DNA from: Pararhodobacter zhoushanensis
GTDB lineage: Bacteria > Pseudomonadota > Alphaproteobacteria > Rhodobacterales > Rhodobacteraceae
DNA: 64,000 nucleotides
Assembly (NCBI RefSeq): GCF_003990445.1
Contig: NZ_REEZ01000004.1
Span: 124,001-188,000, forward strand
Direction: 5' to 3'
Below the pieces are notes generated by a model. It was not told the DNA's origin and ran no database searches. It worked only from the letters and a program-made list of their open reading frames with translations. Every line of letters begins with the position of its first letter. The first letter of the stretch is position 1. Positions 1-64,000 of the stretch are shown in pieces. The translations under genes were made by a program, and so were the position numbers.

Positions 1-1
1 C

Positions 2-1012
2 AACCACGCGCAGGGCGTGGCCTTTGCCTGCCGCCACTTCGGCCGCAAAGGCGTGATCTACATGCCGGTGACGACACCCCGGCAAAAGATCGACAAGACG
101 CGGATCTTCGGCGGCGATTTCGTCGAGATCCGGCTGACCGGCGATTATTTCGATCAGGCACTCTCGGCCGCACAGGCGTTCTGCACCGAAGCGGGCGCGC
201 ATTTCCTGTCGCCCTTCGATGACGAAGACGTGATCGAAGGTCAGGCCAGCGTCGGCGTCGAGATTGTCGAGCAACTGGGCCGGATGCCCGACATGATCAT
301 CCTGCCCGTGGGCGGCGGCGGGCTGTCGTCAGGCGTAAAACGGTTCTTTGAGGGGCTGGGCGCGCAGGTCGCCTTTCGCTACGTCGAGCCGCTGGGCGGT
401 GCCAGCCTGACCGCCGCGCTGCAAGCGGGCGCGCCGGTGACGCTGCCCAAGGTTGACAGCTTCGTGGACGGCGCTGCCGTCGCCCGCATCGGCGCCCGCC
501 CGTTCGAGGCGCTGGCCGACGTGGACCCGGCGCATGTGCTGCTGGCCCCCGAGGATCGGATCTGCATCACCATGCTGGAGATGCTCAACGTCGAGGGGAT
601 CGTGCTGGAACCCGCGGGCGCGCTGTCGGTCGATGTCCTGCCCGATCTTGCCGATCAGATCGCGGGCAAGACGGTGGTTTGCCTGACCTCGGGCGGGAAT
701 TTTGACTTCGAGCGTCTGCCCGAGGTCAAGGAACGCGCCATGCGCTTCGCCGGGCACAAGAAATACTTCATCCTGCGCCTGCCCCAGCGCCCCGGCGCGC
801 TGCGAGATTTCCTTGAGATTCTGGGCCCTGACGACGATATCGCCCGGTTCGAATACCTCAAGAAATCGGCGCGGAACTTTGGCTCGGTGTTGATCGGGGT
901 CGAAACGACACGCGCCGACAACATCACGGCGCTCTTTACGCGGATGGAAACAGCGGGCTTCGATTTCCGCGATGTGACCATCGACGAAACGCTGGCGAAT
1001 TTTCTGGTTTAG
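2..1012 (+). CDS. ilvA: Threonine ammonia-lyase (threonine dehydratase), 5' end missing
   Basis: PLP-dependent deaminase converting threonine to 2-oxobutanoate, the first step of isoleucine synthesis in the cytoplasm. The reading frame is open from base 2 and begins with NHAQGVA, the conserved stretch after the PLP-region SGN of this family, so the real start lies before the window and roughly 70-80 residues are missing. A glycine-rich phosphate loop (VGGGG) is present. The last ~85 residues, from about KKYFILRLPQRPGALRDF, form the single ACT-like regulatory domain of the short threonine dehydratase type, implying allosteric control. The gene converges on an Hpt gene with only 5 bp between stop codons. 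Confidence 0.93.
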   Translation, partial: NHAQGVAFACRHFGRKGVIYMPVTTPRQKIDKTRIFGGDFVEIRLTGDYFDQALSAAQAFCTEAGAHFLSPFDDEDVIEGQASVGVEIVEQLGRMPDMIILPVGGGGLSSGVKRFFEGLGAQVAFRYVEPLGGASLTAALQAGAPVTLPKVDSFVDGAAVARIGARPFEALADVDPAHVLLAPEDRICITMLEMLNVEGIVLEPAGALSVDVLPDLADQIAGKTVVCLTSGGNFDFERLPEVKERAMRFAGHKKYFILRLPQRPGALRDFLEILGPDDDIARFEYLKKSARNFGSVLIGVETTRADNITALFTRMETAGFDFRDVTIDETLANFLV

Positions 1013-1028
1013 GCGGCTCAGGCCGCCT
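1011..1028. terminator. Short convergent hairpin between ilvA and the Hpt gene
   Basis: A perfect 7-bp stem, AGGCGGC / GCCGCCT with a TCAG loop, spans both stop codons. On the minus strand it is followed by an A/T-rich stretch rather than a clear T run. It could act as a weak bidirectional terminator. Confidence 0.45.
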
Positions 1029-1344
1029 GGCGCGACAGGCCGCTCACGAAGGCGGCGCGCGTGTCTTCAAACGACTGGATCAGCTCTGACAGCGTAACCT
1101 CGCCCCGGCGACCGGCCATCGCACTGTCTTCCCCACGCGCGCAGCGTGCGGCGAAATCCTGAAACCCAAGGTTCAACGCTGCGCCTTTGAGGAAATGCAG
1201 GTCTGCCGCCAGGGTTTGCAGATCGGCATCGACATCCACACGCGCGAGCCGGTCGCTGACTTCCTGCAGAAAGACCTCAACAATATCATCAAACCCATCG
1301 CCCACATCTGTGCGCAATTGGTTAACGTGCACCCAGTCGATCAT
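1018..1344 (-). CDS. Histidine phosphotransfer (Hpt) domain protein
   Basis: A 108-residue single-domain protein whose predicted four-helix bundle carries the Hpt signature HFLKGAALNLGF, with H50 as the likely phospho-acceptor. Such proteins shuttle phosphate between hybrid kinases and receivers; no kinase is adjacent. It is divergent from a receiver-PP2C protein 155 bp away, so the two may belong to one phosphorelay (inference from position only). ATG start with an AGGTG-like ribosome site upstream. Confidence 0.85.
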   Translation of the reverse strand: MIDWVHVNQLRTDVGDGFDDIVEVFLQEVSDRLARVDVDADLQTLAADLHFLKGAALNLGFQDFAARCARGEDSAMAGRRGEVTLSELIQSFEDTRAAFVSGLSRQAA

Positions 1345-1499
1345 GTCGGCACCTCACTCAGATCGTTTTTGACCGCATTTTTTATCTTCAACCTTTAAGA
1401 GAACACTAACGCAAAATGGCAAGAAAAAACAATTGCCGGTTTGAGCAGTTGTTAACCTTCTAGGCGGCAAAACTAGAGAACTGTCCTCAAAGGTGTCCC

Positions 1500-2774
1500 G
1501 TGCCCGCCTTCGCCCCAACATCCGACACGCTGCCGCTACCGGCGGTTTCCGACCAGGCGATTCAGCATGTTCTGATCGTGGATGACTCACGCGGGCAACG
1601 CATGGTGGTTGAGGCCGGGCTGCGCGGACGCGGGTTTATCGTGCACCACGCTGCCTCGGGGCAAGAGGCGTTGGCACTCTGCGCAGAGTTGCCGATTGAT
1701 CTGGTCCTGTCCGACTGGATCATGCCGGGCATCACCGGGATCGAGTTTTGCCGTGCCCTGCGGGCAACGCCGATGGATCGCTACGTCTACTTCATCCTGC
1801 TCACCTCGAAATCCGACAAGACGGCCGTAACCGAAGGGCTGGATGTCGGGGCCGATGACTTTCTGGCCAAACCCGTCGATCCCGGCGAATTGCGCGCGCG
1901 GATCAACGCCGGGGAACGCGTGCTGGCGATGGAACGCACCCTGCGCGGCAACAACGCTCTGCTCAGCGACACGCTGCACAAGCTGCGCGCGCTGTATGAC
2001 TCTCTCGACCGCGACCTGATCGAAGCGCGAAATCTGCAACAATCCTTGCTGCGCGAACGCGCTCATCAGTATGACACCGGCCAGATCAGCCTGATCCTGC
2101 GGCCCTCGGGGCATGTCGGCGGCGACATGGTCGGGTTTTTCGACATCTCGCCGGGGGTCGTCGGGCTTTATGCCTTTGACGTGTCAGGGCATGGCGTGAC
2201 CTCGGCCCTGTTGACCGCGCGGCTGTCGGGCCTGCTGTCCGGCGCTTCGCCCGACCACAACATCGCCATCACCATGGGCCCCGACGGCCCGATTGGTCGC
2301 CCGCCCGCCGATGTGGCCGATGCGATCAACAGGCTCATGCTGTCGGAAATCCAGACCGAGCGCTACGTGACGCTGATCTATGCCATCATCGACCGCCGCT
2401 CAGGTCTGGTGCGGATGGTACAGGCCGGGCATCCCCACCCGATCATCCAGCATCAGGACGGCAGTTGCACACAGCTGGGACACGGCGGCATGCCCGTCGG
2501 CCTGCTGGGGGATGCCAGCTATCATGAGATACAGGCAAAACTGATGCCCGGTGAGCGGCTGCTGCTGATCTCGGACGGCGTCACCGAATGCCCCAATGCG
2601 CGCGGCGATGAAATGGGCCAAGAGGGGCTTGAGGAAACGCTGCGCGACCTTGCGGCGCTCAGGGGCAATGCCTTGCTCAACGCCCTGATGTGGGATCTGG
2701 CCCGCTGGCACGGGTCCGAGGATTTCCCTGACGATGTCAGCTGCGCGCTGTTTGAATACATCGACCCGGGCTGA
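1500..2774 (+). CDS. Response regulator fused to a PP2C (SpoIIE/RsbU-type) serine phosphatase
   Basis: The 424-residue protein has an N-terminal receiver domain (about residues 22-135; LIVDDS, phospho-acceptor D72 in LSDW, K124 in AKP), a helical linker (about 135-190) and a C-terminal PP2C/SpoIIE phosphatase with metal-binding GGDM (207-210), DVSGHG (from 227) and a late ISDGVTE. Family members usually dephosphorylate an anti-sigma-factor antagonist in partner switching, or a similar phosphoserine target; no such target is encoded nearby. Start taken as the GTG at 1500, preceded by AAAGG; no in-frame ATG is better placed. The facing Hpt gene is a plausible phosphodonor. Confidence 0.88.
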   Translation: MPAFAPTSDTLPLPAVSDQAIQHVLIVDDSRGQRMVVEAGLRGRGFIVHHAASGQEALALCAELPIDLVLSDWIMPGITGIEFCRALRATPMDRYVYFILLTSKSDKTAVTEGLDVGADDFLAKPVDPGELRARINAGERVLAMERTLRGNNALLSDTLHKLRALYDSLDRDLIEARNLQQSLLRERAHQYDTGQISLILRPSGHVGGDMVGFFDISPGVVGLYAFDVSGHGVTSALLTARLSGLLSGASPDHNIAITMGPDGPIGRPPADVADAINRLMLSEIQTERYVTLIYAIIDRRSGLVRMVQAGHPHPIIQHQDGSCTQLGHGGMPVGLLGDASYHEIQAKLMPGERLLLISDGVTECPNARGDEMGQEGLEETLRDLAALRGNALLNALMWDLARWHGSEDFPDDVSCALFEYIDPG

Positions 2775-2780
2775 GCCCAC

Positions 2781-3554
2781 TTACTCGTTGCGCTGCAACC
2801 GCTCTTCGATCGCTTTCAGTCGCGCCAGCACTTCGTCCCGGTATTGATCGGTGCGGGCGTTGCTTTCCTCCTTATGCGCGTCCTGCATCGAGTTGACGAT
2901 CAGACCGACCAGCAAGTTGACCACCGCGAAAGTGGTGATCAGGATGAAAGGCACAAAGAACAGCCAGGCCTGCGGATGGATCTCCATCACCGGGCGCACG
3001 ATGCCCATCGACCAGCTTTCCAGCGTCATCACCTGAAACAGCGTATAGGCCGAGGCCCCCAGATCGCCGAACCAGTCAGGGAAGCTGGTGCCAAACAGGT
3101 TCGTCGCCAGCACCGAGCCGATGTAAAAGATCATCCCCATCAACAAGATGACCGAGCCCATACCGGGCAGCGCATTCACGAATCCCTCAACCACCCGGCG
3201 CAACGTCGGCGCAACCGAGATGACGCGCAACAGCCGCAAGACCCGCAGCGCGCGCAACACGCTGAGCGTCTGTGCGCCGGGGACCAGCGAGATCCCGACG
3301 ATCACAAAGTCAAAGATGTTCCAGCCCGAGCGGAAAAACTGACCGCGCAGCGCGAACAGCTTGGCAGCCAGCTCGGCCACAAAGATCGCCAGACACAGCG
3401 AATCGAGCGCCACCACCAGCGGCCCGGCGGTCGCCATGATCGTGGTCGACGTCTCCATCCCCAACAGGATGGCATTGATCAGGATCACCACCAGAATGGT
3501 GTTGCGCACGGCTGTGCGGTCCAGAAATGCCAGAATACGGTCGCGCGTTGTCAT
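2781..3554 (-). CDS. Bacterial voltage-gated sodium channel (NaChBac/NavAb type)
   Basis: A 257-residue single-domain six-helix channel subunit expected to form a homotetramer in the inner membrane. The voltage-sensor S4 carries arginines every third residue (R101, R104, R107, R110 in LRALRVLRLLRV). The pore loop reads TLFQVMTLESWSM, so the selectivity filter TLESWS (177-182) is the one seen in sodium-selective NavAb/NaChBac homologues. A charged, probably coiled-coil tail (about 225-257) matches the tetramerising C-terminus of this family. An upstream in-frame start would add 46 unrelated residues overlapping the next gene; ATG at 3554 keeps the normal N-terminus. It lies 16 bp downstream of the RNA methyltransferase gene, probably co-transcribed. 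Confidence 0.92.
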   Translation of the reverse strand: MTTRDRILAFLDRTAVRNTILVVILINAILLGMETSTTIMATAGPLVVALDSLCLAIFVAELAAKLFALRGQFFRSGWNIFDFVIVGISLVPGAQTLSVLRALRVLRLLRVISVAPTLRRVVEGFVNALPGMGSVILLMGMIFYIGSVLATNLFGTSFPDWFGDLGASAYTLFQVMTLESWSMGIVRPVMEIHPQAWLFFVPFILITTFAVVNLLVGLIVNSMQDAHKEESNARTDQYRDEVLARLKAIEERLQRNE

Positions 3555-3570
3555 GATGCCCTGCAGGTTT

Positions 3571-4788
3571 TCAGGCGATATGGGGCCACACGAAGCGCGC
3601 CGCAAGCTCCACATGCGCCGACCAGCGGAACTGATCCACCACCTGCACCCAGTCCAGCCGGTAACCCGCCTGCAGCAATGTGCGCGCGTCACGGGCGAAA
3701 GTCACCGGATTGCAGCTGACATGCGCGATTACCGGCACCTGCGCGCGCGCCAGCTCGGCGATCTGCGCCTCGGCCCCGGCGCGCGGCGGGTCGATCACAA
3801 CCGCGTCAAACTTTGCCAGCTCGTCGGGCAGCAGTGGGCGGCGGAACAGATCGCGCGCCTCGGTGGTCACGCGTTTCAGGCCACTGGCATTGCGCCAGCC
3901 GTGGTTCAGGGCGTCCAGCATCGGCGCTGATCCTTCAACCGCGTGAACCTCGGCGGTTTCGGCAAGGGGCAGCGCGAAGGTGCCGCAGCCGGCGAAAAGA
4001 TCGGCGACCCGTTTGGCGCTGCCGACCGCCTCCACCACCGCAGCACGCAGCGCGCTCTCGCCCTGCGGCGTAGCCTGCAAGAAAGCCCCCGGTGGCGGCG
4101 AGACACGCGCGCGGCCCATGGCCAGCGTCGGCGGGGCTTCTTGCAGCAGCACCTCACCATTCCACGCCAGCCGCGCCAAGCCATGCGCCCCGGCGATCTG
4201 TGGCACGGCGATGCGCAGCGCGGTGTCCAGTGGCTTGCCATCCTCGACGGCCGCCTCGATCCCTTCGGCAAAGCGCGTCACGGTCAGCCGCATCTCGCCC
4301 TTGCGCGAGCCGCCTTCGACCACCAGCGCCTCAAGCGCCGGGATCACGGCGATCAGCGCCGGGTCCAGCAGGGTGCAGCCCGGAATCGCCGTCACCGTGC
4401 CCGAGGCGCGCCCGTGGAACCCCACCAGCGCCCCCGACTTCAGCCGCCGCCCGGTCAACGTCGCCCGGCGGCGCGTGGCAGCGGGCGAGGTGACGGTGGG
4501 TCGGAACGCCGCCTCAAGCCCCTGCGCGGTCAGCGCCTGCCGGACCACGCCGGTCTTCCACTCTTCAACAAAATCATCACGCGCGTGTTGCAGCGAGCAG
4601 CCGCCGCAGGCCTTGTAATGCGCGCAGGGCGCAGCGACCCGCTGGGCCGAGGGCGTCAGGATCTTCGGCTGCGCAATGCGCCCCTCGACCGCCTCACCCG
4701 TCACCTCTTCTCCGGGCAGCGCGCGGGCGACGACTACGCCGGGGGCCACACCCTCGGCCCGCAAGTTCAGACGTTCAATGGTAATCAT
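3571..4788 (-). CDS. Class I SAM-dependent RNA m5U methyltransferase, TrmA/RlmD (RumA) family
   Basis: A 405-residue methyltransferase of the COG2265 group, which methylates C5 of a uridine in rRNA or tRNA. It keeps the Fe-S cluster cysteines (C55, C61 and C64 in CGGCSLQH, plus a later one in IPGCTL), the SAM-binding DLFAGCGTFALPLAE motif, and the catalytic motifs DPPRAG and SCNP, the latter holding the nucleophilic cysteine. The N-terminal TRAM domain looks short. The rRNA or tRNA target cannot be decided from sequence alone. ATG at 4788 overlaps the upstream VOC stop (ATGA). Confidence 0.88.
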   Translation of the reverse strand: MITIERLNLRAEGVAPGVVVARALPGEEVTGEAVEGRIAQPKILTPSAQRVAAPCAHYKACGGCSLQHARDDFVEEWKTGVVRQALTAQGLEAAFRPTVTSPAATRRRATLTGRRLKSGALVGFHGRASGTVTAIPGCTLLDPALIAVIPALEALVVEGGSRKGEMRLTVTRFAEGIEAAVEDGKPLDTALRIAVPQIAGAHGLARLAWNGEVLLQEAPPTLAMGRARVSPPPGAFLQATPQGESALRAAVVEAVGSAKRVADLFAGCGTFALPLAETAEVHAVEGSAPMLDALNHGWRNASGLKRVTTEARDLFRRPLLPDELAKFDAVVIDPPRAGAEAQIAELARAQVPVIAHVSCNPVTFARDARTLLQAGYRLDWVQVVDQFRWSAHVELAARFVWPHIA

Positions 4789-5207
4789 GCGCTGGGTACC
4801 GCTGGTGAAAAGGCATAGCCTTCGGGCGACAGGATCGTCGCTTCGCGCAGGCCATGCGGTTTGTCGGCGGGCGGCTCCACAACCGTTCCTCCATGCGCCT
4901 CGGCGCGCGAAACCGCCACGTCAGGGTCGATTCCGAACAGATACAGCTGCGCCCCCGCCCCGCGCGGCGGGTTCTCGGGCAGCAGATCGTGCAGCGGATG
5001 CCGGGCGAAGGTGGCGTCCGAATGCAGCTGGATCAACACCTCCCCGTGCCGCACCAGCGCAAAGTCATCCGACAGCCGATGGATGCCAAGACCGAATACC
5101 CCGGCCAGAAACGCCGCCATCCCGCGCACATCGCGGCACAACAGGTTCACGCCCAGCCCGCTCAGGCTGCGCCCGAACGCTGCCGCATCGACCGTCTCCA
5201 GATCCAT
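4785..5207 (-). CDS. VOC (glyoxalase/bleomycin-resistance fold) family protein
   Basis: A 140-residue protein with the beta-alpha-beta-beta-beta repeats of the vicinal oxygen chelate superfamily, with stretches such as GVNLLCRDVRGMAAFLAGVFGL and GAGAQLYLFGIDPDVAVSRAE interleaved as in one VOC monomer. Substrate unknown. Its ATG at 5207 overlaps the ABC transporter stop as TGATG; a GTG one codon earlier (5210) is an equal alternative. It appears to be the last-but-one gene of an ABC-VOC-methyltransferase-channel run. Confidence 0.72.
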   Translation of the reverse strand: MDLETVDAAAFGRSLSGLGVNLLCRDVRGMAAFLAGVFGLGIHRLSDDFALVRHGEVLIQLHSDATFARHPLHDLLPENPPRGAGAQLYLFGIDPDVAVSRAEAHGGTVVEPPADKPHGLREATILSPEGYAFSPAVPSA

Positions 5208-7072
5208 CACGCCTCTTCGTCCTCATCCACGCCTAGAAACCCGCCCGACTGCCGCGCCCAGAACCGCGCATAGCGGCCGTCTGAGGCGAGCAGCTCTTCA
5301 TGCGTGCCTTCCTCGACGACATGGCCTTCGTCAAGCACGATGATGCGGTCCATCTTGGCAATCGTGGACAAACGGTGCGCGATGGCCAGCACGGTCTTGC
5401 CGGTCATCACCTGCGTCAGCGCCTCCTGGATCTGCGCCTCGACCTCGCTGTCCAGCGCGCTGGTCGCCTCGTCCAGCACCAGAATAGGCGCGTCCTTCAG
5501 GAACGCCCGCGCCAGCGCGATCCGCTGCCGCTGACCACCCGACAGCCGCACGCCGCGCTCACCCAGATGTGCCTCGAACCCCTCGCGGCCCGCATTGTCG
5601 CGCAGCTGCGGGATGAACTCATGCGCTTCGGCGGCGCGGGCGGCGGCATGGACCTCGGCCTCGGTCGCGTCGGGGCGGCCATAGCGGATGTTGTCGCGGG
5701 CCGAGCGGTTGAACATCGCCGTGTCCTGCGTGACCATGCCGATCTGGCGGCGCAGGCTTTCTTGCGTGACGCTTTTCACGTCGATCCCGTCGATCCGAAC
5801 CGCGCCCTTTTCGGTGTCATAGAGCCGCAATAGCATCGACACCAACGTCGATTTCCCCGCACCCGAGGCCCCCACGATCCCGATCCGCTCCCCGGGCCGG
5901 ATCGTCAGGTTCAACCCGTCCACACCGCCCGAGCGCCGCCCATAGGCAAAGCTCACATCGTCGAACTGGATCTCACCCAGCACCGGCGGCATCACCGTCG
6001 CGCCCTCGGCATCACGCAACGCATGCGGCGCGGTCAGGGTGCGCACGCCATCCTCGACCTCGCCCAGATTGGCATAAATGCCCATCAGCGTGAAACTGAC
6101 CCAACCGGTCATCTGCGCCAGCCGGATCGACACCGTCCCCGCCGCCACGATGTCCCCGGTCGTGGCGGTCCCGAGCGTCCACAGCCACAAGGTGCCCCCC
6201 ACCAGCGCCACGGGCAGCACCCCGGCAACCAGCATCAGGCAAATGCGGAACGTCGCCGAGACCCGGCCATAGCCCAACACCCGGTCGCGGTAGGTGTGCA
6301 TGGCATCCAGCGCGTTGCGGTCCTCAAAGCTGGCATGGGCGAACAGCTTCACGGTGCGGATGTTGGTGATCGTGTCCACCACCTGCCCCGTCACCATCGC
6401 CCGCGCCCCCGCCCGCGCCGAGGCGCGCTTGCGGATATGCGGAATGAACAGACGGATCAGCATCAGATACAGCACCGCCCAGACCGCCAGCCCCAGCCCC
6501 AGCCGCCAGTCAATCGCCCCCATCAGCGCGGCGGAGGCGGCCAGCGACGACAGCGCGAAGGCGACGGTGTTGATGCTCTCGCTCACCACCTCGGTCAGCG
6601 CACGCGCGGTCTGGATCTGCTTTTGCGCGATGCGCCCGGCGAAATCATTGTCGAAAAAGCCGATGTCCTGACCCATCGTCCAGCGGTTCAGCCGCGACAA
6701 CACCAACGGGTCGATGTTGGGCGCAATGGTCAGAAAGTTGGCAGCGCTGTTCAGGCCAAAGGCCAGCGGGCGCAGCAACAAGAAGAACCCGGCAAAACCC
6801 AGCAACATCAGCCAGTTGTCGGCAAAGAACGTCGCCACCTGCCCGCCCGTCGCCGCGTCGATCACCGCGCCCATGACCAGCGCCGCCAGCACTTCGGTCA
6901 CACCCCCGGCGGCCGAGATCACCGTGGCAATCCAGATCCCCTTCCACGCGCCGCTCAGCGCCCAGCGCACAAAGGACCACAGCGCGCGTGGCGGGGCGCC
7001 CTCGGCGGCGCGAAACGGGTTGATCAGGGTCGAAAGTGCCATATGTGCCGCGCGAAATCCGCGCCCTTTCAT
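5207..7072 (-). CDS. ABC exporter half-transporter (membrane and ATPase domains fused)
   Basis: A 621-residue MsbA/multidrug-type half-transporter: N-terminal six-helix exporter domain (about 30-340) followed by an ATPase with Walker A GASGAGKST, signature LSGGQRQRIALA, Walker B ILVLDEATSALD and a switch histidine in AHRLST. It is paired with a similar gene directly upstream on the same strand, so the two probably form a heterodimer exporting a lipid or hydrophobic compound; the cargo cannot be read from sequence. ATG at 7072 gives the longest form; ATG at 7042 (before ALSTLINPF) is a reasonable alternative. Confidence 0.9.
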   Translation of the reverse strand: MKGRGFRAAHMALSTLINPFRAAEGAPPRALWSFVRWALSGAWKGIWIATVISAAGGVTEVLAALVMGAVIDAATGGQVATFFADNWLMLLGFAGFFLLLRPLAFGLNSAANFLTIAPNIDPLVLSRLNRWTMGQDIGFFDNDFAGRIAQKQIQTARALTEVVSESINTVAFALSSLAASAALMGAIDWRLGLGLAVWAVLYLMLIRLFIPHIRKRASARAGARAMVTGQVVDTITNIRTVKLFAHASFEDRNALDAMHTYRDRVLGYGRVSATFRICLMLVAGVLPVALVGGTLWLWTLGTATTGDIVAAGTVSIRLAQMTGWVSFTLMGIYANLGEVEDGVRTLTAPHALRDAEGATVMPPVLGEIQFDDVSFAYGRRSGGVDGLNLTIRPGERIGIVGASGAGKSTLVSMLLRLYDTEKGAVRIDGIDVKSVTQESLRRQIGMVTQDTAMFNRSARDNIRYGRPDATEAEVHAAARAAEAHEFIPQLRDNAGREGFEAHLGERGVRLSGGQRQRIALARAFLKDAPILVLDEATSALDSEVEAQIQEALTQVMTGKTVLAIAHRLSTIAKMDRIIVLDEGHVVEEGTHEELLASDGRYARFWARQSGGFLGVDEDEEA

Positions 7073-7080
7073 CTTGTCTC

Positions 7081-7131
7081 AAATACTCCGGGGGGTGAGC
7101 CCGGCACGGGCGAGGGGGGCTGGCCCCCCTC
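7081..7131. repeat. Two-hairpin intergenic repeat, copy 1
   Basis: The element has a G-rich leader (7081-7098), a first stem GCCCG-GCA-CGGGC (7099-7111) and a second perfect stem GAGGGGGGC-TG-GCCCCCCTC (7112-7131). The copy at 19031-19084 shares 16 of 18 leader bases, the same GCA loop and the identical second stem. Here it lies between the two ABC genes and could attenuate read-through or stabilise an mRNA end. Confidence 0.7.
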
Positions 7132-7136
7132 CCTTT

Positions 7137-8972
7137 TTAGTCATCGGTGCCGATGAACCCGCCGGACTGCCGCTCCCAGAACCGCGCATAAAGCCCGCCC
7201 TGCGCCAGCAGTTCAGCGTGGTTGCCCTCTTCGACAACCCGCCCGTCATCCAGCACCACGATCCGGTCCATCCGGGCGATGGTCGACAGCCGGTGCGCGA
7301 TGGCAATCACCGTCTTGCCCTCCATCATCCCGTAGAGTGTCTCCTGGATCGAGGCCTCGACCTCGCTGTCCAGCGCGCTGGTCGCCTCGTCCAGCACCAG
7401 CACCGGCGCGTCTTTCAGGATCACCCGGGCAATGGCGATCCGCTGGCGTTGCCCGCCGGACAGCTTCACCCCGCGCTCGCCGACGCGCACGTCATAGCCG
7501 GTGCGCCCCTCGGCATCGCCCAGCGCCTCGATGAAGTCATGCGCCTCGGCCCGCTTGGCGGCCTCGATCATCTCGGCCTCGGTCGCGTCGCCCCGGCCGT
7601 ACAGGATGTTCTCACGCACCGAGCGATGCAGCAGCGCGGTGTCCTGCTGGACCATGCCGATCTGCGCGCGCAGGCTGTCTTGCTGCACATGGGTAATGTC
7701 CTGCCCGTCGATCAGAATGCGCCCGCCCTCAGGGTCATAAAACCGCAAAAGCAGCTTGACGAGGGTCGATTTCCCCGCGCCCGATCTCCCGATAACGCCG
7801 ATCTTCTCGCCCGGTTTGATGGTCAGCGACAGCGCCTGCAACCCGCCCGAGCCGCGCCCGTAATGGTGGCTCACGTTGTCCAGCTCGATCTTGCCATCCG
7901 CAAACACCAGCGGCTTGGCCCCCGGCACGTCGGTCAGGCTGATCGGCTGGGCGATGGTTTCCATCCCCTCGGCCACGACCCCCATGTTGCGGAAGAACGA
8001 ACTGACGGCCCACATCAGCCAGCCGGTCATCGCATTCAGCCGCAGCACCAGAGCCGAGGCTGCCGCGACGATCCCGACACTGGCCGCCCCCGTCGACCAC
8101 AGCCACAGGCCCCAGCCCACGACCGACACGATCAGCAGCCCGTTGAGCGTCACCAGACACAGGTCCATGATGGTAAACAGCCGCATCTCGCGGTTGAAGG
8201 TCTGACGCGCGTTCTCGATCGCTTCGCGGGCATGGTCGAATTCCAGCTCTTGCTGGGCGAACAGCTTGACCGAGTGGATGTTGGAATAGGCATCCACCAC
8301 CCGCCCGTTCACCGCACTGCGCGCGTCCGAAGCCGCCATCGACGCCGGCCCAATCCGCTTCACGGTCCAGCGCACCAGCATCAGGTACAGCGCCAGCCAG
8401 ACGAGCAGCGGCAGCAGTAACTGCACATCGGCTCCGGCCAACAGCACCCCCGCGCCGATGATATAGGCCACGGAATAGGTCAGTGCGTCGAAGATCTGGA
8501 ACACCGCCTCGCCTGCGGCGGGGGGTGTTTGCATGATCCGGTTGGCGATGCGCCCGGCAAAGTCGTTCTCGAACCAGCCGACGGATTGCCGCATCACCTG
8601 CCGGTGCGCGCGCCAGCGGATCAACGTGCCAAAGTTCGGCAGGATGGCGTTGTTGATCAGACCGACATCGATGGCCTGCATCACTGGCCGGATCAGCAGC
8701 AAGAACAGCGCGGCCAATAGCAGCTCCAGCGCATGCGTCTGCCAGAAGCTGGCCGCATCGCTGGTCCCCATAAGATCGACCACGCGTCCCAGATACCACA
8801 AGAGCCCGGTCTCGGCGAAGGCAACCAGCATCGAGGCAATGATCGTGACCACGAAAACCTTGCGGAACGGTCGCGCGTATTCCAGCAGGAACGGCAGCAG
8901 TTTCCGCGGCGGCGTGTCGTCCTGACGATAGGCGACATACGGGTCAACGAGGGTCTCGAAAAACTTAAACAC
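7137..8972 (-). CDS. ABC exporter half-transporter, upstream partner
   Basis: A 611-residue exporter with the same domain order as its downstream neighbour: transmembrane domain (about 20-340), then an ATPase with Walker A GRSGAGKST, signature LSGGQRQRIAIA and Walker B VLVLDEATSALD. The start is a GTG at 8972 (FKFFETLVDPYVAYRQDD follows). Only 64 bp, occupied by a hairpin repeat, separate it from the second gene, consistent with a two-gene heterodimeric exporter. Cargo unknown. Confidence 0.9.
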   Translation of the reverse strand: MFKFFETLVDPYVAYRQDDTPPRKLLPFLLEYARPFRKVFVVTIIASMLVAFAETGLLWYLGRVVDLMGTSDAASFWQTHALELLLAALFLLLIRPVMQAIDVGLINNAILPNFGTLIRWRAHRQVMRQSVGWFENDFAGRIANRIMQTPPAAGEAVFQIFDALTYSVAYIIGAGVLLAGADVQLLLPLLVWLALYLMLVRWTVKRIGPASMAASDARSAVNGRVVDAYSNIHSVKLFAQQELEFDHAREAIENARQTFNREMRLFTIMDLCLVTLNGLLIVSVVGWGLWLWSTGAASVGIVAAASALVLRLNAMTGWLMWAVSSFFRNMGVVAEGMETIAQPISLTDVPGAKPLVFADGKIELDNVSHHYGRGSGGLQALSLTIKPGEKIGVIGRSGAGKSTLVKLLLRFYDPEGGRILIDGQDITHVQQDSLRAQIGMVQQDTALLHRSVRENILYGRGDATEAEMIEAAKRAEAHDFIEALGDAEGRTGYDVRVGERGVKLSGGQRQRIAIARVILKDAPVLVLDEATSALDSEVEASIQETLYGMMEGKTVIAIAHRLSTIARMDRIVVLDDGRVVEEGNHAELLAQGGLYARFWERQSGGFIGTDD

Positions 8973-9020
8973 GGGCGCCGGTCCTTCACTTGTGAAGGCA
9001 ATCTAGGCCGCGCGCCGGGG

Positions 9021-10172
9021 TTAGGCCAGACCCAGCCGGGAAAGAAGCGCCTCTTTGCCCAAGCTCAGATCGCTGGCCAGCCACTGCGCCTGCGCCTGCC
9101 GGATCGCGGTGCCCAGATCGGGGCCTTGCAGCCCGGGCATCAGGTCGGCGGGTTTGAGCGGAAACTGGGCCTCTGCCCCGCGTCTGACGTCCGCGTGCCA
9201 GCCTTCCGGTGCATGGTTTTCAAAAAGCGCAGCACGGCCCAGAACAGCATCCGCACCCAGCGTTTCGCCCAATGTCCAGCCCAGCGCAGCGGGGCTGTGC
9301 ATAGAGCCAAAAGCGTCTCTAATCTTGCCAAAATCGCGGGCTTCCGCTTTGGACAGCCGCAGCCCGTCAACCTCCCCCGTCAGCATCGCCAGCCGCCTGA
9401 GCCACCCGCCCGGTACGCCATCTTCCAGATGCACGAGGATCGGCAGCGAACTTGCATCCGCGCCGGGCAGCACGGCGTTCAGAACACCGGCTTGCGCCAT
9501 CGCGGCGATGCTGGGTGCGGGATCGGCAGCAGCCAGCAGCTTGCGCAGCTCAGCCGTGACGCGTTCGCGCGAAAGCGTCTCTAACATTGCCGAATTTGCG
9601 GCGCAGGCGGCCAGCGCGTCAGCGTCCAGCCCCTGCTCAGGGTCGCCATACTGCGCGTGAAAGCGGAAGAACCGCAGGACACGCAGGTAATCCTCACGGA
9701 TGCGCGCCTCGGCATCGCCGACAAAGCGCAACCGGCGCGCCAGCAGGTCCGGCAACCCGCCGAGCGGGTCGATCACCGTACCATCGGCCTGCGCATAAAG
9801 CGCGTTCATGGTGAAATCGCGCCGCGCCGCGTCCTGCGCCAGATCGGCGCCAAAGGACACGCGGGCGTGGCGGCCAAAGCTTTCGTCGTCGTGGCGAAAG
9901 CTGGTGACCTCAAACCCCTCACCCTGCGCAACCACGGTTACCGTGCCATGCGCAATCCCGGTCGGAACGGCGCGCAAACCAGCAGATTCGGCAAGGTTAG
10001 ACACTGTTTCCGGCAAAGCATCCGTGGCGATATCCACATCCGTCACCGGCACGCCCAGCAGCGCGTTGCGCACGCAGCCGCCCACGGCCAGCGCCTGATA
10101 ACCCGCGCCCGTCAGCATCCCCAGCACGGCCTGCGTGCCCGGATTGTCCAACCAGACGCCGGAAACCTTCAT
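9021..10172 (-). CDS. CCA tRNA nucleotidyltransferase / poly(A) polymerase family protein
   Basis: A 383-residue class II nucleotidyltransferase that most likely adds or repairs the 3' CCA of tRNA. It shows the head-domain motif GGCVRNALLG, the metal-binding DVDIAT, the RRDFTMNALY motif and the RIREDYLRVLRFFRFHA stretch of the neck. The ATG at 10172 overlaps the NUDIX stop as ATGA; a longer in-frame start would extend 22 residues into that gene. Three copies of an unusual repeated DNA motif sit inside this gene, bringing rare TTA, AGA and TCT codons into otherwise GC-rich sequence. Confidence 0.88.
   Translation of the reverse strand: MKVSGVWLDNPGTQAVLGMLTGAGYQALAVGGCVRNALLGVPVTDVDIATDALPETVSNLAESAGLRAVPTGIAHGTVTVVAQGEGFEVTSFRHDDESFGRHARVSFGADLAQDAARRDFTMNALYAQADGTVIDPLGGLPDLLARRLRFVGDAEARIREDYLRVLRFFRFHAQYGDPEQGLDADALAACAANSAMLETLSRERVTAELRKLLAAADPAPSIAAMAQAGVLNAVLPGADASSLPILVHLEDGVPGGWLRRLAMLTGEVDGLRLSKAEARDFGKIRDAFGSMHSPAALGWTLGETLGADAVLGRAALFENHAPEGWHADVRRGAEAQFPLKPADLMPGLQGPDLGTAIRQAQAQWLASDLSLGKEALLSRLGLA
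9306..9338 (+). repeat. Dispersed ~30-bp intragenic motif, copy 1
   Basis: Contains AAAAGCGTCTCTAA followed by CTTGCCAAAAT. Inside pcnB, coding on the opposite strand as GKIRDAFG. Confidence 0.55.
9567..9600 (+). repeat. Dispersed ~30-bp intragenic motif, copy 2
   Basis: Contains GAAAGCGTCTCTAAC followed by ATTGCCGAATT. Inside pcnB in a different reading frame from copy 1 (coding for SAMLETLS), so protein conservation does not explain it. Confidence 0.6.
9983..10013 (-). repeat. Dispersed ~30-bp intragenic motif, copy 3
   Basis: Read on the minus strand it contains GGAAACAGTGTCTAAC followed by CTTGCCGAATC. Inside pcnB, coding for LPETVSNLAES. Confidence 0.55.
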
Positions 10173-10765
10173 GCCAGCCTCGCCGCCACCGCGCGCAGCA
10201 TCCGCGCTGTCGCGCCCCAGATGTAATACGGCCCCCACGGCACAGTGTAATAGCCGCGCCTCTGGCCCAGCCAGGCGCGGCTCTGGATCGCATAATTGCG
10301 CTCATCCAGCAGATGCGCGAGTGGCACGAAGAACGCCTCTTCGACCTCACCCGCCTCGATCACCGGGGTAAACGGGCCGTTCACCACACCGACGAACGGG
10401 TAGACGGTGAAGCCGGTGACCGTCTCATGCGGTGGCATCGCGCCTAAGATCGTCACCTGCGCCGGGTCCAGCCCGACTTCCTCATGCGCCTCACGCAATG
10501 CGGCGGCCTGCGGGTCAGCGTCACCCGGATCAACCTTGCCGCCGGGAAAGGCGATCTGGCCCGGATGGTGCTTGAGCGTCGAGGCGCGCTTGGTCAGCAA
10601 TACCGCCCAGCCGCCCGGTTGCTCGACCAGAGTCATCAGCACGGCAGCGGGCCGCAGCTTGAGCCCGTTGGGGCGAAACTGCGGGTTCAGGTCAAAGTCG
10701 CTGGATTGCGGGCCATCGCCATGCAGCGCGGCCCGCATCCGGTCGATCATCTCACTTGCTGGCAT
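10169..10765 (-). CDS. NUDIX hydrolase, CoA pyrophosphatase-like
   Basis: A 198-residue protein with the NUDIX box spanning GGKVDPGDADPQ to REAHEEVGLD, with the REAHEEVG metal-binding core, preceded by HHPGQIAFPGG, the arrangement typical of the CoA diphosphatase (NudL/YeaB) subgroup. It probably hydrolyses CoA or a related nucleotide diphosphate. It overlaps hslO by 14 bp upstream and the CCA-adding gene by 4 bp downstream, forming an hslO-nudix-pcnB operon. Confidence 0.85.
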   Translation of the reverse strand: MPASEMIDRMRAALHGDGPQSSDFDLNPQFRPNGLKLRPAAVLMTLVEQPGGWAVLLTKRASTLKHHPGQIAFPGGKVDPGDADPQAAALREAHEEVGLDPAQVTILGAMPPHETVTGFTVYPFVGVVNGPFTPVIEAGEVEEAFFVPLAHLLDERNYAIQSRAWLGQRRGYYTVPWGPYYIWGATARMLRAVAARLA

Positions 10766-11744
10766 CCTGGGCCTCGAAACCGACGGTCTTGGGGTCCAGA
10801 ACGTAATGCGCGCTGCAGAACTGGCAGTCGGCAGTCACGGTCCCCTCATCGGTGGTCATATAGGCGATGTCCTTGGCCGAATAGATCGACAAGGACTGAC
10901 GCACCTTCTCTTCCGAACAGGTGCAGCCAAAGGTGATCGGCTGCGAGTCATAGACACGCGGCTCTTCCTCATGGAACAGGCGCACCAGCAGATCGGTGGG
11001 CTGCACCGAGGGGCCGATCATCTCCAGCTGCTCAACCGTATCCAAGAGAGCATTGGCGCGCGTCCAGTTCTCGGCGTCGTCACCGTCGACCAGATCGCCC
11101 GCCGTCAGCAGACCGCCCTCGCCCGAACCACCCTCGCCCTTGGCAAAAGGGCTGGCCTTGGGCATGTGCTGCAGCATGATGCCGCCAGCGCGCCACGTCT
11201 CGGGCTGGCCCGGCAGGGTCGAGCGGCCAAAGGCGCTGGAAAAGCGCGTCGGCAGCTGCTCGGACTGCGCGAAATACGCCTCGGCGCAGTCAGAGAGCGA
11301 GTTGCCGGCAATCGGCGTGATGCCCTGATAGGGCTGCATATCCTCGCCCTGATGGATGAGAATTGCCATGTAACCCTCACCGATCTGCGGAAAACCGGGC
11401 TGGTCGAGCTCAAGCCGTTCGGCATCATAGCTGGCGTAACCGCGAATCTGCGCGGGCGAGCCATCGGTGCCCGGTGCATAATAATCGGTCGCGATCAGAC
11501 GCGCAGCACCTTTGCCGCGAATCTGGATCGACAGGCGCCAGCGCAGTTTCAGCGTCGGGCCGATCATGGCGGTCAGCAGGATCGCCTCGGCCACCAGATC
11601 TTCGATCGGGGCCGGATAATCATGCTGTGACAGGACTTTATCCAGAACGCCATCGACCCGCGCCACACGGCCACGGATATCGCTGCGGTCCAGCTGAAAG
11701 GGCAGGACGGTGTCGTCCCAGGCGATTTGCGCACCGAGGGTCAT
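10752..11744 (-). CDS. hslO: Hsp33 redox-regulated chaperone
   Basis: A 330-residue cytoplasmic holdase that is activated by oxidation of its zinc-binding cysteines. The C-terminus holds the four-cysteine switch as CTC (in FGCTCSEEK) and CQFC, here CxC...CxxC as in the family. The N-terminal domain includes GDGEDAENW-like and DLVDGDDAEN stretches. It starts an operon with the NUDIX and CCA-adding genes. A promoter-like TTGGCC-N16-TATATG lies about 40 bp upstream. Confidence 0.92.
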   Translation of the reverse strand: MTLGAQIAWDDTVLPFQLDRSDIRGRVARVDGVLDKVLSQHDYPAPIEDLVAEAILLTAMIGPTLKLRWRLSIQIRGKGAARLIATDYYAPGTDGSPAQIRGYASYDAERLELDQPGFPQIGEGYMAILIHQGEDMQPYQGITPIAGNSLSDCAEAYFAQSEQLPTRFSSAFGRSTLPGQPETWRAGGIMLQHMPKASPFAKGEGGSGEGGLLTAGDLVDGDDAENWTRANALLDTVEQLEMIGPSVQPTDLLVRLFHEEEPRVYDSQPITFGCTCSEEKVRQSLSIYSAKDIAYMTTDEGTVTADCQFCSAHYVLDPKTVGFEAQDASK

Positions 11745-11758
11745 GGGTCAACCTTCAC

Positions 11759-11837
11759 GTAAGGGGCTTGGCTTTGAGGCCGTCATATAGGAATCCATTT
11801 CTCAGGGCCAAGGGGCAAAGCTGATTCGCCCCTTACG
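11759..11837. repeat. Widely spaced 10-bp inverted repeat flanking the hslO promoter
   Basis: CGTAAGGGGC (11759-11768) recurs as its exact reverse complement at 11828-11837, with 59 bp between the arms, in the gap between divergent hslO and a NUDIX gene. It could be a two-site operator. Confidence 0.4.
11784..11811 (-). promoter_or_regulatory. Candidate hslO promoter
   Basis: On the minus strand TTGGCC, a 16-bp spacer and TATATG precede hslO. The CTTGG plus CCTATATG pattern would also tolerate a heat-shock sigma factor (RpoH) reading, which would fit the gene, but this is inferred from the sequence pattern alone. Confidence 0.4.
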
Positions 11838-11867
11838 AGCAGGCCTTCGTAAAACAAGGGGACGGGC

Positions 11868-12305
11868 ATGAACCCGCGCTTTGGCACCCCGCCTGAACGG
11901 GGCCGCCGCTATATCCGCAGGCCAGGGGCCTATGCCGTGCTGTGGCGCGACGGGCAGATCCTGGTGACGCATCAAGCCGCGCCGCAGCCGGAATTCCAGC
12001 TGCCTGGCGGCGGGGTCGAGGCGGGCGAGTCGCCGATCCAGGCGCTGCACCGGGAGGTGTTCGAGGAAACCGGCTGGCGCATCGCCGCGCCTCGGCGGTT
12101 GGGGACGTTTCGGCGGTTCACCTTCATGCCGGAATACGACCTGTGGGCCGAAAAGCTCTGCATGATCTACCTCGCCTTCCCTGTCCGCCGCCTGTCCGCC
12201 CCGACCGAACCGGGCCACAGCGCGCATTGGCTGGACCCGCACGAGGCGGTCGAACTGCTGGGCAATCCCGGCGATGCGGCCTTTGTCCGGGGGCTGATCG
12301 GATGA
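11868..12305 (+). CDS. NUDIX hydrolase
   Basis: A 145-residue protein with a NUDIX box beginning GGGVEAGESPIQ and containing HREVFEETGW, in the mutator-type (dinucleoside or nucleoside polyphosphate) fold. The R-R-P-GAYAVL start resembles RNA or Ap(n)A pyrophosphatase-like family members found widely in Rhodobacterales, but the substrate is not determined. The stop overlaps the start of an L,D-transpeptidase gene (ATGA), suggesting translational coupling. Confidence 0.82.
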   Translation: MNPRFGTPPERGRRYIRRPGAYAVLWRDGQILVTHQAAPQPEFQLPGGGVEAGESPIQALHREVFEETGWRIAAPRRLGTFRRFTFMPEYDLWAEKLCMIYLAFPVRRLSAPTEPGHSAHWLDPHEAVELLGNPGDAAFVRGLIG

Positions 12306-12784
12306 TCGCCCGGCGCAGCCTGCTTTTGCTGATGCTCGCCGCCTGCACCGGCGCGCCCCGGCGGCTGGACTATGACGGCCCCGAGGTCACCGAGATCCGC
12401 ATCTCCAAAAGCGACCGCCGGATGGCGTTGTATTCCGGTGCCCAGCGCCTGCGCAGCTATGATATCGCGCTGGGACAGAACCCGCAGGGTCACAAGCTGC
12501 AACGCGGTGATTCGCGCACGCCCGAAGGGGTTTACACCATCGACCGCCGCAACCCGAACAGCGCCTTCCATCTGTCGCTGGGCATCGACTATCCCAACGC
12601 GCAGGACCGCGCGCTGGCGCTGGCCGAGGGGCGTGATCCGGGCGGGGATATCTTTATCCACGGCCACGGCACGCGGCGTCGGCAGGGGGACTGGACGGAT
12701 GGCTGCGTCGCCGTCACCAACCGTCAGATCGAGCAGATCTACGCGATGGTGCGCGACGGGACACGGGTTGTGATCACAGCCTGA
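12302..12784 (+). CDS. L,D-transpeptidase (YkuD fold) lipoprotein
   Basis: A 160-residue exported protein. A hydrophobic signal ends in LAAC, a lipobox, so it is probably a lipoprotein. The YkuD domain has GDSRTPEGVY, IFIHGHG and the catalytic TDGCVAV with the active cysteine. It would make or edit 3-3 peptidoglycan cross-links, or attach proteins to the wall. ATG at 12302 overlaps the NUDIX stop; the longer open frame from 11942 runs antiparallel to real coding of the NUDIX gene and is rejected. Confidence 0.85.
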   Translation: MIARRSLLLLMLAACTGAPRRLDYDGPEVTEIRISKSDRRMALYSGAQRLRSYDIALGQNPQGHKLQRGDSRTPEGVYTIDRRNPNSAFHLSLGIDYPNAQDRALALAEGRDPGGDIFIHGHGTRRRQGDWTDGCVAVTNRQIEQIYAMVRDGTRVVITA

Positions 12785-12788
12785 GGGC

Positions 12789-13382
12789 TTAGCCCCGGTT
12801 CGGCGCCGTCATGGCAACGGGTGCCTGACTTTGCCCCTGTTGCGCCACCAGTCCCGAGCCATCATCAACGCCCGTGGTCAGCACCCACCACAGCTTGCCG
12901 TTGGCGTCCTGATGCCAGGCAAAGCCCAGTTGGCGCGCCCTTGGGTCCAGAATGATCCCGCGTGTATCAGCCTCGGTCAGCCAGGCGGTCAGGGTTTCCA
13001 GCTCGGTCTCATAGGTCTCGGACAGGGTTTCGCCCAGGAAATGCCCGGTGTAGCCCACGCGCCGCACCCGGTCGATCGGCGACGAGCCGTCCGATCCAAA
13101 GTGCCACGGCCGCCCCTGCAGGGCCATGTCGCGCGCCTGCGTCGCGGCAGCCGAGGTCAGCGCCACGTCGAACTCGACCGGCGCCAGGCCCTGCTGCTGA
13201 CGCACCGTGTTGATCGCATCCCGCATCCGCGCCTGAATCTGCGGCACATCGCGTTCGGCGATCCGGTAAACCACGGCGACCGGTCGTCCATCAGGGCCCA
13301 GACGCATCGGCGTGCTTGCCGTCGAGGTGCAGCCAGCGATCAGCGCAAGAGCCACGAGAGCAGGATAAACGAGGCTGGACAT
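12789..13382 (-). CDS. CAP/SCP-domain lipoprotein
   Basis: A 197-residue protein starting MSSLVYPALVALALIAGC, a typical lipoprotein signal with cleavage before the cysteine. The CAP domain (PF00188-type) is recognised from INTVRQQQGL, ALTSAAATQARDMA, HFGSDG and GETLSE-type motifs and the GIILDP-ARQLGFAW region. Role of bacterial CAP proteins is mostly unknown. ATG at 13382 is preceded by AGGA at good distance; a start seven codons earlier lacks this. Confidence 0.82.
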   Translation of the reverse strand: MSSLVYPALVALALIAGCTSTASTPMRLGPDGRPVAVVYRIAERDVPQIQARMRDAINTVRQQQGLAPVEFDVALTSAAATQARDMALQGRPWHFGSDGSSPIDRVRRVGYTGHFLGETLSETYETELETLTAWLTEADTRGIILDPRARQLGFAWHQDANGKLWWVLTTGVDDGSGLVAQQGQSQAPVAMTAPNRG

Positions 13383-13471
13383 AGAGTTCCTGTGAATAGG
13401 CAACGCCCTTGGGCATAGCGAAATCCCTTTAAAAGTTCAAACGCAACTCACTGTGATCCCGCGCGGTCTCG

Positions 13472-13500
13472 TTGCGACTGCGGCCATTTTGTCGTATACC
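13472..13500 (+). promoter_or_regulatory. Candidate sigma-70 promoter for the Tat-exported L,D-transpeptidase
   Basis: TTGCGA, a 17-bp spacer and TATACC stand 34 bp before the ATG at 13534, in the divergent gap with the CAP lipoprotein gene. Confidence 0.45.
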
Positions 13501-13533
13501 TTGCGGAAAAAAATAAACGTGTGAGGCCTATCG

Positions 13534-14157
13534 ATGACCAATGACCCCTTCCGGCGGCTCAGTCGCCGTGGCTTTCTGGCTGGCTCCGCTGCTCTGGGTG
13601 GCACGCTCGCTGCCCCCGCTGTCTGGGCACAAACAGCGCCGCAAACCAACGCGCTGAACAACTCCACCCAGATGGAAGCCGATCTGGAGAGCACGCCCCG
13701 CAACATCTCAAGCTTCCGCACGCTGGAATGGCGCGACTATTTCTCGAACCTGCAACGCGGCGCGATCCTTGCGGATACCGAAAGCCGCTGCGTGCATTTC
13801 TGGTCCGAGGATGGCGGCACCTACCGGCTGTACCCGTCGTCGGTTCCGATGACCGATGAACTAACGCGCCGCGGACGGACCGAGATCGTACGCAAGGTTG
13901 TCGGCCCTGACTGGCGCCCCACACCGTCGATGCTTGAGCGCTATCCTGACTGGCCGCCCTACGTGCCGCCCGGGCCGGACAATCCGCTTGGCACCCATGC
14001 GCTGTACCTCAGCTGGCAGTTCTACCGGATCCACGGAACCCACGACACCCGCAAGATCGGACGCCGGTCGTCGAGCGGTTGCATCGGGCTCTACAATGAA
14101 CATATTGCTGAACTTTATAGCTTTACGCGCGTCGGGACACAGGTGTTGCTAATTTGA
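13534..14157 (+). CDS. L,D-transpeptidase with a Tat signal peptide
   Basis: A 207-residue YkuD-family enzyme exported folded by the Tat system: the N-terminus has the twin-arginine motif SRRGFLAGS followed by a hydrophobic stretch ending AVWAQ. The catalytic region carries IHGTHD and SSSGCIGLYN with the active-site cysteine, near the C-terminus. It would act on peptidoglycan in the periplasm. It is the second transpeptidase of this fold within 2 kb, with a different secretion signal from the first. Confidence 0.88.
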   Translation: MTNDPFRRLSRRGFLAGSAALGGTLAAPAVWAQTAPQTNALNNSTQMEADLESTPRNISSFRTLEWRDYFSNLQRGAILADTESRCVHFWSEDGGTYRLYPSSVPMTDELTRRGRTEIVRKVVGPDWRPTPSMLERYPDWPPYVPPGPDNPLGTHALYLSWQFYRIHGTHDTRKIGRRSSSGCIGLYNEHIAELYSFTRVGTQVLLI

Positions 14158-14305
14158 CGCCATCCCTGCGCCGAGGATGAAAAGCAAAAAGAGCCCCGTT
14201 GCATTTGTGCGCGCAAACTGCTTTCAGATTAGGGACGAGGTATCGTCTTGGGTGCGCGTTCCTGTCCTCAAAAATGCAGGGCCGTGCGAATATCTGGAGA
14301 TTAAC

Positions 14306-14482
14306 ATGAAGAAAATCGCTCTCGCTGGCCTTCTCGCTGTCGTCGGCACCGCTGCTCTGGCAACCGGCTATGTTGAGCCGTATGTCGAGCCGGAAGTTGT
14401 TGTGGCTCACTCGTCGTCGTCCGTCGGCGGCGTTGTGATCCCGCTGCTGCTGCTGGTTCTGGTTGCCGCTCTGGCTTCCTGA
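14306..14482 (+). CDS. Small exported or membrane protein, 58 residues, function unknown
   Basis: Starts MKKIALAGLLAVVGTAALA, a clear signal-peptide-like segment, followed by a short polar stretch rich in valine, tyrosine and glutamate (YVEPYVEPEVVV), a serine run and a second hydrophobic segment VVIPLLLLVLVAALAS. It could be an anchored hairpin or a protein with cleaved signal and C-terminal membrane helix. ATG at 14306 follows GGAGATTAAC. It has its own terminator immediately downstream, so it is probably a separately transcribed gene. Confidence 0.72.
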   Translation: MKKIALAGLLAVVGTAALATGYVEPYVEPEVVVAHSSSSVGGVVIPLLLLVLVAALAS

Positions 14483-14505
14483 TCTGCACACCGCGATCAA
14501 GTCTT

Positions 14506-14532
14506 AAGGGGTCAGGCATCGCTTGACCCCTT
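14506..14532 (+). terminator. Intrinsic terminator after the small membrane protein gene
   Basis: Nine-bp stem AAGGGGTCA / TGACCCCTT with a 9-base loop, followed by TT; a good rho-independent terminator 24 bp beyond the stop codon. Confidence 0.75.
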
Positions 14533-14554
14533 TTGCATTTCTACCGCTTCGATA

Positions 14555-14587
14555 AGGCCCGGCACGGTGTAACACCCCGCCGGGCCT
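14555..14587. terminator. Second hairpin, probably terminating hemH
   Basis: Nine-bp stem AGGCCCGGC / GCCGGGCCT lying 25 bp past the hemH stop on the minus strand; a GTCTTTA tail follows on the plus strand. Confidence 0.55.
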
Positions 14588-14611
14588 GTCTTTATTGGCA
14601 CTGCAGCGCAA

Positions 14612-15670
14612 TCAGCCCAGCCAACCGCCCAGATTGTCCTGCGCAATCGCCGCCAGCGCATCCATATGCGCCGCGTCATCGTTCAGGCAGGGGATATAGG
14701 TGAACGTCTCGCCGCCTGCATGTTCGAACGCCTCGCGGATCTCTTCCTGGATCTCTTCCAGCGTCTCGATGCAATCAGCCGAGAACGCCGGGGCCATCAC
14801 CGCGATCCGCTTGACCCCGGATTGCGCCAGTTTCGCTACATACTCAACGGTATAGGGCTTGAGCCATTCCTCACGCCCGAACACCGACTGGAACGAGGTG
14901 TGGATCGAATCACCCTCCCAGCCCAGCCGTTCGCGCAGCAAACGCGTGGTTTTCAGGCATTGGCAGTGATACGGATCGCCCTCAAGCAAATAGCGCTTGG
15001 GCATGCCGTGATAGGACGCAATCAGCACCTCGGGGCGCTGCGGCAGCGCGGCATAGGCGCGCTCAACCGACTGCGCCAAGGCGTCGATATAGCGCGGATC
15101 GTCGAAATACGCCGCCACCGTGCGCGCCGCCGGTTGCCATTTCTGGCCCATCAGGGCGCGAAAGAACTCATCATTCGCGGTGGCCAGCGTCGCCCCGGCG
15201 TAATGCGGGTACAGCGGGAAAAACAGGATCTTTTCGCAGCCCGCCTTAACCATCTTATCCACCACGGATTCGGTCGACGGGTTGCCATAGCGCATGCAGA
15301 AATCGACCATCACCTGATCGCCATACGCCGCCTGCATCCGCTCGGTCAGCGCCGCCGTCTGGTCCTTGGTGATGGTCAACAAAGGGCTCTCGCCCTTGTC
15401 GTGGTTCCAGATGGATTTGTAATTCTTGCCCGAGCTGAAGGGCCGCCGGGTCAGGATGATCAGCTGCAGGATCGGCTGCCATTTCCACGAGGCCAGATCT
15501 ACAACCCGCTTGTCCGACAGGAACTCGCCCAGATACCGGCGCATCGACCAATAATCATAGTTGTCGGGCGTGCCGAGGTTGGCAATCAGCACCCCGACCT
15601 TGGCCTTGGCGACAGGCGGGTGGTCAGCGGGCGCATGGGCCAGTCGGCCTCGGGCGGCTTGGTCGGTCAT
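14612..15670 (-). CDS. hemH: Ferrochelatase
   Basis: A 352-residue enzyme inserting Fe2+ into protoporphyrin IX, the last step of heme synthesis, at the inner face of the membrane. Recognised by the N-terminal VGVLIANLGTPD, YLGEFLSDKRV, the active-site histidine in LIASYHGMP, the GDPYHCQC region and YVAKLAQSGVKRIAVMAP. ATG at 15670 precedes TDQAARGR; upstream in-frame sequence overlaps the neighbouring gene. It is in line with, but 65 bp from, an upstream methyltransferase gene. Confidence 0.95.
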   Translation of the reverse strand: MTDQAARGRLAHAPADHPPVAKAKVGVLIANLGTPDNYDYWSMRRYLGEFLSDKRVVDLASWKWQPILQLIILTRRPFSSGKNYKSIWNHDKGESPLLTITKDQTAALTERMQAAYGDQVMVDFCMRYGNPSTESVVDKMVKAGCEKILFFPLYPHYAGATLATANDEFFRALMGQKWQPAARTVAAYFDDPRYIDALAQSVERAYAALPQRPEVLIASYHGMPKRYLLEGDPYHCQCLKTTRLLRERLGWEGDSIHTSFQSVFGREEWLKPYTVEYVAKLAQSGVKRIAVMAPAFSADCIETLEEIQEEIREAFEHAGGETFTYIPCLNDDAAHMDALAAIAQDNLGGWLG

Positions 15671-15735
15671 GGGTGGTCCTTTCCGGTGGCGTCCCACAGC
15701 TAGCGGCTGGGCAGCGCCGGTCAATCCTTGGCCCG

Positions 15736-16596
15736 TCAATCCTTGGGCAAACGGGGTGCGGCAAATGGTGCAGGCTCCAGCCCGGTTTCCGCCGTTCCCA
15801 GTGCATCCGCCAGCCGATGCGCCGCCGAACCGGGGCGCAGGGGCTTTTGTTGCGTCTCAGACGGCGCCCAGCCGGTCAGGAACAGCGTTTCCACCGTGAC
15901 AGGCAGTCGTCCCTCGGCATCCGCGAAAACCTCGCTGTAGAGCGCCACGGCCCGCGCCAGCACCGCCCGACGCAGCGGCGCCTTGTGCCGCACGGCCAGC
16001 GCGTTCACCTCGCCCATCGCCCGCAGGTCGCGCACCAGGTGCAGTAGATCGCGGTACAACACCGTCCGGGTGAACCCGTCCGCCACCGGCAGCGCAAATC
16101 CGGCGCGTTGCAAGAGCGCCCCCAGATCGCGGATTTCGCCCATCGGCACCACGCGCGGCGACAAGCCGCCCGTCACATCGGCCTCAGCCTGCGCCAGCAC
16201 CGAGCGCAGCTCGTGCAGGCTTTGCCCGCCAAACATCACGCCCATGAACAACCCATCCGGCTGCAGGGCGCGCTGGCTCTGGATCAGCTGGCCCAGCGGG
16301 TCATCGGCCCAGTGCAGCGCAAGGGCATGGATCACCAGATCATGCGCACCGGGTTTCAGATCCAGCACCTCGGTATCGGGGATGATCACCGCACCGGGCA
16401 ACCGTCCTTCCCACACTTGCGGAAAAGGCGTGATCACAGCCGGTGCCGTAAACGTTCTGTTAACCTCGGCGAGTCTCTCCTGAACCTCGTCAGCCGCGTC
16501 CTCTTGCAGGAACAACGCGGGATCGCGCAAGGCGCGGGCTCGGAACCGGGCCAGCGCGGCGCGGTCGGTCAGGGCGGGGGGAGGTGTCGCATTCAT
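15736..16596 (-). CDS. Class I SAM methyltransferase-fold protein, NDUFAF5/BioC-like
   Basis: A 286-residue protein starting MNATPPPALTDR and containing the FLQEDAADEVQERLAEV segment, DLVIHALALHW and PDGLFMGVMFGG, which match the alphaproteobacterial family related to mitochondrial NDUFAF5 (a complex I assembly protein that hydroxylates an arginine) and, more distantly, BioC. Its SAM motif I is weak. The ATG at 16596 sits beside the divergent comF start. The activity is inferred by family. Confidence 0.75.
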   Translation of the reverse strand: MNATPPPALTDRAALARFRARALRDPALFLQEDAADEVQERLAEVNRTFTAPAVITPFPQVWEGRLPGAVIIPDTEVLDLKPGAHDLVIHALALHWADDPLGQLIQSQRALQPDGLFMGVMFGGQSLHELRSVLAQAEADVTGGLSPRVVPMGEIRDLGALLQRAGFALPVADGFTRTVLYRDLLHLVRDLRAMGEVNALAVRHKAPLRRAVLARAVALYSEVFADAEGRLPVTVETLFLTGWAPSETQQKPLRPGSAAHRLADALGTAETGLEPAPFAAPRLPKD

Positions 16597-16636
16597 GGGC
16601 TTTGTGTTTCGCGTCCCGGCGGGTGAAGTCAAGACC

Positions 16637-17356
16637 ATGCTGCGCGCCGCGCTCGATACGCTCTACCCGCCGCACTGCCTGACCTGCGACACGGCGGTCA
16701 CCGAGCCCGGCACGCTCTGCGGGCACTGCTGGGCCGATACGCCCTTTGTCACTGGGCTGAGCTGCGACAAATGCAGCGCGCCCCTGCCCGGCGATCCCGC
16801 CGACGCGCCCCAGTTGTGCGACGATTGCCGCACCACCGCCCGCCCCTGGAGCCACGCCCGCGCCCCGCTGATCTACGGCGCGACCGCACGCAAACTGGTG
16901 CTGGCGCTCAAGCACGGCGACCGGCACGACATCGCCACCCCCGCCGGACGCTGGATGGCCCGCGTCGCGGCACCGCTGATCCGCCCCGATACGCTGATCG
17001 CCCCGGTCCCGCTGCACCGCTGGCGGCTGTTCCGTCGCCGCTTCAACCAGTCCGCGCTGCTGGCGCAAGCCATGGCCCGCGCGCTTGACCGCCCGCAGTG
17101 CCCTGACCTTCTGCTGCGCACCCGCGCCACCACCTCACAGGGCGGGCGCACCCGATTGGGTCGGTTCGAGAACATGCAGGGCGCGATCACCGCCCATCCC
17201 CGCCGCGCTGCCCGCATCACCGGGCGGCATGTCCTGCTGGTCGATGACGTGATGACCTCAGGTGCCACACTGGCTGCAGCAGCCGAAGCCTGCTTCGCGG
17301 CAGGCGCGGATGATGTCGATGTGATCATTCTGGCCCGCGTGTTGCGTGAGGAATGA
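16637..17356 (+). CDS. ComF-family phosphoribosyltransferase-like protein
   Basis: A 239-residue protein with an N-terminal four-cysteine zinc-ribbon (CLTC, CGHC, CDKC, CDDC) and a C-terminal PRTase-type domain with the PRPP motif VLLVDDVMTSGATLA. ComF/GntX proteins function in DNA uptake in some bacteria, but in others the role is unclear. The ATG at 16637 (MLRAALDTLYPPHCLTC) is preferred because the upstream alternative at 16595 overlaps the divergent methyltransferase start by two bases. Confidence 0.85.
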   Translation: MLRAALDTLYPPHCLTCDTAVTEPGTLCGHCWADTPFVTGLSCDKCSAPLPGDPADAPQLCDDCRTTARPWSHARAPLIYGATARKLVLALKHGDRHDIATPAGRWMARVAAPLIRPDTLIAPVPLHRWRLFRRRFNQSALLAQAMARALDRPQCPDLLLRTRATTSQGGRTRLGRFENMQGAITAHPRRAARITGRHVLLVDDVMTSGATLAAAAEACFAAGADDVDVIILARVLREE

Positions 17357-17430
17357 CGCGACGCAGGCGTTAACGGTTCACAACTGCCCCGTTGCGCACT
17401 ACATCCCTTTGAAACGCGAAAGGATGTTCC

Positions 17431-17694
17431 ATGCCCAATCCTGTCATCGAGATCTACACCTCGCCCTTCTGCGGCTACTGCCACGCCGCCAAGCGGCTGC
17501 TCAAATCCAAGGGCGCTGCCTTCACCGAAATCGACGTCATCGCCCACCCCGACCGCAAGCCCGAGATGATCAAGCGCTCAGGCGGCGGCCGCACCGTGCC
17601 GCAGATCTTCATCGGCGAGACCCATATCGGCGGCTGCGACGACATGATGGCGCTGGACCGGCGCGGCGGGCTTGACCCGCTGTTGCAGGGCTGA
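17431..17694 (+). CDS. grxC: Glutaredoxin 3 type
   Basis: An 87-residue dithiol glutaredoxin with active site CGYC at 14-17, the TVPQIF cis-proline region and the GGCDDMMAL glutathione-binding end. It reduces protein and glutathione mixed disulfides in the cytoplasm. It lies between comF and a nitrilase-family amidase with 4 bp to the latter, so the two are likely one transcript. Confidence 0.93.
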   Translation: MPNPVIEIYTSPFCGYCHAAKRLLKSKGAAFTEIDVIAHPDRKPEMIKRSGGGRTVPQIFIGETHIGGCDDMMALDRRGGLDPLLQG

Positions 17695-17698
17695 GCCG

Positions 17699-18544
17699 AT
17701 GCGCGCGGGGATCGTGCAGCTGAGCGTCGGCGACCTGCCCGCCGACAACGTAGGCCTCGTGCGCGACGCGGTGCGCGAGGCTATCGCCGGCGGCGCGGGC
17801 TTCGTGCTGACGCCGGAATGCACCAACTGCATCTCGGCGGATCGCAAGCACCAGCAAAATGTGCTCACGCAGGAAGCCGACGATCCGGTTCTGGCGATGC
17901 TCCGCGATGAAGCCGCGCGCACCGGGATCTGGCTGCTGGCCGGATCGCTGATCCTCAAGACCGGCGATGACAGCGACCCGCGCTTTGCCAACCGCTCGCT
18001 GCTGATCGGCCCCGACGGGGCGATCACGGCGCGCTATGACAAGATCCACCTCTTTGACGTGCAGGTCTCGGAATCTGAGACCTACCGCGAATCCGCCGGC
18101 ATCCGCCCCGGCGACCGCGCCGTCACCGCGCAAACCCCCTTCGCCACGCTGGGCATGACCATCTGCTACGACGTGCGCTTCGCCCATCTCTACCGCGCGC
18201 TGGCCCAAGCCGGGGCACAGGTGCTGACCGTCCCCGCCGCCTTCAGCCCGGTTACCGGCGCCGCGCATTGGGAAACCCTGCTGCGCGCCCGCGCCATCGA
18301 GACCGGCTGCTACGTTCTGGCCCCCGCCCAGACCGGCCAGCACCCGCAAACCACCGGCCGCCAGCGCGCCACTTACGGCCACGCGCTGGCCATCGCGCCC
18401 TGGGGTGAGGTGATCGCCGACGCCGGGACCGAGCCGGGGGTGATCTATGCCGATCTCGACCTGCGCGCCGTCGACAGCGCCCGTGGCCGCGTGCCTGCCC
18501 TCAGCCACGACCGGCCCTATGCCGCCCCGGAGCCGCGAGCGTGA
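17699..18544 (+). CDS. Carbon-nitrogen hydrolase (nitrilase superfamily) amidase
   Basis: A 281-residue enzyme with the catalytic triad E40 (LTPEC), K115 (RYDKIHLFD) and C156 (MTICYDVRF). This family includes Nit1/Nit2 dealkylating or deaminated-glutathione amidases; the order grxC-amidase and the sequence would fit the deaminated glutathione amidase, but that is an inference. ATG at 17699 is 4 bp after grxC. The stop overlaps the MarR start (GTGA). Confidence 0.85.
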   Translation: MRAGIVQLSVGDLPADNVGLVRDAVREAIAGGAGFVLTPECTNCISADRKHQQNVLTQEADDPVLAMLRDEAARTGIWLLAGSLILKTGDDSDPRFANRSLLIGPDGAITARYDKIHLFDVQVSESETYRESAGIRPGDRAVTAQTPFATLGMTICYDVRFAHLYRALAQAGAQVLTVPAAFSPVTGAAHWETLLRARAIETGCYVLAPAQTGQHPQTTGRQRATYGHALAIAPWGEVIADAGTEPGVIYADLDLRAVDSARGRVPALSHDRPYAAPEPRA

Positions 18545-18981
18545 AGCCCGCCGACGACCTCGCGGTGCCGCTCTTTGCCGAGCTGTTCATGACCGATCAG
18601 CTGGCACGCGCCCGGCTGTCCAAAGTGCTGCCCAGGGGCATGGAGCTGTCGCATTTCTCGGTGCTCAACCACCTCGCCCGTACCCAGGACGAGCGCACCC
18701 CGGCACAGCTGGCCAAATCCTTCCATGTCACGCGCGGGGCGATGACCAACACGCTGTCCAAGCTTGAAGTCGCGGGGCATATCCACATCCGCCCCGACTG
18801 GGACGACGCCCGGCGCAAATTCGTGTCGATCAGCCCCTCAGGCCGCGCCGCGCGCGATGCCGCCCTGCACGCCATCGCACCGGTCATCGGCGCACTGGCG
18901 CGCAAGATCGGCATCGACAAGGTGCGCGCCATCCTGCCGGTTCTGCGCGAATTGCGCTCGGAACTGGAAACCGACGACTAA
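18541..18981 (+). CDS. MarR-family transcriptional regulator
   Basis: A 146-residue winged-helix regulator: LSHFSVLNHLART then TPAQLAKSFHVTRGAMTNTLSKLEVAGHI is the recognition region, and the wing carries DDARRKFVSISPSGR. GTG start overlaps the amidase stop, so it belongs to that operon and may control it or a neighbour. Ligand unknown. Confidence 0.85.
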   Translation: MKPADDLAVPLFAELFMTDQLARARLSKVLPRGMELSHFSVLNHLARTQDERTPAQLAKSFHVTRGAMTNTLSKLEVAGHIHIRPDWDDARRKFVSISPSGRAARDAALHAIAPVIGALARKIGIDKVRAILPVLRELRSELETDD

Positions 18982-19030
18982 ACTTTTCCTAAAATTTTCC
19001 GCACCACCCCCGGAGCCATCATCTGTCCGA

Positions 19031-19084
19031 AAATATCCCGGGGGGTGAAGGCGCGGCACGCGCCGAGGGGGGCTGGCCCCCCTC
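19031..19084. repeat. Two-hairpin intergenic repeat, copy 2
   Basis: Leader 19031-19048, first stem GGCGCG-GCA-CGCGCC (19050-19064), second stem GAGGGGGGC-TG-GCCCCCCTC (19065-19084). The first stem differs in sequence from copy 1 (GCCCG/CGGGC) yet keeps pairing and the GCA loop. It lies between the convergent MarR and regA genes and probably serves as a terminator for one or both. Confidence 0.7.
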
Positions 19085-19092
19085 ACCCGGCC

Positions 19093-19650
19093 TCAGCGCG
19101 GGCTGCGCTTGGCCAGAATGCGCTGCAAGGTCCGCCGGTGCATGCTGAGCCGCCGTGCCGTTTCGCTGACATTGCGGTCGCATTGCTCGTAGACGCGCTG
19201 GATATGCTCCCAGCGCACACGGTCCGCCGACATCGGATTCGTTGGCGGCTCGGGCAATACCGCGCCTTCGTGTTGCAGCAGCGCGTTGACCACTTCGTCG
19301 GCATCGGCGGGTTTCGACAGATAATCCGTCGCGCCGATCTTCACCGCCGCCACCGCCGTCGCAATCGCGCCATAGCCGGTCAACACCACGATCCGCGCAT
19401 CGGGCCGCTTGGCGCGCAGCGCTTCCACCACGTCCAGCCCGTTACCGTCCTCAAGCCGCAAGTCGATCACCGCGTAAGCGGGTGGGCGGGCCAGCGCCAG
19501 CGCCTTGCCTGCCGCGACTGAGCCTGCGGTCTCGACGGCGAAACCGCGCCGCTCCATCGCGCGGGCAAGACGCTTGAGGAATACCTCATCATCATCCACC
19601 AAAAGCAGCGATGGATCCTCGCCAAGATCGAGCGGGCTATCATCGGCCAT
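19093..19650 (-). CDS. regA: Global redox response regulator RegA/PrrA/ActR
   Basis: A 185-residue two-domain regulator: receiver (LLVDDDEVF, phospho-acceptor D63, K in LSKPADADEV) and a C-terminal Fis-type DNA-binding helix-turn-helix ending NVSETARRLSMHRRTLQRIL, the signature of RegA. In Rhodobacteraceae it controls photosynthesis, respiration, carbon and nitrogen fixation in response to oxygen and redox. It is followed by a hairpin repeat and preceded on the same strand by senC. The cognate kinase RegB is encoded divergently 800 bp away. Confidence 0.95.
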   Translation of the reverse strand: MADDSPLDLGEDPSLLLVDDDEVFLKRLARAMERRGFAVETAGSVAAGKALALARPPAYAVIDLRLEDGNGLDVVEALRAKRPDARIVVLTGYGAIATAVAAVKIGATDYLSKPADADEVVNALLQHEGAVLPEPPTNPMSADRVRWEHIQRVYEQCDRNVSETARRLSMHRRTLQRILAKRSPR

Positions 19651-19735
19651 GCCAATTCCCTCGCGTTGTTGAGAACGATCTAGTCGTCATGAGAGGCGAA
19701 ATCAAATCTGGATGCAAGATTCCAGATAAGGAGCA

Positions 19736-20356
19736 TTACGCCCGCGAGATGAAGCACTGCGCAGTTTGCGCCACTTGTTCAGCGCTCAGGTCATGGCGGA
19801 ACACCTCGACCGTGCCATGTTCGGGCAAGACCAGATAGGTAAAGGTCGAATGATCAACGAGGTAGAATTCGTCGTCCCCGGCCTGCCGCGAAAAGAACGT
19901 GCGATACGCCCGCGACGCGGCGCGCACCTGCTCGTCACTGCCGGTCAGGCCGATCATGCGCGGGTGGAAGATGCTGGCGAACTCACCGACAACCTCGGGC
20001 GTATCGCGCTCAGGGTCGATCGAGATGAACACCGGCTGCACCATGCTGCCCTCGGCTTCCAGAAGCTCGGTTGCCAGCGCGTTGCGGGCGCTGTCCAGCG
20101 GGCAGACATCCGGGCAGAAGGTGTATCCGAAATACACCAAACTGGGCATGGTGATAACATCGGTGTCGGTTACCGTCTGCCCGGCGCTGTTGATCAGTTC
20201 GAACGGCCCGCCAATCGACGACAGCCCGCCCTGCACCGCTGCCGTCCGGCAGGGCCCAAAGGGATCATCGCTGTCGGGCGAAAAGGCCATGTAGCCCAAC
20301 ACGCCCAAAAGCCCGGCGATAAATGCCGCAGCACCGATGGTATAGGTCTTGATCAT
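19736..20356 (-). CDS. senC: SCO/SenC/PrrC family copper-binding protein
   Basis: A 206-residue membrane-anchored thioredoxin-fold protein with an N-terminal transmembrane helix (TIGAAAFIAGLLGVLGYMAF), the copper-binding CPDVC (C81, C85) and H169 in YLVDHSTF. It assists copper delivery to cytochrome c oxidase and in related species feeds redox information to RegB. It lies just upstream of regA (as in senC-regA operons) and divergent from regB. AGGA precedes the ATG at 20356. Confidence 0.92.
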   Translation of the reverse strand: MIKTYTIGAAAFIAGLLGVLGYMAFSPDSDDPFGPCRTAAVQGGLSSIGGPFELINSAGQTVTDTDVITMPSLVYFGYTFCPDVCPLDSARNALATELLEAEGSMVQPVFISIDPERDTPEVVGEFASIFHPRMIGLTGSDEQVRAASRAYRTFFSRQAGDDEFYLVDHSTFTYLVLPEHGTVEVFRHDLSAEQVAQTAQCFISRA

Positions 20357-20446
20357 GGCGTCCTCGCGTCCTTGAGAGCCGCTTGATGCCTCAGCCCGGC
20401 GCGCGTAACAAGGCGCAAACCCGTGACCGCGACACAAGGCCGCTTG

Positions 20447-21835
20447 ATGGAAAACTCCACCCTGAGCCTGATGAACCGTGACGTGCAGGGCCATTGGGTC
20501 CGGCTGGAAACGCTGACACGCGTGCGCTGGCTGGCGGCCAGCGGGCAGGTCGTGGCGCTGCTGGTCACCCGCTATCTGTTCAATCTGGACTTCGCGCTGA
20601 CCCTGTGTCTGGCCGTCGTCGGCGTCTCGGCGGCGTCAAACCTGCTGTCGGCTTATCTGTTCCCGCGCACCAAGCGCCTGTCCGAGACCGAGGCCCTGCT
20701 TACCCTCGCCTTCGACACTACCCAGCTGGCGCTCCTGCTCTTCCTGACCGGGGGCCTCAACAACCCCTTCGCGCTGCTGCTGATCGCCCCCGTCACCATC
20801 GCCGCCACGGCGCTGCAAACCCGCTCGACGCTGATCCTTGGTGTGGGCACCGCCATTCTTGCGTCCACGCTGGCGTTTACGTTTGAACCGTTGCGCCTGC
20901 CCGATGGCGCGCTGTTGCTGCTGCCGGACCTGTTCCGCTTCGGCTTCTGGGCCGCGCTGGTGATCGGGATCGCCTTTATCGGGCTCTATTCCCGCTCGAT
21001 CGCGGCTGAAAAGCAAACGCTGGCCGAGGCCCTTCTGGCCACCAGCATGGCCTTGGCCCGTGAACAGAAGCTGACCGATCTGGGCGGGGTGATCGCCGCC
21101 GCCGCGCATGAACTGGGCACGCCGCTGGCCACGATCAAGCTGGTCTCGTCCGAGCTGATCAAGGCGCTGGACGACCCCGAACTGGCCGACGACGCGCGCC
21201 TGATCCGTGAACAGGCCGACCGCTGCCGCGCCATCCTGCACTCGATGGGTCAGGCCGGGAAAGACGACCTGCACCTGCGCAACGCCCCCTTGCGCGCCGT
21301 GGTCGATGAGGCCGCCGAGCCTCATGCCAAACGCGGCAAGATCGTCATGGTCGATTTCGCCACCGATCACGGTCGCATGCCCGAAATCCAGCGCCGCCCC
21401 GAGATCATCCACGGTGTGCGCAACCTGGTCCAGAACGCGGTCGATTTCGCGCAATCGCAGGTCTGGGTCGAAGCGACATGGACCGAGACCCACATCACCC
21501 TGCGCGTCATTGACGATGGCCCCGGCTATCCCCCGCATCTGCTGGACCTGATGGGCGAGCCTTACCTGCGTGAGCGGCGCGGCTATTCCCCGCGCAGCGA
21601 CTCGCGGCCTGAATATGAGGGGATGGGTCTGGGTCTTTTCATCGCCAAAACCCTGCTGGAACGGACCGGTGCCGCCGTGCGCTTTGGCAATTGCCGCGAG
21701 CACGGCGCGCCATTGGGGGTTCCCGGTGAGCCCTGCGGTGCCATCGCCGAGGTTCGCTGGCCCCGCAGCGCCATCGAAAGCAACGCCCGCCGCGCCCTGG
21801 GGGAAAACGCGCCGATCGACAACAGCACGTCCTGA
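20447..21835 (+). CDS. regB: Redox sensor histidine kinase RegB/PrrB
   Basis: A 462-residue membrane kinase with about six N-terminal transmembrane helices, the ubiquinone-binding heptad GGLNNPF (102-108) that defines RegB, the phospho-acceptor histidine in AAAHELGTPLATI (H221), and a cysteine at C260 in EQADRCRAIL that aligns by context with the redox-active cysteine of RegB. The kinase C-terminus has VQNAVDFA, DDGPGYP and GLGLFIAKTLL. It senses the quinone pool and phosphorylates RegA. ATG at 20447 is chosen over an upstream GTG. Confidence 0.95.
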   Translation: MENSTLSLMNRDVQGHWVRLETLTRVRWLAASGQVVALLVTRYLFNLDFALTLCLAVVGVSAASNLLSAYLFPRTKRLSETEALLTLAFDTTQLALLLFLTGGLNNPFALLLIAPVTIAATALQTRSTLILGVGTAILASTLAFTFEPLRLPDGALLLLPDLFRFGFWAALVIGIAFIGLYSRSIAAEKQTLAEALLATSMALAREQKLTDLGGVIAAAAHELGTPLATIKLVSSELIKALDDPELADDARLIREQADRCRAILHSMGQAGKDDLHLRNAPLRAVVDEAAEPHAKRGKIVMVDFATDHGRMPEIQRRPEIIHGVRNLVQNAVDFAQSQVWVEATWTETHITLRVIDDGPGYPPHLLDLMGEPYLRERRGYSPRSDSRPEYEGMGLGLFIAKTLLERTGAAVRFGNCREHGAPLGVPGEPCGAIAEVRWPRSAIESNARRALGENAPIDNSTS

Positions 21836-21960
21836 AATGACCCTTTCCGACGGCATGCTTGAACGCGGGCTTTAACGCGGGCTTAACCAATCTGACCGAT
21901 AGTCGGCAACCTCGGCAAAGACACGCAGGTGGCTTTGCGGACAGCAGACAGGATGGTCCC

Positions 21961-23529
21961 ATGCACACAACGTTAGGCTTCGCGCTGGTCCTCGTTGGAA
22001 CCTCGGCCCTGACGGTTGTGGCGATACTCTTGATTGTTTGTGCCATCCTTCCGTCGCGGTCGCGCAGCGGCTCGGGCGTCGGATCCGGCAGCGAGGCTGC
22101 CTTCTTGTTTGACGGCACCACGCTGGTCGACGCCAACCCTCGCGGTCACTCCTTGCTTGAATCCCTGCGCCAAAGCGACGGCAACAGCGACGATGATCGG
22201 GCACGGCTCATCCGTTTTCTCAGCGCGGATATCCCCGATCTGCCCGCCGCCATCGACACCGCGCCACGCCAGCGCCAAACCCGGCTTACCGGGACTGAGG
22301 GTTGCGCGACCGAGGTGGTGCTGGACTGGCTGGACGGCGCGCTTCGGCTTACCGTGATCGACGCCCTGTCAGACGAAGGGGCGATACTGCTCGATCGGCT
22401 CAGCTTCCGCGCCTTGCAGGATGAGCTGAACCTCTTGCGCCAGATGACCGAATCCGCACCGCTGCTGTTGTGGCGTGAAGATGCGCAGGGGCAAGTGACC
22501 TGGGCGAACGGTGCCTATCTGAAGTATCTCGCTGAATCGAGCAAAGGCGTGGCAATCGCCTGGCCCCTGCCCGCCCTCTTTCCTGCCGGAACCGTCGGAC
22601 CCCGCCAGCGCATTTCTCTGCCCGATCCCGATGACGACGGCCAGTCCTGGTTCGACCTGACCCGTGTGGATGGCGGCGAGGGCACGCTGGCCTATGCGCT
22701 GCCCGCCGACGACGCCCATCAGGCCGAGCGCACGAAAAGCGACTTTATCCAGACGCTGACCAAGACATTCGCCACCTTGCCCATCGGTCTGGCCGTGTTC
22801 GATCGCGCGCGGCGGTTGCAGATGTTCAATCCCGCGCTCACCGATCTTACCGGCCTGGAACCCGAATTTCTGCTGTCGCGACCGGGGATAGAGGGTTTTC
22901 TCAACCGGATGCGCGATAAACACGTTTTGCCTGAACCGCGCGACTATCGCAGCTGGGCACGGCGCTTGCTTGAGATCGAAACCACCGCGCCGGTGGGCGA
23001 ATTTGAAGAAACCTGGTCATTGCCAAGTGGCCAGACCTTTCGCGTCAGCGCGTCACCCCACCCGGACGGCGCGCTCGCCTTTCTGATCGAAGACATCACC
23101 TCGGAAACCCATCACAACCGCCACGTCCGGGCCGAGATGGAGACCAGCCAATCCGTGCTCAACCAGCTCGAAGAGGCAATCGCCGTCTTTTCCGCGACCG
23201 GCCAGTTGATGCTGACCAATACCGCTTTCAGCCAACTCTGGATGCTTGAAGGCGAGGAATCGCTCAACGCCGTCACGCTGGCCGAGGCGTTGGACAACTG
23301 GCGAGAGGCCGGCGACGATCCCGCGCTGTGGTCGCGCGTCGCCGCGCTCAGCCGACCGGGGCAGCACGACGGCCAGCCGGTCTGCGGGCTGATGCGCATG
23401 GCGGACGGCGAGCAGTTGCGCATCGAAGCGCGGCGCACCTCAACCGGTGCGCTGATGATCTCCTTTGCGCAGGTCGATACACCCATCAGCACCACCACCC
23501 GCGCACAAGTCCTGCACGCCAACGTATGA
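21961..23529 (+). CDS. PAS-domain membrane protein without a recognisable kinase domain
   Basis: A 522-residue protein with one N-terminal transmembrane helix (residues about 4-28) followed by a cytoplasmic region with at least two PAS-like segments (AVFDRARRLQMFNPALTDLTG and AIAVFSATGQLMLTNTAFSQLW). No HisKA or ATPase motifs are visible. It lies 126 bp after regB. Related Rhodobacteraceae carry a similar PAS gene in this neighbourhood, so it may be an accessory sensor; its partner is unknown. ATG at 21961 follows AGGATGG. Confidence 0.75.
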   Translation: MHTTLGFALVLVGTSALTVVAILLIVCAILPSRSRSGSGVGSGSEAAFLFDGTTLVDANPRGHSLLESLRQSDGNSDDDRARLIRFLSADIPDLPAAIDTAPRQRQTRLTGTEGCATEVVLDWLDGALRLTVIDALSDEGAILLDRLSFRALQDELNLLRQMTESAPLLLWREDAQGQVTWANGAYLKYLAESSKGVAIAWPLPALFPAGTVGPRQRISLPDPDDDGQSWFDLTRVDGGEGTLAYALPADDAHQAERTKSDFIQTLTKTFATLPIGLAVFDRARRLQMFNPALTDLTGLEPEFLLSRPGIEGFLNRMRDKHVLPEPRDYRSWARRLLEIETTAPVGEFEETWSLPSGQTFRVSASPHPDGALAFLIEDITSETHHNRHVRAEMETSQSVLNQLEEAIAVFSATGQLMLTNTAFSQLWMLEGEESLNAVTLAEALDNWREAGDDPALWSRVAALSRPGQHDGQPVCGLMRMADGEQLRIEARRTSTGALMISFAQVDTPISTTTRAQVLHANV

Positions 23530-23532
23530 AAA

Positions 23533-23559
23533 AACGCCGGACCCTTGGGGCCCGGCGTT
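23533..23559 (-). terminator. Terminator of trxA, overlapping the end region of the PAS gene
   Basis: Near-perfect stem AACGCCGG-A-CCC/GGG-C-CCGGCGTT. On the minus strand it is followed by a run of T, giving a strong intrinsic terminator for the trxA transcript. Confidence 0.8.
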
Positions 23560-23580
23560 CTCAATGCGCGATATCGCCGT

Positions 23581-23901
23581 TCAGATCGAGGCTTCGATCC
23601 AGCTTTGCAGCGCGGCTTTCGGTGCAGCGCCGACCTTGTTGGCAACAACCTGGCCGTCTTTCACCAGAAACAGCGCCGGGATGCCACGAATGCCCATCGC
23701 AGCGGTGATCTGCGGGTTTTCATCGACGTTCACTTTGGCAATGCGCACGCGGCCGTCGAATTCAGCCGACAGCTCTTCCAGAGCCGGGCCGATCTGACGG
23801 CACGGGCCGCACCATTCAGCCCAAAAGTCGATGACAACGGGAAGCTCGCTGTTGCGCACTTCGGCTTCGAAGGTGGCGTCGGTCACGGGGAAAGTAGCCA
23901 T
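23581..23901 (-). CDS. trxA: Thioredoxin 1
   Basis: A 106-residue thioredoxin with WAEWCGPC (C31, C34), the buried D in VIDFW and cis-proline in [10 protein letters not shown] general cytoplasmic dithiol reductant. It follows addA by 55 bp and may be co-transcribed with tsaE-addB-addA or use its own promoter, and it ends in a strong terminator. Confidence 0.95.
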
Positions 23902-23956
23902 GGGGTGTCTCCTGACGGCAATCTGAAAGCGGGGGGATAACTGTGTTCTCTTCTAC

Positions 23957-26900
23957 CTATGAAGCCACCGCACCCCGGTCAAGGGCAGCGCGCGCCAGTG
24001 CCGCAGCCACGGCCGCCGGGTCCAGCGGCATCAACTGGGCCGTCGCGGTCCACAACAGCGCGGTTTCGATGCGCCGACCGGGGTAAAGCGCGCCCAGCAG
24101 GTGCGCATAGGCCCCCATCTGGCGCAGCAGCCCCTCGGGCACCTGCGTCGCGTCGCGTGGCACCGCGCGGTTGGATTTGAAGTCGACGGCCAGAATCCGC
24201 CCAGGCGTGATGATCAGCCGGTCGATCAGCCCCCACATCTGCCGCCCGTTCCATTCGCCCGACAGCGCCACTTCGACCAGCGCGTCTCCGCTCAGGATAT
24301 CGGCCAGCGCCGGGGCGGCCATCACCGCCATCGCCTCGGCCAGACTGGCCTCTCCGTCGGGCTGGCCCAGGATCAGCGCGCCGCCATGCAAGGCGCGCTC
24401 CGTTTCTGGCAGCCCCGGCAGTTCTTCCAACAGCCGGTGGATCAAACTCCCCCGCGCCATCGCCACATCCGTCTCATCCCCGGCCCCTGGCAATGCCTTC
24501 GCCCCGCCCAGCGCCGAGGGTGTCAGCGCGCGCAGCCCCTCAGGTTCCGGCGGCAGGTCGGGCAATTCGGCAAAGTCAGAGCCTGTTTCTGGCGGTTGCG
24601 CCTTTTCCCCCAACGCTGGCCAATCGCCATGCGCATGGCGCTGCCCCACCCCGGTCGGCGTGTCCAGCGGCACCGGCGCCAGCGCCGACATCGCGGTCTC
24701 AACCCGGCTATACCAGCACGGCCCCGCGACATCGCCCGCCGCACAAACAATCAGCCACCGCTCGGCCCGAGTCAGCGCAACGTACAAAAGCCGGTCGCTC
24801 TCTTCCTCGCGCAGCCGCGCGACATCCTCATCCGCTTCACGCTGCTGCGGCGTCGCACCGTCCTTGGTCGCACGCAGGATCGGCACGCCCCCCACCTCGA
24901 CCAGCGTTGCTGCGTTCGGCGCCTTGCGCGCCGCAGTGTCGGGCAGGATCACAATCGGCGCTTCCAACCCCTTGGAGCCATGCACCGTCATCACCCGGAT
25001 ACTGCGCCCGGCCGACTCCGACTGGCGCTGCACCTCGGCGTCCGAGGCCTCAAGCCAGCCCAGAAACCCGTCGAGCGAGGGCACATGCCCGGTCTCATAG
25101 GTCAGCGCCAGATCGACAAAGGCTTCCAGCGCATCCTCAACCTCAGCCCCGAAGCGGGCGCGAATCCGCCGCCGCCCGTCGTGCCGGGTCAAAATCCGCT
25201 CGATCAGCTCATAAGGTCGCAGGAAATCGACCTGCCCGCGCAGATCGTCCAGCACAGCGCGGACCTCGGCAAGCGCCGGTTCCTTGCGCAGCCGTTCCCA
25301 CAAGAACCCCTTGCGCCCATGCGCCAACCGGAACAGCGCGTCCTCATCCAACCCGAACAGCGGCGAGCGCAGCGCGACGCCCAGCGACAGATCATCCTCG
25401 GGCAACGCGAGGAACTTGAGCAGCGCGATCAGATCCTGCACCGCCAGCACGTCGCCCAGTTTCAGCCGGTCGGCCCCGGCGATCTCAAGCCCCTCGGCCT
25501 TGCACGCCCGGATCAGCGCGTGAAACAGCAAGCGCCGCCGCCGCACCAGGATCAGGAAATCGCCCTCATGCACCGGGCGCGGGCCCTTGCGCGTGTCCAA
25601 CTGCTCACCCCGGTCAATGATCGCGCGGATCTGTTGCGCGATCATGCGCGCCAGCTCGACCTCGGCGTTATCCGGCGACGGGCGGTCGACCGGGCTTTCC
25701 CACGGCGTTTCCTCGGGCTTTTCGGGTTTGGGTACGGCAGGCCACAGATCGACCCGCCCGGCCATCGCCGGGAAAAACGCCAGATGCTCTGGCGCGCCGC
25801 CGAGGCCTCCGGCCCCAGCCTCAGGCGCAAAGCAATGATCGACCAGCCGCAGAACCGCGTCCGACGAGCGGAAGGAATGCTTCAATTCCTGCAAGCTTAG
25901 ACCCTGTTTCACCGCCGCCAGCCGCTCGCGGAACTGCTCGCGCGTGCGCTCGAACCCCATCAGGTCCGCACCCTGGAACGAGTAAATCGACTGCTTGCGG
26001 TCGCCCACCACAAAGATCGTGCGCAGCTCATCGCGCGCCCCCAGACCGGCGGTGAATTCCTGCGTCAGCAGCTCGATCACCCGCCACTGTCCGGGCGAGG
26101 TATCCTGCGCCTCGTCCACCAGAATGTGATCTATGCCGCCGTCGAGCTTGAACAACACCCACTGTGCGACCTCGCTTTTCGACAAAAGATCGCGCGCCAG
26201 CCGGATCAGATCGTCGAAATCCAGCCACCCGCGCCGCGCCTTGGCCGCATCGAAGGCCGGCAGCCACAGCCGCGCGAAACGGTGCAGCGCAAAGGCCATA
26301 TCCCACGCCGACAGCGCCAGCCGCAGGGCACGCGCGTCCTCAACCCGCTGACCCAGCGCGTCCAGAGCCTCCAGATCATCCGGCCCGATGCTGGGGGCCG
26401 TGCCCTTGGTGACGTGTTTGCCGGTCTTGGCGGTGTAGGGCTCTCTGGCCGACGCGCCGGTGAGCAGCTTGCTCTCCAGCACAGGCAAATCCGCCAGCCC
26501 CGGCTCGCGCATCCCGCTCAGCGCATCGGCCAGTTTGTTGTCATTCGCGCCACCCGCGCGCAGCTTGGGCACCAGACGCGAGAAAAGATCCCCCTCATCC
26601 CCATCGAAGACAGCCCCCAGCAACTGGTCTTCATCAAACCCGCGCGGCAGATCGAACAGCGGGTCCAGATCGGGCATTTCCCCGGCAAAAGCGTCTCTAT
26701 GCTTGCCGAAATCAGCCAGAAGCTTGCCGAAGGCCTCTTCATTCAACCGCACCAGTAGCGCCTGCATCGCCCCGGCTTCCGGCCCGCGTGCAAAGCGGTC
26801 CAGCAGCTCCAGCCGCAATTGCTCAAGGCTGCGCTCCTCGACCTCGGAGAAGTCAGGCGTCACCGCGGCCTCCAGCGGAAAACGCCGGAGCAAAGAGGAA

Positions 26901-27271
26901 CAGAACGCGTGAATCGTCTGGATCTTCAGCCCGCCCGGCGTCTCGATCGCGCGAGCAAAGAGGCGGCGCGCTCGCGGCAGCAAATCAGGGTCAGCGACCT
27001 GCTCGCCCATTTCCTGCAGCCGGGCGATCAGCTCTCCATCTTCCAGCATCGCCCATTCGCCCAGCCGCTGGAACAGCCGGTTCTGCATCTCGCTGGCGGC
27101 GGCCTTGGTGTAGGTCAGGCACAGCACCCGTTGCGGCGGCGTGCCGTTCAGCAAGAGCCGCGCCACCCGGTCGATCAGCACCTTGGTCTTGCCCGAGCCC
27201 GCATTCGCCGACAGCCAGGTCGAGGCCGAGGGCTCTGCCGCGCGGATCTGGTTCAGCGTGGCCTCATCCAT
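23957..27271 (-). CDS. addA: AddA helicase-nuclease subunit
   Basis: A 1104-residue SF1A helicase with a C-terminal RecB-type nuclease. Walker A is ANAGSGKT (near residue 25), further motifs include VDEAQDTSPGQW, VVGDRKQSIYSFQGA and TVHGSKGLEAPIVILP; the nuclease core ends with AVDFKSNR. With AddB it resects DNA double-strand breaks for recombination (the alphaproteobacterial substitute for RecBCD). The start overlaps the addB stop by 8 bp. Three copies of the dispersed motif lie within the gene. Confidence 0.95.
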   Translation of the reverse strand: MDEATLNQIRAAEPSASTWLSANAGSGKTKVLIDRVARLLLNGTPPQRVLCLTYTKAAASEMQNRLFQRLGEWAMLEDGELIARLQEMGEQVADPDLLPRARRLFARAIETPGGLKIQTIHAFCSSLLRRFPLEAAVTPDFSEVEERSLEQLRLELLDRFARGPEAGAMQALLVRLNEEAFGKLLADFGKHRDAFAGEMPDLDPLFDLPRGFDEDQLLGAVFDGDEGDLFSRLVPKLRAGGANDNKLADALSGMREPGLADLPVLESKLLTGASAREPYTAKTGKHVTKGTAPSIGPDDLEALDALGQRVEDARALRLALSAWDMAFALHRFARLWLPAFDAAKARRGWLDFDDLIRLARDLLSKSEVAQWVLFKLDGGIDHILVDEAQDTSPGQWRVIELLTQEFTAGLGARDELRTIFVVGDRKQSIYSFQGADLMGFERTREQFRERLAAVKQGLSLQELKHSFRSSDAVLRLVDHCFAPEAGAGGLGGAPEHLAFFPAMAGRVDLWPAVPKPEKPEETPWESPVDRPSPDNAEVELARMIAQQIRAIIDRGEQLDTRKGPRPVHEGDFLILVRRRRLLFHALIRACKAEGLEIAGADRLKLGDVLAVQDLIALLKFLALPEDDLSLGVALRSPLFGLDEDALFRLAHGRKGFLWERLRKEPALAEVRAVLDDLRGQVDFLRPYELIERILTRHDGRRRIRARFGAEVEDALEAFVDLALTYETGHVPSLDGFLGWLEASDAEVQRQSESAGRSIRVMTVHGSKGLEAPIVILPDTAARKAPNAATLVEVGGVPILRATKDGATPQQREADEDVARLREEESDRLLYVALTRAERWLIVCAAGDVAGPCWYSRVETAMSALAPVPLDTPTGVGQRHAHGDWPALGEKAQPPETGSDFAELPDLPPEPEGLRALTPSALGGAKALPGAGDETDVAMARGSLIHRLLEELPGLPETERALHGGALILGQPDGEASLAEAMAVMAAPALADILSGDALVEVALSGEWNGRQMWGLIDRLIITPGRILAVDFKSNRAVPRDATQVPEGLLRQMGAYAHLLGALYPGRRIETALLWTATAQLMPLDPAAVAAALARAALDRGAVAS
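24562..24595 (-). repeat. Dispersed ~30-bp intragenic motif, copy 4
   Basis: On the minus strand contains AGAAACAGGCTCTGAC and TTTGCCGAATT. In addA (coding PETGSDFAELP). Confidence 0.55.
25883..25913 (-). repeat. Dispersed ~30-bp intragenic motif, copy 5
   Basis: On the minus strand contains GTGAAACAGGGTCTAAG then CTTGCAGGAATTG. In addA (coding KQGLSLQEL), using a rare CTA codon. Confidence 0.5.
26684..26715 (+). repeat. Dispersed ~30-bp intragenic motif, copy 6
   Basis: Contains GCAAAAGCGTCTCTAT then GCTTGCCGAAAT. In addA, antisense to coding that reads KHRDAFAG. Confidence 0.55.
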
Positions 27272-30182
27272 CGGACTGCCCCACGCGGATCGTCACCGGC
27301 TTGTCCGTCACTTCCCATTCCCCCCGGCGCGACAGCGCGTCGTAATCGCCGTAATGCGTCTCCATCTCGACCGCACGCAGGGCGGTGAAGCCCTGCTCGG
27401 GGTCGCGATACGTCGTGATCAAATCCAAAAGCTTGGCCCGGTGTTCGGCCACTGTGCCCGGGTCGCTGGGCGACTCCTGCCGCTTGAAGGCGCTGCCCAG
27501 ACCGACGAATTCCGCCAGCGTCACCTCGGCCGGACCAAGGCCAAAGGCATCATCCCCGGCCATCATCGCCAAAAGGACCAGCTGGATGTTGAAGAACTCG
27601 ATCTGCTTTTTGCTCGGCAGGCTGCCGGTCTTGTAGTCATAGATCTGCAAACTGCCATCGGGCAGCCGGTCAATCCGGTCGGGCTGGCCGGTCAGTTTGA
27701 AAGGCGGATTGGCGAGGATAATCGCGCCGCGCTCCTCTCTCAGCACCGGCTCGCCGCCCAGCGAGGCGTTCCACTCGACAAAGTCCCGCGCGGTGCGTTC
27801 CAGCCGCGCGCGCCAGTGCAAACGGGTGGCGACCCAGGGGCAGTGTTCTGCCAAAACAGTCTCTGCGATGGCGAAAAATGCGTCCAGATCGGCAGGCGTG
27901 CCGGGCGGATGCGCCTTGACGTAATCGTCGGGCACTTTGTGCAACACGGTTCCACGCAGCCGCGCGTCAGCCTGCGGGGCCAGCGGATTGAGCTTGCCCA
28001 GCCGCAGGATGCGCTCGGCGTAGATGTGGTAGGGATCGCGGATCAGTTTCTCGATCCGCGTCACCGGCAGTTCATTCAGCCGCGCCTGCGCGGGTGGCGC
28101 GGGGGCCGGGCGCGGACTGCGCGCGGCACTGGCCGCAGGCACGGCGCGCAGATCGGCCTCCAACGCATCAGCCAGCGTGAGCCACTGCGCCCCCCGGTCG
28201 CGCATCGCGGCCAGCGCAACATCGCCGCCCTGCGCTTTCAGCCCGCCGATCAGGTTCGTCAAACGGTTCAGCCAGCGCGAAGGCACGGTTTCCGCTTCGG
28301 CATTTCGCCGGGCTCGCGACAGCACAACGCGCGGCGCACAAACGGCCTGCTGGAAGTCATGCGCGGACAGGCCAATCGCCCGCTCGGGCAGCAACAGCCC
28401 GGCGTCCAGCCGCATGCGCCGGTTGAACCACGGATCGGGGCTGGGGGCAGAGGGCCAAGTGCCCTCGGTCAACCCGCCCATGATCACCAGATCGGCCCCC
28501 TGCGCGCGGGCTTCAAGCGTGCCCCAGATCATCACCTGCGGATGGCTTTCCAACACTTCGCGAACCTCGCGGCCAACGAAAAGCGTCTCTAACAAAGCCG
28601 AATAGTCACTTCCGAGCATCTCACCGCCAAAGACGGCATGTTCGGTCAGATCATCAAACAGCGCCAGCGCGGCCTCGCCCGCCGCCTCTTTCCACAGCTC
28701 GCCGGTGCCCTTGCCCCCAGCCCCGGCAGCCAGATGCGCGATCAAAGCGGCATGGGCGGCGACCCAGTCGGCCAGCGGACGCTCCCCCTCGCCTGGCAGC
28801 GCATCCAGCGCGCCGGTGAGCCATTCCGCCCACGCCTTGCGCGCCTCATCGCGGGCGGCGAAACCCGCAAGCGCCGTGCGGTCAGGGAACGGGATCGCCT
28901 TGCGGCGCAGATACAGCTCCAGATCGCGCAAATGCAGCAGATGCGGGCCGCGCTCGGTGGCGCTATGGGCGATGGGGTGTTTGAGCAGGGCAATAAGCGC
29001 CTCTGCCGTGACCGGGCGGGTCAGCAGCTCGACGCTCTGGCGCAGGAAACGGCCCGGCGCGGACAGGGACAAGGGCCGCCCGGCGCTGTCATCGGGGCGC
29101 AAATGCCAGCGGTCAAGCGCGGCGGTGACACGACGCGCAAGCGTACGATCAGGCGTGATTAGAGCCGCTTTTTGGCCCTGCACCGCCGCATCCCGCAGGC
29201 AGAGCGCGATCGCCAGCGCCTCTTGTCGCGGCGTCGCGGCCTCGATCAGCGACAGCGCGGCGGTGGGGCCGGATAGGTCGCCCAGCCCCGGCCCGTCGCG
29301 CAGCCATTGGTCGGTGACTGGCGCGGGACGCAGCGCCAGCGAGACCAGCGCGTTGCGCGCAGGGTCCGGCGCGCTGGCTTGCGTCCACGGCTGCACGACG
29401 CGGGGTTCTGCCCCAACACCCTCCATCAGATGCGCGTAGCGGAATTGCGGGTGATCCTCGGACTGCAGAGGATCGTCCAGACTGCGCCAGACCGGCCCCG
29501 GCAGCGCGAAATCGAATCCCGGCAGCACCAGTGCGCCCTGCGGTAGCCGCGCAACGGCTTGCATCAGCAGCGCCGTTGGCCCGCGCGAGCCGGTTGACCC
29601 GGCAATGATCAGCGGGTGGGTCGGCGGGGTCTCAGCCCATTGTGCCGTTAACCGTTCCACTGCGGCGCGCAATTGCGCCTGCCCGCCGGACGCAGGCCCA
29701 AGGAACCGCGCGATCAGCCGGATGAAGCGCAGGGACCGATCCCAGTGCAGCGAATGTTGCGAAACGTCGAGCTGGTCCAGAATGTCCAGCGTCACCGCCT
29801 CGCCCTGCATCTCATCGAGCAGGCGAAACAGGCTCTCGGCGAGCGAAAACGCGGCAGAGGTCGGCCCCAGATCCGGCTCGGCCTGCAACAGCTGGCGGAT
29901 CAGTTGCGCGAGTTCCAGACGGGTGCGCAGGGGGGCATCCGTCTCACCCCCCGCAACCTGGCCGATCAACCGGAGGCGCGGCAGAAACCCCGGCCCCTGC
30001 GCCATCAGCGCGGCGCGCAGTCGTTCTTGCATCCGCGCGGTGTTCACCAAAACCTCGCACCGGGCGAGCGCTTCGGGCGGTAGCCCTGCCACGCGTTCGC
30101 GCAACCCGCGCGCCAGCTCGGCGGGGAAATCGGCGCCGGGTGCGACACCGAAAACGCGGGGACCGTCGTGGGGTTCAAACAT
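27264..30182 (-). CDS. addB: AddB subunit of the AddAB helicase-nuclease
   Basis: A 972-residue AddB-type protein: degenerate helicase-like N-terminal half and C-terminal RecB-type nuclease (PDRIDRLPDGSLQIYDYKTG contains the D and K of the active site). Works with AddA in double-strand-break repair. The first in-frame ATG after the neighbouring gene is 30182 ([13 protein letters not shown]), overlapping the tsaE stop by 8 bp; an upstream start would lie inside tsaE. Two strong and one weak copies of the dispersed motif lie here. Confidence 0.92.
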   Translation of the reverse strand: MFEPHDGPRVFGVAPGADFPAELARGLRERVAGLPPEALARCEVLVNTARMQERLRAALMAQGPGFLPRLRLIGQVAGGETDAPLRTRLELAQLIRQLLQAEPDLGPTSAAFSLAESLFRLLDEMQGEAVTLDILDQLDVSQHSLHWDRSLRFIRLIARFLGPASGGQAQLRAAVERLTAQWAETPPTHPLIIAGSTGSRGPTALLMQAVARLPQGALVLPGFDFALPGPVWRSLDDPLQSEDHPQFRYAHLMEGVGAEPRVVQPWTQASAPDPARNALVSLALRPAPVTDQWLRDGPGLGDLSGPTAALSLIEAATPRQEALAIALCLRDAAVQGQKAALITPDRTLARRVTAALDRWHLRPDDSAGRPLSLSAPGRFLRQSVELLTRPVTAEALIALLKHPIAHSATERGPHLLHLRDLELYLRRKAIPFPDRTALAGFAARDEARKAWAEWLTGALDALPGEGERPLADWVAAHAALIAHLAAGAGGKGTGELWKEAAGEAALALFDDLTEHAVFGGEMLGSDYSALLETLFVGREVREVLESHPQVMIWGTLEARAQGADLVIMGGLTEGTWPSAPSPDPWFNRRMRLDAGLLLPERAIGLSAHDFQQAVCAPRVVLSRARRNAEAETVPSRWLNRLTNLIGGLKAQGGDVALAAMRDRGAQWLTLADALEADLRAVPAASAARSPRPAPAPPAQARLNELPVTRIEKLIRDPYHIYAERILRLGKLNPLAPQADARLRGTVLHKVPDDYVKAHPPGTPADLDAFFAIAETVLAEHCPWVATRLHWRARLERTARDFVEWNASLGGEPVLREERGAIILANPPFKLTGQPDRIDRLPDGSLQIYDYKTGSLPSKKQIEFFNIQLVLLAMMAGDDAFGLGPAEVTLAEFVGLGSAFKRQESPSDPGTVAEHRAKLLDLITTYRDPEQGFTALRAVEMETHYGDYDALSRRGEWEVTDKPVTIRVGQSDG
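27850..27882 (+). repeat. Dispersed ~30-bp intragenic motif, copy 7
   Basis: Contains GCCAAAACAGTCTCTG then CGATGGCGAAAAAT. In addB. Confidence 0.45.
28573..28605 (+). repeat. Dispersed ~30-bp intragenic motif, copy 8
   Basis: Contains ACGAAAAGCGTCTCTAAC then AAAGCCGAAT. In addB, antisense to coding that reads ALLETLFVG with a rare TTA codon. Confidence 0.55.
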
Positions 30183-30630
30183 CAGCAAGACGCGCCTCCC
30201 AGGCTGGATCGTCCGACGCGAAGGCAACCTGCCGCCCCTCGCCTTCCAGCGAAAATTGCAATGTTAGAGCCTGTTTTGGCCGATCGGCTCCCAACTTCTC
30301 GGGCCACTCGACCAGACACAGCGCTGTCTCGAACGCTTCGGTCAGACCCAGCTCAACCGCTTCATCGGGATGGCTTAGCCGGTAGAGATCGGCATGCCAG
30401 ATCTCGAACCCGGCCTCATAGGTTTGCACCAAGGTGAACGTCGGCGACGGGATGTCCTCAGCCACCCCCAGCGCGCGGATCAGCGCACGGGTGAAATGCG
30501 TCTTGCCCGCGCCGATCTGGCCCTCAAGCAACAGGACATCGCCCGCGCCAACGACCCCCGCCATCGCCTGCGCGAAGCGGTCGGTGGCGTCGGGATCGGG
30601 CAGCGAGAGGGGGGAATGAACGGGTTTCAT
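30175..30630 (-). CDS. tsaE: tRNA t6A37 synthesis ATPase TsaE
   Basis: A 151-residue P-loop ATPase with [25 protein letters not shown] and HADLYRL. With TsaB, TsaC and TsaD it makes the t6A modification at position 37 of ANN-decoding tRNAs. It is upstream of addB and overlaps it. The gene contains a copy of the dispersed motif. Confidence 0.93.
30250..30281 (-). repeat. Dispersed ~30-bp intragenic motif, copy 9
   Basis: On the minus strand contains CCAAAACAGGCTCTAAC then ATTGCAATTTTC. In tsaE, coding KQALTLQ with a rare CTA codon. Confidence 0.55.
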
Positions 30631-30732
30631 GCGCGCAGCTTAACGCCCGTGCCGGACCCCCGCCAGAGGGGGGTTCTTGCGACCAAGGCCCCCCGCCGCC
30701 ATATAGGGCAGGACAATGCGAAAGGCTTGACC

Positions 30733-31290
30733 ATGGCAGAAGACAAGTTTCCCGGCTGGCACGGCACCACGATCCTGGCCGTCAAGCGCGGCGGTGAAGT
30801 GGTCGTCGCGGGCGACGGGCAAGTGAGCCTGGGCCAGACGGTGATCAAGGGCTCGGCCCGCAAGGTGCGCCGCATCGGCGCGCCGGGGCGTGAGGTGGTG
30901 GTGGGCTTTGCCGGCTCGACCGCTGATGCGTTTACCTTGCTGGAACGGCTGGAGAAAAAGCTGGAGGCGAGCCCGGGCCAGCTGACCCGCGCCTGCGTCG
31001 AGCTGGCGAAGGACTGGCGCATGGACAAATACCTGCGCAATCTTGAGGCCATGCTGATCGTCACCGATGGCGATGACCTGCTGGTCATCACCGGCGCGGG
31101 CGATGTGCTGGAGCCGGAATATGACATCGCCGCCATCGGCTCGGGCGGCAACTTCGCCGCAGCCGCTGCGCGCGGGCTGATGGAAACCGACCTTCCCGCC
31201 GAAGAGGTGGCGCGCAAGGCGATGGCGATTGCCGCGTCGATCTGCGTCTATACCAACGGCAACCTGACCGTGGAGAGCATCCGCAAATGA
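30733..31290 (+). CDS. hslV: HslV peptidase subunit of the HslUV protease
   Basis: A 185-residue proteasome-like peptidase; the propeptide ends in HG and the catalytic threonine is T12 of [17 protein letters not shown] and the AGDGQVSLG region are typical. It forms a double hexamer with HslU rings in ATP-dependent proteolysis. ATG at 30733; the longer frame from 30394 is antisense to tsaE. The stop overlaps the hslU start (ATGA). Confidence 0.96.
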
Positions 31291-32585
31291 CCGACCTGAC
31301 CCCCCGCGAAATCGTCAGCGAGCTGGATCGCTTCATCATCGGTCAGGCCGACGCCAAGCGCGCCGTGGCCGTGGCGCTGCGCAGCCGGTGGCGGCGTCGG
31401 CAACTGTCCGCGGATCTGCGTGATGAGGTGTATCCCAAGAACATCCTGATGATCGGCCCCACCGGTGTCGGCAAAACCGAGATCAGCCGCCGTCTGGCCA
31501 AGCTGGCCAAGGCGCCGTTCCTGAAGGTCGAGGCGACGAAGTTCACGGAAGTTGGCTATGTCGGCCGCGATGTCGAGCAGATCATCCGCGATCTGGTGGA
31601 TGCGGCGATGACGATGACTCGCGATGCGATGCGCGAAGATGTGCGCGCGCGGGCGCAGGCGAATGCGGAAGAACGGGTGCTGGACGCGATTGCGGGCAAG
31701 GACTCGCGCTCGGGTACGCGGGATCTGTTCCGCAAGAAGCTGCGCGCCGGTGAGCTGGACGACACGATGATCGAGCTGGAAATCGCCGACGCCGCGCCGT
31801 CGATGCCGATGCTGGAGCTGCCGGGCATGCAGGCGCAGGGGATGAACCTGGGCGATCTGTTCGGCAAGGCCTTCGGCGGGCGCACGACCAAGAAGCGCAT
31901 GACGGTGATGGAAAGCCACGACATTCTGCTGAGCGAAGAGGCTGACAAGCTGCTCGATGAGGAGGCGGTGAAGGCCGCAGCCGTGGAAGCGGTCGAGCAG
32001 AACGGCATCGTGTTTCTGGATGAGATCGACAAGGTCTGCGCGCGGGCTGAAACGCGCGGCGCGGATGTGAGCCGGGAAGGCGTGCAGCGCGATTTGCTGC
32101 CGTTGATCGAGGGGACGACGGTTTCCACCAAGCACGGGCCGGTCAAGACGGATCATATCCTGTTCATCGCCTCGGGTGCGTTTCACGTCGCCAAGCCGTC
32201 GGATCTGCTGCCGGAACTGCAAGGGCGTCTGCCGATCCGGGTAGAGCTGCGCGCGCTGACCGAGGATGACTTTGTGCGCATCCTGACCGAGACCGACAAC
32301 GCGCTGACCCGGCAATACACCGCGCTCATGAAGACCGAGGAGGTCGAGGTGACCTTCACCGAAGATGGCATCCACGCGCTGGCGCGGATCGCGGCGGAGG
32401 TGAACACTGCGGTCGAGAATATCGGCGCGCGGCGGCTTTATACGGTGATGGAACGGGTGTTCGAAGAGCTGAGCTTTGCGGCACCCGACCGGGGCGGCCA
32501 ATCGGTCGTCGTGGATGCCGAGTTCGTCGAGAAAAACATCGGCGCGCTGTCGCGCTCGACGGATCTGAGCCGCTACGTGCTGTGA
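31287..32585 (+). CDS. hslU: HslU ATPase subunit of the HslUV protease
   Basis: A 432-residue AAA+ unfoldase with the start [17 protein letters not shown], Walker [11 protein letters not shown], Walker [10 protein letters not shown], and the conserved C-terminal [17 protein letters not shown] that docks into HslV. It feeds unfolded substrates to HslV. Translationally coupled to hslV; followed by a strong hairpin. Confidence 0.97.
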
Positions 32586-32621
32586 TGTCCCACGATGGGA
32601 CAAACCCGTCCTATCAATGAA

Positions 32622-32656
32622 AACAGGGGGTTAGCGCCGTGCGTTAACCCCCTGTT
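32622..32656. terminator. Bidirectional hairpin between hslU and the GNAT gene
   Basis: A perfect 12-bp stem AACAGGGGGTTA / TAACCCCCTGTT with an 11-base loop. On the minus strand it is followed by TTTTC, so it best fits the end of the GNAT operon, and it can also end hslVU transcripts. Confidence 0.75.
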
Positions 32657-32671
32657 CACATACATTCCCGC

Positions 32672-33202
32672 TCAGACCAGCAAGGCGCGGGCGTAGAAGT
32701 CGGTGTCATCTGTTGCTTGCTCAAGCGCGAACCCGGCCTTTTGCAGCACCCGCGCCGACGCCGGGTTGTCGCGTGAGACGCCGCCGATCAAGCGTAAGGG
32801 TGCTGCCCGTTGCGCCGCTTTGAGCAGACCGCAAACCAACTCGGTCGCATAGCCTCGGCCCCAGACGGCATGGTCCAGAAGATAGCCAAGATGCAGAAGT
32901 GGAACCGGGTCAGGCGTCACGTTCAGGATCAACAACCCGACCAGCTTTTGCTCCATCAGCCCGCGCAGAACAAACACATCGCTTTCGGCGGCCCGGTCGT
33001 CGATCCACGCCGACACCGACTGTCCCGTCGCCTGACGCTGCATCGACGGGGGAAGATCGCTCAGAACCTCAGCCGACAGAAGCGTGTCGAGCTCACGTTC
33101 CAGCGCGCTGCGCTGCGCCGGGTCACCAAGGATCGGTGCCCAGCGGACGACAGACAACCGCTCGGTGGTAAAGTCGGCAATCGGGGCCGGAAGGGGTGTC
33201 AT
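32672..33202 (-). CDS. GNAT-family N-acetyltransferase
   Basis: A 176-residue acetyltransferase of the RimJ/RimL type: TERLSVVRW start, HLGYLLDHAVWGRGYATELV acetyl-CoA loop and PASARVLQKAGF. Substrate unknown. The ATG overlaps the thioesterase stop (ATGA), making it the last gene of a three-gene operon. Confidence 0.85.
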   Translation of the reverse strand: MTPLPAPIADFTTERLSVVRWAPILGDPAQRSALERELDTLLSAEVLSDLPPSMQRQATGQSVSAWIDDRAAESDVFVLRGLMEQKLVGLLILNVTPDPVPLLHLGYLLDHAVWGRGYATELVCGLLKAAQRAAPLRLIGGVSRDNPASARVLQKAGFALEQATDDTDFYARALLV

Positions 33203-33636
33203 TCTTCAACCAGATAGGGCGCGAGCCGTTCGCGCACCGCGTCCGGCATCGGGGCCGAGGCGCGGGTTTTGGGGTCGAAGAACACCTCGGTCAGGTCATA
33301 GGTCGCATGCAGCGCGCCGGTTTCGGCGTGGATCATGCGCAGATGAAAGGTCATCGACCGGCCCCCCAACCGCTTGACCGCGCCATCAATGATCACCCCG
33401 TCGCCGGCTTTCAGCTCTTTGATAAAATTCGTCTCGGCCTTGGCGGAAACGATGTGGACGCCGTGTTCCTCAAGCATCCACGAGATCGGAATGCCGAGGC
33501 TGGTGTACAGAAAGAACGACGCGTCATCGAAGAACGGCGCGTAATGGCGGACGTTCATGTGGCCGAAAATGTCGTGGTGCCACGGGTGGACCACGGCGCG
33601 CAGCAGTTCGGGGCGGGGGGCAATGGGATCAGACAT
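33199..33636 (-). CDS. Acyl-CoA thioesterase (4-hydroxybenzoyl-CoA thioesterase-like hotdog fold)
   Basis: A 145-residue hotdog protein with [16 protein letters not shown], whose FGHMN pattern matches the active-site region of this thioesterase family. Substrate class unknown. ATG at 33636 (MSDPIAPR) is used; the longer frame overlaps the upstream gene. Overlaps GNAT by 4 bp and the membrane-protein gene by 8 bp. Confidence 0.82.
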
Positions 33637-34408
33637 TGAGCGTACGTTTCTCGACATAGACACCGTAGATCGTGGTCAGGATCGACGCGCCGACCATCAT
33701 CGACACCCAGTTCGCCACCGCAGCCCAAAGCAGACCCAGCGGCAGGGAAACATCGGCGAGGAAAGACGCGGGAAGGTTGATCAGCCAGCTACCGACAATC
33801 GTGATGATCCCCAGCAAGATCAGCGACGCGCCGCCGTCCTTGGTGGCGGCCCATGCCTCTTTCAGCTTCAGGCGGTTCTCGATTGCTGCGGCGGGCAGGA
33901 CAGGAGACAGACGGTAGGCGAGCCAGATCACGGGGAAAAAGACGATCACGGCGGACAAAATCCCGGCGGCCATGTGGGACTGGGGGCCCGGGCTGAGCAC
34001 AATGAAAGCGACCACCCCCGCGACCATCCCCAGCGGGAGCGCCACAACGGCGATGACCAGCCCGTAAAGGAACCCCGCGACGATATAGCCCCAGATCGCA
34101 CTGCCGTTAAAGCGCGGGACAAACGCGCCGGGCTCTTCTTCCAGCAGAATGTAGCGGTGCCACGCGACGACGACCCACAAGCCGATGATGATCTGCGCGA
34201 GGTTCAGCAGGAGGATGCCGGGCGAGGTGAAGAAGGCGGGCATGACGGCGTCCGTCGTCGTTGCCGCAGGCGGGTTAAAATGCGCAGCGCCTGTGAACTG
34301 CAGCAGCACGACCATCACCAGCAGCGCCACGCCGCCAAGCCGCAAAACCGTGTTGAAATTGCCAAAGACCATGCGCACTGCATGGGTAAAAATCTCGATG
34401 CCACGCAT
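33629..34408 (-). CDS. Integral membrane protein of unknown function
   Basis: A 259-residue protein with about six predicted hydrophobic segments (for example [70 protein letters not shown]). No known domain recognised. The pattern is like uncharacterised membrane proteins of Rhodobacteraceae. ATG at 34408 has AAGGAG 8 bases upstream; a GTG at 34417 is too close to that site. Confidence 0.72.
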
Positions 34409-34558
34409 CCTGAACACTCCTTAAACGATGCGACAGTCTCCCCTGATCCCCTCAAGGGTGTCAATCGCCGTTCCCGGCCCGGTTGCAACGCGCCGGGGTG
34501 TTGCGCAGGCGGGGTAAAGCGGATAGCCAGTGCCCGTTCAATCCTTGGAGATTTGCCC

Positions 34559-35791
34559 ATGTCCGCGCCCAAGAAAGTCGTGCTGGCCTATTCTGGCGGG
34601 CTCGATACCTCGATCATCCTGAAATGGCTGCAAACCGAATACGGTTGCGAGGTTATCACCTACACTGCCGATCTCGGCCAGGGCGAGGAGCTGGAACCGG
34701 CACGCGCCAAGGCCCTGATGATGGGCATCAAGGAAGAGAACATCCATATCATGGATGTTCGCGAAGAATTCGTGCGAGACTTCGTGTTCCCGATGTTCCG
34801 CGCCAATGCCGTGTACGAGGGGCTCTATCTGCTGGGCACCTCGATCGCGCGGCCGCTGATTTCCAAGCATCTGGTCGAGCTGGCGCATAAGCATGGCGCC
34901 GATGCCGTGGCGCATGGCGCGACCGGCAAGGGCAACGATCAGGTCCGCTTCGAGCTGTCGGCTTACGCGCTGGACCCGTCGATCCGGGTGATCGCGCCGT
35001 GGCGTGAGTGGGATCTGTCGAGCCGCACCAAACTGCTGGAATTCGCCGAGCAGCACCAGATTCCGATTGCCAAGAACAAGCGCGGCGAAGCGCCGTTCTC
35101 GGTCGATGCGAACCTGCTGCACACCTCGTCCGAGGGGCGCATTCTGGAAGATCCGGGTGTCGAGGCCCCCGATTACGTCGCCCAGCGCATCACCGCTGTC
35201 GAGGACGCGCCCGATACGCCCGAATTCATCGAGATCACCTATGAAAAGGGCGATCCGGTGGCGATCAACGGCGAGGCGATGTCGCCGGCAACGATCCTGA
35301 CCAAGCTGAACGAGATTGGCGGCAAGCATGGCATCGGCCTGCTGGATTTCGTGGAAAACCGCTTTGTCGGCATGAAATCGCGCGGGGTCTATGAGACGCC
35401 GGGCGGCACGATCATGCTGGAAGGCCATCGCGGCATCGAGCAGATCACGCTGGATGCGGGCGCGGGTCACCTGAAAGATTCGATCATGCCGCGCTATGCC
35501 GAGCTGATCTACAACGGCTTCTGGTTCTCGCCCGAGCGCGAGATGCTGCAGGCGCTGATCGACAAGAGCCAGGAGCATGTGTCGGGCACGGTCAAGCTGA
35601 AGCTCTACAAGGGTTCGGTGCGGACCGTGGCGCGCTGGTCCGAGCATTCGCTCTACAGCGAGGCGCATGTGACGTTTGAAGACGACGCCGGTGCCTATGA
35701 TCAGAAGGACGCCGCCGGGTTCATCCGCCTGAACGCGCTGCGTCTGAAACTGATCGCCACGCGCAATGCGCGGGTGGCCGGGAAAGAATAA
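34559..35791 (+). CDS. argG: Argininosuccinate synthase
   Basis: A 410-residue enzyme of arginine synthesis joining citrulline and aspartate with ATP. Recognised by [20 protein letters not shown] (P-loop), [26 protein letters not shown] and [10 protein letters not shown]. The frame is open far upstream, but upstream codons are antisense to other genes; ATG at 34559 gives the normal MSAPKKVVL start. A GNRA-loop terminator follows. Confidence 0.97.
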
Positions 35792-35816
35792 ACCTTTCCC
35801 AACGGTGCAATGAAAA

Positions 35817-35844
35817 AAACGGGTCGCGGAAACGCGGCCCGTTT
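35817..35844 (+). terminator. argG terminator
   Basis: Stem AAACGGGTCGCG / CGCGGCCCGTTT with one T-G pair and a GAAA tetraloop, followed by TCTTG, 25 bp after the stop. Good intrinsic terminator. Confidence 0.85.
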
Positions 35845-35873
35845 TCTTGTTGAGGTCGTCTTGGAGGAGGTCA

Positions 35874-35909
35874 GCGGTCAGGCAGAGGGGGATTGTTCAG
35901 CCTGACCGC
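35874..35909. repeat. Inverted repeat after argG
   Basis: GCGGTCAGGC and its exact complement GCCTGACCGC are separated by 16 bp. It lies at the end of a stop-free stretch in the frame of the 47-residue small membrane gene and could be its terminator, although no T run follows. Confidence 0.4.
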
Positions 35910-36017
35910 CGGGTCGAACAGCCCGAAGGCTGCATCCGGTACGGTCCTGAGACCCGGTGAGCCAGTATCGACGATCGCTGCCAGGAAACCGTCGAACCGG
36001 GGATCACCGCCGGTAAA

Positions 36018-36161
36018 TCACATCATCAGCGCGAAGATCCCGATCCACATCAGCGAACCAACGACGACGGCCAGCGCGATGCCAGCACCGGCGGGCAAGG
36101 ACGTGCCTTGCTGTCGGGTGGGCGTGTACGGGGTGGCGGCAGTATCGGCACGAGTGTTCAT
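36018..36161 (-). CDS. Small single-pass membrane protein, 47 residues, function unknown
   Basis: MNTRADTAATPYTPTRQQ is polar, then GAGIALAVVVGSLMWIGIFALMM is one hydrophobic segment ending the protein. GGAG stands 8 bases before the ATG at 36161. A 13-residue extension is possible from 36200 but has no better start signal. Same-frame sequence after the stop stays open for 49 codons and reads like protein (see findings). Confidence 0.6.
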   Translation of the reverse strand: MNTRADTAATPYTPTRQQGTSLPAGAGIALAVVVGSLMWIGIFALMM

Positions 36162-36269
36162 GTCGCGGTCTCCAAGCTCTGAGCCACACGATAGCGGCAC
36201 ATCTCTGAAGAAACGCTTAACGGCGGCAAAAAGATGGCAAGGATCGGGCGATTCTGCGCGGGGGTGCGG

Positions 36270-37142
36270 TCAACCGGCGAGAAGCAGCTCAACTTTGGCG
36301 CGATCTGGCATCGCCGGGGCAGCGCCGGGCTGCGTCACTTGCAGGGCAGCGGCAGCGGCGGCGTAGCGCAGGGCCTGTGCTGGGGTCTGCCCCCGGTCCA
36401 GCGCGGCGGCAAGAGATCCGGCGAAGCAGTCGCCCGCGCCGGTGGTATCGACGGGGATGACGGGGAACGCGGGCTGAAAAAGCGGCTCTGTGCCTGCCGA
36501 AATCCACTCGGCCCCCTGCGCGCCACGGGTGACGATCACCGCCTCGACCGGCTGATCGGGCAGCGCAGTGCCGGTGGATTTCACCAGCGCGGCGGCCTCT
36601 CCGGCGTTGACCAGCAGGTGCGTCACGTGGGGCAGGATGGCGCGCAGCGGGTCCAGCGCAAACGGCGCGGCGGAATAGAAAACGCGCAGGCCACGGGCGC
36701 GGGCGATCCGGGCGGCTTCAACTTGATGCGAGGTCTCATTCTGCACCAGCAGACAATCGCCCGGCTGCGCCGTCGCCAGCGCCGCGTCGATCATCGCCAG
36801 ATCCTGCGCCTGATTGGCGCCGGGATGGATGATGATCTGATTCTCGCCCGCATCATCCACCGCAACGATGGCGTGGCCGGTCCCCTGCGTGACCCGCGCA
36901 ATACGGTCCAGCGCGATGCCATGCGCGGTCAGCTGCGCCTCGATCCACGCATCGCCCTGCCCCACGGCGCCGATGTGCACCACCCGCGCCCCGGCCCTGA
37001 GCGCCGCGACGCTCTGGTTGATGCCTTTGCCGCCCAGTCCGGGGGTGTGCGAGGTGGCCGAGAGCGTCTCGCCCGCCTGCGGCAGTGCCGGCAGGCGGTA
37101 GACGTGGTCGATGTTGATCGAGCCGAGGCAGAAAACGGTCAT
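36270..37142 (-). CDS. Ribokinase-like PfkB carbohydrate kinase
   Basis: A 290-residue sugar kinase: GSINIDHVYRLP start, GGKGINQSVAAL substrate loop, and the anion-hole and catalytic D motif DTTGAGDCFAGSLAA. Closest in layout to ribokinases; the actual sugar is not determinable. It overlaps the malic enzyme gene upstream (ATGA), an unusual pairing. A degenerate copy of the dispersed motif lies at about 36474-36506. Confidence 0.85.
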   Translation of the reverse strand: MTVFCLGSINIDHVYRLPALPQAGETLSATSHTPGLGGKGINQSVAALRAGARVVHIGAVGQGDAWIEAQLTAHGIALDRIARVTQGTGHAIVAVDDAGENQIIIHPGANQAQDLAMIDAALATAQPGDCLLVQNETSHQVEAARIARARGLRVFYSAAPFALDPLRAILPHVTHLLVNAGEAAALVKSTGTALPDQPVEAVIVTRGAQGAEWISAGTEPLFQPAFPVIPVDTTGAGDCFAGSLAAALDRGQTPAQALRYAAAAAALQVTQPGAAPAMPDRAKVELLLAG

Positions 37143-39409
37143 TTCGAGACGTGACCCACGCGGCAGGCCGCCATGACGGCCATGTTCATGATGTCATTGA
37201 CCGTCGCCCCGGTGGACAGGATCTGGATCGGCTTTGGCACGCCGGTCAGGATGGGGCCGATCACCGTGGCGCCGGCCATTTCCTGCATCAGCTTGACCGA
37301 GATCGAGGCCGAATGCCGCGCCGGACAGACGAGGATGTTCGCCGGGCCGGTGAGGCGGGAGAAGGGATACGCCTCGGCCGCTTTGGGGTTGAGGGCGACG
37401 TCGACGGTCATCTCGCCCTCATATTCGAAATCAACGCCGCGCCGGTCGAGCACGTCGGGGGCTACGTGCATTTTCTCGGACCGCTCGGAAATCGGATAGC
37501 CGAAGGTTGAGAAGCTGACGAAGGCCACGCGCGGCTCAATCCCAAGACTGCGCGCCACGCCTGCCGAACGGATGGCGATGTCGGCGAGGTCTTCTTCCTC
37601 GGGCCATTCATGCACCAGCGTGTCGGCGATCAGCACGATCCGGCCCTTGTGCAGCAGTACCGAGACACCCACTGCCCCATCCTGCGCACGGGCGTCGAAG
37701 ACGTGGTTGATCATGTCCATGACCAGCGCCGATTTGCGCGTGGCCCCGGTGACCAGCGCGTCACCATGCCCGTGCTGAAGCATCAGCGCCGAGAAGATGT
37801 GCCGGTCCCGGGTGGTCATGCGGTGGACGTCGCGCTGGTCGAAGCCTTTGCGCTGCAGGCGTTTGTAAAGGTAGTTCTTGTAGACATCGAGGTGGCGCGT
37901 GTTGGCGGCGTTGACCACGGTCAGCTCGCGCACCGCGTCGGCCAGACCGGCGGCCTCCAGACGGCGTTTGACGTCATCCTCCTGCCCCACCACCAACGAC
38001 TTGCCCAGACCGGCGCGCTGATACGCAACGGCGGCGCGCAGCACGCGCTCGTCGTCACCCTCGGCGAAAATCATCCGCGATTGCGCCTGACGGGCGCGGG
38101 CGAACAGGCTCTGCTGGATCGAGGCCGTCGGGTCCATGCGCGAGCGCAGGGTGTGGCGGTAGGCGTCCATGTCGATGATCGGACGGCGGGCGACGCCGGT
38201 ATCCATCCCCGCCTTGGCGACGGCGGGCGGGATCACGTAGATCAGGCGCGGATCGAAGGGCGTGGGGATGATGTAGTCGCGGCCGAAGCTGAGCTTGCGA
38301 CCGTAGGCCATGGCGACCTCATCGGGCACGTCTTCACGCGCGAGTTCAGCAAGGGCGCGGGCACAGGCGATCTTCATCTCATCGTTGATGGCGCGGGCGT
38401 GGATGTCGAGCGCCCCGCGGAACAGATAGGGGAAGCCGAGGACGTTATTGACCTGATTGGGATAATCCGAGCGCCCGGTGGCGACGATGGCATCGGCGCG
38501 CACGGCATGGGCTTCTTCCGGCGTGATCTCAGGGTCAGGGTTGGCCATGGCGAAGATGACCGGATTGTCGGCCATGGATTCAACCATCTCAGGCGTCACG
38601 GCCCCCTTGGCAGACACGCCAAGGAACACATCCGCCCCGCGCATCGCCTCTTCCAGCGTGCGGGCGTCGGTGGTGGCGGCGTGGGCCGATTTCCACTGGT
38701 TCATGCCCTCGGTCCGGCCCTGATAGATCACGCCCTTGGTGTCGCACATGATGCAGTTGTCATGCTGCGCGCCCATGGATTTGAGCAGTTCCAGACAGGC
38801 GATCCCGGCAGCCCCTGCCCCGTTCAGGACGATCTTGACGTCCTCGATCTTCTTGCCGCTGATTTCCAGCGCGTTGATCAGACCGGCGGCGCAGATCACG
38901 GCGGTGCCGTGCTGGTCGTCGTGAAACACCGGAATGTCGCAAAGTTCCTTGAGGCGCTGCTCGATGATGAAACACTCGGGCGCCTTGATGTCCTCAAGGT
39001 TGATGCCGCCAAAGGTGGGGGACATCAGGTGCACGGCCTTGATGATCTCATCGGCGTCTTCGGTCGCCAGCTCGATGTCGATGGCGTTGACGTCAGCGAA
39101 GCGTTTGAACAGGACCGCCTTGCCCTCCATCACCGGCTTGGAGGCCAGCGCGCCCAGATTGCCCATGCCCAGAATGGCGGTGCCGTTCGAAATTACGGCG
39201 ACCATGTTGCCCTTGACGGTATAGTCATAGGCCAGCCCCGGATCGCGGGCGATCGCCTCGACCGGCACGGCGACGCCGGGCGAATAAGCCAGCGACAGAT
39301 CGCGCTGGGTGGCCATCGGCGTGGTGGCGACGATCTCGTATTTGCCGGGGGTCGGCTCGAAATGATAGGCCAGCGCCTCTTCAGGCGTGATGCGGGACTT
39401 GCGGGACAT
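37139..39409 (-). CDS. maeB: NADP-dependent malic enzyme fused to a phosphate acetyltransferase-like domain
   Basis: A 756-residue bifunctional-type protein common in alphaproteobacteria. The N-terminal malic enzyme (about 1-430; SLAYSPGVAVPVEAI, FHDDQHGTAVI, VLNGAGAAGIACLELLKSMGA) decarboxylates malate to pyruvate. The C-terminal half (about 440-756; MIFAEGDDERVLRAA, ATRKSALVMDMI, NPMQ-type end VNDIMNMA) is the phosphotransacetylase-like regulatory domain. ATG at 39409 (MSRKSRITPEE). Confidence 0.93.
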   Translation of the reverse strand: MSRKSRITPEEALAYHFEPTPGKYEIVATTPMATQRDLSLAYSPGVAVPVEAIARDPGLAYDYTVKGNMVAVISNGTAILGMGNLGALASKPVMEGKAVLFKRFADVNAIDIELATEDADEIIKAVHLMSPTFGGINLEDIKAPECFIIEQRLKELCDIPVFHDDQHGTAVICAAGLINALEISGKKIEDVKIVLNGAGAAGIACLELLKSMGAQHDNCIMCDTKGVIYQGRTEGMNQWKSAHAATTDARTLEEAMRGADVFLGVSAKGAVTPEMVESMADNPVIFAMANPDPEITPEEAHAVRADAIVATGRSDYPNQVNNVLGFPYLFRGALDIHARAINDEMKIACARALAELAREDVPDEVAMAYGRKLSFGRDYIIPTPFDPRLIYVIPPAVAKAGMDTGVARRPIIDMDAYRHTLRSRMDPTASIQQSLFARARQAQSRMIFAEGDDERVLRAAVAYQRAGLGKSLVVGQEDDVKRRLEAAGLADAVRELTVVNAANTRHLDVYKNYLYKRLQRKGFDQRDVHRMTTRDRHIFSALMLQHGHGDALVTGATRKSALVMDMINHVFDARAQDGAVGVSVLLHKGRIVLIADTLVHEWPEEEDLADIAIRSAGVARSLGIEPRVAFVSFSTFGYPISERSEKMHVAPDVLDRRGVDFEYEGEMTVDVALNPKAAEAYPFSRLTGPANILVCPARHSASISVKLMQEMAGATVIGPILTGVPKPIQILSTGATVNDIMNMAVMAACRVGHVSK

Positions 39410-39529
39410 GGGGCCTCCTCCAACAGAGGTTCTGCATAGCGCGGGCGTGCGCATCGAACAACGCGGGAATCGGGCCTTTTCGGCGGTCAGGGGGTTTTGT
39501 AGGGTCGCGCCGATGACGGGGAGAGTTCA

Positions 39530-42193
39530 GTGAACGACGCGCAAGTCACGGTGCCGGCCGGTGTAACGCCGATGATGGCCCAATTTCTGGAAATCAAAGC
39601 CCAGCACGCGGATGCGCTGCTGTTTTACCGCATGGGCGATTTCTATGAGATGTTTTTTGACGATGCGGTGGCGGCCTCGGCCGCGCTGGACATTGCGCTG
39701 ACCAAGCGCGGCAAGCATCTGGACGAAGACATTCCGATGTGCGGCGTGCCGATCCATGCGGCCGAGGGCTATTTGCTGACGCTGATCCGCAAGGGATTCC
39801 GAGTGGCGATTGCCGAGCAGATGGAGGACCCCGCCGAGGCCAAGAAGCGCGGCTCGAAATCGGTGGTGCGGCGCGAGGTGGTGCGGCTGGTGACACCAGG
39901 CACGCTGACCGAGGATGCGCTGCTGGAACCCCGGCGGCACAATTTTCTGGCGGCCTGGGCGGACATTCGCGGCGAGGCGGCGCTGGCCTGGGCCGATATT
40001 TCCACCGGCGAGCTGCGGGTGGTCCCCTGCCCGCGCGTGCGGCTGGCGCCTGAGCTGTCACGTCTGGGCGCGCGCGAGCTGGTGGTGCCCGAGGACATGG
40101 CCGGTGAGCTGCGCGAAATGGCGGGCGAGATGGCGCTGGCGCTGGCCGAGCGGGGGCGCGCGAGCTTTGACAGCGCGGCCGGGACCAAGCGGCTGTGCGC
40201 GCTGTTCGGGGTGAGCACGCTGGACGGGTTCGGCAGCTTCACGCGCGAGGAGATCGCGGCGCTGGGGGCTTTGGTCGATTATCTGGACCTGACACAGAAA
40301 GGCCGGATGCCGCTGCTGCGCACCCCGGTCAAGGAAAGCGCCGGCGCGGCGATGCAGATCGACGGGCCGACGCGGCGCAATCTGGAACTGACGCAGGCGC
40401 TGGCCGGGGGGCGTGAGGGCTCGCTGCTGGCCTCGATTGACACCACCGTCACGGCGGGGGGTGCGCGGCTGCTGGAGCGGCGGGTTTCCAGCCCCTCGTG
40501 CGATCTGGGGGTGATCCGGGCGCGGCTGGCGGCGGTTGAGGCGCTGGTGGGCGATGACCTGTTGCGCGGTGATCTGCGGGCCTCGCTTAAGGCGGTGCCG
40601 GACATTGACCGGGCACTATCACGGCTGGCGCTGGAACGCGGCGGGCCGCGCGATCTGGCGATGCTGCGCAGCGGGTTGGCGCAAGCGGGGCTGCTGGCGG
40701 GCATGCTGGCCGGGGATCTGCCGGATGTGCTGGTCAGCGCCCGGCGTGCGCTGGTCGGGCATGACGAGCTGGCCGGGCTGCTAGAGGCCACGCTGGTGCA
40801 AGACCCGCCGCTGCTGGCGCGCGATGGCGGGTTTATCGCCTCGGGTGTGGACAGTGATCTGGACGCCGCGCGCGAGCTGCGCGACGAGGGGCGCAGTGTG
40901 ATCGCGCGGATGCAGGCGGAGTATGCGACCGAGACGGGGATTTCGGGGCTGAAAATCAAGCATAACAACGTGTTGGGGTATTTCATCGAGACCACCTCGA
41001 CCCACGCCGAAAAGATGCTGTCGGCCCCGTTGAACGAACGCTTCATGCACCGGCAGACCACGGCCAATCAGGTGCGGTTTACCACGTTGGCGCTGTCCGA
41101 GATGGAGACCAAGATCCACAACGCCGGTGCGCGGGCGCTGGAGATCGAGAAACGGCTGTATGAGGAACTGCGCGGGGCGGTGATGGTCGCCTCGGCCAAG
41201 GTGCACGGCGCGGCGCGGGCGTTGGCAGAGGTGGACGTGACAAGCGCGTTTGCCGAACTGGCGCGGGTGCGGGACTGGGCGAAGCCCAAGGTTGATGACA
41301 GCCGCAGCTTTGTCGTTGAGGGCGGGCGGCATCCGGTGGTCGAGGCGGCGCTGGCGCGGGCCGGACAGGCCTTTGTCGCCAACGGGCTGGATCTGGAGCC
41401 GGGCGACAAGGGTGCCGCTGTGTGGCTGGTCACAGGGCCGAACATGGCCGGTAAATCAACCTTCCTGCGGCAGAACGCGCTGATCGCCATTCTGGCGCAG
41501 GCCGGGGGCTATGTCCCCGCGCGCGCGGCGCATATAGGCATGGTCGAGCAGGTGTTCAGCCGCGTGGGTGCCTCGGACGATCTGGCGCGGGGGCGGTCGA
41601 CCTTTATGGTCGAAATGGTCGAGACGGCAGCGATCGTGAATCAGGCCGGGCCGCGGGCCTTTGTGATCCTCGATGAGATCGGGCGCGGCACGGCGACCTA
41701 TGACGGCTTGTCGATCGCCTGGGCGGTGCTGGAGCATCTGCACAGCGTGAACCGATGCCGTGCGCTGTTTGCCACGCATTATCACGAGATGGTCGGGCTG
41801 GCCGACCGCCTGGAGGGCGTTGAGAACGCCACTGTCGCGGTGCGCGAGTGGGAGGGCGATGTGGTCTTTCTGCACGAGGTCCGCAAGGGCGCGGCGGATC
41901 GCAGCTATGGCGTGCAGGTGGCACGGCTGGCGGGCCTGCCGGATGCCGTGATCGTGCGGGCGCGCGAAGTGCTGGAGATGCTGGAGCGGGGCGACGAGGG
42001 GCAGCGCGGGGCGAAGACGCTGATCGACGATCTGCCGCTGTTCGCGATGAGCGCCCCTGCCCCGGTCAAAAAGGCTGCGCCCAAGGTGTCGGTGGTCGAG
42101 GAGCGGCTGAAAGACGTGCACCCCGACGCGCTGAGCCCGCGTGAGGCGCTGGCGCTGTTGTATGAGTTGCGGGGCTTGCTGGGCGGGGCGTAG
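39530..42193 (+). CDS. mutS: DNA mismatch repair protein MutS
   Basis: An 887-residue MutS with the N-terminal mismatch-binding [11 protein letters not shown], a lever and clamp region, and the C-terminal ATPase: Walker [14 protein letters not shown], Walker [24 protein letters not shown]. It starts mismatch repair with MutL (not in this window). Start is GTG at 39530, preceded by GGGGAGAG. The stop codon lies inside a REPIN-like palindrome. Confidence 0.97.
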
Positions 42194-42250
42194 GTCGGGG
42201 TTTCACCCCGACCCCCGTGGGCTGGAAGTCGGGGTGAAACCCCGACCTAC
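42190..42250. repeat. REPIN-like double palindrome with GTAG feet, over the mutS stop
   Basis: A 23-bp perfect inverted repeat (42190-42212 and 42228-42250) with a 15-bp spacer. Each arm starts with GTAG and is itself a hairpin, GTCGGGGT-TTC-ACCCCGAC, so the whole has the layout of a REP doublet. It includes the mutS TAG stop and lies between convergent mutS and grpE, so it can end transcription both ways. Confidence 0.75.
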
Positions 42251-42252
42251 GG

Positions 42253-42274
42253 GGCCGCCCGAGGGTGGGCGGCC
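42253..42274. terminator. Hairpin between mutS and grpE
   Basis: Perfect 8-bp stem GGCCGCCC / GGGCGGCC with a 6-base loop, followed on the plus strand by GTTCGCTTT. Probably the transcription stop of one or both convergent genes. Confidence 0.55.
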
Positions 42275-42281
42275 GTTCGCT

Positions 42282-42833
42282 TTACTTGGCAGGCGTGGAC
42301 GAAACACCGACCTGCGCGGGGCGCAGAAGGTGCTCGTGCAGGCGGAAGCCTTCGGTGACGACCTGAACGATCTGACCGGCCTTGGTGCCGGGCACCGGGG
42401 CTTCGAACATCGCCTCGTGGAAATGCGGGTCGAACTGATCGCCAACCTCGGGCGCGACGCGCACGATGCCGTGGCGGGAGAAGATGTTGGTCAGCTCGCG
42501 CAGGGTCAGATCCAGACCGTCAACCATGCCTTTGGCGCGGTCGCGGGTTTCGTCGTCGATCAACGACAGGGCCTGACCCAGATAGTCATAGACCGCCAGC
42601 ATGTCGCGGGCGAGCTTCTGGCCACCATAGATGCCAGCCTCGCGCCGGTCTTTCTCGCTGCGCTTGCGGAGGTTCTCCAGGTCAGCGAGCGAGCGCATCA
42701 GACGGTCACGCATCTCACCGCGCTCGACCTCGAACGCGGCATGCGCGGCATCGAGGGCCGCGTGAAGATCGAGGGCTTCGGGAGCCTCGGTTTCGGCGCC
42801 GGTCTCAGCCGGGGTTTCCTGGGAGTCAGCCAT
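42282..42833 (-). CDS. grpE: GrpE nucleotide exchange factor
   Basis: A 183-residue DnaK co-chaperone: acidic N-terminal tail, long helix with RSLADLENLRKRSEKDRREAG, and the beta domain FDPHFHEAMFEAPV-KAGQIVQVV-EGFRLHEHLLRPAQVGVS. Promotes ADP release from DnaK. hrcA-grpE order is standard for alphaproteobacteria. Confidence 0.95.
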   Translation of the reverse strand: MADSQETPAETGAETEAPEALDLHAALDAAHAAFEVERGEMRDRLMRSLADLENLRKRSEKDRREAGIYGGQKLARDMLAVYDYLGQALSLIDDETRDRAKGMVDGLDLTLRELTNIFSRHGIVRVAPEVGDQFDPHFHEAMFEAPVPGTKAGQIVQVVTEGFRLHEHLLRPAQVGVSSTPAK

Positions 42834-42845
42834 ATGTTCCTCGTG

Positions 42846-43913
42846 TCAATCGGAACCCAGCTCGGTCAGCATGCGGCCGACGAGTTGGGCAGTGTAGTCT
42901 ACTATCGGCACGATGCGTCCGTAGTTCAGTCGCGTGGGACCGATCACGCCGACCGCGCCGACAATCTTGCTGTCGGCGTTCATATATGGAGAAACGACCA
43001 GAGTGGAACCCGTTAGCGAAAAAAGCTTGTTCTCGGCGCCAATGAAAATGCGCACGCCCTCGCCTTTTTCGGTGTGCTCGAGCACTTCGGCGATGTCGCG
43101 CTTGCGTTCGAGGTCGTCAAACAGCTCGCGGATGCGCTGAAGGCTGTCGGAATCGGTCTGTTCCAGCAGGTTCGCGCGGCCCCGGACGATCAGGCGTTCG
43201 TGGCGCTCGCCCTGATGTTCCCACAGCGCCATGCCGCGTTCGATCAGGTCCGTGGCGATCGAGTCGATCTCGCGCCGGCCGGCGGCGATTTCGGTGCGCA
43301 TCTTGTGGCGCAGTTCGGTCAGGGTGAGGCCGGCGGCGAGGGCGTTGATGAAATTGACCGCTTCGCGCAAGGCCGAGGGCAGCAGGCCCGGCGGCGGGGT
43401 GAAGACGCGGTTCTCGACCTGGCCATCAGCGAAAACCAGCACGACAAGGGCGCGGTCGTTGGAGATGGGCACGAATTCAATGTGCTTGATCGGCGCTTCG
43501 TGTTTCGGCGCAAGGACCAGCGAGGCACCGCGGGTGATCCCCGAGAGCGCGTTGCCCACGCGGTCCAGCAGCGTGGTGACGTCGCGTTCGTTGGACTGGC
43601 GCGTGGCTTCGAGCCGTTCGCGGTCGGCGGTGGTGACGGGATCAACCTCGAGCAGCGCATCGACGAACAGGCGCAGGCCCTGCTGGGTCGGCACCCTGCC
43701 CGCCGAGATATGCGGGCTTTCCAGCAGGCCGAGGTATTCGAGATCGTTCATCACGTTGCGGATCGTCGCCGGCGAGAGTTTCTCGTTGAAATCGCGCGTG
43801 ATGGTGCGCGAGCCGACGGGCGTGCCGGATTGCAGATAGCTGTCAACGACCCGGCGAAACACTTCGCGGGCGCGGTCGTTGAGGTCATGAAAGGCAGTCT
43901 GATCTGCTGGCAT
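42846..43913 (-). CDS. hrcA: Heat-inducible transcription repressor HrcA
   Basis: A 355-residue repressor of chaperone genes that binds CIRCE elements. N-terminal winged helix (TRDFNEKLSPATIRNVMNDLEYLGLLESPHISAGRVPTQQGLRLFVD) and C-terminal regions FIGAENKLF and VVSPYMN. ATG at 43913 (MPADQTAFHDL). No CIRCE was found upstream in this window. grpE follows with 12 bp. Confidence 0.95.
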   Translation of the reverse strand: MPADQTAFHDLNDRAREVFRRVVDSYLQSGTPVGSRTITRDFNEKLSPATIRNVMNDLEYLGLLESPHISAGRVPTQQGLRLFVDALLEVDPVTTADRERLEATRQSNERDVTTLLDRVGNALSGITRGASLVLAPKHEAPIKHIEFVPISNDRALVVLVFADGQVENRVFTPPPGLLPSALREAVNFINALAAGLTLTELRHKMRTEIAAGRREIDSIATDLIERGMALWEHQGERHERLIVRGRANLLEQTDSDSLQRIRELFDDLERKRDIAEVLEHTEKGEGVRIFIGAENKLFSLTGSTLVVSPYMNADSKIVGAVGVIGPTRLNYGRIVPIVDYTAQLVGRMLTELGSD

Positions 43914-44006
43914 GGGCACCGATGCACTCTGTTGGCGCGTCAATCCGGTTGCAACGACGGTTGCGCCCCCTGTATCTGGGTCTCCAGATCATAAGAGGAA
44001 ACGGAC

Positions 44007-44717
44007 ATGCGTCCTTCTGGAAGACACTTAGATGAAATGCGGGCAGTTTCAATCGAAACCGGCGTGATGCGGCATGCAGAGGGCTCGTGCCTGATCAAAG
44101 TCGGCAACACGCATGTTTTGTGCACGGCCTCGGTTGAAGAGCGCACGCCGCCGTTTTTGAAGAACACCGGGCTGGGCTGGGTGACGGCAGAGTATGGCAT
44201 GCTGCCGCGCGCCACCAACACACGCAACCGTCGTGAGGCGGCACAGGGCAAGCAAGGCGGAAGAACGGTTGAAATTCAACGCCTTATCGGTCGCTCGCTG
44301 CGCGCGGGGATTGATCGGTCGGCGCTGGGTGAGCGTCAGATCACCGTCGACTGCGATGTGATCCAGGCCGATGGCGGCACGCGCTGTGCGTCGATCACCG
44401 GCGGCTGGGTAGCCCTGCGGCTGGCGATCAACACGCTGATGAAAACCGGCGCGATCAAGTCGGACCCGATGATGGGGCATGTAGCAGCTGTTTCCTGCGG
44501 GATTTACGCCGGGCAGCCGGTGCTGGATCTGGACTATGATGAAGACAGCGTCGCCGGAGTGGACGGGAATTTCGTCATGCTGGACGACGGACGCCTGATC
44601 GAAGTGCAGATGTCGGGCGAAACGACGGTGTTTGGCCGTAGCGAGCTGGGGACGATGCTGGATCTGGCCGAAAAAGGCATGGCCGGACTGGTGGCAGCGC
44701 AGAAGGCGGCGCTGTGA
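44007..44717 (+). CDS. rph: Ribonuclease PH
   Basis: A 236-residue phosphorolytic 3' tRNA trimming enzyme: [42 protein letters not shown] and [15 protein letters not shown] with the catalytic residues. Divergent from hrcA, in the usual hrcA/rph layout. GAGGAAACGG precedes the start. Confidence 0.97.
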
Positions 44718-45313
44718 GCCTGGCGGGCACCACCCTGCTGTTCGCGACGCATAACGCGGGCAAGGTCGAGGAAATGCGCCAACTGCTGTCTCCCTACGGG
44801 GTGACAGTGGTGTCCGCCGCCGAGCGCGGTTTGCCCGAGCCGGAAGAGACCGAAGACAGCTTTGTCGGCAATGCGCGGATCAAGGCGCACGCTGCCGCGA
44901 AAGCGACGGGCTTGGTGGTGTTGGCGGATGACTCGGGCCTGTGTGTCGACGCGCTGGACGGTGCGCCGGGGGTCTATACGGCCGACTGGGCTGAAGGGCC
45001 CGGCGGGCGGGACTTCATGCGGGCGATGGAGAAAACACGCGCCGCTTTGGGTGACGCGCCAGAACCTTGGGGTGCCGAGTTTCGCTGCACGCTGGTGATG
45101 GCGTGGCCGGACGGGACGGATGAGGTTTACGAAGGTGTCGTTCGCGGCACCTTGGTATGGCCGATCCGCGGGGCGCTGGGGCATGGGTATGACCCGATGT
45201 TCATGCCTGAAGGCGAGGATGTGACCTTTGCCGAGATGACGGCGGACCAGAAGAATGCGTTGTCGCATCGGGGGCGCGCGTTGCAGGCACTCATCGGGGC
45301 TCGTTTCACGTGA
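44714..45313 (+). CDS. rdgB: RdgB/HAM1 non-canonical purine NTP pyrophosphatase
   Basis: A 199-residue house-cleaning enzyme hydrolysing d[38 protein letters not shown] and the end [10 protein letters not shown] identify it. GTG at 44714 overlaps the rph stop. Its last codons and the hemW start share a parS sequence. Confidence 0.95.
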
Positions 45314-45317
45314 AACA
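45302..45317. promoter_or_regulatory. parS: parS site 1 (ParB binding), at the rdgB/hemW junction
   Basis: CGTTTCACGTGAAACA matches the 16-bp parS consensus at 15 of 16. The GTG at its centre (45310) is the start codon of hemW, and the rdgB stop TGA (45311-45313) also lies in it. It is about 1.2 kb from parB. Confidence 0.9.
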
Positions 45318-46473
45318 CTCCGGCCCGGATGATTGGCGAAACGGCGGGTTTGGGCTGTACGTCCACTGGCCGTTTTGCGCGGCCAAGTGCCCGTATTGCG
45401 ATTTCAACAGCCATGTGGCCAAGGAAATCACCCATGACGCGTGGCGCGAGGCCTACGTGGCCGAGATCGCACGATGGGCTGAACGGACGCCGGGGCGTGT
45501 GCTGACGTCAATCTTTTTCGGCGGTGGCACCCCGTCACTGATGGAGCCCGAGACGGTCGCGGCGGTGATCGATGCGGCCAAGACGGCGTGGACCCCGGCC
45601 AATGATCTTGAGATCACGCTGGAAGCGAATCCCACATCGGTTGAGATGGGCCGATTTCAGGGCTTTGCCGATGCCGGGGTGAACCGGGTCTCGTTGGGGG
45701 TGCAGGCACTGGATGACGAGGCCCTGCGGCTCTTGGGCCGTCGGCATAGCGTGGCTGAGGCGATGGCGGCCTGGGATGTAGCGAATACGGTCTTTTCGCG
45801 CACCAGTCTGGATCTGATCTATGCGCGCCAATTTCAGGAACAGGAGGCTTGGCGGCGTGAGTTGACCACTGCTTTGTCCCTGAATCCAACGCATCTGTCG
45901 CTGTACCAGCTGACCATTGAAGACGGCACTGCGTTTGGCGATCGGTGGGCGAACGGAAAGCTGCCGGGCCTGCCGAGTGAAGACCGGGGCGCCGACCTGT
46001 GGGACATTACCCAAGACATGTGCGGATCTGCCGGTTTAATGGCCTATGAGGTCTCGAATCACGCCGTCGAGGGCGAGGAATCGCGCCACAATCAGGTCTA
46101 CTGGCGCTATGGCGATTATGTAGGCATCGGGCCGGGCGCGCATGGACGGATCTCATCGCCGAGCGGACGGAGCGCGACCGTTGCCGAGCGCGCGCCCCTG
46201 CGGTGGTTGGACTCCATCCAGAAGTCTAGCCCGGCGGTCATCGAGAGCGTCATCGAGCCCGACGAACAAGCCATGGAATACCTGATGATGGGGATGCGGT
46301 TGTCTGAAGGTATAGATATTGATCGCTTCACCCAATTGAAAGGCCGCCCCCTTGAGGAGACGGCCGTGGTTCAGCTGGAAGAGTTGGGTCTGGTCAGGCG
46401 GAAAGACGGACGCTTAGCGGCGACAGCATCCGGCAGGCCCGTGCTCAACAGTGTGCTGCGCGCCCTGTTCTGA
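45310..46473 (+). CDS. hemW: HemW radical SAM heme chaperone
   Basis: A 387-residue radical SAM protein, CxxxCxxC at C23, C27, C30 (PFCAAKCPYC), with GGGTPSLM and the C-terminal YLMMGMRLSEG. It binds heme and delivers it to respiratory enzymes; formerly annotated as an oxygen-independent coproporphyrinogen oxidase-like protein. The GTG start at 45310 is in a parS site, with a GGGG run about 10 bases upstream. Converges with parB at 6 bp. Confidence 0.93.
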   Translation: MKHSGPDDWRNGGFGLYVHWPFCAAKCPYCDFNSHVAKEITHDAWREAYVAEIARWAERTPGRVLTSIFFGGGTPSLMEPETVAAVIDAAKTAWTPANDLEITLEANPTSVEMGRFQGFADAGVNRVSLGVQALDDEALRLLGRRHSVAEAMAAWDVANTVFSRTSLDLIYARQFQEQEAWRRELTTALSLNPTHLSLYQLTIEDGTAFGDRWANGKLPGLPSEDRGADLWDITQDMCGSAGLMAYEVSNHAVEGEESRHNQVYWRYGDYVGIGPGAHGRISSPSGRSATVAERAPLRWLDSIQKSSPAVIESVIEPDEQAMEYLMMGMRLSEGIDIDRFTQLKGRPLEETAVVQLEELGLVRRKDGRLAATASGRPVLNSVLRALF

Positions 46474-46479
46474 GGCGTG

Positions 46480-47391
46480 TCAGCGCACCGAGGACAGAAG
46501 CTGGCACAGCTGGTCAAGCTGATCGAGCGTCTTGTAGCGGATCGTCACCTGCCCCTCGCCCCCTGCCCTGTGGTCGATAACCACGCCCATCCGCAGATTG
46601 GCTGAAAGATCTTCCTCCAGCGCGCGGGTGTCCGCGTCTTTCTGACGGTTCTCGCGAGGGGAGTTCGTACCCGTGCGCGGGTTGGTGGCGATGCGGCGCG
46701 CGAGGTCTTCGGTTTCGCGCACCGAGAGCCCTTCACCGGCAACTTTCAGTGCCAGAGCAATCGGGTTCTCGGCAGTGACCAGCGCCCGCGCATGTCCGGC
46801 ACTGATCGTACCGGCGACGACCATATTCTGCACATCTTGCGGAAGATTGAGCAATCTCAACAGGTTAGCGATGTGGCTACGGCTCTTGCCAAGCGCCTCG
46901 GCGACGCGCTCCTGGGTGTGGCCAAAGCGGTCGATCAGCTGCCGATAGCTGGCGGCCTCTTCAATGGCGTTCAATCCTTCGCGTTGGATGTTCTCGATAA
47001 TTGCGACTTCGAGAACTTCCTGATCGTTGAATTCGCGGATCAGAACGGGGATGTCGGCCAGCTGTGCCAGTTGCGCCGCGCGCCAACGACGTTCGCCGGC
47101 GACGATTTCATAGATACCCGGCAGATTCGGCGCAGGACGCACCACCAGCGGCTGAACAATCCCCTTTTCACGGATGGAATCAGCCAGCTCTTTAAGCGCG
47201 CGCTCGTCAAACTTACGACGCGGCTGATCGGGGTTTGCGCGAATCGATTCAACCGGGAGCGAATCAACGTTGCGCCGCTGTACGTCGTTCGGCGTGAGAG
47301 GGTCGTTAACCCCCGCATCAATGCCAATATCGGCCATCAGCGCGGTCAGACCACGGCCCAACCCGCGACGCTCTGGTTTCCGTTCGGTCAT
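46480..47391 (-). CDS. parB: Chromosome partitioning protein ParB
   Basis: A 303-residue CTPase-clamp protein of the ParABS system: RGLGRGLTALMA start, the CTP-binding IVAGERRWRAAQ, the helix-turn-helix GKSRSHIANLLRLL, then the C-terminal dimer domain. It loads at parS and spreads. ATG at 47391 (MTERKPERRG). Follows parA by 1 bp. Confidence 0.97.
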   Translation of the reverse strand: MTERKPERRGLGRGLTALMADIGIDAGVNDPLTPNDVQRRNVDSLPVESIRANPDQPRRKFDERALKELADSIREKGIVQPLVVRPAPNLPGIYEIVAGERRWRAAQLAQLADIPVLIREFNDQEVLEVAIIENIQREGLNAIEEAASYRQLIDRFGHTQERVAEALGKSRSHIANLLRLLNLPQDVQNMVVAGTISAGHARALVTAENPIALALKVAGEGLSVRETEDLARRIATNPRTGTNSPRENRQKDADTRALEEDLSANLRMGVVIDHRAGGEGQVTIRYKTLDQLDQLCQLLSSVR

Positions 47392-47392
47392 G

Positions 47393-48187
47393 TCAGGCTT
47401 CCTCACGCAGATCGTGGTTATTCTTCAGAAATTCCCGCGCAAACGCGCGGTAGGCCATCGATCCTTTGGACAGAGGATCATAGGTCAAAGCGGGGACCGC
47501 AAATGACGGCGCTTCGCTGAGGCGGACGTTCCGCGGAATCACGGTCTCATAGACCAAAGCGCCCAGGGTATCGCGAGCGTCGCGTTCGACCTGTTGTGAC
47601 AGATTGTTGCGCTGATCATGCATGGTGAGCAAAACGCCCTCAACGCGCAGGTCAGGGTTGGCCGTTTGCCGGATCTCACGAATGGTCAACATCAGTTGTG
47701 ACAGGCCTTCGAGCGCAAAGAATTCACTCTGCAGCGGAATCAGCACCGCATTCGACGCCACCAGTGCGTTCACGGTGAGCAAATTGAGCGACGGCGGGCA
47801 GTCAATCAGGATGTAATCAAACGCAAAGGGCGCAAGGGACGCGCTGGCGAGCCCATCGCGCAACAGATAGCTGCGTTTGTTAACATTGTAGAGCTGCACG
47901 TCAGAAGATGACAGCTCCGTCGTCGAAGGGATGACATAGACACCCTGCGTTTCGGTCTGAACCACGACGGAACCCGGGTCTGCATCGCCAAGCAACAGAT
48001 CATAAATCGTCTGACTGCGCTGATCGAGGCCAATGCCGAGACCCGTCGATGCGTTGCCCTGCGGGTCCATATCGACGACAAGCACCCGCTTTCCAAGCTC
48101 TGCGAGACTCGCCGCGAGATTGATGGCCGTCGTCGTCTTGGCGACTCCGCCCTTTTGGTTGGCGATGGCTATCGTCTTCATGTTCAT
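47393..48187 (-). CDS. parA: Chromosome partitioning ATPase ParA
   Basis: A 264-residue deviant Walker ATPase: NQKGGVAKTTTAINL, VLVVDMDPQGNASTG, DYILIDCPPSLNLLT. It moves ParB-parS nucleoprotein complexes to segregate origins. The ATG at 48187 overlaps the rsmG stop; MKTIAIANQKGG two codons on is an alternative start. Confidence 0.97.
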   Translation of the reverse strand: MNMKTIAIANQKGGVAKTTTAINLAASLAELGKRVLVVDMDPQGNASTGLGIGLDQRSQTIYDLLLGDADPGSVVVQTETQGVYVIPSTTELSSSDVQLYNVNKRSYLLRDGLASASLAPFAFDYILIDCPPSLNLLTVNALVASNAVLIPLQSEFFALEGLSQLMLTIREIRQTANPDLRVEGVLLTMHDQRNNLSQQVERDARDTLGALVYETVIPRNVRLSEAPSFAVPALTYDPLSKGSMAYRAFAREFLKNNHDLREEA

Positions 48188-48807
48188 ATGTCCAATGGTC
48201 GCAAGTCGCGTACAATCAGGATCGTGCTGTCGGGGTCCGCTTGGCTTGGGCGGGTCGCATAGTCGAAGTGCCACGATTGCTGCGCTGCTTCAACCTCTTG
48301 TGCATGGTTGCGCCCCTTTGGCAGCAGTGCAATCCCCCCTGCGGACATGTGCCGATGACAGTAAGACAGCAACAGCGGCAGCGGTGCCAGTGCCCGGGCG
48401 GAAACGATATCGGCATCGGCGGGGTCGGCCTCTTCGAGGCGGGCGCGCTTGACCGTGACCGGCAGGTCAAGTTCGCGCGAAATCGTCGCCAGAAACGCTG
48501 CTTTTCGGGCGTCGGATTCGATCAGGGTAAAGCTGGCGTCGGGAATTTGTTCTTTGCTCAGAATAGCGACAACTATCCCCGGCAATCCGCCGCCCGACCC
48601 CATGTCGCACCAGCGCCGAAACTCGGGTGGTGCGTGCCTGTAGAGTTGGGCAGAATCCAGAATATGCCTGTTCCAGATGTCAGCTTGGGTCGACTTCGCC
48701 ACCAGATTAATGGTCTTTGACCACTTCAACAGGGCTTGAACATAGGCCTCAAGCCGCTGGTGTGTTTCACGTGAAACATCGGCGGCCCGCCATTCCTCAG
48801 GCTTCAA
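48184..48807 (-). CDS. rsmG: 16S rRNA (guanine527-N7)-methyltransferase RsmG/GidB
   Basis: A 207-residue methyltransferase: INLVAKST, DMGSGGGLPGIVVAIL (SAM site), LIESDARKAAFL. Methylates G527 of 16S rRNA. No ATG is available; TTG at 48807 (then KPEEWRAADVSRET) is chosen because a GGA stands 8 bases before it, and it overlaps mnmG by 11 bp; TTG at 48831 is possible. A parS site encodes the VSRET codons. Confidence 0.9.
   Translation of the reverse strand: MKPEEWRAADVSRETHQRLEAYVQALLKWSKTINLVAKSTQADIWNRHILDSAQLYRHAPPEFRRWCDMGSGGGLPGIVVAILSKEQIPDASFTLIESDARKAAFLATISRELDLPVTVKRARLEEADPADADIVSARALAPLPLLLSYCHRHMSAGGIALLPKGRNHAQEVEAAQQSWHFDYATRPSQADPDSTILIVRDLRPLDI
48763..48778. promoter_or_regulatory. 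parS: parS site 2, perfect 16-bp palindrome inside rsmG
   Basis: TGTTTCACGTGAAACA, 16 of 16 with the consensus, inside the 5' part of rsmG, 4.7 kb from the candidate origin. Confidence 0.97.
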
Positions 48808-50668
48808 GGCTGCGTTCCGTCTGCTCGGCAATCTTCAAATGCGCCATGATGGTGATCAGGGCGGCGGGAGTCATACCCTCAATAGCACCCGCATCGCCGA
48901 TCGTTTGCGGACGGTGCGCTGACAGTTTCTTCTGCAATTCGCTCGAGAGAGATGGCAGCGCCGTGTAGCTGAACCACGTGGGAATCGGCGTTCCAGCTTC
49001 GCGTTTGAGCTGCTCGGCCTCTTTCACCTGCCGCACCAGATAGGGCGCATAGAACGCCTCACGCGCTGCCTGCTCAAGGTCATCGCGGCGCACGTCCGGA
49101 AAGACCGCCATCAGCGCGCCCATATCACGTCCCTCACCCAAAGCCTGCCCCGCAAATTCAAGATATGAGCGTTTCTGCCCATCTCTCGGTGGGACGATGC
49201 CGATTTTCTCGTAGTCGCTTTTAGGTGGTGCCGATGCTGACAGTTCAGTCTTGAGGTCGGCAAGCCGGCCGCATTTGCGCTCAAACGCGCTCTGACGTTC
49301 CTCTGACACCAAGCCAACAGCGACGCCAACCGGCGTCAACCGTTGATCAGCGTTATCAGCCCGCAGGCTCAATCTGTACTCGGCGCGCGAGGTGAACATC
49401 CGATATGGCTCTGTCACACCGCGTGTCACCAGATCATCGATCATGACGCCAATGTAGCTGTCGAACCGGGTGAGCGTGACTGCATCCGAGTCCATGGCAA
49501 CAGCGGCGGCGTTAGCGCCCGCAAGCAGACCCTGAGCGCCTGCTTCTTCGTACCCGGTTGTCCCATTGATCTGTCCGGCAAGAAACAAACCCGGAAGCGC
49601 CTTCAGCTGCAAACTGCGGTCCAGCCCGCGCGGATCAAGGTAATCGTATTCGATCGCGTAGCCAAACTGAAGGATCTCGACTGCTTCCAAGCCTTTGATC
49701 GACCGAAGAAAATCAATCTGGACCTCTTTAGGCAACGACGTCGAAATCCCATTCGGATAGACCGAATGATCGTCCAGGCCCTCAGGCTCCAGAAATACGT
49801 TGTGGGAATCCTTATCGGCGAAACGCGTTACTTTATCCTCAACCGATGGACAATACCGTGGTCCGATCCCGGTGATGTTACCCGACCGCATCGCCGACAA
49901 ATGCAGATTCTCGCGGATGATCTGGTGCGTCAGCGCGTTCGTCTCAGTAACGCCACAGGCAATTTGCCTGGCCTCAGGCTGCGTGTTCAGGAACGACATC
50001 ATCACCGGATCTGCATCGCCTTCCTGCCGACCGACGGCTCCCCAATCAATGGTTTTGCCATCCAGCCGCGCCGGCGTCCCGGTTTTCAGCCGACCCACAC
50101 CTTCAGCGACATCGCGCAGCCTGGTGCCAAGCAAGTCGGCTGCCTTCGCCCCTCGCCGACCCGCTGAAATACGCTCGGTGCCGATATGAATCTCGCCACG
50201 CAGGAAGGTACCGGTTGTCAGGACGACGGCGCTTGCCTTGATGACACTCTCGTCGGCCAAAAGAACGCCGATAACGCGGCCGGCTTCCATGACCAAATCG
50301 ACCACTTCGCCTTCAAGGACCTCCAGCGACGCCTGCGCCTGAACATAGCACTGGGTAAACGCGGCGTAGCGCCGCCGATCGGCCTGGACTCTGGGCCCCT
50401 GCACCGCCGGACCTCGCGACCGGTTCAGCAGCCGATACTGGATCCCGGCATAGTCCGCCGCCAACCCCATCATCCCGCCAAGCGCGTCAATCTCGCGCAC
50501 CAGATGCCCTTTGCCGATACCGCCGATTGCTGGGTTGCACGACATCACGCCCAGATCGCTGACACGAAACGTGATCAACGCCGTGCGCGCGCCGCGCCGG
50601 GCAGCCGCCAGTGCCGCTTCAACGCCCGCGTGACCTCCACCGACGACAATCACGTCATAATGTTTCAC
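48797..50668 (-). CDS. mnmG: tRNA uridine-5-carboxymethylaminomethyl synthesis enzyme MnmG/GidA
   Basis: A 623-residue FAD enzyme that with MnmE modifies U34 of tRNA. The FAD site is YDVIVVGGGHAGVEAALAA; MSCNPAIGGIGKG and RYCPSVEDKV are family markers. Upstream codons read FHVKHYDVI, as in relatives that start MFHVKH, but here the ATG position is TCG, so GTG at 50668 in the centre of a parS site is the likely start. Confidence 0.95.
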   Translation of the reverse strand: MKHYDVIVVGGGHAGVEAALAAARRGARTALITFRVSDLGVMSCNPAIGGIGKGHLVREIDALGGMMGLAADYAGIQYRLLNRSRGPAVQGPRVQADRRRYAAFTQCYVQAQASLEVLEGEVVDLVMEAGRVIGVLLADESVIKASAVVLTTGTFLRGEIHIGTERISAGRRGAKAADLLGTRLRDVAEGVGRLKTGTPARLDGKTIDWGAVGRQEGDADPVMMSFLNTQPEARQIACGVTETNALTHQIIRENLHLSAMRSGNITGIGPRYCPSVEDKVTRFADKDSHNVFLEPEGLDDHSVYPNGISTSLPKEVQIDFLRSIKGLEAVEILQFGYAIEYDYLDPRGLDRSLQLKALPGLFLAGQINGTTGYEEAGAQGLLAGANAAAVAMDSDAVTLTRFDSYIGVMIDDLVTRGVTEPYRMFTSRAEYRLSLRADNADQRLTPVGVAVGLVSEERQSAFERKCGRLADLKTELSASAPPKSDYEKIGIVPPRDGQKRSYLEFAGQALGEGRDMGALMAVFPDVRRDDLEQAAREAFYAPYLVRQVKEAEQLKREAGTPIPTWFSYTALPSLSSELQKKLSAHRPQTIGDAGAIEGMTPAALITIMAHLKIAEQTERSLEA

Positions 50669-50676
50669 GTGAAACG
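50661..50676. promoter_or_regulatory. parS: parS site 3, over the mnmG start
   Basis: TGTTTCACGTGAAACG, 15 of 16 matches. It shares a 22-bp exact identity, including a GGGGCTC flank, with parS site 1 on the opposite strand. Confidence 0.92.
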
Positions 50677-50681
50677 AGCCC

Positions 50682-51959
50682 CTACTTGCCGATACAGAAC
50701 GACGAAAAGATTCGCCCAAGCACATCTTCTACATCCACGCGCCCAATGATTCCATCCAGGGCGCGAACCGCCATCTTCACATCTTCTCCGACGAGGTCCC
50801 AGCTCAAACCTGACTTCAGGCCTGAAACCGCCGAGTTGATCCCGTCCCCCGCACGCGCCAGATTGCCGAAGTGCCGCTCGCGCGTAAAGACCGAGGACGA
50901 CGCAACCCGCCCCGCAAGGCATTCCTCGATCTGCGCCAGCAACCCGGCAACACCCGAGCCGGTTTTAGCCGAGATCCCGTCAAGCCCCCAGAGATCCGCT
51001 TTCGACAACACCACAATATCGCCCGCAGCAACACCAACCGGCTCTTCTCCCGGTTCGCTCAGCAGAAAGATCCGCAGATCCGCAGCCGCCGCCCGCGCGC
51101 GCCCGCGCTCAATGCCGATCTGCTCGATCTCATCATCCGCGTCGCGCAACCCGGCCGTGTCAATCAACGTCACGGCAAGGCCGCCAATCTCCATGCGAAC
51201 CTCGATCACATCCCGGGTGGTTCCAGCGCGCGAGGATGTTATAGCCGCCTCTCTCCCTGCTAAAGCGTTGAGAAGGGTCGATTTTCCGGCATTCACCTGA
51301 CCAACGATCGCCACCTCGAACCCGCTGCGCACCGCCTCGGCGGCAGAGCGTCCGGCGATTTGGGCCGCCAGCCCGGCCTGCACCCGCACCAAGGGCGCCA
51401 GGACAAACCCGGTCAGATCATCCGGCAATTCTTCATCCGCGAAATCGAGTGCGGCTTCCAGCATCGCCAGCGCCTGCAATAGATCCTCGCGCCATCCGTC
51501 GACGACACGGCCCGCTGCCCCGTCCAGCACCGCCAACGCCTGCTTGCGCTGCGCCTCGGTCTCGGCGTCAATCAGATCGGCCAGGGCTTCAACCTCGGTC
51601 AGATCCAGCCGTCCCGCCAGAAACGCCCGCTTGGTAAACTCGCCCGCCGTTGCTGCGCGCACACCCTCTACCGCCAGACAGGCCCGCAGAAGCGCTGAGA
51701 CCACGGCCACACTGCCATGAACCTGAAATTCACACACCCGCTCACCGGTAAAGCTGCGCCCGTCCTCAAAGACCAGCACAAGCCCGCTGTCGATCTCTGC
51801 CCCGCTGGCATCGCGCAGCCGCGCCAGACGCGCCTCACGCTCGGGCGGAACACTCCCGGCCAAAGCCGCACACACATCCCAGGCCCGCGGTCCTGAGACG
51901 CGAACAACAGCCACACCCGCGCGCCCCTGCGCGGTGGCCAGGGCAACGATCGTGTCCAT
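50682..51959 (-). CDS. mnmE: tRNA modification GTPase MnmE/TrmE
   Basis: A 425-residue GTPase: formyl-THF-binding N-terminal domain (MDTIVALATAQGRAG), the helical domain with a G domain insertion (GQVNAGKSTLLNAL, DTAGLRDADD), and the invariant C-terminal CIGK. Partner of MnmG in wobble uridine modification. It is 13 bp before mnmG, whose start lies in a parS site. Confidence 0.97.
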   Translation of the reverse strand: MDTIVALATAQGRAGVAVVRVSGPRAWDVCAALAGSVPPEREARLARLRDASGAEIDSGLVLVFEDGRSFTGERVCEFQVHGSVAVVSALLRACLAVEGVRAATAGEFTKRAFLAGRLDLTEVEALADLIDAETEAQRKQALAVLDGAAGRVVDGWREDLLQALAMLEAALDFADEELPDDLTGFVLAPLVRVQAGLAAQIAGRSAAEAVRSGFEVAIVGQVNAGKSTLLNALAGREAAITSSRAGTTRDVIEVRMEIGGLAVTLIDTAGLRDADDEIEQIGIERGRARAAAADLRIFLLSEPGEEPVGVAAGDIVVLSKADLWGLDGISAKTGSGVAGLLAQIEECLAGRVASSSVFTRERHFGNLARAGDGINSAVSGLKSGLSWDLVGEDVKMAVRALDGIIGRVDVEDVLGRIFSSFCIGK

Positions 51960-51983
51960 GAGAGCCTCCGAAAACCCGACGGA

Positions 51984-53255
<1,272 letters not shown>

Positions 53256-53740
53256 GGACAGCCCTCCACGATGCATCGACGCATCGGTTCTTCAGCAATG
53301 TAAATCGGGAAACACGGGCACCGGACGGCCCCGCTTTTCCAAACCTCTTAGGGAAAACGCAGATCCGAGTCAATCGGCCCGGTTTGAGCGCCACGTCCCT
53401 CTTCCCTCTTCTAAAAAAGAAAGAATCTTAAAGGGTAGATGATGTAGTAGGGGCAGTGGATAACCACAGTTATGCGCTTACCCCCCAAACAATCCACAGC
53501 ATGTCTACGCTGATCCTACGTGATGCTGTGCCTTTAAGTCTTTGACTCTGCGGCGTTATGTACCTGCGCCGTCCTTCCCGCCACCTGGGCGTCATCAATC
53601 CTTCACAGGCTGTTCACAGGCGTTATCCCGTGTGGAGAACTGCCCCTCGCGGCTTGACAAATGTGGGTACAACCGGCGATTTGGCCGCTGACACGCCTTG
53701 ATCACAGCTTTGCCCCACGGCGCCGCACAGGGTTATCCCC
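53256..53740. other. oriC: Candidate chromosomal replication origin (oriC)
   Basis: A 485-bp region with no credible gene. DnaA boxes matching TTATCCACA at 8 of 9: 53455-53463 (reverse), 53631-53639 (reverse), 53733-53741; weaker matches near 53470 and 53490. GANTC methylation sites at 53367, 53423 and 53544. An A-rich stretch (53410-53440) could be the unwinding element. rho-parB genes run leftward, maf-dnaQ rightward, and three parS sites lie nearby. It should also hold the rho promoter. Basis is mixed: motif matches plus general location in Rhodobacterales. Confidence 0.65.
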
Positions 53741-54337
53741 ATGTCTATCCTCACCCTTGCATCCTCTTCTGCCATCCGCGCGACGCTTTTGCGCAACGCG
53801 GGCGTCGAGATTCAGCTCAAACCGGCCCGTATCGACGAGGACGGTCTGCGTGAGTCGCTGAGCGCCGAGGGTGCCACCCCCCACGACATCGCCGACGCGC
53901 TGGCCGAGCATAAAGCCCTGCGCATCGCCTCCCGTGATCCTCAGGCGCTGGTCCTTGGCTGTGACCAACTACTCGAATGTGACGGACAGCTCTTTAACAA
54001 ACCGTTAAATCCGCAGGACGCCCGCGCGCAATTGACGGCGCTGCGCGGCAAAACCCACCGTTTGCACACCGCCGCCGTGCTCTACGCGCAAGGCCAGCCG
54101 GTCTGGCGGCACGTTTCCACGCCGCGCCTGACCATGCGCGATTTCTCTGACGCCTTTCTCGAAAGCTATATTGCCGCAACTTGGGACGAGATCCGCCATT
54201 GCGTCGGCTGCTATCAGATCGAGGGGCCGGGCATCCGGCTGTTCAGCAAGATCGAGGGCGACCTTTTTGCTATTCAGGGCCTGCCGCTGCTGGAACTGCT
54301 CGCCATTCTTACCCAACGAAAAGAGATCCCCGGATGA
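53741..54337 (+). CDS. Maf-family nucleoside triphosphate pyrophosphatase
   Basis: A 198-residue protein with LASSSAIRATLLRNAGVEIQLKPA, LVLGCDQLLECDG and the CVGCYQIEGPGIRLFSKIEGD end, placing it in the Maf/YceF group that hydrolyses modified or canonical NTPs (m7GTP type likely). Its ATG overlaps a DnaA-box-like sequence. The stop overlaps the aroE start (ATGA). Confidence 0.9.
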   Translation: MSILTLASSSAIRATLLRNAGVEIQLKPARIDEDGLRESLSAEGATPHDIADALAEHKALRIASRDPQALVLGCDQLLECDGQLFNKPLNPQDARAQLTALRGKTHRLHTAAVLYAQGQPVWRHVSTPRLTMRDFSDAFLESYIAATWDEIRHCVGCYQIEGPGIRLFSKIEGDLFAIQGLPLLELLAILTQRKEIPG

Positions 54338-55155
54338 AACCCACGCTGCGTCTTGCCGGGGTCATCGGCGACCCCATTGCCCACAGCCGTTCACCACGGT
54401 TGCATGGGTATTGGTTGCAGCGTTACGGCGTCGCCGGGCATTACGTTCCGCTGCACATCAAAGGTGAAGACTTCGCCAAGTCTCTGGAAATGCTGCCAAA
54501 GATGGGATTCTCTGGCGTGAACGTCACCCTGCCGCACAAGCACAGCGCACTGGCGCTTTCGGACTGCGTAACCCCTTTGGCCCGCCGGATTGGCGCGGCG
54601 AATACGCTGACGTTTACCGAAAATGGTATCGAAGCCGACAACACCGACGCTTACGGTTTCGCCCAGAATATCCGCGAGGCGCACCCTGACTGGACCCCCC
54701 GCCGCGTCGCGCTGATCGGTGCGGGCGGCGCCAGCCGAGCGGTGATCGCGGCGTTGCAGGATCAGGGCGCGGCGGAGATCCTGCTCACCAACCGCACCCA
54801 GCCCCGCGCTGAGGCGTTGGCGGAAGAATTTGGCGCTGGTGTCGTCGTTGTCCCATGGGCTGACCGCGCCGCCATGCTCGACGGCTGCGATACGCTGGTG
54901 AACGGCACCTCGATGGGCATGCAGGGCAACCCGGCGCTTGATCTGGATCTGAGCGCCCTGCCCCGCAGCGCCATCGTTAACGATCTGGTCTATGCGCCCT
55001 TGGAAACACCCCTTCTGGCCGCCGCGCGTGCGCGCGGGAATGCCTGCGTGGACGGCCTCGGGATGCTGCTGCATCAGGCCGCGCCGGGGTTCGAGCGGTG
55101 GTTTGGCGTCACGCCGCAGGTGGACGCCGATCTGCGCAAGGCGGTGTTGGCATGA
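54334..55155 (+). CDS. aroE: Shikimate dehydrogenase
   Basis: A 273-residue NADP enzyme: AGVIGDPIAHSRSPRLHGYW, GVNVTLPHKHS, IGAGGASRAVIAAL and DGLGMLLHQAAPGFE. Reduces 3-dehydroshikimate in aromatic amino-acid synthesis. ATG at 54334; overlaps maf upstream and coaE downstream. Confidence 0.96.
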   Translation: MKPTLRLAGVIGDPIAHSRSPRLHGYWLQRYGVAGHYVPLHIKGEDFAKSLEMLPKMGFSGVNVTLPHKHSALALSDCVTPLARRIGAANTLTFTENGIEADNTDAYGFAQNIREAHPDWTPRRVALIGAGGASRAVIAALQDQGAAEILLTNRTQPRAEALAEEFGAGVVVVPWADRAAMLDGCDTLVNGTSMGMQGNPALDLDLSALPRSAIVNDLVYAPLETPLLAAARARGNACVDGLGMLLHQAAPGFERWFGVTPQVDADLRKAVLA

Positions 55156-55748
55156 GCCTTGTCCTTGGCCTTACCGGCTCGATCGGGATGGGAAAGTCCA
55201 CCACCACCGGGTTTTTCCGCGAGGCCGGTGTGCCGGTCTGGGACGCCGACGCCGCCGTCCATGCGCTTTATGAGCAAGGCGGCGCTGCCGTCGCGCCCAT
55301 CGGCGCGCTGCATCCGGCGGCGGTGACGGATGGTGCGATTGACCGCGCCGCCCTGCGCGCGTGGATCGCGGCGGATGCCACAGCGTTAAAGCAGATCGAG
55401 AGCGTCGTGCACCCGCTCGTCGGCCAGTCCCGCGCCGATTTCATCAGCGATAACAGCGACAAACCCCTCGTCGTCGTCGATGTCCCGCTGCTCTTTGAAA
55501 CCGGCGGCGACCGACGCGTTGACGTTACCCTCGTCGTTTCGGCCCCCGCCGAGGTGCAGCGCGCCCGCGTGCTTGCCCGCCCCGGCATGACCGAGGCGCA
55601 TTTCCGCACGATCCTGTCCAAGCAGATGCCCGACGCGGAGAAACGCGCCCGCGCCGATCATGTGATCGAAACGCTGACCCTTGAACAAACCCGCGCCGAT
55701 GTGTTCGACTTGGTGGCCAAGCTGACAGGGAAGCTGCCCGATGCGTGA
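55152..55748 (+). CDS. coaE: Dephospho-CoA kinase
   Basis: A 198-residue P-loop kinase, GLTGSIGMGKSTTTGFF, VWDADAAVHALY, VVVDVPLLFETGGD. Final step of CoA synthesis. ATG overlaps the aroE stop; its end overlaps dnaQ by 8 bp. Confidence 0.96.
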   Translation: MSLVLGLTGSIGMGKSTTTGFFREAGVPVWDADAAVHALYEQGGAAVAPIGALHPAAVTDGAIDRAALRAWIAADATALKQIESVVHPLVGQSRADFISDNSDKPLVVVDVPLLFETGGDRRVDVTLVVSAPAEVQRARVLARPGMTEAHFRTILSKQMPDAEKRARADHVIETLTLEQTRADVFDLVAKLTGKLPDA

Positions 55749-56430
55749 GATCGTTCTGGACACCGAAACCACCGGCTTTGAGCCATCCGAGGGGCACCGT
55801 CTGGTCGAGATCGGCTGCGTCGAGCTGATCAACCACATGCCGACCGGCAACACCTATCACCAGTACATCAACCCCGAACGCGGCATGCCCGCCGAGGCCT
55901 TCGCGGTACACGGGTTAGGCGATGATTTCCTGCGTCCGCAGCCGAAATTTGCGCAAGTAGCGCAAGCATTTGTGGATTTTGTCGCCGGGGCCAAGCTGGT
56001 CATCCATAACGCAGCGTTCGACATGAAATTCCTGAACACCGAGCTGGAATGGATCGGCAAGCCCAAGCTGGAAAACCCGGTGGTCGACACGCTGGCCATC
56101 GCGCGGCGCAAGTTTCCGGGGGCGTCGGCCTCGCTCGACGCGCTCTGCCGCCGCTTTGGCATCGACAACTCGAACCGCACGCTGCACGGCGCGTTGCTGG
56201 ACAGCGAGATCCTGGCCGAGGTCTATCTGGAACTGCTGGGCGGGCGGCAGACCGGACTTGCGCTGAACACGCAGAACAGCCGTTCAAGCGGGCCGGTGGA
56301 TGTCGACTGGCGCGCGCGGCCGCGACCCACGCCGCTGCCGTCGCGCCTGACCGAGGAAGAGCTGGCTGCGCATGCCAAGATGATCGCGGGCATGGGCGAC
56401 GCGGCGATCTGGCGCAAATATGACGCCTGA
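55741..56430 (+). CDS. dnaQ: DNA polymerase III epsilon subunit
   Basis: A 229-residue 3'-5' proofreading exonuclease: ExoI EIVLDTETTGFEP, ExoII LVIHNAAFDMKFL, ExoIII HGALLDSEILAEVYLEL. A variable C-terminal tail ends in the alpha-binding region. It overlaps coaE and, by 11 bp, the following flavoprotein gene. Confidence 0.95.
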   Translation: MREIVLDTETTGFEPSEGHRLVEIGCVELINHMPTGNTYHQYINPERGMPAEAFAVHGLGDDFLRPQPKFAQVAQAFVDFVAGAKLVIHNAAFDMKFLNTELEWIGKPKLENPVVDTLAIARRKFPGASASLDALCRRFGIDNSNRTLHGALLDSEILAEVYLELLGGRQTGLALNTQNSRSSGPVDVDWRARPRPTPLPSRLTEEELAAHAKMIAGMGDAAIWRKYDA

Positions 56431-57595
56431 CGCGCTGGTCATCGGCGCCGGTCCCGCCGGGCTGATGGCCGCTGACCGGCTTCTTGCCGCTGGCTTTACG
56501 GTGCTGCTGGCCGAGGCCAAACCTTCGCCCGGACGCAAGCTGCTGATGGCGGGTAAGTCCGGCCTGAACCTCACGAAAGCGGAAACGGCTGAGCGTTTTC
56601 TGTCCGTCTATGCCGAGGCTGAAGACTGGCTGCGCCCGATGCTTGCTGTCTTTGGGCCTGACCAGGTGCAGGACTGGGCGCGCGGGCTGGGACAAGAGGT
56701 CTTCACCGGCTCGTCGGGCCGTGTGTTTCCCCAAGCGATGAAGGCCTCGCCGCTGCTGCGCGCGTGGCTGGGGGACCTGTCGGCGCGCGGGCTGGACCTG
56801 CGGACGCGGTGGCGATGGCTGGGCGGCACGTCGTTTGCCACGCCCGAGGGGCAGCAGCAGGTGCAGCCCAAGGCCACCGTCCTGGCTCTGGGCGGGGCCA
56901 GCTGGGCGCGGTTGGGGTCGGACGGGGCGTGGTCCTCGGTCCTGACGGAGAAGGGCATTGCACTGGTGCCGTTTAAGCCGGCAAATATGGGCTTTCTGGT
57001 CGATTGGTCGCCGCATATGGCCAAGCAGTTCGGCCAGCCGCTGAAGTCCATCGCGCTCAGTGCCGGAACCCTGCGGGTACGGGGTGAGGCGGTGATCTCG
57101 GGGCGCGGGATTGAAGGGGGCGGGATTTACGCCGTCAGCCGGGCGCTGCGTGAGGGGGCGGCGCTGTTCATTGATCTTTTCCCGGACCGTGACAGTGAGG
57201 CTTTGACTGAGAAGATCGAGGCGCGGCCCAAAGGTGAGACCGTGGTGAACACCTTGAAGAAGCTGGGGCTTTCGGGTGCTTCATTGGCGTTGGCGCTGGA
57301 ATGTGCACGGCCCTTCCCGGCAGAGGCCGCAGCGCGCGCTGCGCTGCTCAAAGCGCTGCCGGTGCCGCTGATCGGTCCCCGCCCTATGGATGAGGCGATT
57401 TCGACCGCCGGGGGTATCCCGCGCGCCGCGTTGACCGATGACCTGATGCTGCGCCAGTGGCCCGGCGTGTTCGCGGCGGGCGAGATGCTGGATTGGGAAG
57501 CGCCGACCGGCGGCTACCTGTTGACGGCCTGTCTGGCAACCGGGCGATGGGCGGGCGATGCCGCCGCGCGGTTCATGCAATCCCGGTCAGGATAA
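56420..57595 (+). CDS. YhiN/HI0933-like flavoprotein (NAD(P)/FAD-dependent)
   Basis: A 391-residue protein starting MTPDALVIGAGPAGLMAADRLLAAGF (Rossmann FAD site) with GRKLLMAGKSGLNLT and a C-terminal GEMLDWEAPTGGYLLTACLATG. It belongs to the BaiN/YhiN-type reductase family; in vivo substrate unknown. Its 3' end overlaps the convergent PPTase gene by 23 bp. Confidence 0.85.
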   Translation: MTPDALVIGAGPAGLMAADRLLAAGFTVLLAEAKPSPGRKLLMAGKSGLNLTKAETAERFLSVYAEAEDWLRPMLAVFGPDQVQDWARGLGQEVFTGSSGRVFPQAMKASPLLRAWLGDLSARGLDLRTRWRWLGGTSFATPEGQQQVQPKATVLALGGASWARLGSDGAWSSVLTEKGIALVPFKPANMGFLVDWSPHMAKQFGQPLKSIALSAGTLRVRGEAVISGRGIEGGGIYAVSRALREGAALFIDLFPDRDSEALTEKIEARPKGETVVNTLKKLGLSGASLALALECARPFPAEAAARAALLKALPVPLIGPRPMDEAISTAGGIPRAALTDDLMLRQWPGVFAAGEMLDWEAPTGGYLLTACLATGRWAGDAAARFMQSRSG

Positions 57596-58205
57596 ACCCG
57601 CCGCCGATGGCATAGCGCCCGGACAGGATATGGCCGCGCTCGAACGGGCCGACATTGCGCTGGAATTCGGCGTGGAAGGTGGTGTCGCCCAGCGTGATGC
57701 AGATCACCTCAAACCCGAAAAGTTCTTTAGTAACAGGAAATTGCGCCTTATAGACGCATTCCTTGGCACTAAAGATCAGCTTGGCGCGGCGGGTGTCGGC
57801 CCCCAGCGCGGCGCGTTCTTTCGGCAGCAGGACGGTGCCGAAAACCTCGGTGGGAAGCGGTTCATCCTCTTCCAGATCAATGCCAATCAGGCCCTTGCCG
57901 ACAACCGCCAGCGCCCAGCCTTGCGTATGGGTAATCGACCCCGAGACGCCCGCAGGCCAGACCGGCGCGCGGTCGGGGCCCATGGGGATGGCGACGGATT
58001 GACCAAGGGCGCGGCGGGCCGCAGTGCGCCCGGCAGCGAATTCGCGACGACGCGCAGGGACCATCCGCGCGAGGGTCGCCTCTTCTTCCGGCATCACCGA
58101 AACATCGCTCGCCGAGGCAATGCCCAGTGCGATCTCTGGTGCAAAGACATCCGCCGCCAACCTTTCGAGCTGACGGCGGATGGCGCTATGGGTCGGCAGG
58201 GTCAT
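57573..58205 (-). CDS. 4'-phosphopantetheinyl transferase, EntD/Sfp superfamily
   Basis: A 210-residue enzyme that attaches the phosphopantetheine arm to carrier domains. It has SGSITHTQG, IGIDLEEDE (metal ligands) and FSAKECVYKAQ. Its start overlaps the NRPS stop (ATGA), so it is the last gene of the NRPS operon and likely activates the carrier domain at Ser1424 of the neighbour. The 3' end overlaps the convergent flavoprotein gene. Confidence 0.9.
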   Translation of the reverse strand: MTLPTHSAIRRQLERLAADVFAPEIALGIASASDVSVMPEEEATLARMVPARRREFAAGRTAARRALGQSVAIPMGPDRAPVWPAGVSGSITHTQGWALAVVGKGLIGIDLEEDEPLPTEVFGTVLLPKERAALGADTRRAKLIFSAKECVYKAQFPVTKELFGFEVICITLGDTTFHAEFQRNVGPFERGHILSGRYAIGGGFILTGIA

Positions 58206-61200
58206 CCGAGTTTACTCAAGCGCTCCGCCCGCATCGCGCGGCGCTTTGACATCGCGTCGAGCCTGCCACGCGCCGCTTCAGCCTCGACCGGGGCTGCGGG
58301 GGGCGGGGCGGCGCTGACGGGTTTCAGTTTGGCGTCGATATGGCTGGCGAGGGCGGACAGGACCGGGAAGCGGAATACATCGGTGATGGACAGGCCGGGG
58401 AGCGCCAGTGCCTCACGGATCTCTCGGTGCGCCTGCACGGCCAGCAGCGAATGGCCGCCCAGTTGGAAGAAATTGTCGCCCGGTTTGACCTCAACCACGC
58501 CCAGAACGTGGGTCCAGATCGCCGCGATCCTCGCTTGGGTGTCGCCCGCGTTGGCAGCGACCGGCGCAGCGATCACCGTGGGGCGCACCACGCCCGGCGC
58601 GGGTAGCGCCTTGCGGTCAATCTTTTTGTTCGGCGTCAGCGGGAAGCTGTCCAGCCGGAGGATCTGCGACGGCACCATATGCGCGGGCAATTGCGCGGCC
58701 AGCGCCGCTTTCAACCCGCCTGTGTCAGCGTGACCCATCACATAGCCGACCAGTCGGACGTCGCCCGGCACGTCTTCACGCGCGATAACAACGCTTTGCG
58801 TGACGCCGGATTGCGCGTCGAGCAGGGTTTCGATCTCGCCCAGCTCGATCCGATAGCCGCGGATCTTGACCTGATGATCGGCGCGGCCAAGGAAATCCAC
58901 CGCTCCATCAGCCCGCAGCCGCACCAGATCGCCGGTGCGATAGAGGCGCTCGCCACCGATGATGACAAACCGCTCCGCCGTCAGTTCCGCGCGCTGCCAA
59001 TAGCCGCGCGTGACCCCCGCGCCGCCGATCCACAGCTCACCCTCGGCCCCCAGCGGGACCGGGCGCTGCGCCTCGTCCAGCACATGCAGCGTGGTGTTGG
59101 CGATGGGCGTGCCGATGCCGACCACGCCGTCGCCGCCCATGCTGCGCGCGGTTGTGGACCAGATCGTCGTCTCGGTCGGGCCATACATATTCTGCACCGG
59201 CGCGCCGGTGATCTGCGCCAGCTCGGCAGCCAGTGCGCCCGGCAGGGCCTCACCCCCCACCATCATATGTTTCACGTGCGACAGCGCCGCGCGGGCCTCA
59301 TCATTGCCGGTCAGCATGCGCGCCATCGAGGGCGTGCATTGCAGATGCGTGACCTTGTGGCGCTGGATTTGCGCGGCGAGGGAGAAGTCATTGGCGTCCA
59401 GTTCGGCGGGCGCGTTCGAGCGGCGCAGCACTTCGGCCAGCGGATAGAGCCCTTCCAGCACCTGCCCGGTGGGGATGCCATAGTCGATCAGGCAGCCGAT
59501 TTCCGCGATGCCGATGGCCTTGAGTTGCTCGACCCGGCGCAGGCAGTCGTCGACAGTGCCGAACAGGCCGGAATCCTCGAAATAGCGATTGAACGCATAC
59601 TCCAGAATGCCATCGACCTCATCCTGGCTGAGGCTGTCCAAGTCGATTTGCATCGGGTTCGTCACGCCCTGCGGTTTCTTGAACGCCGGGAAAGCCCAGG
59701 CGTATTGCTTGACCAGCCCGGCGGCGGAGAGAAGATAGCTCTTCATCGGCCCGCGCGCCGTTTCGCGCGCAATCTCGCGCGTGCGGGCAACGTAGGTGTG
59801 CAGCATCAGCGTGACGGTGAAGTCCTTGGGGTCATGCCCGGCCTTGCGCAGCGCGGCGTGGTAGATCTTGATCTTGCCCGCGACCTCATCAATCGACTGG
59901 CCGAGCAGGTGGGTCAGCACATGCGCGCCGATTTCGCCGGCTTCACGCCAGGTATCGGGGTTGCCAGCGATGGTCAGCCAGAGCGGCAGTTCCTTGGACA
60001 CCGGGCGCGGCAGGGATTGCACGCTGCGCGTCTCGCCATTGTGGTCAAACTCGACCGCTTCGCCGCGCCAGAGTTTGCGCACGGTTTCGATGGTGTCGAA
60101 CATCGCGGCCTTGTTGTGGGGGACCGAATTTTCCGGCCGCAGCACAAAATCCACCGGATGCCAGCCCGAGGCCATCGCCACCCCGGCACGGCCATTGGTC
60201 AGGTTGTCGATGACCGCCCATTCCTCGGCAATCCGCAGCGGATGGTGCAGCGGAGCAACGCAAGAGCCTGATCTGACGTCGATATTCGTGGTAACAGCCG
60301 CCACCGCCGCCCCGGTCACAGCGGGGTTCGGGTACGGTCCACCGAAGGCGTGGAAGTGGCGTTCCGGGGTCCAGACGGCGCGGAAACCGTGCGTGTCGGC
60401 GAATTTCGCGCCCTCCAGCAGCAGCTCGTATTTCTGTGGGCCGGGGCCGTCGTCATTGCCCCAGTAGAACAGGCTGAAGTCCATTTTCTGGTCGGACACG
60501 GGCAGCGATCCGCCCGAGACCATCATGCGGTCCTCATCCGAGGTCAGCACCAGCTTGAACCCGCGCGCCAAGGTCCAGAACAGCTCCAGCACCGAAATAT
60601 CGAAGCTGAGCGAGGTCACGGCCAGCCAGACGCCCGCCGGGTCATGCTGGATACGGTCTTCCATCCCGGCGAAGAAATTGGCGACGTTGCGGTGTTCGAC
60701 CATCACGCCCTTGGGCAACCCGGTCGAGCCCGAGGTGTAGATCAGATACGCAAGGTTTTCGGGGGCCGCGCCGGTTTCGGGGTTCGCCTCGCTCGCGGCG
60801 GCCAGCCTTGTGTCGGTGTCCAGCACCAGCAGCTGCGCGGCGTGGTCGGGCAGCGTGTCGATCAGCCCGGATTGGGTGACGATCACCGGGGCGGCGCTGT
60901 CGGTCAGGAAGTGCTTGAGCCGGTCGGCGGGATAGGACGGGTCCATCGGCACATAGGCACCGCCCGCTTTCAGGATGCCCAGCGCGCCGATCAGCAGATC
61001 AGGCGAGCGCCGGGCGCAGAGCGCGACGGGGGTGTCGGGTTTGATGCCCATCGCTTGCAGCGTGTGCGCGACGCGGTTCGCCTTGGCGTTCAGCTGGGCG
61101 TAGGTCAGGCTTTGACCCTCGAACACCAGCGCGGTGGCCTGCGGGGTCTTGGCGACCTGGGCCTCGAACAGCTGCGCGATGGTCTGGTTATCGAAGGGAC

Positions 61201-62719
61201 GGTCGGTCGCATTCAGCTGGTTCAGGATCGCGCATTCAGGGGCGCTGATCAGGTCGAGCGTGGTGAGGGGCGTTGCGGTGTCAGCGTCAGCCAGATGCGC
61301 GATGCGCCCGGCAAAGAGGTCAAGCGTGGCTTCATCCACTAGCGACAGGTCGGCCGAGAGCGTCGCGCCCTCGGGCCCGGCGGTGATGCACAGGGCGGTG
61401 CCGTCGATCCGCTCGCCAGCGGTGGAGAGACCCAGCGCGGGGGTTGGGATCGGCATCAGGGCCGGGTCACGCCCGATCAGATCGCGGGCGTAAGACGGGT
61501 GTTTTGTGGTGGCCTCGACGGTCGCGCTAATCGCGGCTTCCAGCGCGGAGAGGCTGTCGCCTTGCGGAATCATCGGCACCCAAGGAGCGATATAGCCCGG
61601 CGCGGAATTGTGCGCGGATTTGGTTTCAGCCCCAGTGAACGCCCAGCCGCCCGGCGCATAGGCCGACAAGATCGCAGCGGCGCGGGGGGCGGAAACGCCG
61701 GTCAGGGCGCGGGTCGCGATGCCCTGACCGCCCGGTTTCGCGGCCAGATCGGCGGCGGTGAAGCTGCTCAACGCCTTGCGCCAATGTGCCTCGCCTGACG
61801 TTACGCGCGCCATCGCGTCGGTCAGCGAAGGCTCAGGCGCGCTTAGGATTTCCCCAACGCTGGCAATGTCTTGCACCGGCAGACCGCCCAGACAGGTGAT
61901 CCCGCTCAGCCGCACCGCGCCATCGGCGCAGGCGACGCTCAGTGTGTCGCCAACCGCAAGCACGGTGCCCGCAGCGCCCTGCCCGGCAACAACCTCAGCC
62001 TGCCCGACTGCATAGACCCCGCGCGCGGTTTCAATCTTGGGCAGCGCCAGCGGGTTCCAGTAGCCCGCGTGATCCAAGGCGCGGACCATCCGCACAACCT
62101 CAGCCGCAGGGCGGGTATAATCCAACCGTGCCGCCATCGCAGGGCGGTCATCGCGAAGCGTCAGCGTACGTTGGCTCAGATCCTGAGCGCGCCGGTTTGG
62201 CACGCCCTGCTCCAGCGCGGTAATCACCGCCGGGAAACTCTCGATCGCCGCGCCATAGCAGCGGGCGTTCAGGGAAAAGGCGGTATCCTCGGGCGTGATC
62301 TCGAACAGCGCCTGTTCGACGATGTCGCCCTCATCCACGCCCCCCTCGATCATGTGCCAGGTGATGCCGTGCTGCGCCTCGCCGTTCAGCAAGGCCCAGA
62401 CCGGCGCGTTCAGACCGGCGTAGCGCGGCAGCGGGCCGTCGTGGAAATTGACCGCCCCCTTGGCCGCGCGGGACAGCAGCGCGTCGGGCAGCAGCGAGAG
62501 GTTGGCGATCGACAGCAGCCAGTCAAACGGCTCGGTGACCCGCCCCTCAATCCCCTTGCCCGGCGCGACCACGGGGATGCCCGCCGTCTCAGCCCAGGCG
62601 ATCACCTCAGCATTGCGACTGGCGATGGTGGTGATGGAGTGTCCGCGACCCAGCAGAAGCTTTGCGCCTTGAATCAGCAGGGATTCATTGCCAACCAACA
62701 CACATGAAAACGGGGTCAT
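58202..62719 (-). CDS. NRPS: formyltransferase, condensation remnant, adenylation domain split by luciferase-like monooxygenase, carrier
   Basis: A 1505-residue nonribosomal peptide synthetase. Residues 1-225 are a formyltransferase fold: NFHDGPLPRYAG carries N91 and H93, and D129 (GGVDEGD) completes the N-H-D triad with Fmt-like spacing; a shortened C-terminal part follows. Residues 285-490 resemble a condensation domain, especially the end DLSLVDEATLDLF, but HHxxxDG is absent. The adenylation domain (505-735 and 1096-1375) has A3 YTSGSTGLPKG, A4 SFDISVLELF, A5 NMYGPTETT, A8 LYRTGDLVRLR and A10 NKKIDRKAL; between A4 and A5 lies an FMN luciferase-like monooxygenase (740-1095, from MDFSLFYWGND). 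The carrier has S1424 in GGHSLL. ATG at 62719 follows AGGAG; earlier in-frame starts overlap the next gene. Confidence 0.9.
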   Translation of the reverse strand: MTPFSCVLVGNESLLIQGAKLLLGRGHSITTIASRNAEVIAWAETAGIPVVAPGKGIEGRVTEPFDWLLSIANLSLLPDALLSRAAKGAVNFHDGPLPRYAGLNAPVWALLNGEAQHGITWHMIEGGVDEGDIVEQALFEITPEDTAFSLNARCYGAAIESFPAVITALEQGVPNRRAQDLSQRTLTLRDDRPAMAARLDYTRPAAEVVRMVRALDHAGYWNPLALPKIETARGVYAVGQAEVVAGQGAAGTVLAVGDTLSVACADGAVRLSGITCLGGLPVQDIASVGEILSAPEPSLTDAMARVTSGEAHWRKALSSFTAADLAAKPGGQGIATRALTGVSAPRAAAILSAYAPGGWAFTGAETKSAHNSAPGYIAPWVPMIPQGDSLSALEAAISATVEATTKHPSYARDLIGRDPALMPIPTPALGLSTAGERIDGTALCITAGPEGATLSADLSLVDEATLDLFAGRIAHLADADTATPLTTLDLISAPECAILNQLNATDRPFDNQTIAQLFEAQVAKTPQATALVFEGQSLTYAQLNAKANRVAHTLQAMGIKPDTPVALCARRSPDLLIGALGILKAGGAYVPMDPSYPADRLKHFLTDSAAPVIVTQSGLIDTLPDHAAQLLVLDTDTRLAAASEANPETGAAPENLAYLIYTSGSTGLPKGVMVEHRNVANFFAGMEDRIQHDPAGVWLAVTSLSFDISVLELFWTLARGFKLVLTSDEDRMMVSGGSLPVSDQKMDFSLFYWGNDDGPGPQKYELLLEGAKFADTHGFRAVWTPERHFHAFGGPYPNPAVTGAAVAAVTTNIDVRSGSCVAPLHHPLRIAEEWAVIDNLTNGRAGVAMASGWHPVDFVLRPENSVPHNKAAMFDTIETVRKLWRGEAVEFDHNGETRSVQSLPRPVSKELPLWLTIAGNPDTWREAGEIGAHVLTHLLGQSIDEVAGKIKIYHAALRKAGHDPKDFTVTLMLHTYVARTREIARETARGPMKSYLLSAAGLVKQYAWAFPAFKKPQGVTNPMQIDLDSLSQDEVDGILEYAFNRYFEDSGLFGTVDDCLRRVEQLKAIGIAEIGCLIDYGIPTGQVLEGLYPLAEVLRRSNAPAELDANDFSLAAQIQRHKVTHLQCTPSMARMLTGNDEARAALSHVKHMMVGGEALPGALAAELAQITGAPVQNMYGPTETTIWSTTARSMGGDGVVGIGTPIANTTLHVLDEAQRPVPLGAEGELWIGGAGVTRGYWQRAELTAERFVIIGGERLYRTGDLVRLRADGAVDFLGRADHQVKIRGYRIELGEIETLLDAQSGVTQSVVIAREDVPGDVRLVGYVMGHADTGGLKAALAAQLPAHMVPSQILRLDSFPLTPNKKIDRKALPAPGVVRPTVIAAPVAANAGDTQARIAAIWTHVLGVVEVKPGDNFFQLGGHSLLAVQAHREIREALALPGLSITDVFRFPVLSALASHIDAKLKPVSAAPPPAAPVEAEAARGRLDAMSKRRAMRAERLSKLG

Positions 62720-62744
62720 CTTTACTCTCCTGGGGTCTGCGCAT

Positions 62745-63659
62745 TCAGACGCTATGTCGCAAAAGATCGCGGAGAAAGTGTGGCGGTGTCTGGCGCGGTT
62801 TGCGTTGCAAGACCACACGCAGGCCATAAATCCCCAAGCCCGCAACATGCGCCGCCGTCGCGGCCAGCGCATAAAGCCGTCCGTGGTTCTTTTCAAAATA
62901 GTGACGGCGCGAGGCAAACCAATACCCCGGCACGCGCGCCCATTCCTTCATGCCCGTGCTGACCGAGCCGATATGCATCACCCGGCTTTCCACCACATAG
63001 ACCGCCTGCCACCCGGCCCGCGCGCCGCGCAGGAAGAGGTCGGTTTCCTCGAAATACAGAAAGAACGTCTCATCAAAGAGGCCGATCCGATACAGCATCT
63101 CGCGCCGCATCAGCACGCTGGCCCCGGCGACCCAATCAACCTCCGTGGTGGTGGTGGGCAGCGTCGGGGCGACGATGGCGCTTTTGAGCAGTTTCGAGAT
63201 CGGACCGGTCTTTGCCGCCCCTTCAAATTCGCTGGCGATCGAGGGGAAGCGGAAGGCGGTGGTGTGCGGCGCGCCGTCGGGGCCGTGGATATGGCTGCCA
63301 GCGAAGCCGACCTGCGGATGGGCATCGAGGTAATCCACCAGCACGCGGATCGCATCCGGCGCAGGGAAAGCGTCCGAGTTCAGGATATAGACGTAATCGG
63401 GCGCTGAGCCATCGGGCAGCCCGGCGCGGATGCCAACATTATTGCCCGCGCCAAACCCGCCGTTGTGCCCCGATTGCAGCACGCGCACGCCGGGCCAACC
63501 GGCGGCGCTGAGCGTCTCATAGCTGCCGTCCTGACTGTCATTATCGACAACGGTGATCGCGCCCTCGATCCCCTGCATCGCGATGATTGCGCTTTCGACC
63601 GCGCGCGCTGTCATCTCGGCGGTGCGCCAATTCAGGATGATGCACAACACGCTGCTCAT
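62745..63659 (-). CDS. Glycosyltransferase family 2
   Basis: A 304-residue GT-A transferase: VLCIILNWRTAEMTARAVES, TVVDNDSQDGSYE, FGAGNNVGIRAG, DYVYILNSDAF (in place of DxD), GASVLMRREMLYRIGLFDETFFLYFEETDLFLRG. This is the rhamnosyl/wbbL-like type. A C-terminal hydrophobic segment may bind the membrane. It lies 25 bp before the NRPS gene and overlaps the upstream thioesterase-like gene (ATGA), so it is probably part of the same pathway or a sugar-decorating step. Confidence 0.88.
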   Translation of the reverse strand: MSSVLCIILNWRTAEMTARAVESAIIAMQGIEGAITVVDNDSQDGSYETLSAAGWPGVRVLQSGHNGGFGAGNNVGIRAGLPDGSAPDYVYILNSDAFPAPDAIRVLVDYLDAHPQVGFAGSHIHGPDGAPHTTAFRFPSIASEFEGAAKTGPISKLLKSAIVAPTLPTTTTEVDWVAGASVLMRREMLYRIGLFDETFFLYFEETDLFLRGARAGWQAVYVVESRVMHIGSVSTGMKEWARVPGYWFASRRHYFEKNHGRLYALAATAAHVAGLGIYGLRVVLQRKPRQTPPHFLRDLLRHSV

Positions 63660-64000
63660 GCTTCGGCCTTTGCGATCAGGGCTTTCAGTTTCGCCGCCAT
63701 CACCCGCACATTGGGTTCCAGCACCATGCTGTCATGGTCGCCCGGCACCTCATGCACGCCCAGCTGCGGCATCCACGGCGACCAGTCGTTATCCTCGGAC
63801 ACGTATTCCTTGGCCTGACTGACCCAGCGGCCGCCGGTGACCTTCCAGTGCTTGTCCAGCGCCGGGCGGAACAGGGCGACGGGGGCGTCGTAGCGCTCAA
63901 GCGACAGATGCGGCAGCGCGTCGCGAAAGGCAGATTCGATGGCGCGGTTGTGGAAACCGCTGTCAGCCTCGCCCTGCGCTTCCTCGGCCATGCGGGCGAG
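63656..64000 (-). CDS. Probable thioesterase domain C-terminus of a nonribosomal peptide enzyme, truncated by the window edge
   Basis: The visible 115 or so residues continue beyond 64000. They have the ending of an alpha/beta-hydrolase thioesterase: ALFRPALDKHW, then LGVHEVPGDHDSMVLEPNVRVMA, where H in GDHDSM is the expected catalytic histidine. It may be the releasing domain of a larger NRPS; the catalytic serine and any upstream modules are outside. Stop overlaps the glycosyltransferase start. Confidence 0.7.
   Translation of the reverse strand, partial: LARMAEEAQGEADSGFHNRAIESAFRDALPHLSLERYDAPVALFRPALDKHWKVTGGRWVSQAKEYVSEDNDWSPWMPQLGVHEVPGDHDSMVLEPNVRVMAAKLKALIAKAEA

Follow-up and report, generated by a model that had tools for sequence, protein, structure and literature searches.

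In the myxothiazol and melithiazol synthetases, glycine adenylation (A) domains carry a flavin monooxygenase inserted between motifs a4 and a5 (PMC10204066; all PMC-numbered papers are cited for the excerpted parts of their text). Their glycine module hydroxylates C-alpha, after which the carbinolamide breaks up and a glyoxylyl thioester remains (PMC10204066, PMC11342130), whereas solanimycin retains the hydroxyglycine (PMC10204066). Another paper places monooxygenase inserts between A8 and A9 (PMC12283262). MupA and PuwE share the family of the luciferase-like monooxygenase (LLM) described below: the former acts in trans, hydroxylates a β-ketoacyl-ACP in vitro and rejects the β-hydroxy form (PMC10952193), and the latter has been tied to a 3-amino-2-hydroxy acyl unit (PMC4219810). 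The fabrubactin-type siderophore pathway pairs FbnE with FbnL/FbnM and siderophore transport (PMC12971057). For Phaeobacter inhibens, PKS and NRPS genes are mentioned, in the excerpted text without a product; judged by locus tags alone, the one-gene spacing between its PKS (Inhi_1972) and NRPS (Inhi_1974) fits the order PKS-GT2-NRPS (PMC4062626).

The window, a stretch of 64,000 nucleotides from the 4.83-Mb genome of Pararhodobacter zhoushanensis (contig C34, positions 124001-188000), ends in four minus-strand genes, which lie where an earlier note on this DNA had placed them and are, as it had said, overlapping or closely spaced (Table 1). The PPTase and NRPS genes overlap by 4 bases, as do those of the GT2 glycosyltransferase and the PKS, while 25 bases separate GT2 from the NRPS, whose ATG start codon at 62719 stands behind GGAGAG. 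Because this gene set recurs in other genomes, the operon is more than a chance arrangement. The GT2 and the Sfp-type PPTase that had been recognized by eye both score over their Pfam cut-offs, and the PPTase gene is one of two PF01648 matches in the genome.

Table 1. Features of the operon and of polysaccharide genes near it (window positions unless a contig or locus is named)
Feature	Position	Strand	Evidence
Sfp/PptT-like 4′-phosphopantetheinyl transferase (PPTase), 210 aa	57573..58205	-	4PPT_N 77.2 bits, ACPS 40.1 bits, both over cut-off
NRPS-like protein, 1505 aa: formyltransferase (FT), condensation relic, split A domain with LLM, PCP	58202..62719	-	Pfam, TIGR04020, AlphaFold
Luciferase-like FMN monooxygenase (TIGR04020), residues 748-1097, inside A domain	59429..60478	-	470.4 bits
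FT domain, residues 1-294, N-terminal and C-terminal subdomains	61838..62719	-	
GT2 glycosyltransferase, 304 aa, between PKS and NRPS genes	62745..63659	-	Glyco_tranf_2_3 52.7 bits, Glycos_transf_2 46.7 bits, over cut-off
Type I PKS, C-terminal end	63656..64000	-	open frame running past window end
Full PKS gene, 2109 aa	contig C34 187656-193985 = L003 6657-12986		
Wzy_C-like protein, upstream of PKS			28.5 bits, below 31.7 cut-off
WecG, upstream of PKS		opposite	158 bits
Second GT2, upstream of PKS			57.5 bits
Wzx, Wzz-like, GT4 and GT2 genes, about 9-15 kb beyond second GT2	L108 7928-13763		

The reading of the operon and of its NRPS as F-(C remnant)-A[LLM]-PCP, put forward from the open reading frames, proved right. 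Pfam finds Formyl_trans_N at residues 74-165 (63.3 bits), AMP-binding as two stretches (315.8 bits), Bac_luciferase at 757-1071 (161.1 bits) and PP-binding at 1397-1461 (38 bits), and the suggested comparison with TIGR04020, once run, put the protein well above the curated cut-off (470.4 versus 244.45 bits). The LLM follows A4 (FDIS, 706-709) and precedes A5 (YGPTE, 1179-1183), bearing out the proposal of an adenylation domain interrupted by a MupA/Atu3671-type monooxygenase, and thus parts the A-domain code positions into 707-711 ahead of it and 1131 onward behind it. With its positions placed by motif, the code reads DILSMGMIWK and differs in two places from the published glycine code DILQLGMIWK; going by sequence and precedent, the A domain is probably of the glycine type. 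In its insertion site, and probably in its code, it resembles the module of the myxothiazol and melithiazol synthetases. However, theirs comes last, has a C domain and releases an amide through a TE, whereas the present protein begins with an FT, lacks a working C domain and has no TE of its own; the A8-A9 site of PMC12283262, as excerpted, is unlike both. The best solved match of the LLM is PuwE (6ket, 357 bits). Two other likenesses were rejected. SolG of the solanimycin pathway tops the NCBIfam list only via the A domain, with 479 bits where the cut-off is 2200, and the oxygenase of that pathway sits in SolF between a8 and a9, unlike the site here (PMC10204066). For oxime formation as in lobatamide, the literature gave necroximes and others and nothing for this LLM family, and a PDB search with the LLM listed no such enzyme.

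Placed ahead of A-PCP, the FT domain is predicted from its sequence to transfer a formyl group to the aminoacyl-PCP and has the Asn, His and Asp that we take to be its catalytic motif. Its best alignments are with ArnA and Fmt over 280 residues, and it matches the F domain of LgrA at an E-value of about 1e-8. As in LgrA, the F-A-PCP initiation module of linear gramicidin synthetase, the FT precedes A and PCP and there is no active C domain; unlike in LgrA, the FT is closest to ArnA/Fmt, a C relic is retained and an LLM is carried. The FT, together with the want of a working C domain, marks the NRPS as a loading module. The relic (about residues 295-515) is confidently folded, with ten-residue pLDDT means mostly above 90 in an AlphaFold model of residues 1-525 whose mean pLDDT is 95.7. 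What stands of the proposed 'C remnant' is a folded stretch whose profile aligns to solved C domains only at their tail and the C-A linker, the best match having an E-value of 2.1e-7. Against three C domains, hhalign gave a nonsignificant E of 0.16 (probability 0.4%), a single-sequence search and Pfam returned no match, and HHxxxD is missing from the protein (P0001); a scan for it in 80 orthologues, over residues 1-520 of each, gave no hit. Identification as half a C domain was therefore dropped, the profile comparison being without significance and partial support coming from the tail/linker match only.

The 'thioesterase-like C-terminus' at the window edge is indeed a TE, with its His (PKS residue 2084) inside the window, but it ends a 2109-aa type I PKS; because that gene continues beyond the edge, the locus is a PKS-NRPS hybrid. 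Its KS, AT, KR, DH, ACP and TE domains each score over the Pfam cut-off, and the residues that we take to be active-site ones, from our own assignment of motif roles, are kept in 78-79 of 79 aligned rows. Since the AT motif is unusual (IAAHS) and the DH lacks the usual Gln/His after its Asp (G in 77 of 79 rows), the choice of malonate and dehydration are uncertain.

The combination is not rare. NCBI annotation already names full-length relatives 'MupA/Atu3671 family FMN-dependent luciferase-like monooxygenase', and of the 293 genomes sampled from the order, 125 score above the TIGR04020 threshold. Such full-length relatives in Rhodobacterales and Rhizobiales have the same architecture and length; their records name no product or role, and the polysaccharide setting is what the present analysis adds. 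A scan of GTDB genomes returned 260 relatives, the best 80 of which were kept as loci (L005-L084). Among these, the NRPS is 76-82% identical to its same-group relatives, and a homologue of the GT2 is found in 79/80 loci, of the PKS in 75/80 and of the PPTase in 75/80, with several loci ending at contig edges. No PPTase is seen at L013, L050 and L077, and L067 and L081 have no GT2 between PKS and NRPS. One locus, L063, in a record titled Nocardioides marinus DP1N28-1, holds the operon with its Rhodobacteraceae gene order and 57% NRPS identity and is probably a mislabelled or mixed assembly. A profile of FT and relic, applied at 1e-40, matched 21 of 397 genomes of the phylum (13 in the own family, 7 in the class, 1 further off). 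Plasmids carry the protein as well, with 2585 matching records, 40 of them listed and 10 from that list examined. The first 16 matches listed are full-length relatives, 42-57% identical to the query across 97-100% of its length.

When the open frames of the 80 loci were clustered and representatives run against Pfam and NCBIfam, the recurring neighbours were GT2, GT4 and Wzx, along with a chain-length-like protein (TIGR03007, 92 bits) and a kinase-like one (TIGR03018, 70 bits), both below cut-off. Of 66 loci flanked on each side by 9.5 kb or more, 65 have at least one polysaccharide-type match and 60 at least one strict marker kind, counts from a marker set built partly from the same loci, themselves the closest 80 of 260. 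For comparison, 20 stretches, each 20 kb long (the loci mostly span 24-27 kb), were drawn from two genomes; a single one matched, through RfbA, and strict kinds were lacking in all. Loci cut by contig ends include L019, L042, L048, L050 and L006. Annotated plasmid stretches place the pair among polysaccharide genes in Ruegeria, Parasedimentitalea, Paracoccus, Aminobacter, Shinella and Deinococcus, and tblastn with the markers extends this setting to Rhizobium BG6, G430, G496, G612 and G006 and, less clearly, to Methylobacterium, G320 and G638. Outside the own family, 8 genomes matched and 7 were examined (G459 was left out), of which 5 have polysaccharide-type neighbours, clearly in G430, G496 and G612 and more weakly in G320 and G638. 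G614 and G530 have no such setting, the latter having TRAP transporter genes as neighbours. On a tree of 33 rows, 28 are labelled polysaccharide-type (including L036, which had no marker in the neighbourhood count). Rhizobium T136 and G614 stand apart and Aliiroseovarius and G530 fall inside the polysaccharide-neighbour group. The label needs two changes and so does not form one clade. The NRPS rows of L136 (a Methylobacterium plasmid record) and L145 (G320) are near copies on this tree and thus count as one witness, not two.

Synteny and co-occurrence make it on balance probable that the two-protein assembly line supplies an exopolysaccharide with a short acyl group: sitting among exopolysaccharide genes in many marine bacteria and some relatives, it may decorate a polymer rather than build a free antibiotic. 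Accordingly worded, the earlier proposal of an N-formyl, hydroxylated, possibly glycosylated small product keeps a plausible N-formylation and oxidation, whereas for its 'glycosylated small product' a polysaccharide-linked acyl group is the better reading. The strongest competing explanation, which we nevertheless regard as unlikely, is a diffusible natural product (a siderophore, antibiotic or signal), to which the GT2 may add a sugar, from an island merely shared with polysaccharide genes. Such products are the usual output of PKS-NRPS hybrids, and the excerpted reports on Phaeobacter inhibens (PMC4062626) and Tritonibacter mobilis (PMC11225332) list NRPS/PKS genes under secondary metabolism. 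Distant relatives also occur within NRPS/PKS clusters that stand apart from polysaccharide genes: in Rhizobium T136 (L139), the pair belongs to a large NRPS/PKS cluster, and in Aliiroseovarius (L138) it neighbours nosZ genes and NRPS/PKS. Yet polysaccharide neighbours recur in different families and in Deinococcus, and the pair co-occurs with a locus family, which argues against a diffusible product; reading through the stretches around the operon also brought no receptor, MFS or immunity gene to notice.

How an exopolysaccharide substituent might be made we infer, as to substrate and chemistry, from sequence and precedents, and the same goes for each reaction, the single extension, and the attachment to polysaccharide with its site and linkage. 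The PPTase would activate both carriers, the PCP and the ACP. The A domain would load glycine onto the PCP, the FT would N-formylate it there and the inserted LLM would oxidize the alpha carbon. Either N-formyl-alpha-hydroxyglycyl or the glyoxylyl thioester left after carbinolamide break-up would then pass to the KS of the PKS for extension by one malonyl-type unit, reduction by the KR and perhaps dehydration by the DH. The TE would release or transfer the acyl group, which would end on the repeat unit that the adjacent glycosyltransferases assemble and Wzx/Wzy handle. The LLM could act at either of two times, before extension with N-formylglycyl-PCP as its substrate or afterwards with the beta-keto chain; the latter is suggested by the preference of MupA for β-ketoacyl-ACP over the β-hydroxy form (PMC10952193). 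N-acyl-alpha-hydroxyglycine is labile and fits badly with a retained starter. Only tentatively do we propose a dedicated exopolysaccharide tailoring branch, conserved in Rhodobacterales and found in Rhizobiales and Deinococcus, that installs a formylated, alpha-oxidized glycine-derived or a glyoxylyl, aldehyde-bearing polyketide acyl group and can give the polymer reactive or metal-binding sites; the specific oxidized-glycine substituent is about as tentative.

Less likely again is an iterative PKS that makes a longer acyl chain to anchor or prime the polysaccharide, with the NRPS giving the starter. RkpA and the K-antigen of Sinorhizobium are an example of such a longer chain, and a single module with a TE beside polysaccharide genes, where no further modules were seen, would suit it. 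However, no enoyl reductase is among the Pfam domains of the PKS, so that saturated chains are not expected.

It is the polysaccharide setting, more than the set of domains, that is new. The open-access literature, with most subscription papers outside the search, yielded no described Rhodobacterales product of this form, in line with the earlier note, and no statement linking such a PKS-NRPS pair to polysaccharide, an absence that weighs little. If the reading is true, filing as an orphan secondary-metabolite locus is wrong for a polysaccharide-decorating pair in more than 40% of the sampled Rhodobacterales (counting genomes over the LLM cut-off), marine biofilm polymers gain a new kind of substituent, and assembly-line enzymology becomes tied to extracellular matrix chemistry.

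In the present genome, the sequence past position 64000 had been expected to hold further modules, transporters and regulators; instead, it holds a weak Wzy match, WecG, a second GT2 and, later, Wzz-like, Wzx, GT4 and GT2 genes (Table 1), with matches of 48% over 417 aa for Wzx and 38% over 420 aa for the Wzz-like protein. About 9 kb of other genes split this polysaccharide cluster, and three Wza and three initiating sugar-transferase genes lie on other contigs; hyp317 found no match in this genome, an empty result that, from this search, shows little. The split is what would speak for a pathway that is dead or moonlighting in this strain, which is very improbable given stop-free open frames, translational overlaps, intact and conserved active-site positions and the 76-82% identity to same-group relatives.

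Some neighbouring genes deserve mention in their own right. By eye, the splitting block opens with a thiolase-like and an AMP-ligase-like gene (L003 16438-19001 and the start of L108). A family without a Pfam or NCBIfam match (L029 17338-18291) has homologues in 51 of the 80 loci, directly after the PPTase; by eye its N-terminus contains RR, and it is modelled as a putative SGNH hydrolase. An 839-aa family (L024 18486-21005), with no Pfam match over cut-off, strongly co-occurs with the LLM-NRPS; its member in the present genome (L108 13769-15523) follows the Wzx, Wzz-like and GT genes and is without the N-terminal half. The N-terminus of this family has a weak GDSL match (E 0.0012, below cut-off), and its C-terminal half, for which the PDB gave no match, has conserved NEVWN and YEGGSH motifs that to us recall clan-A glycosidases.
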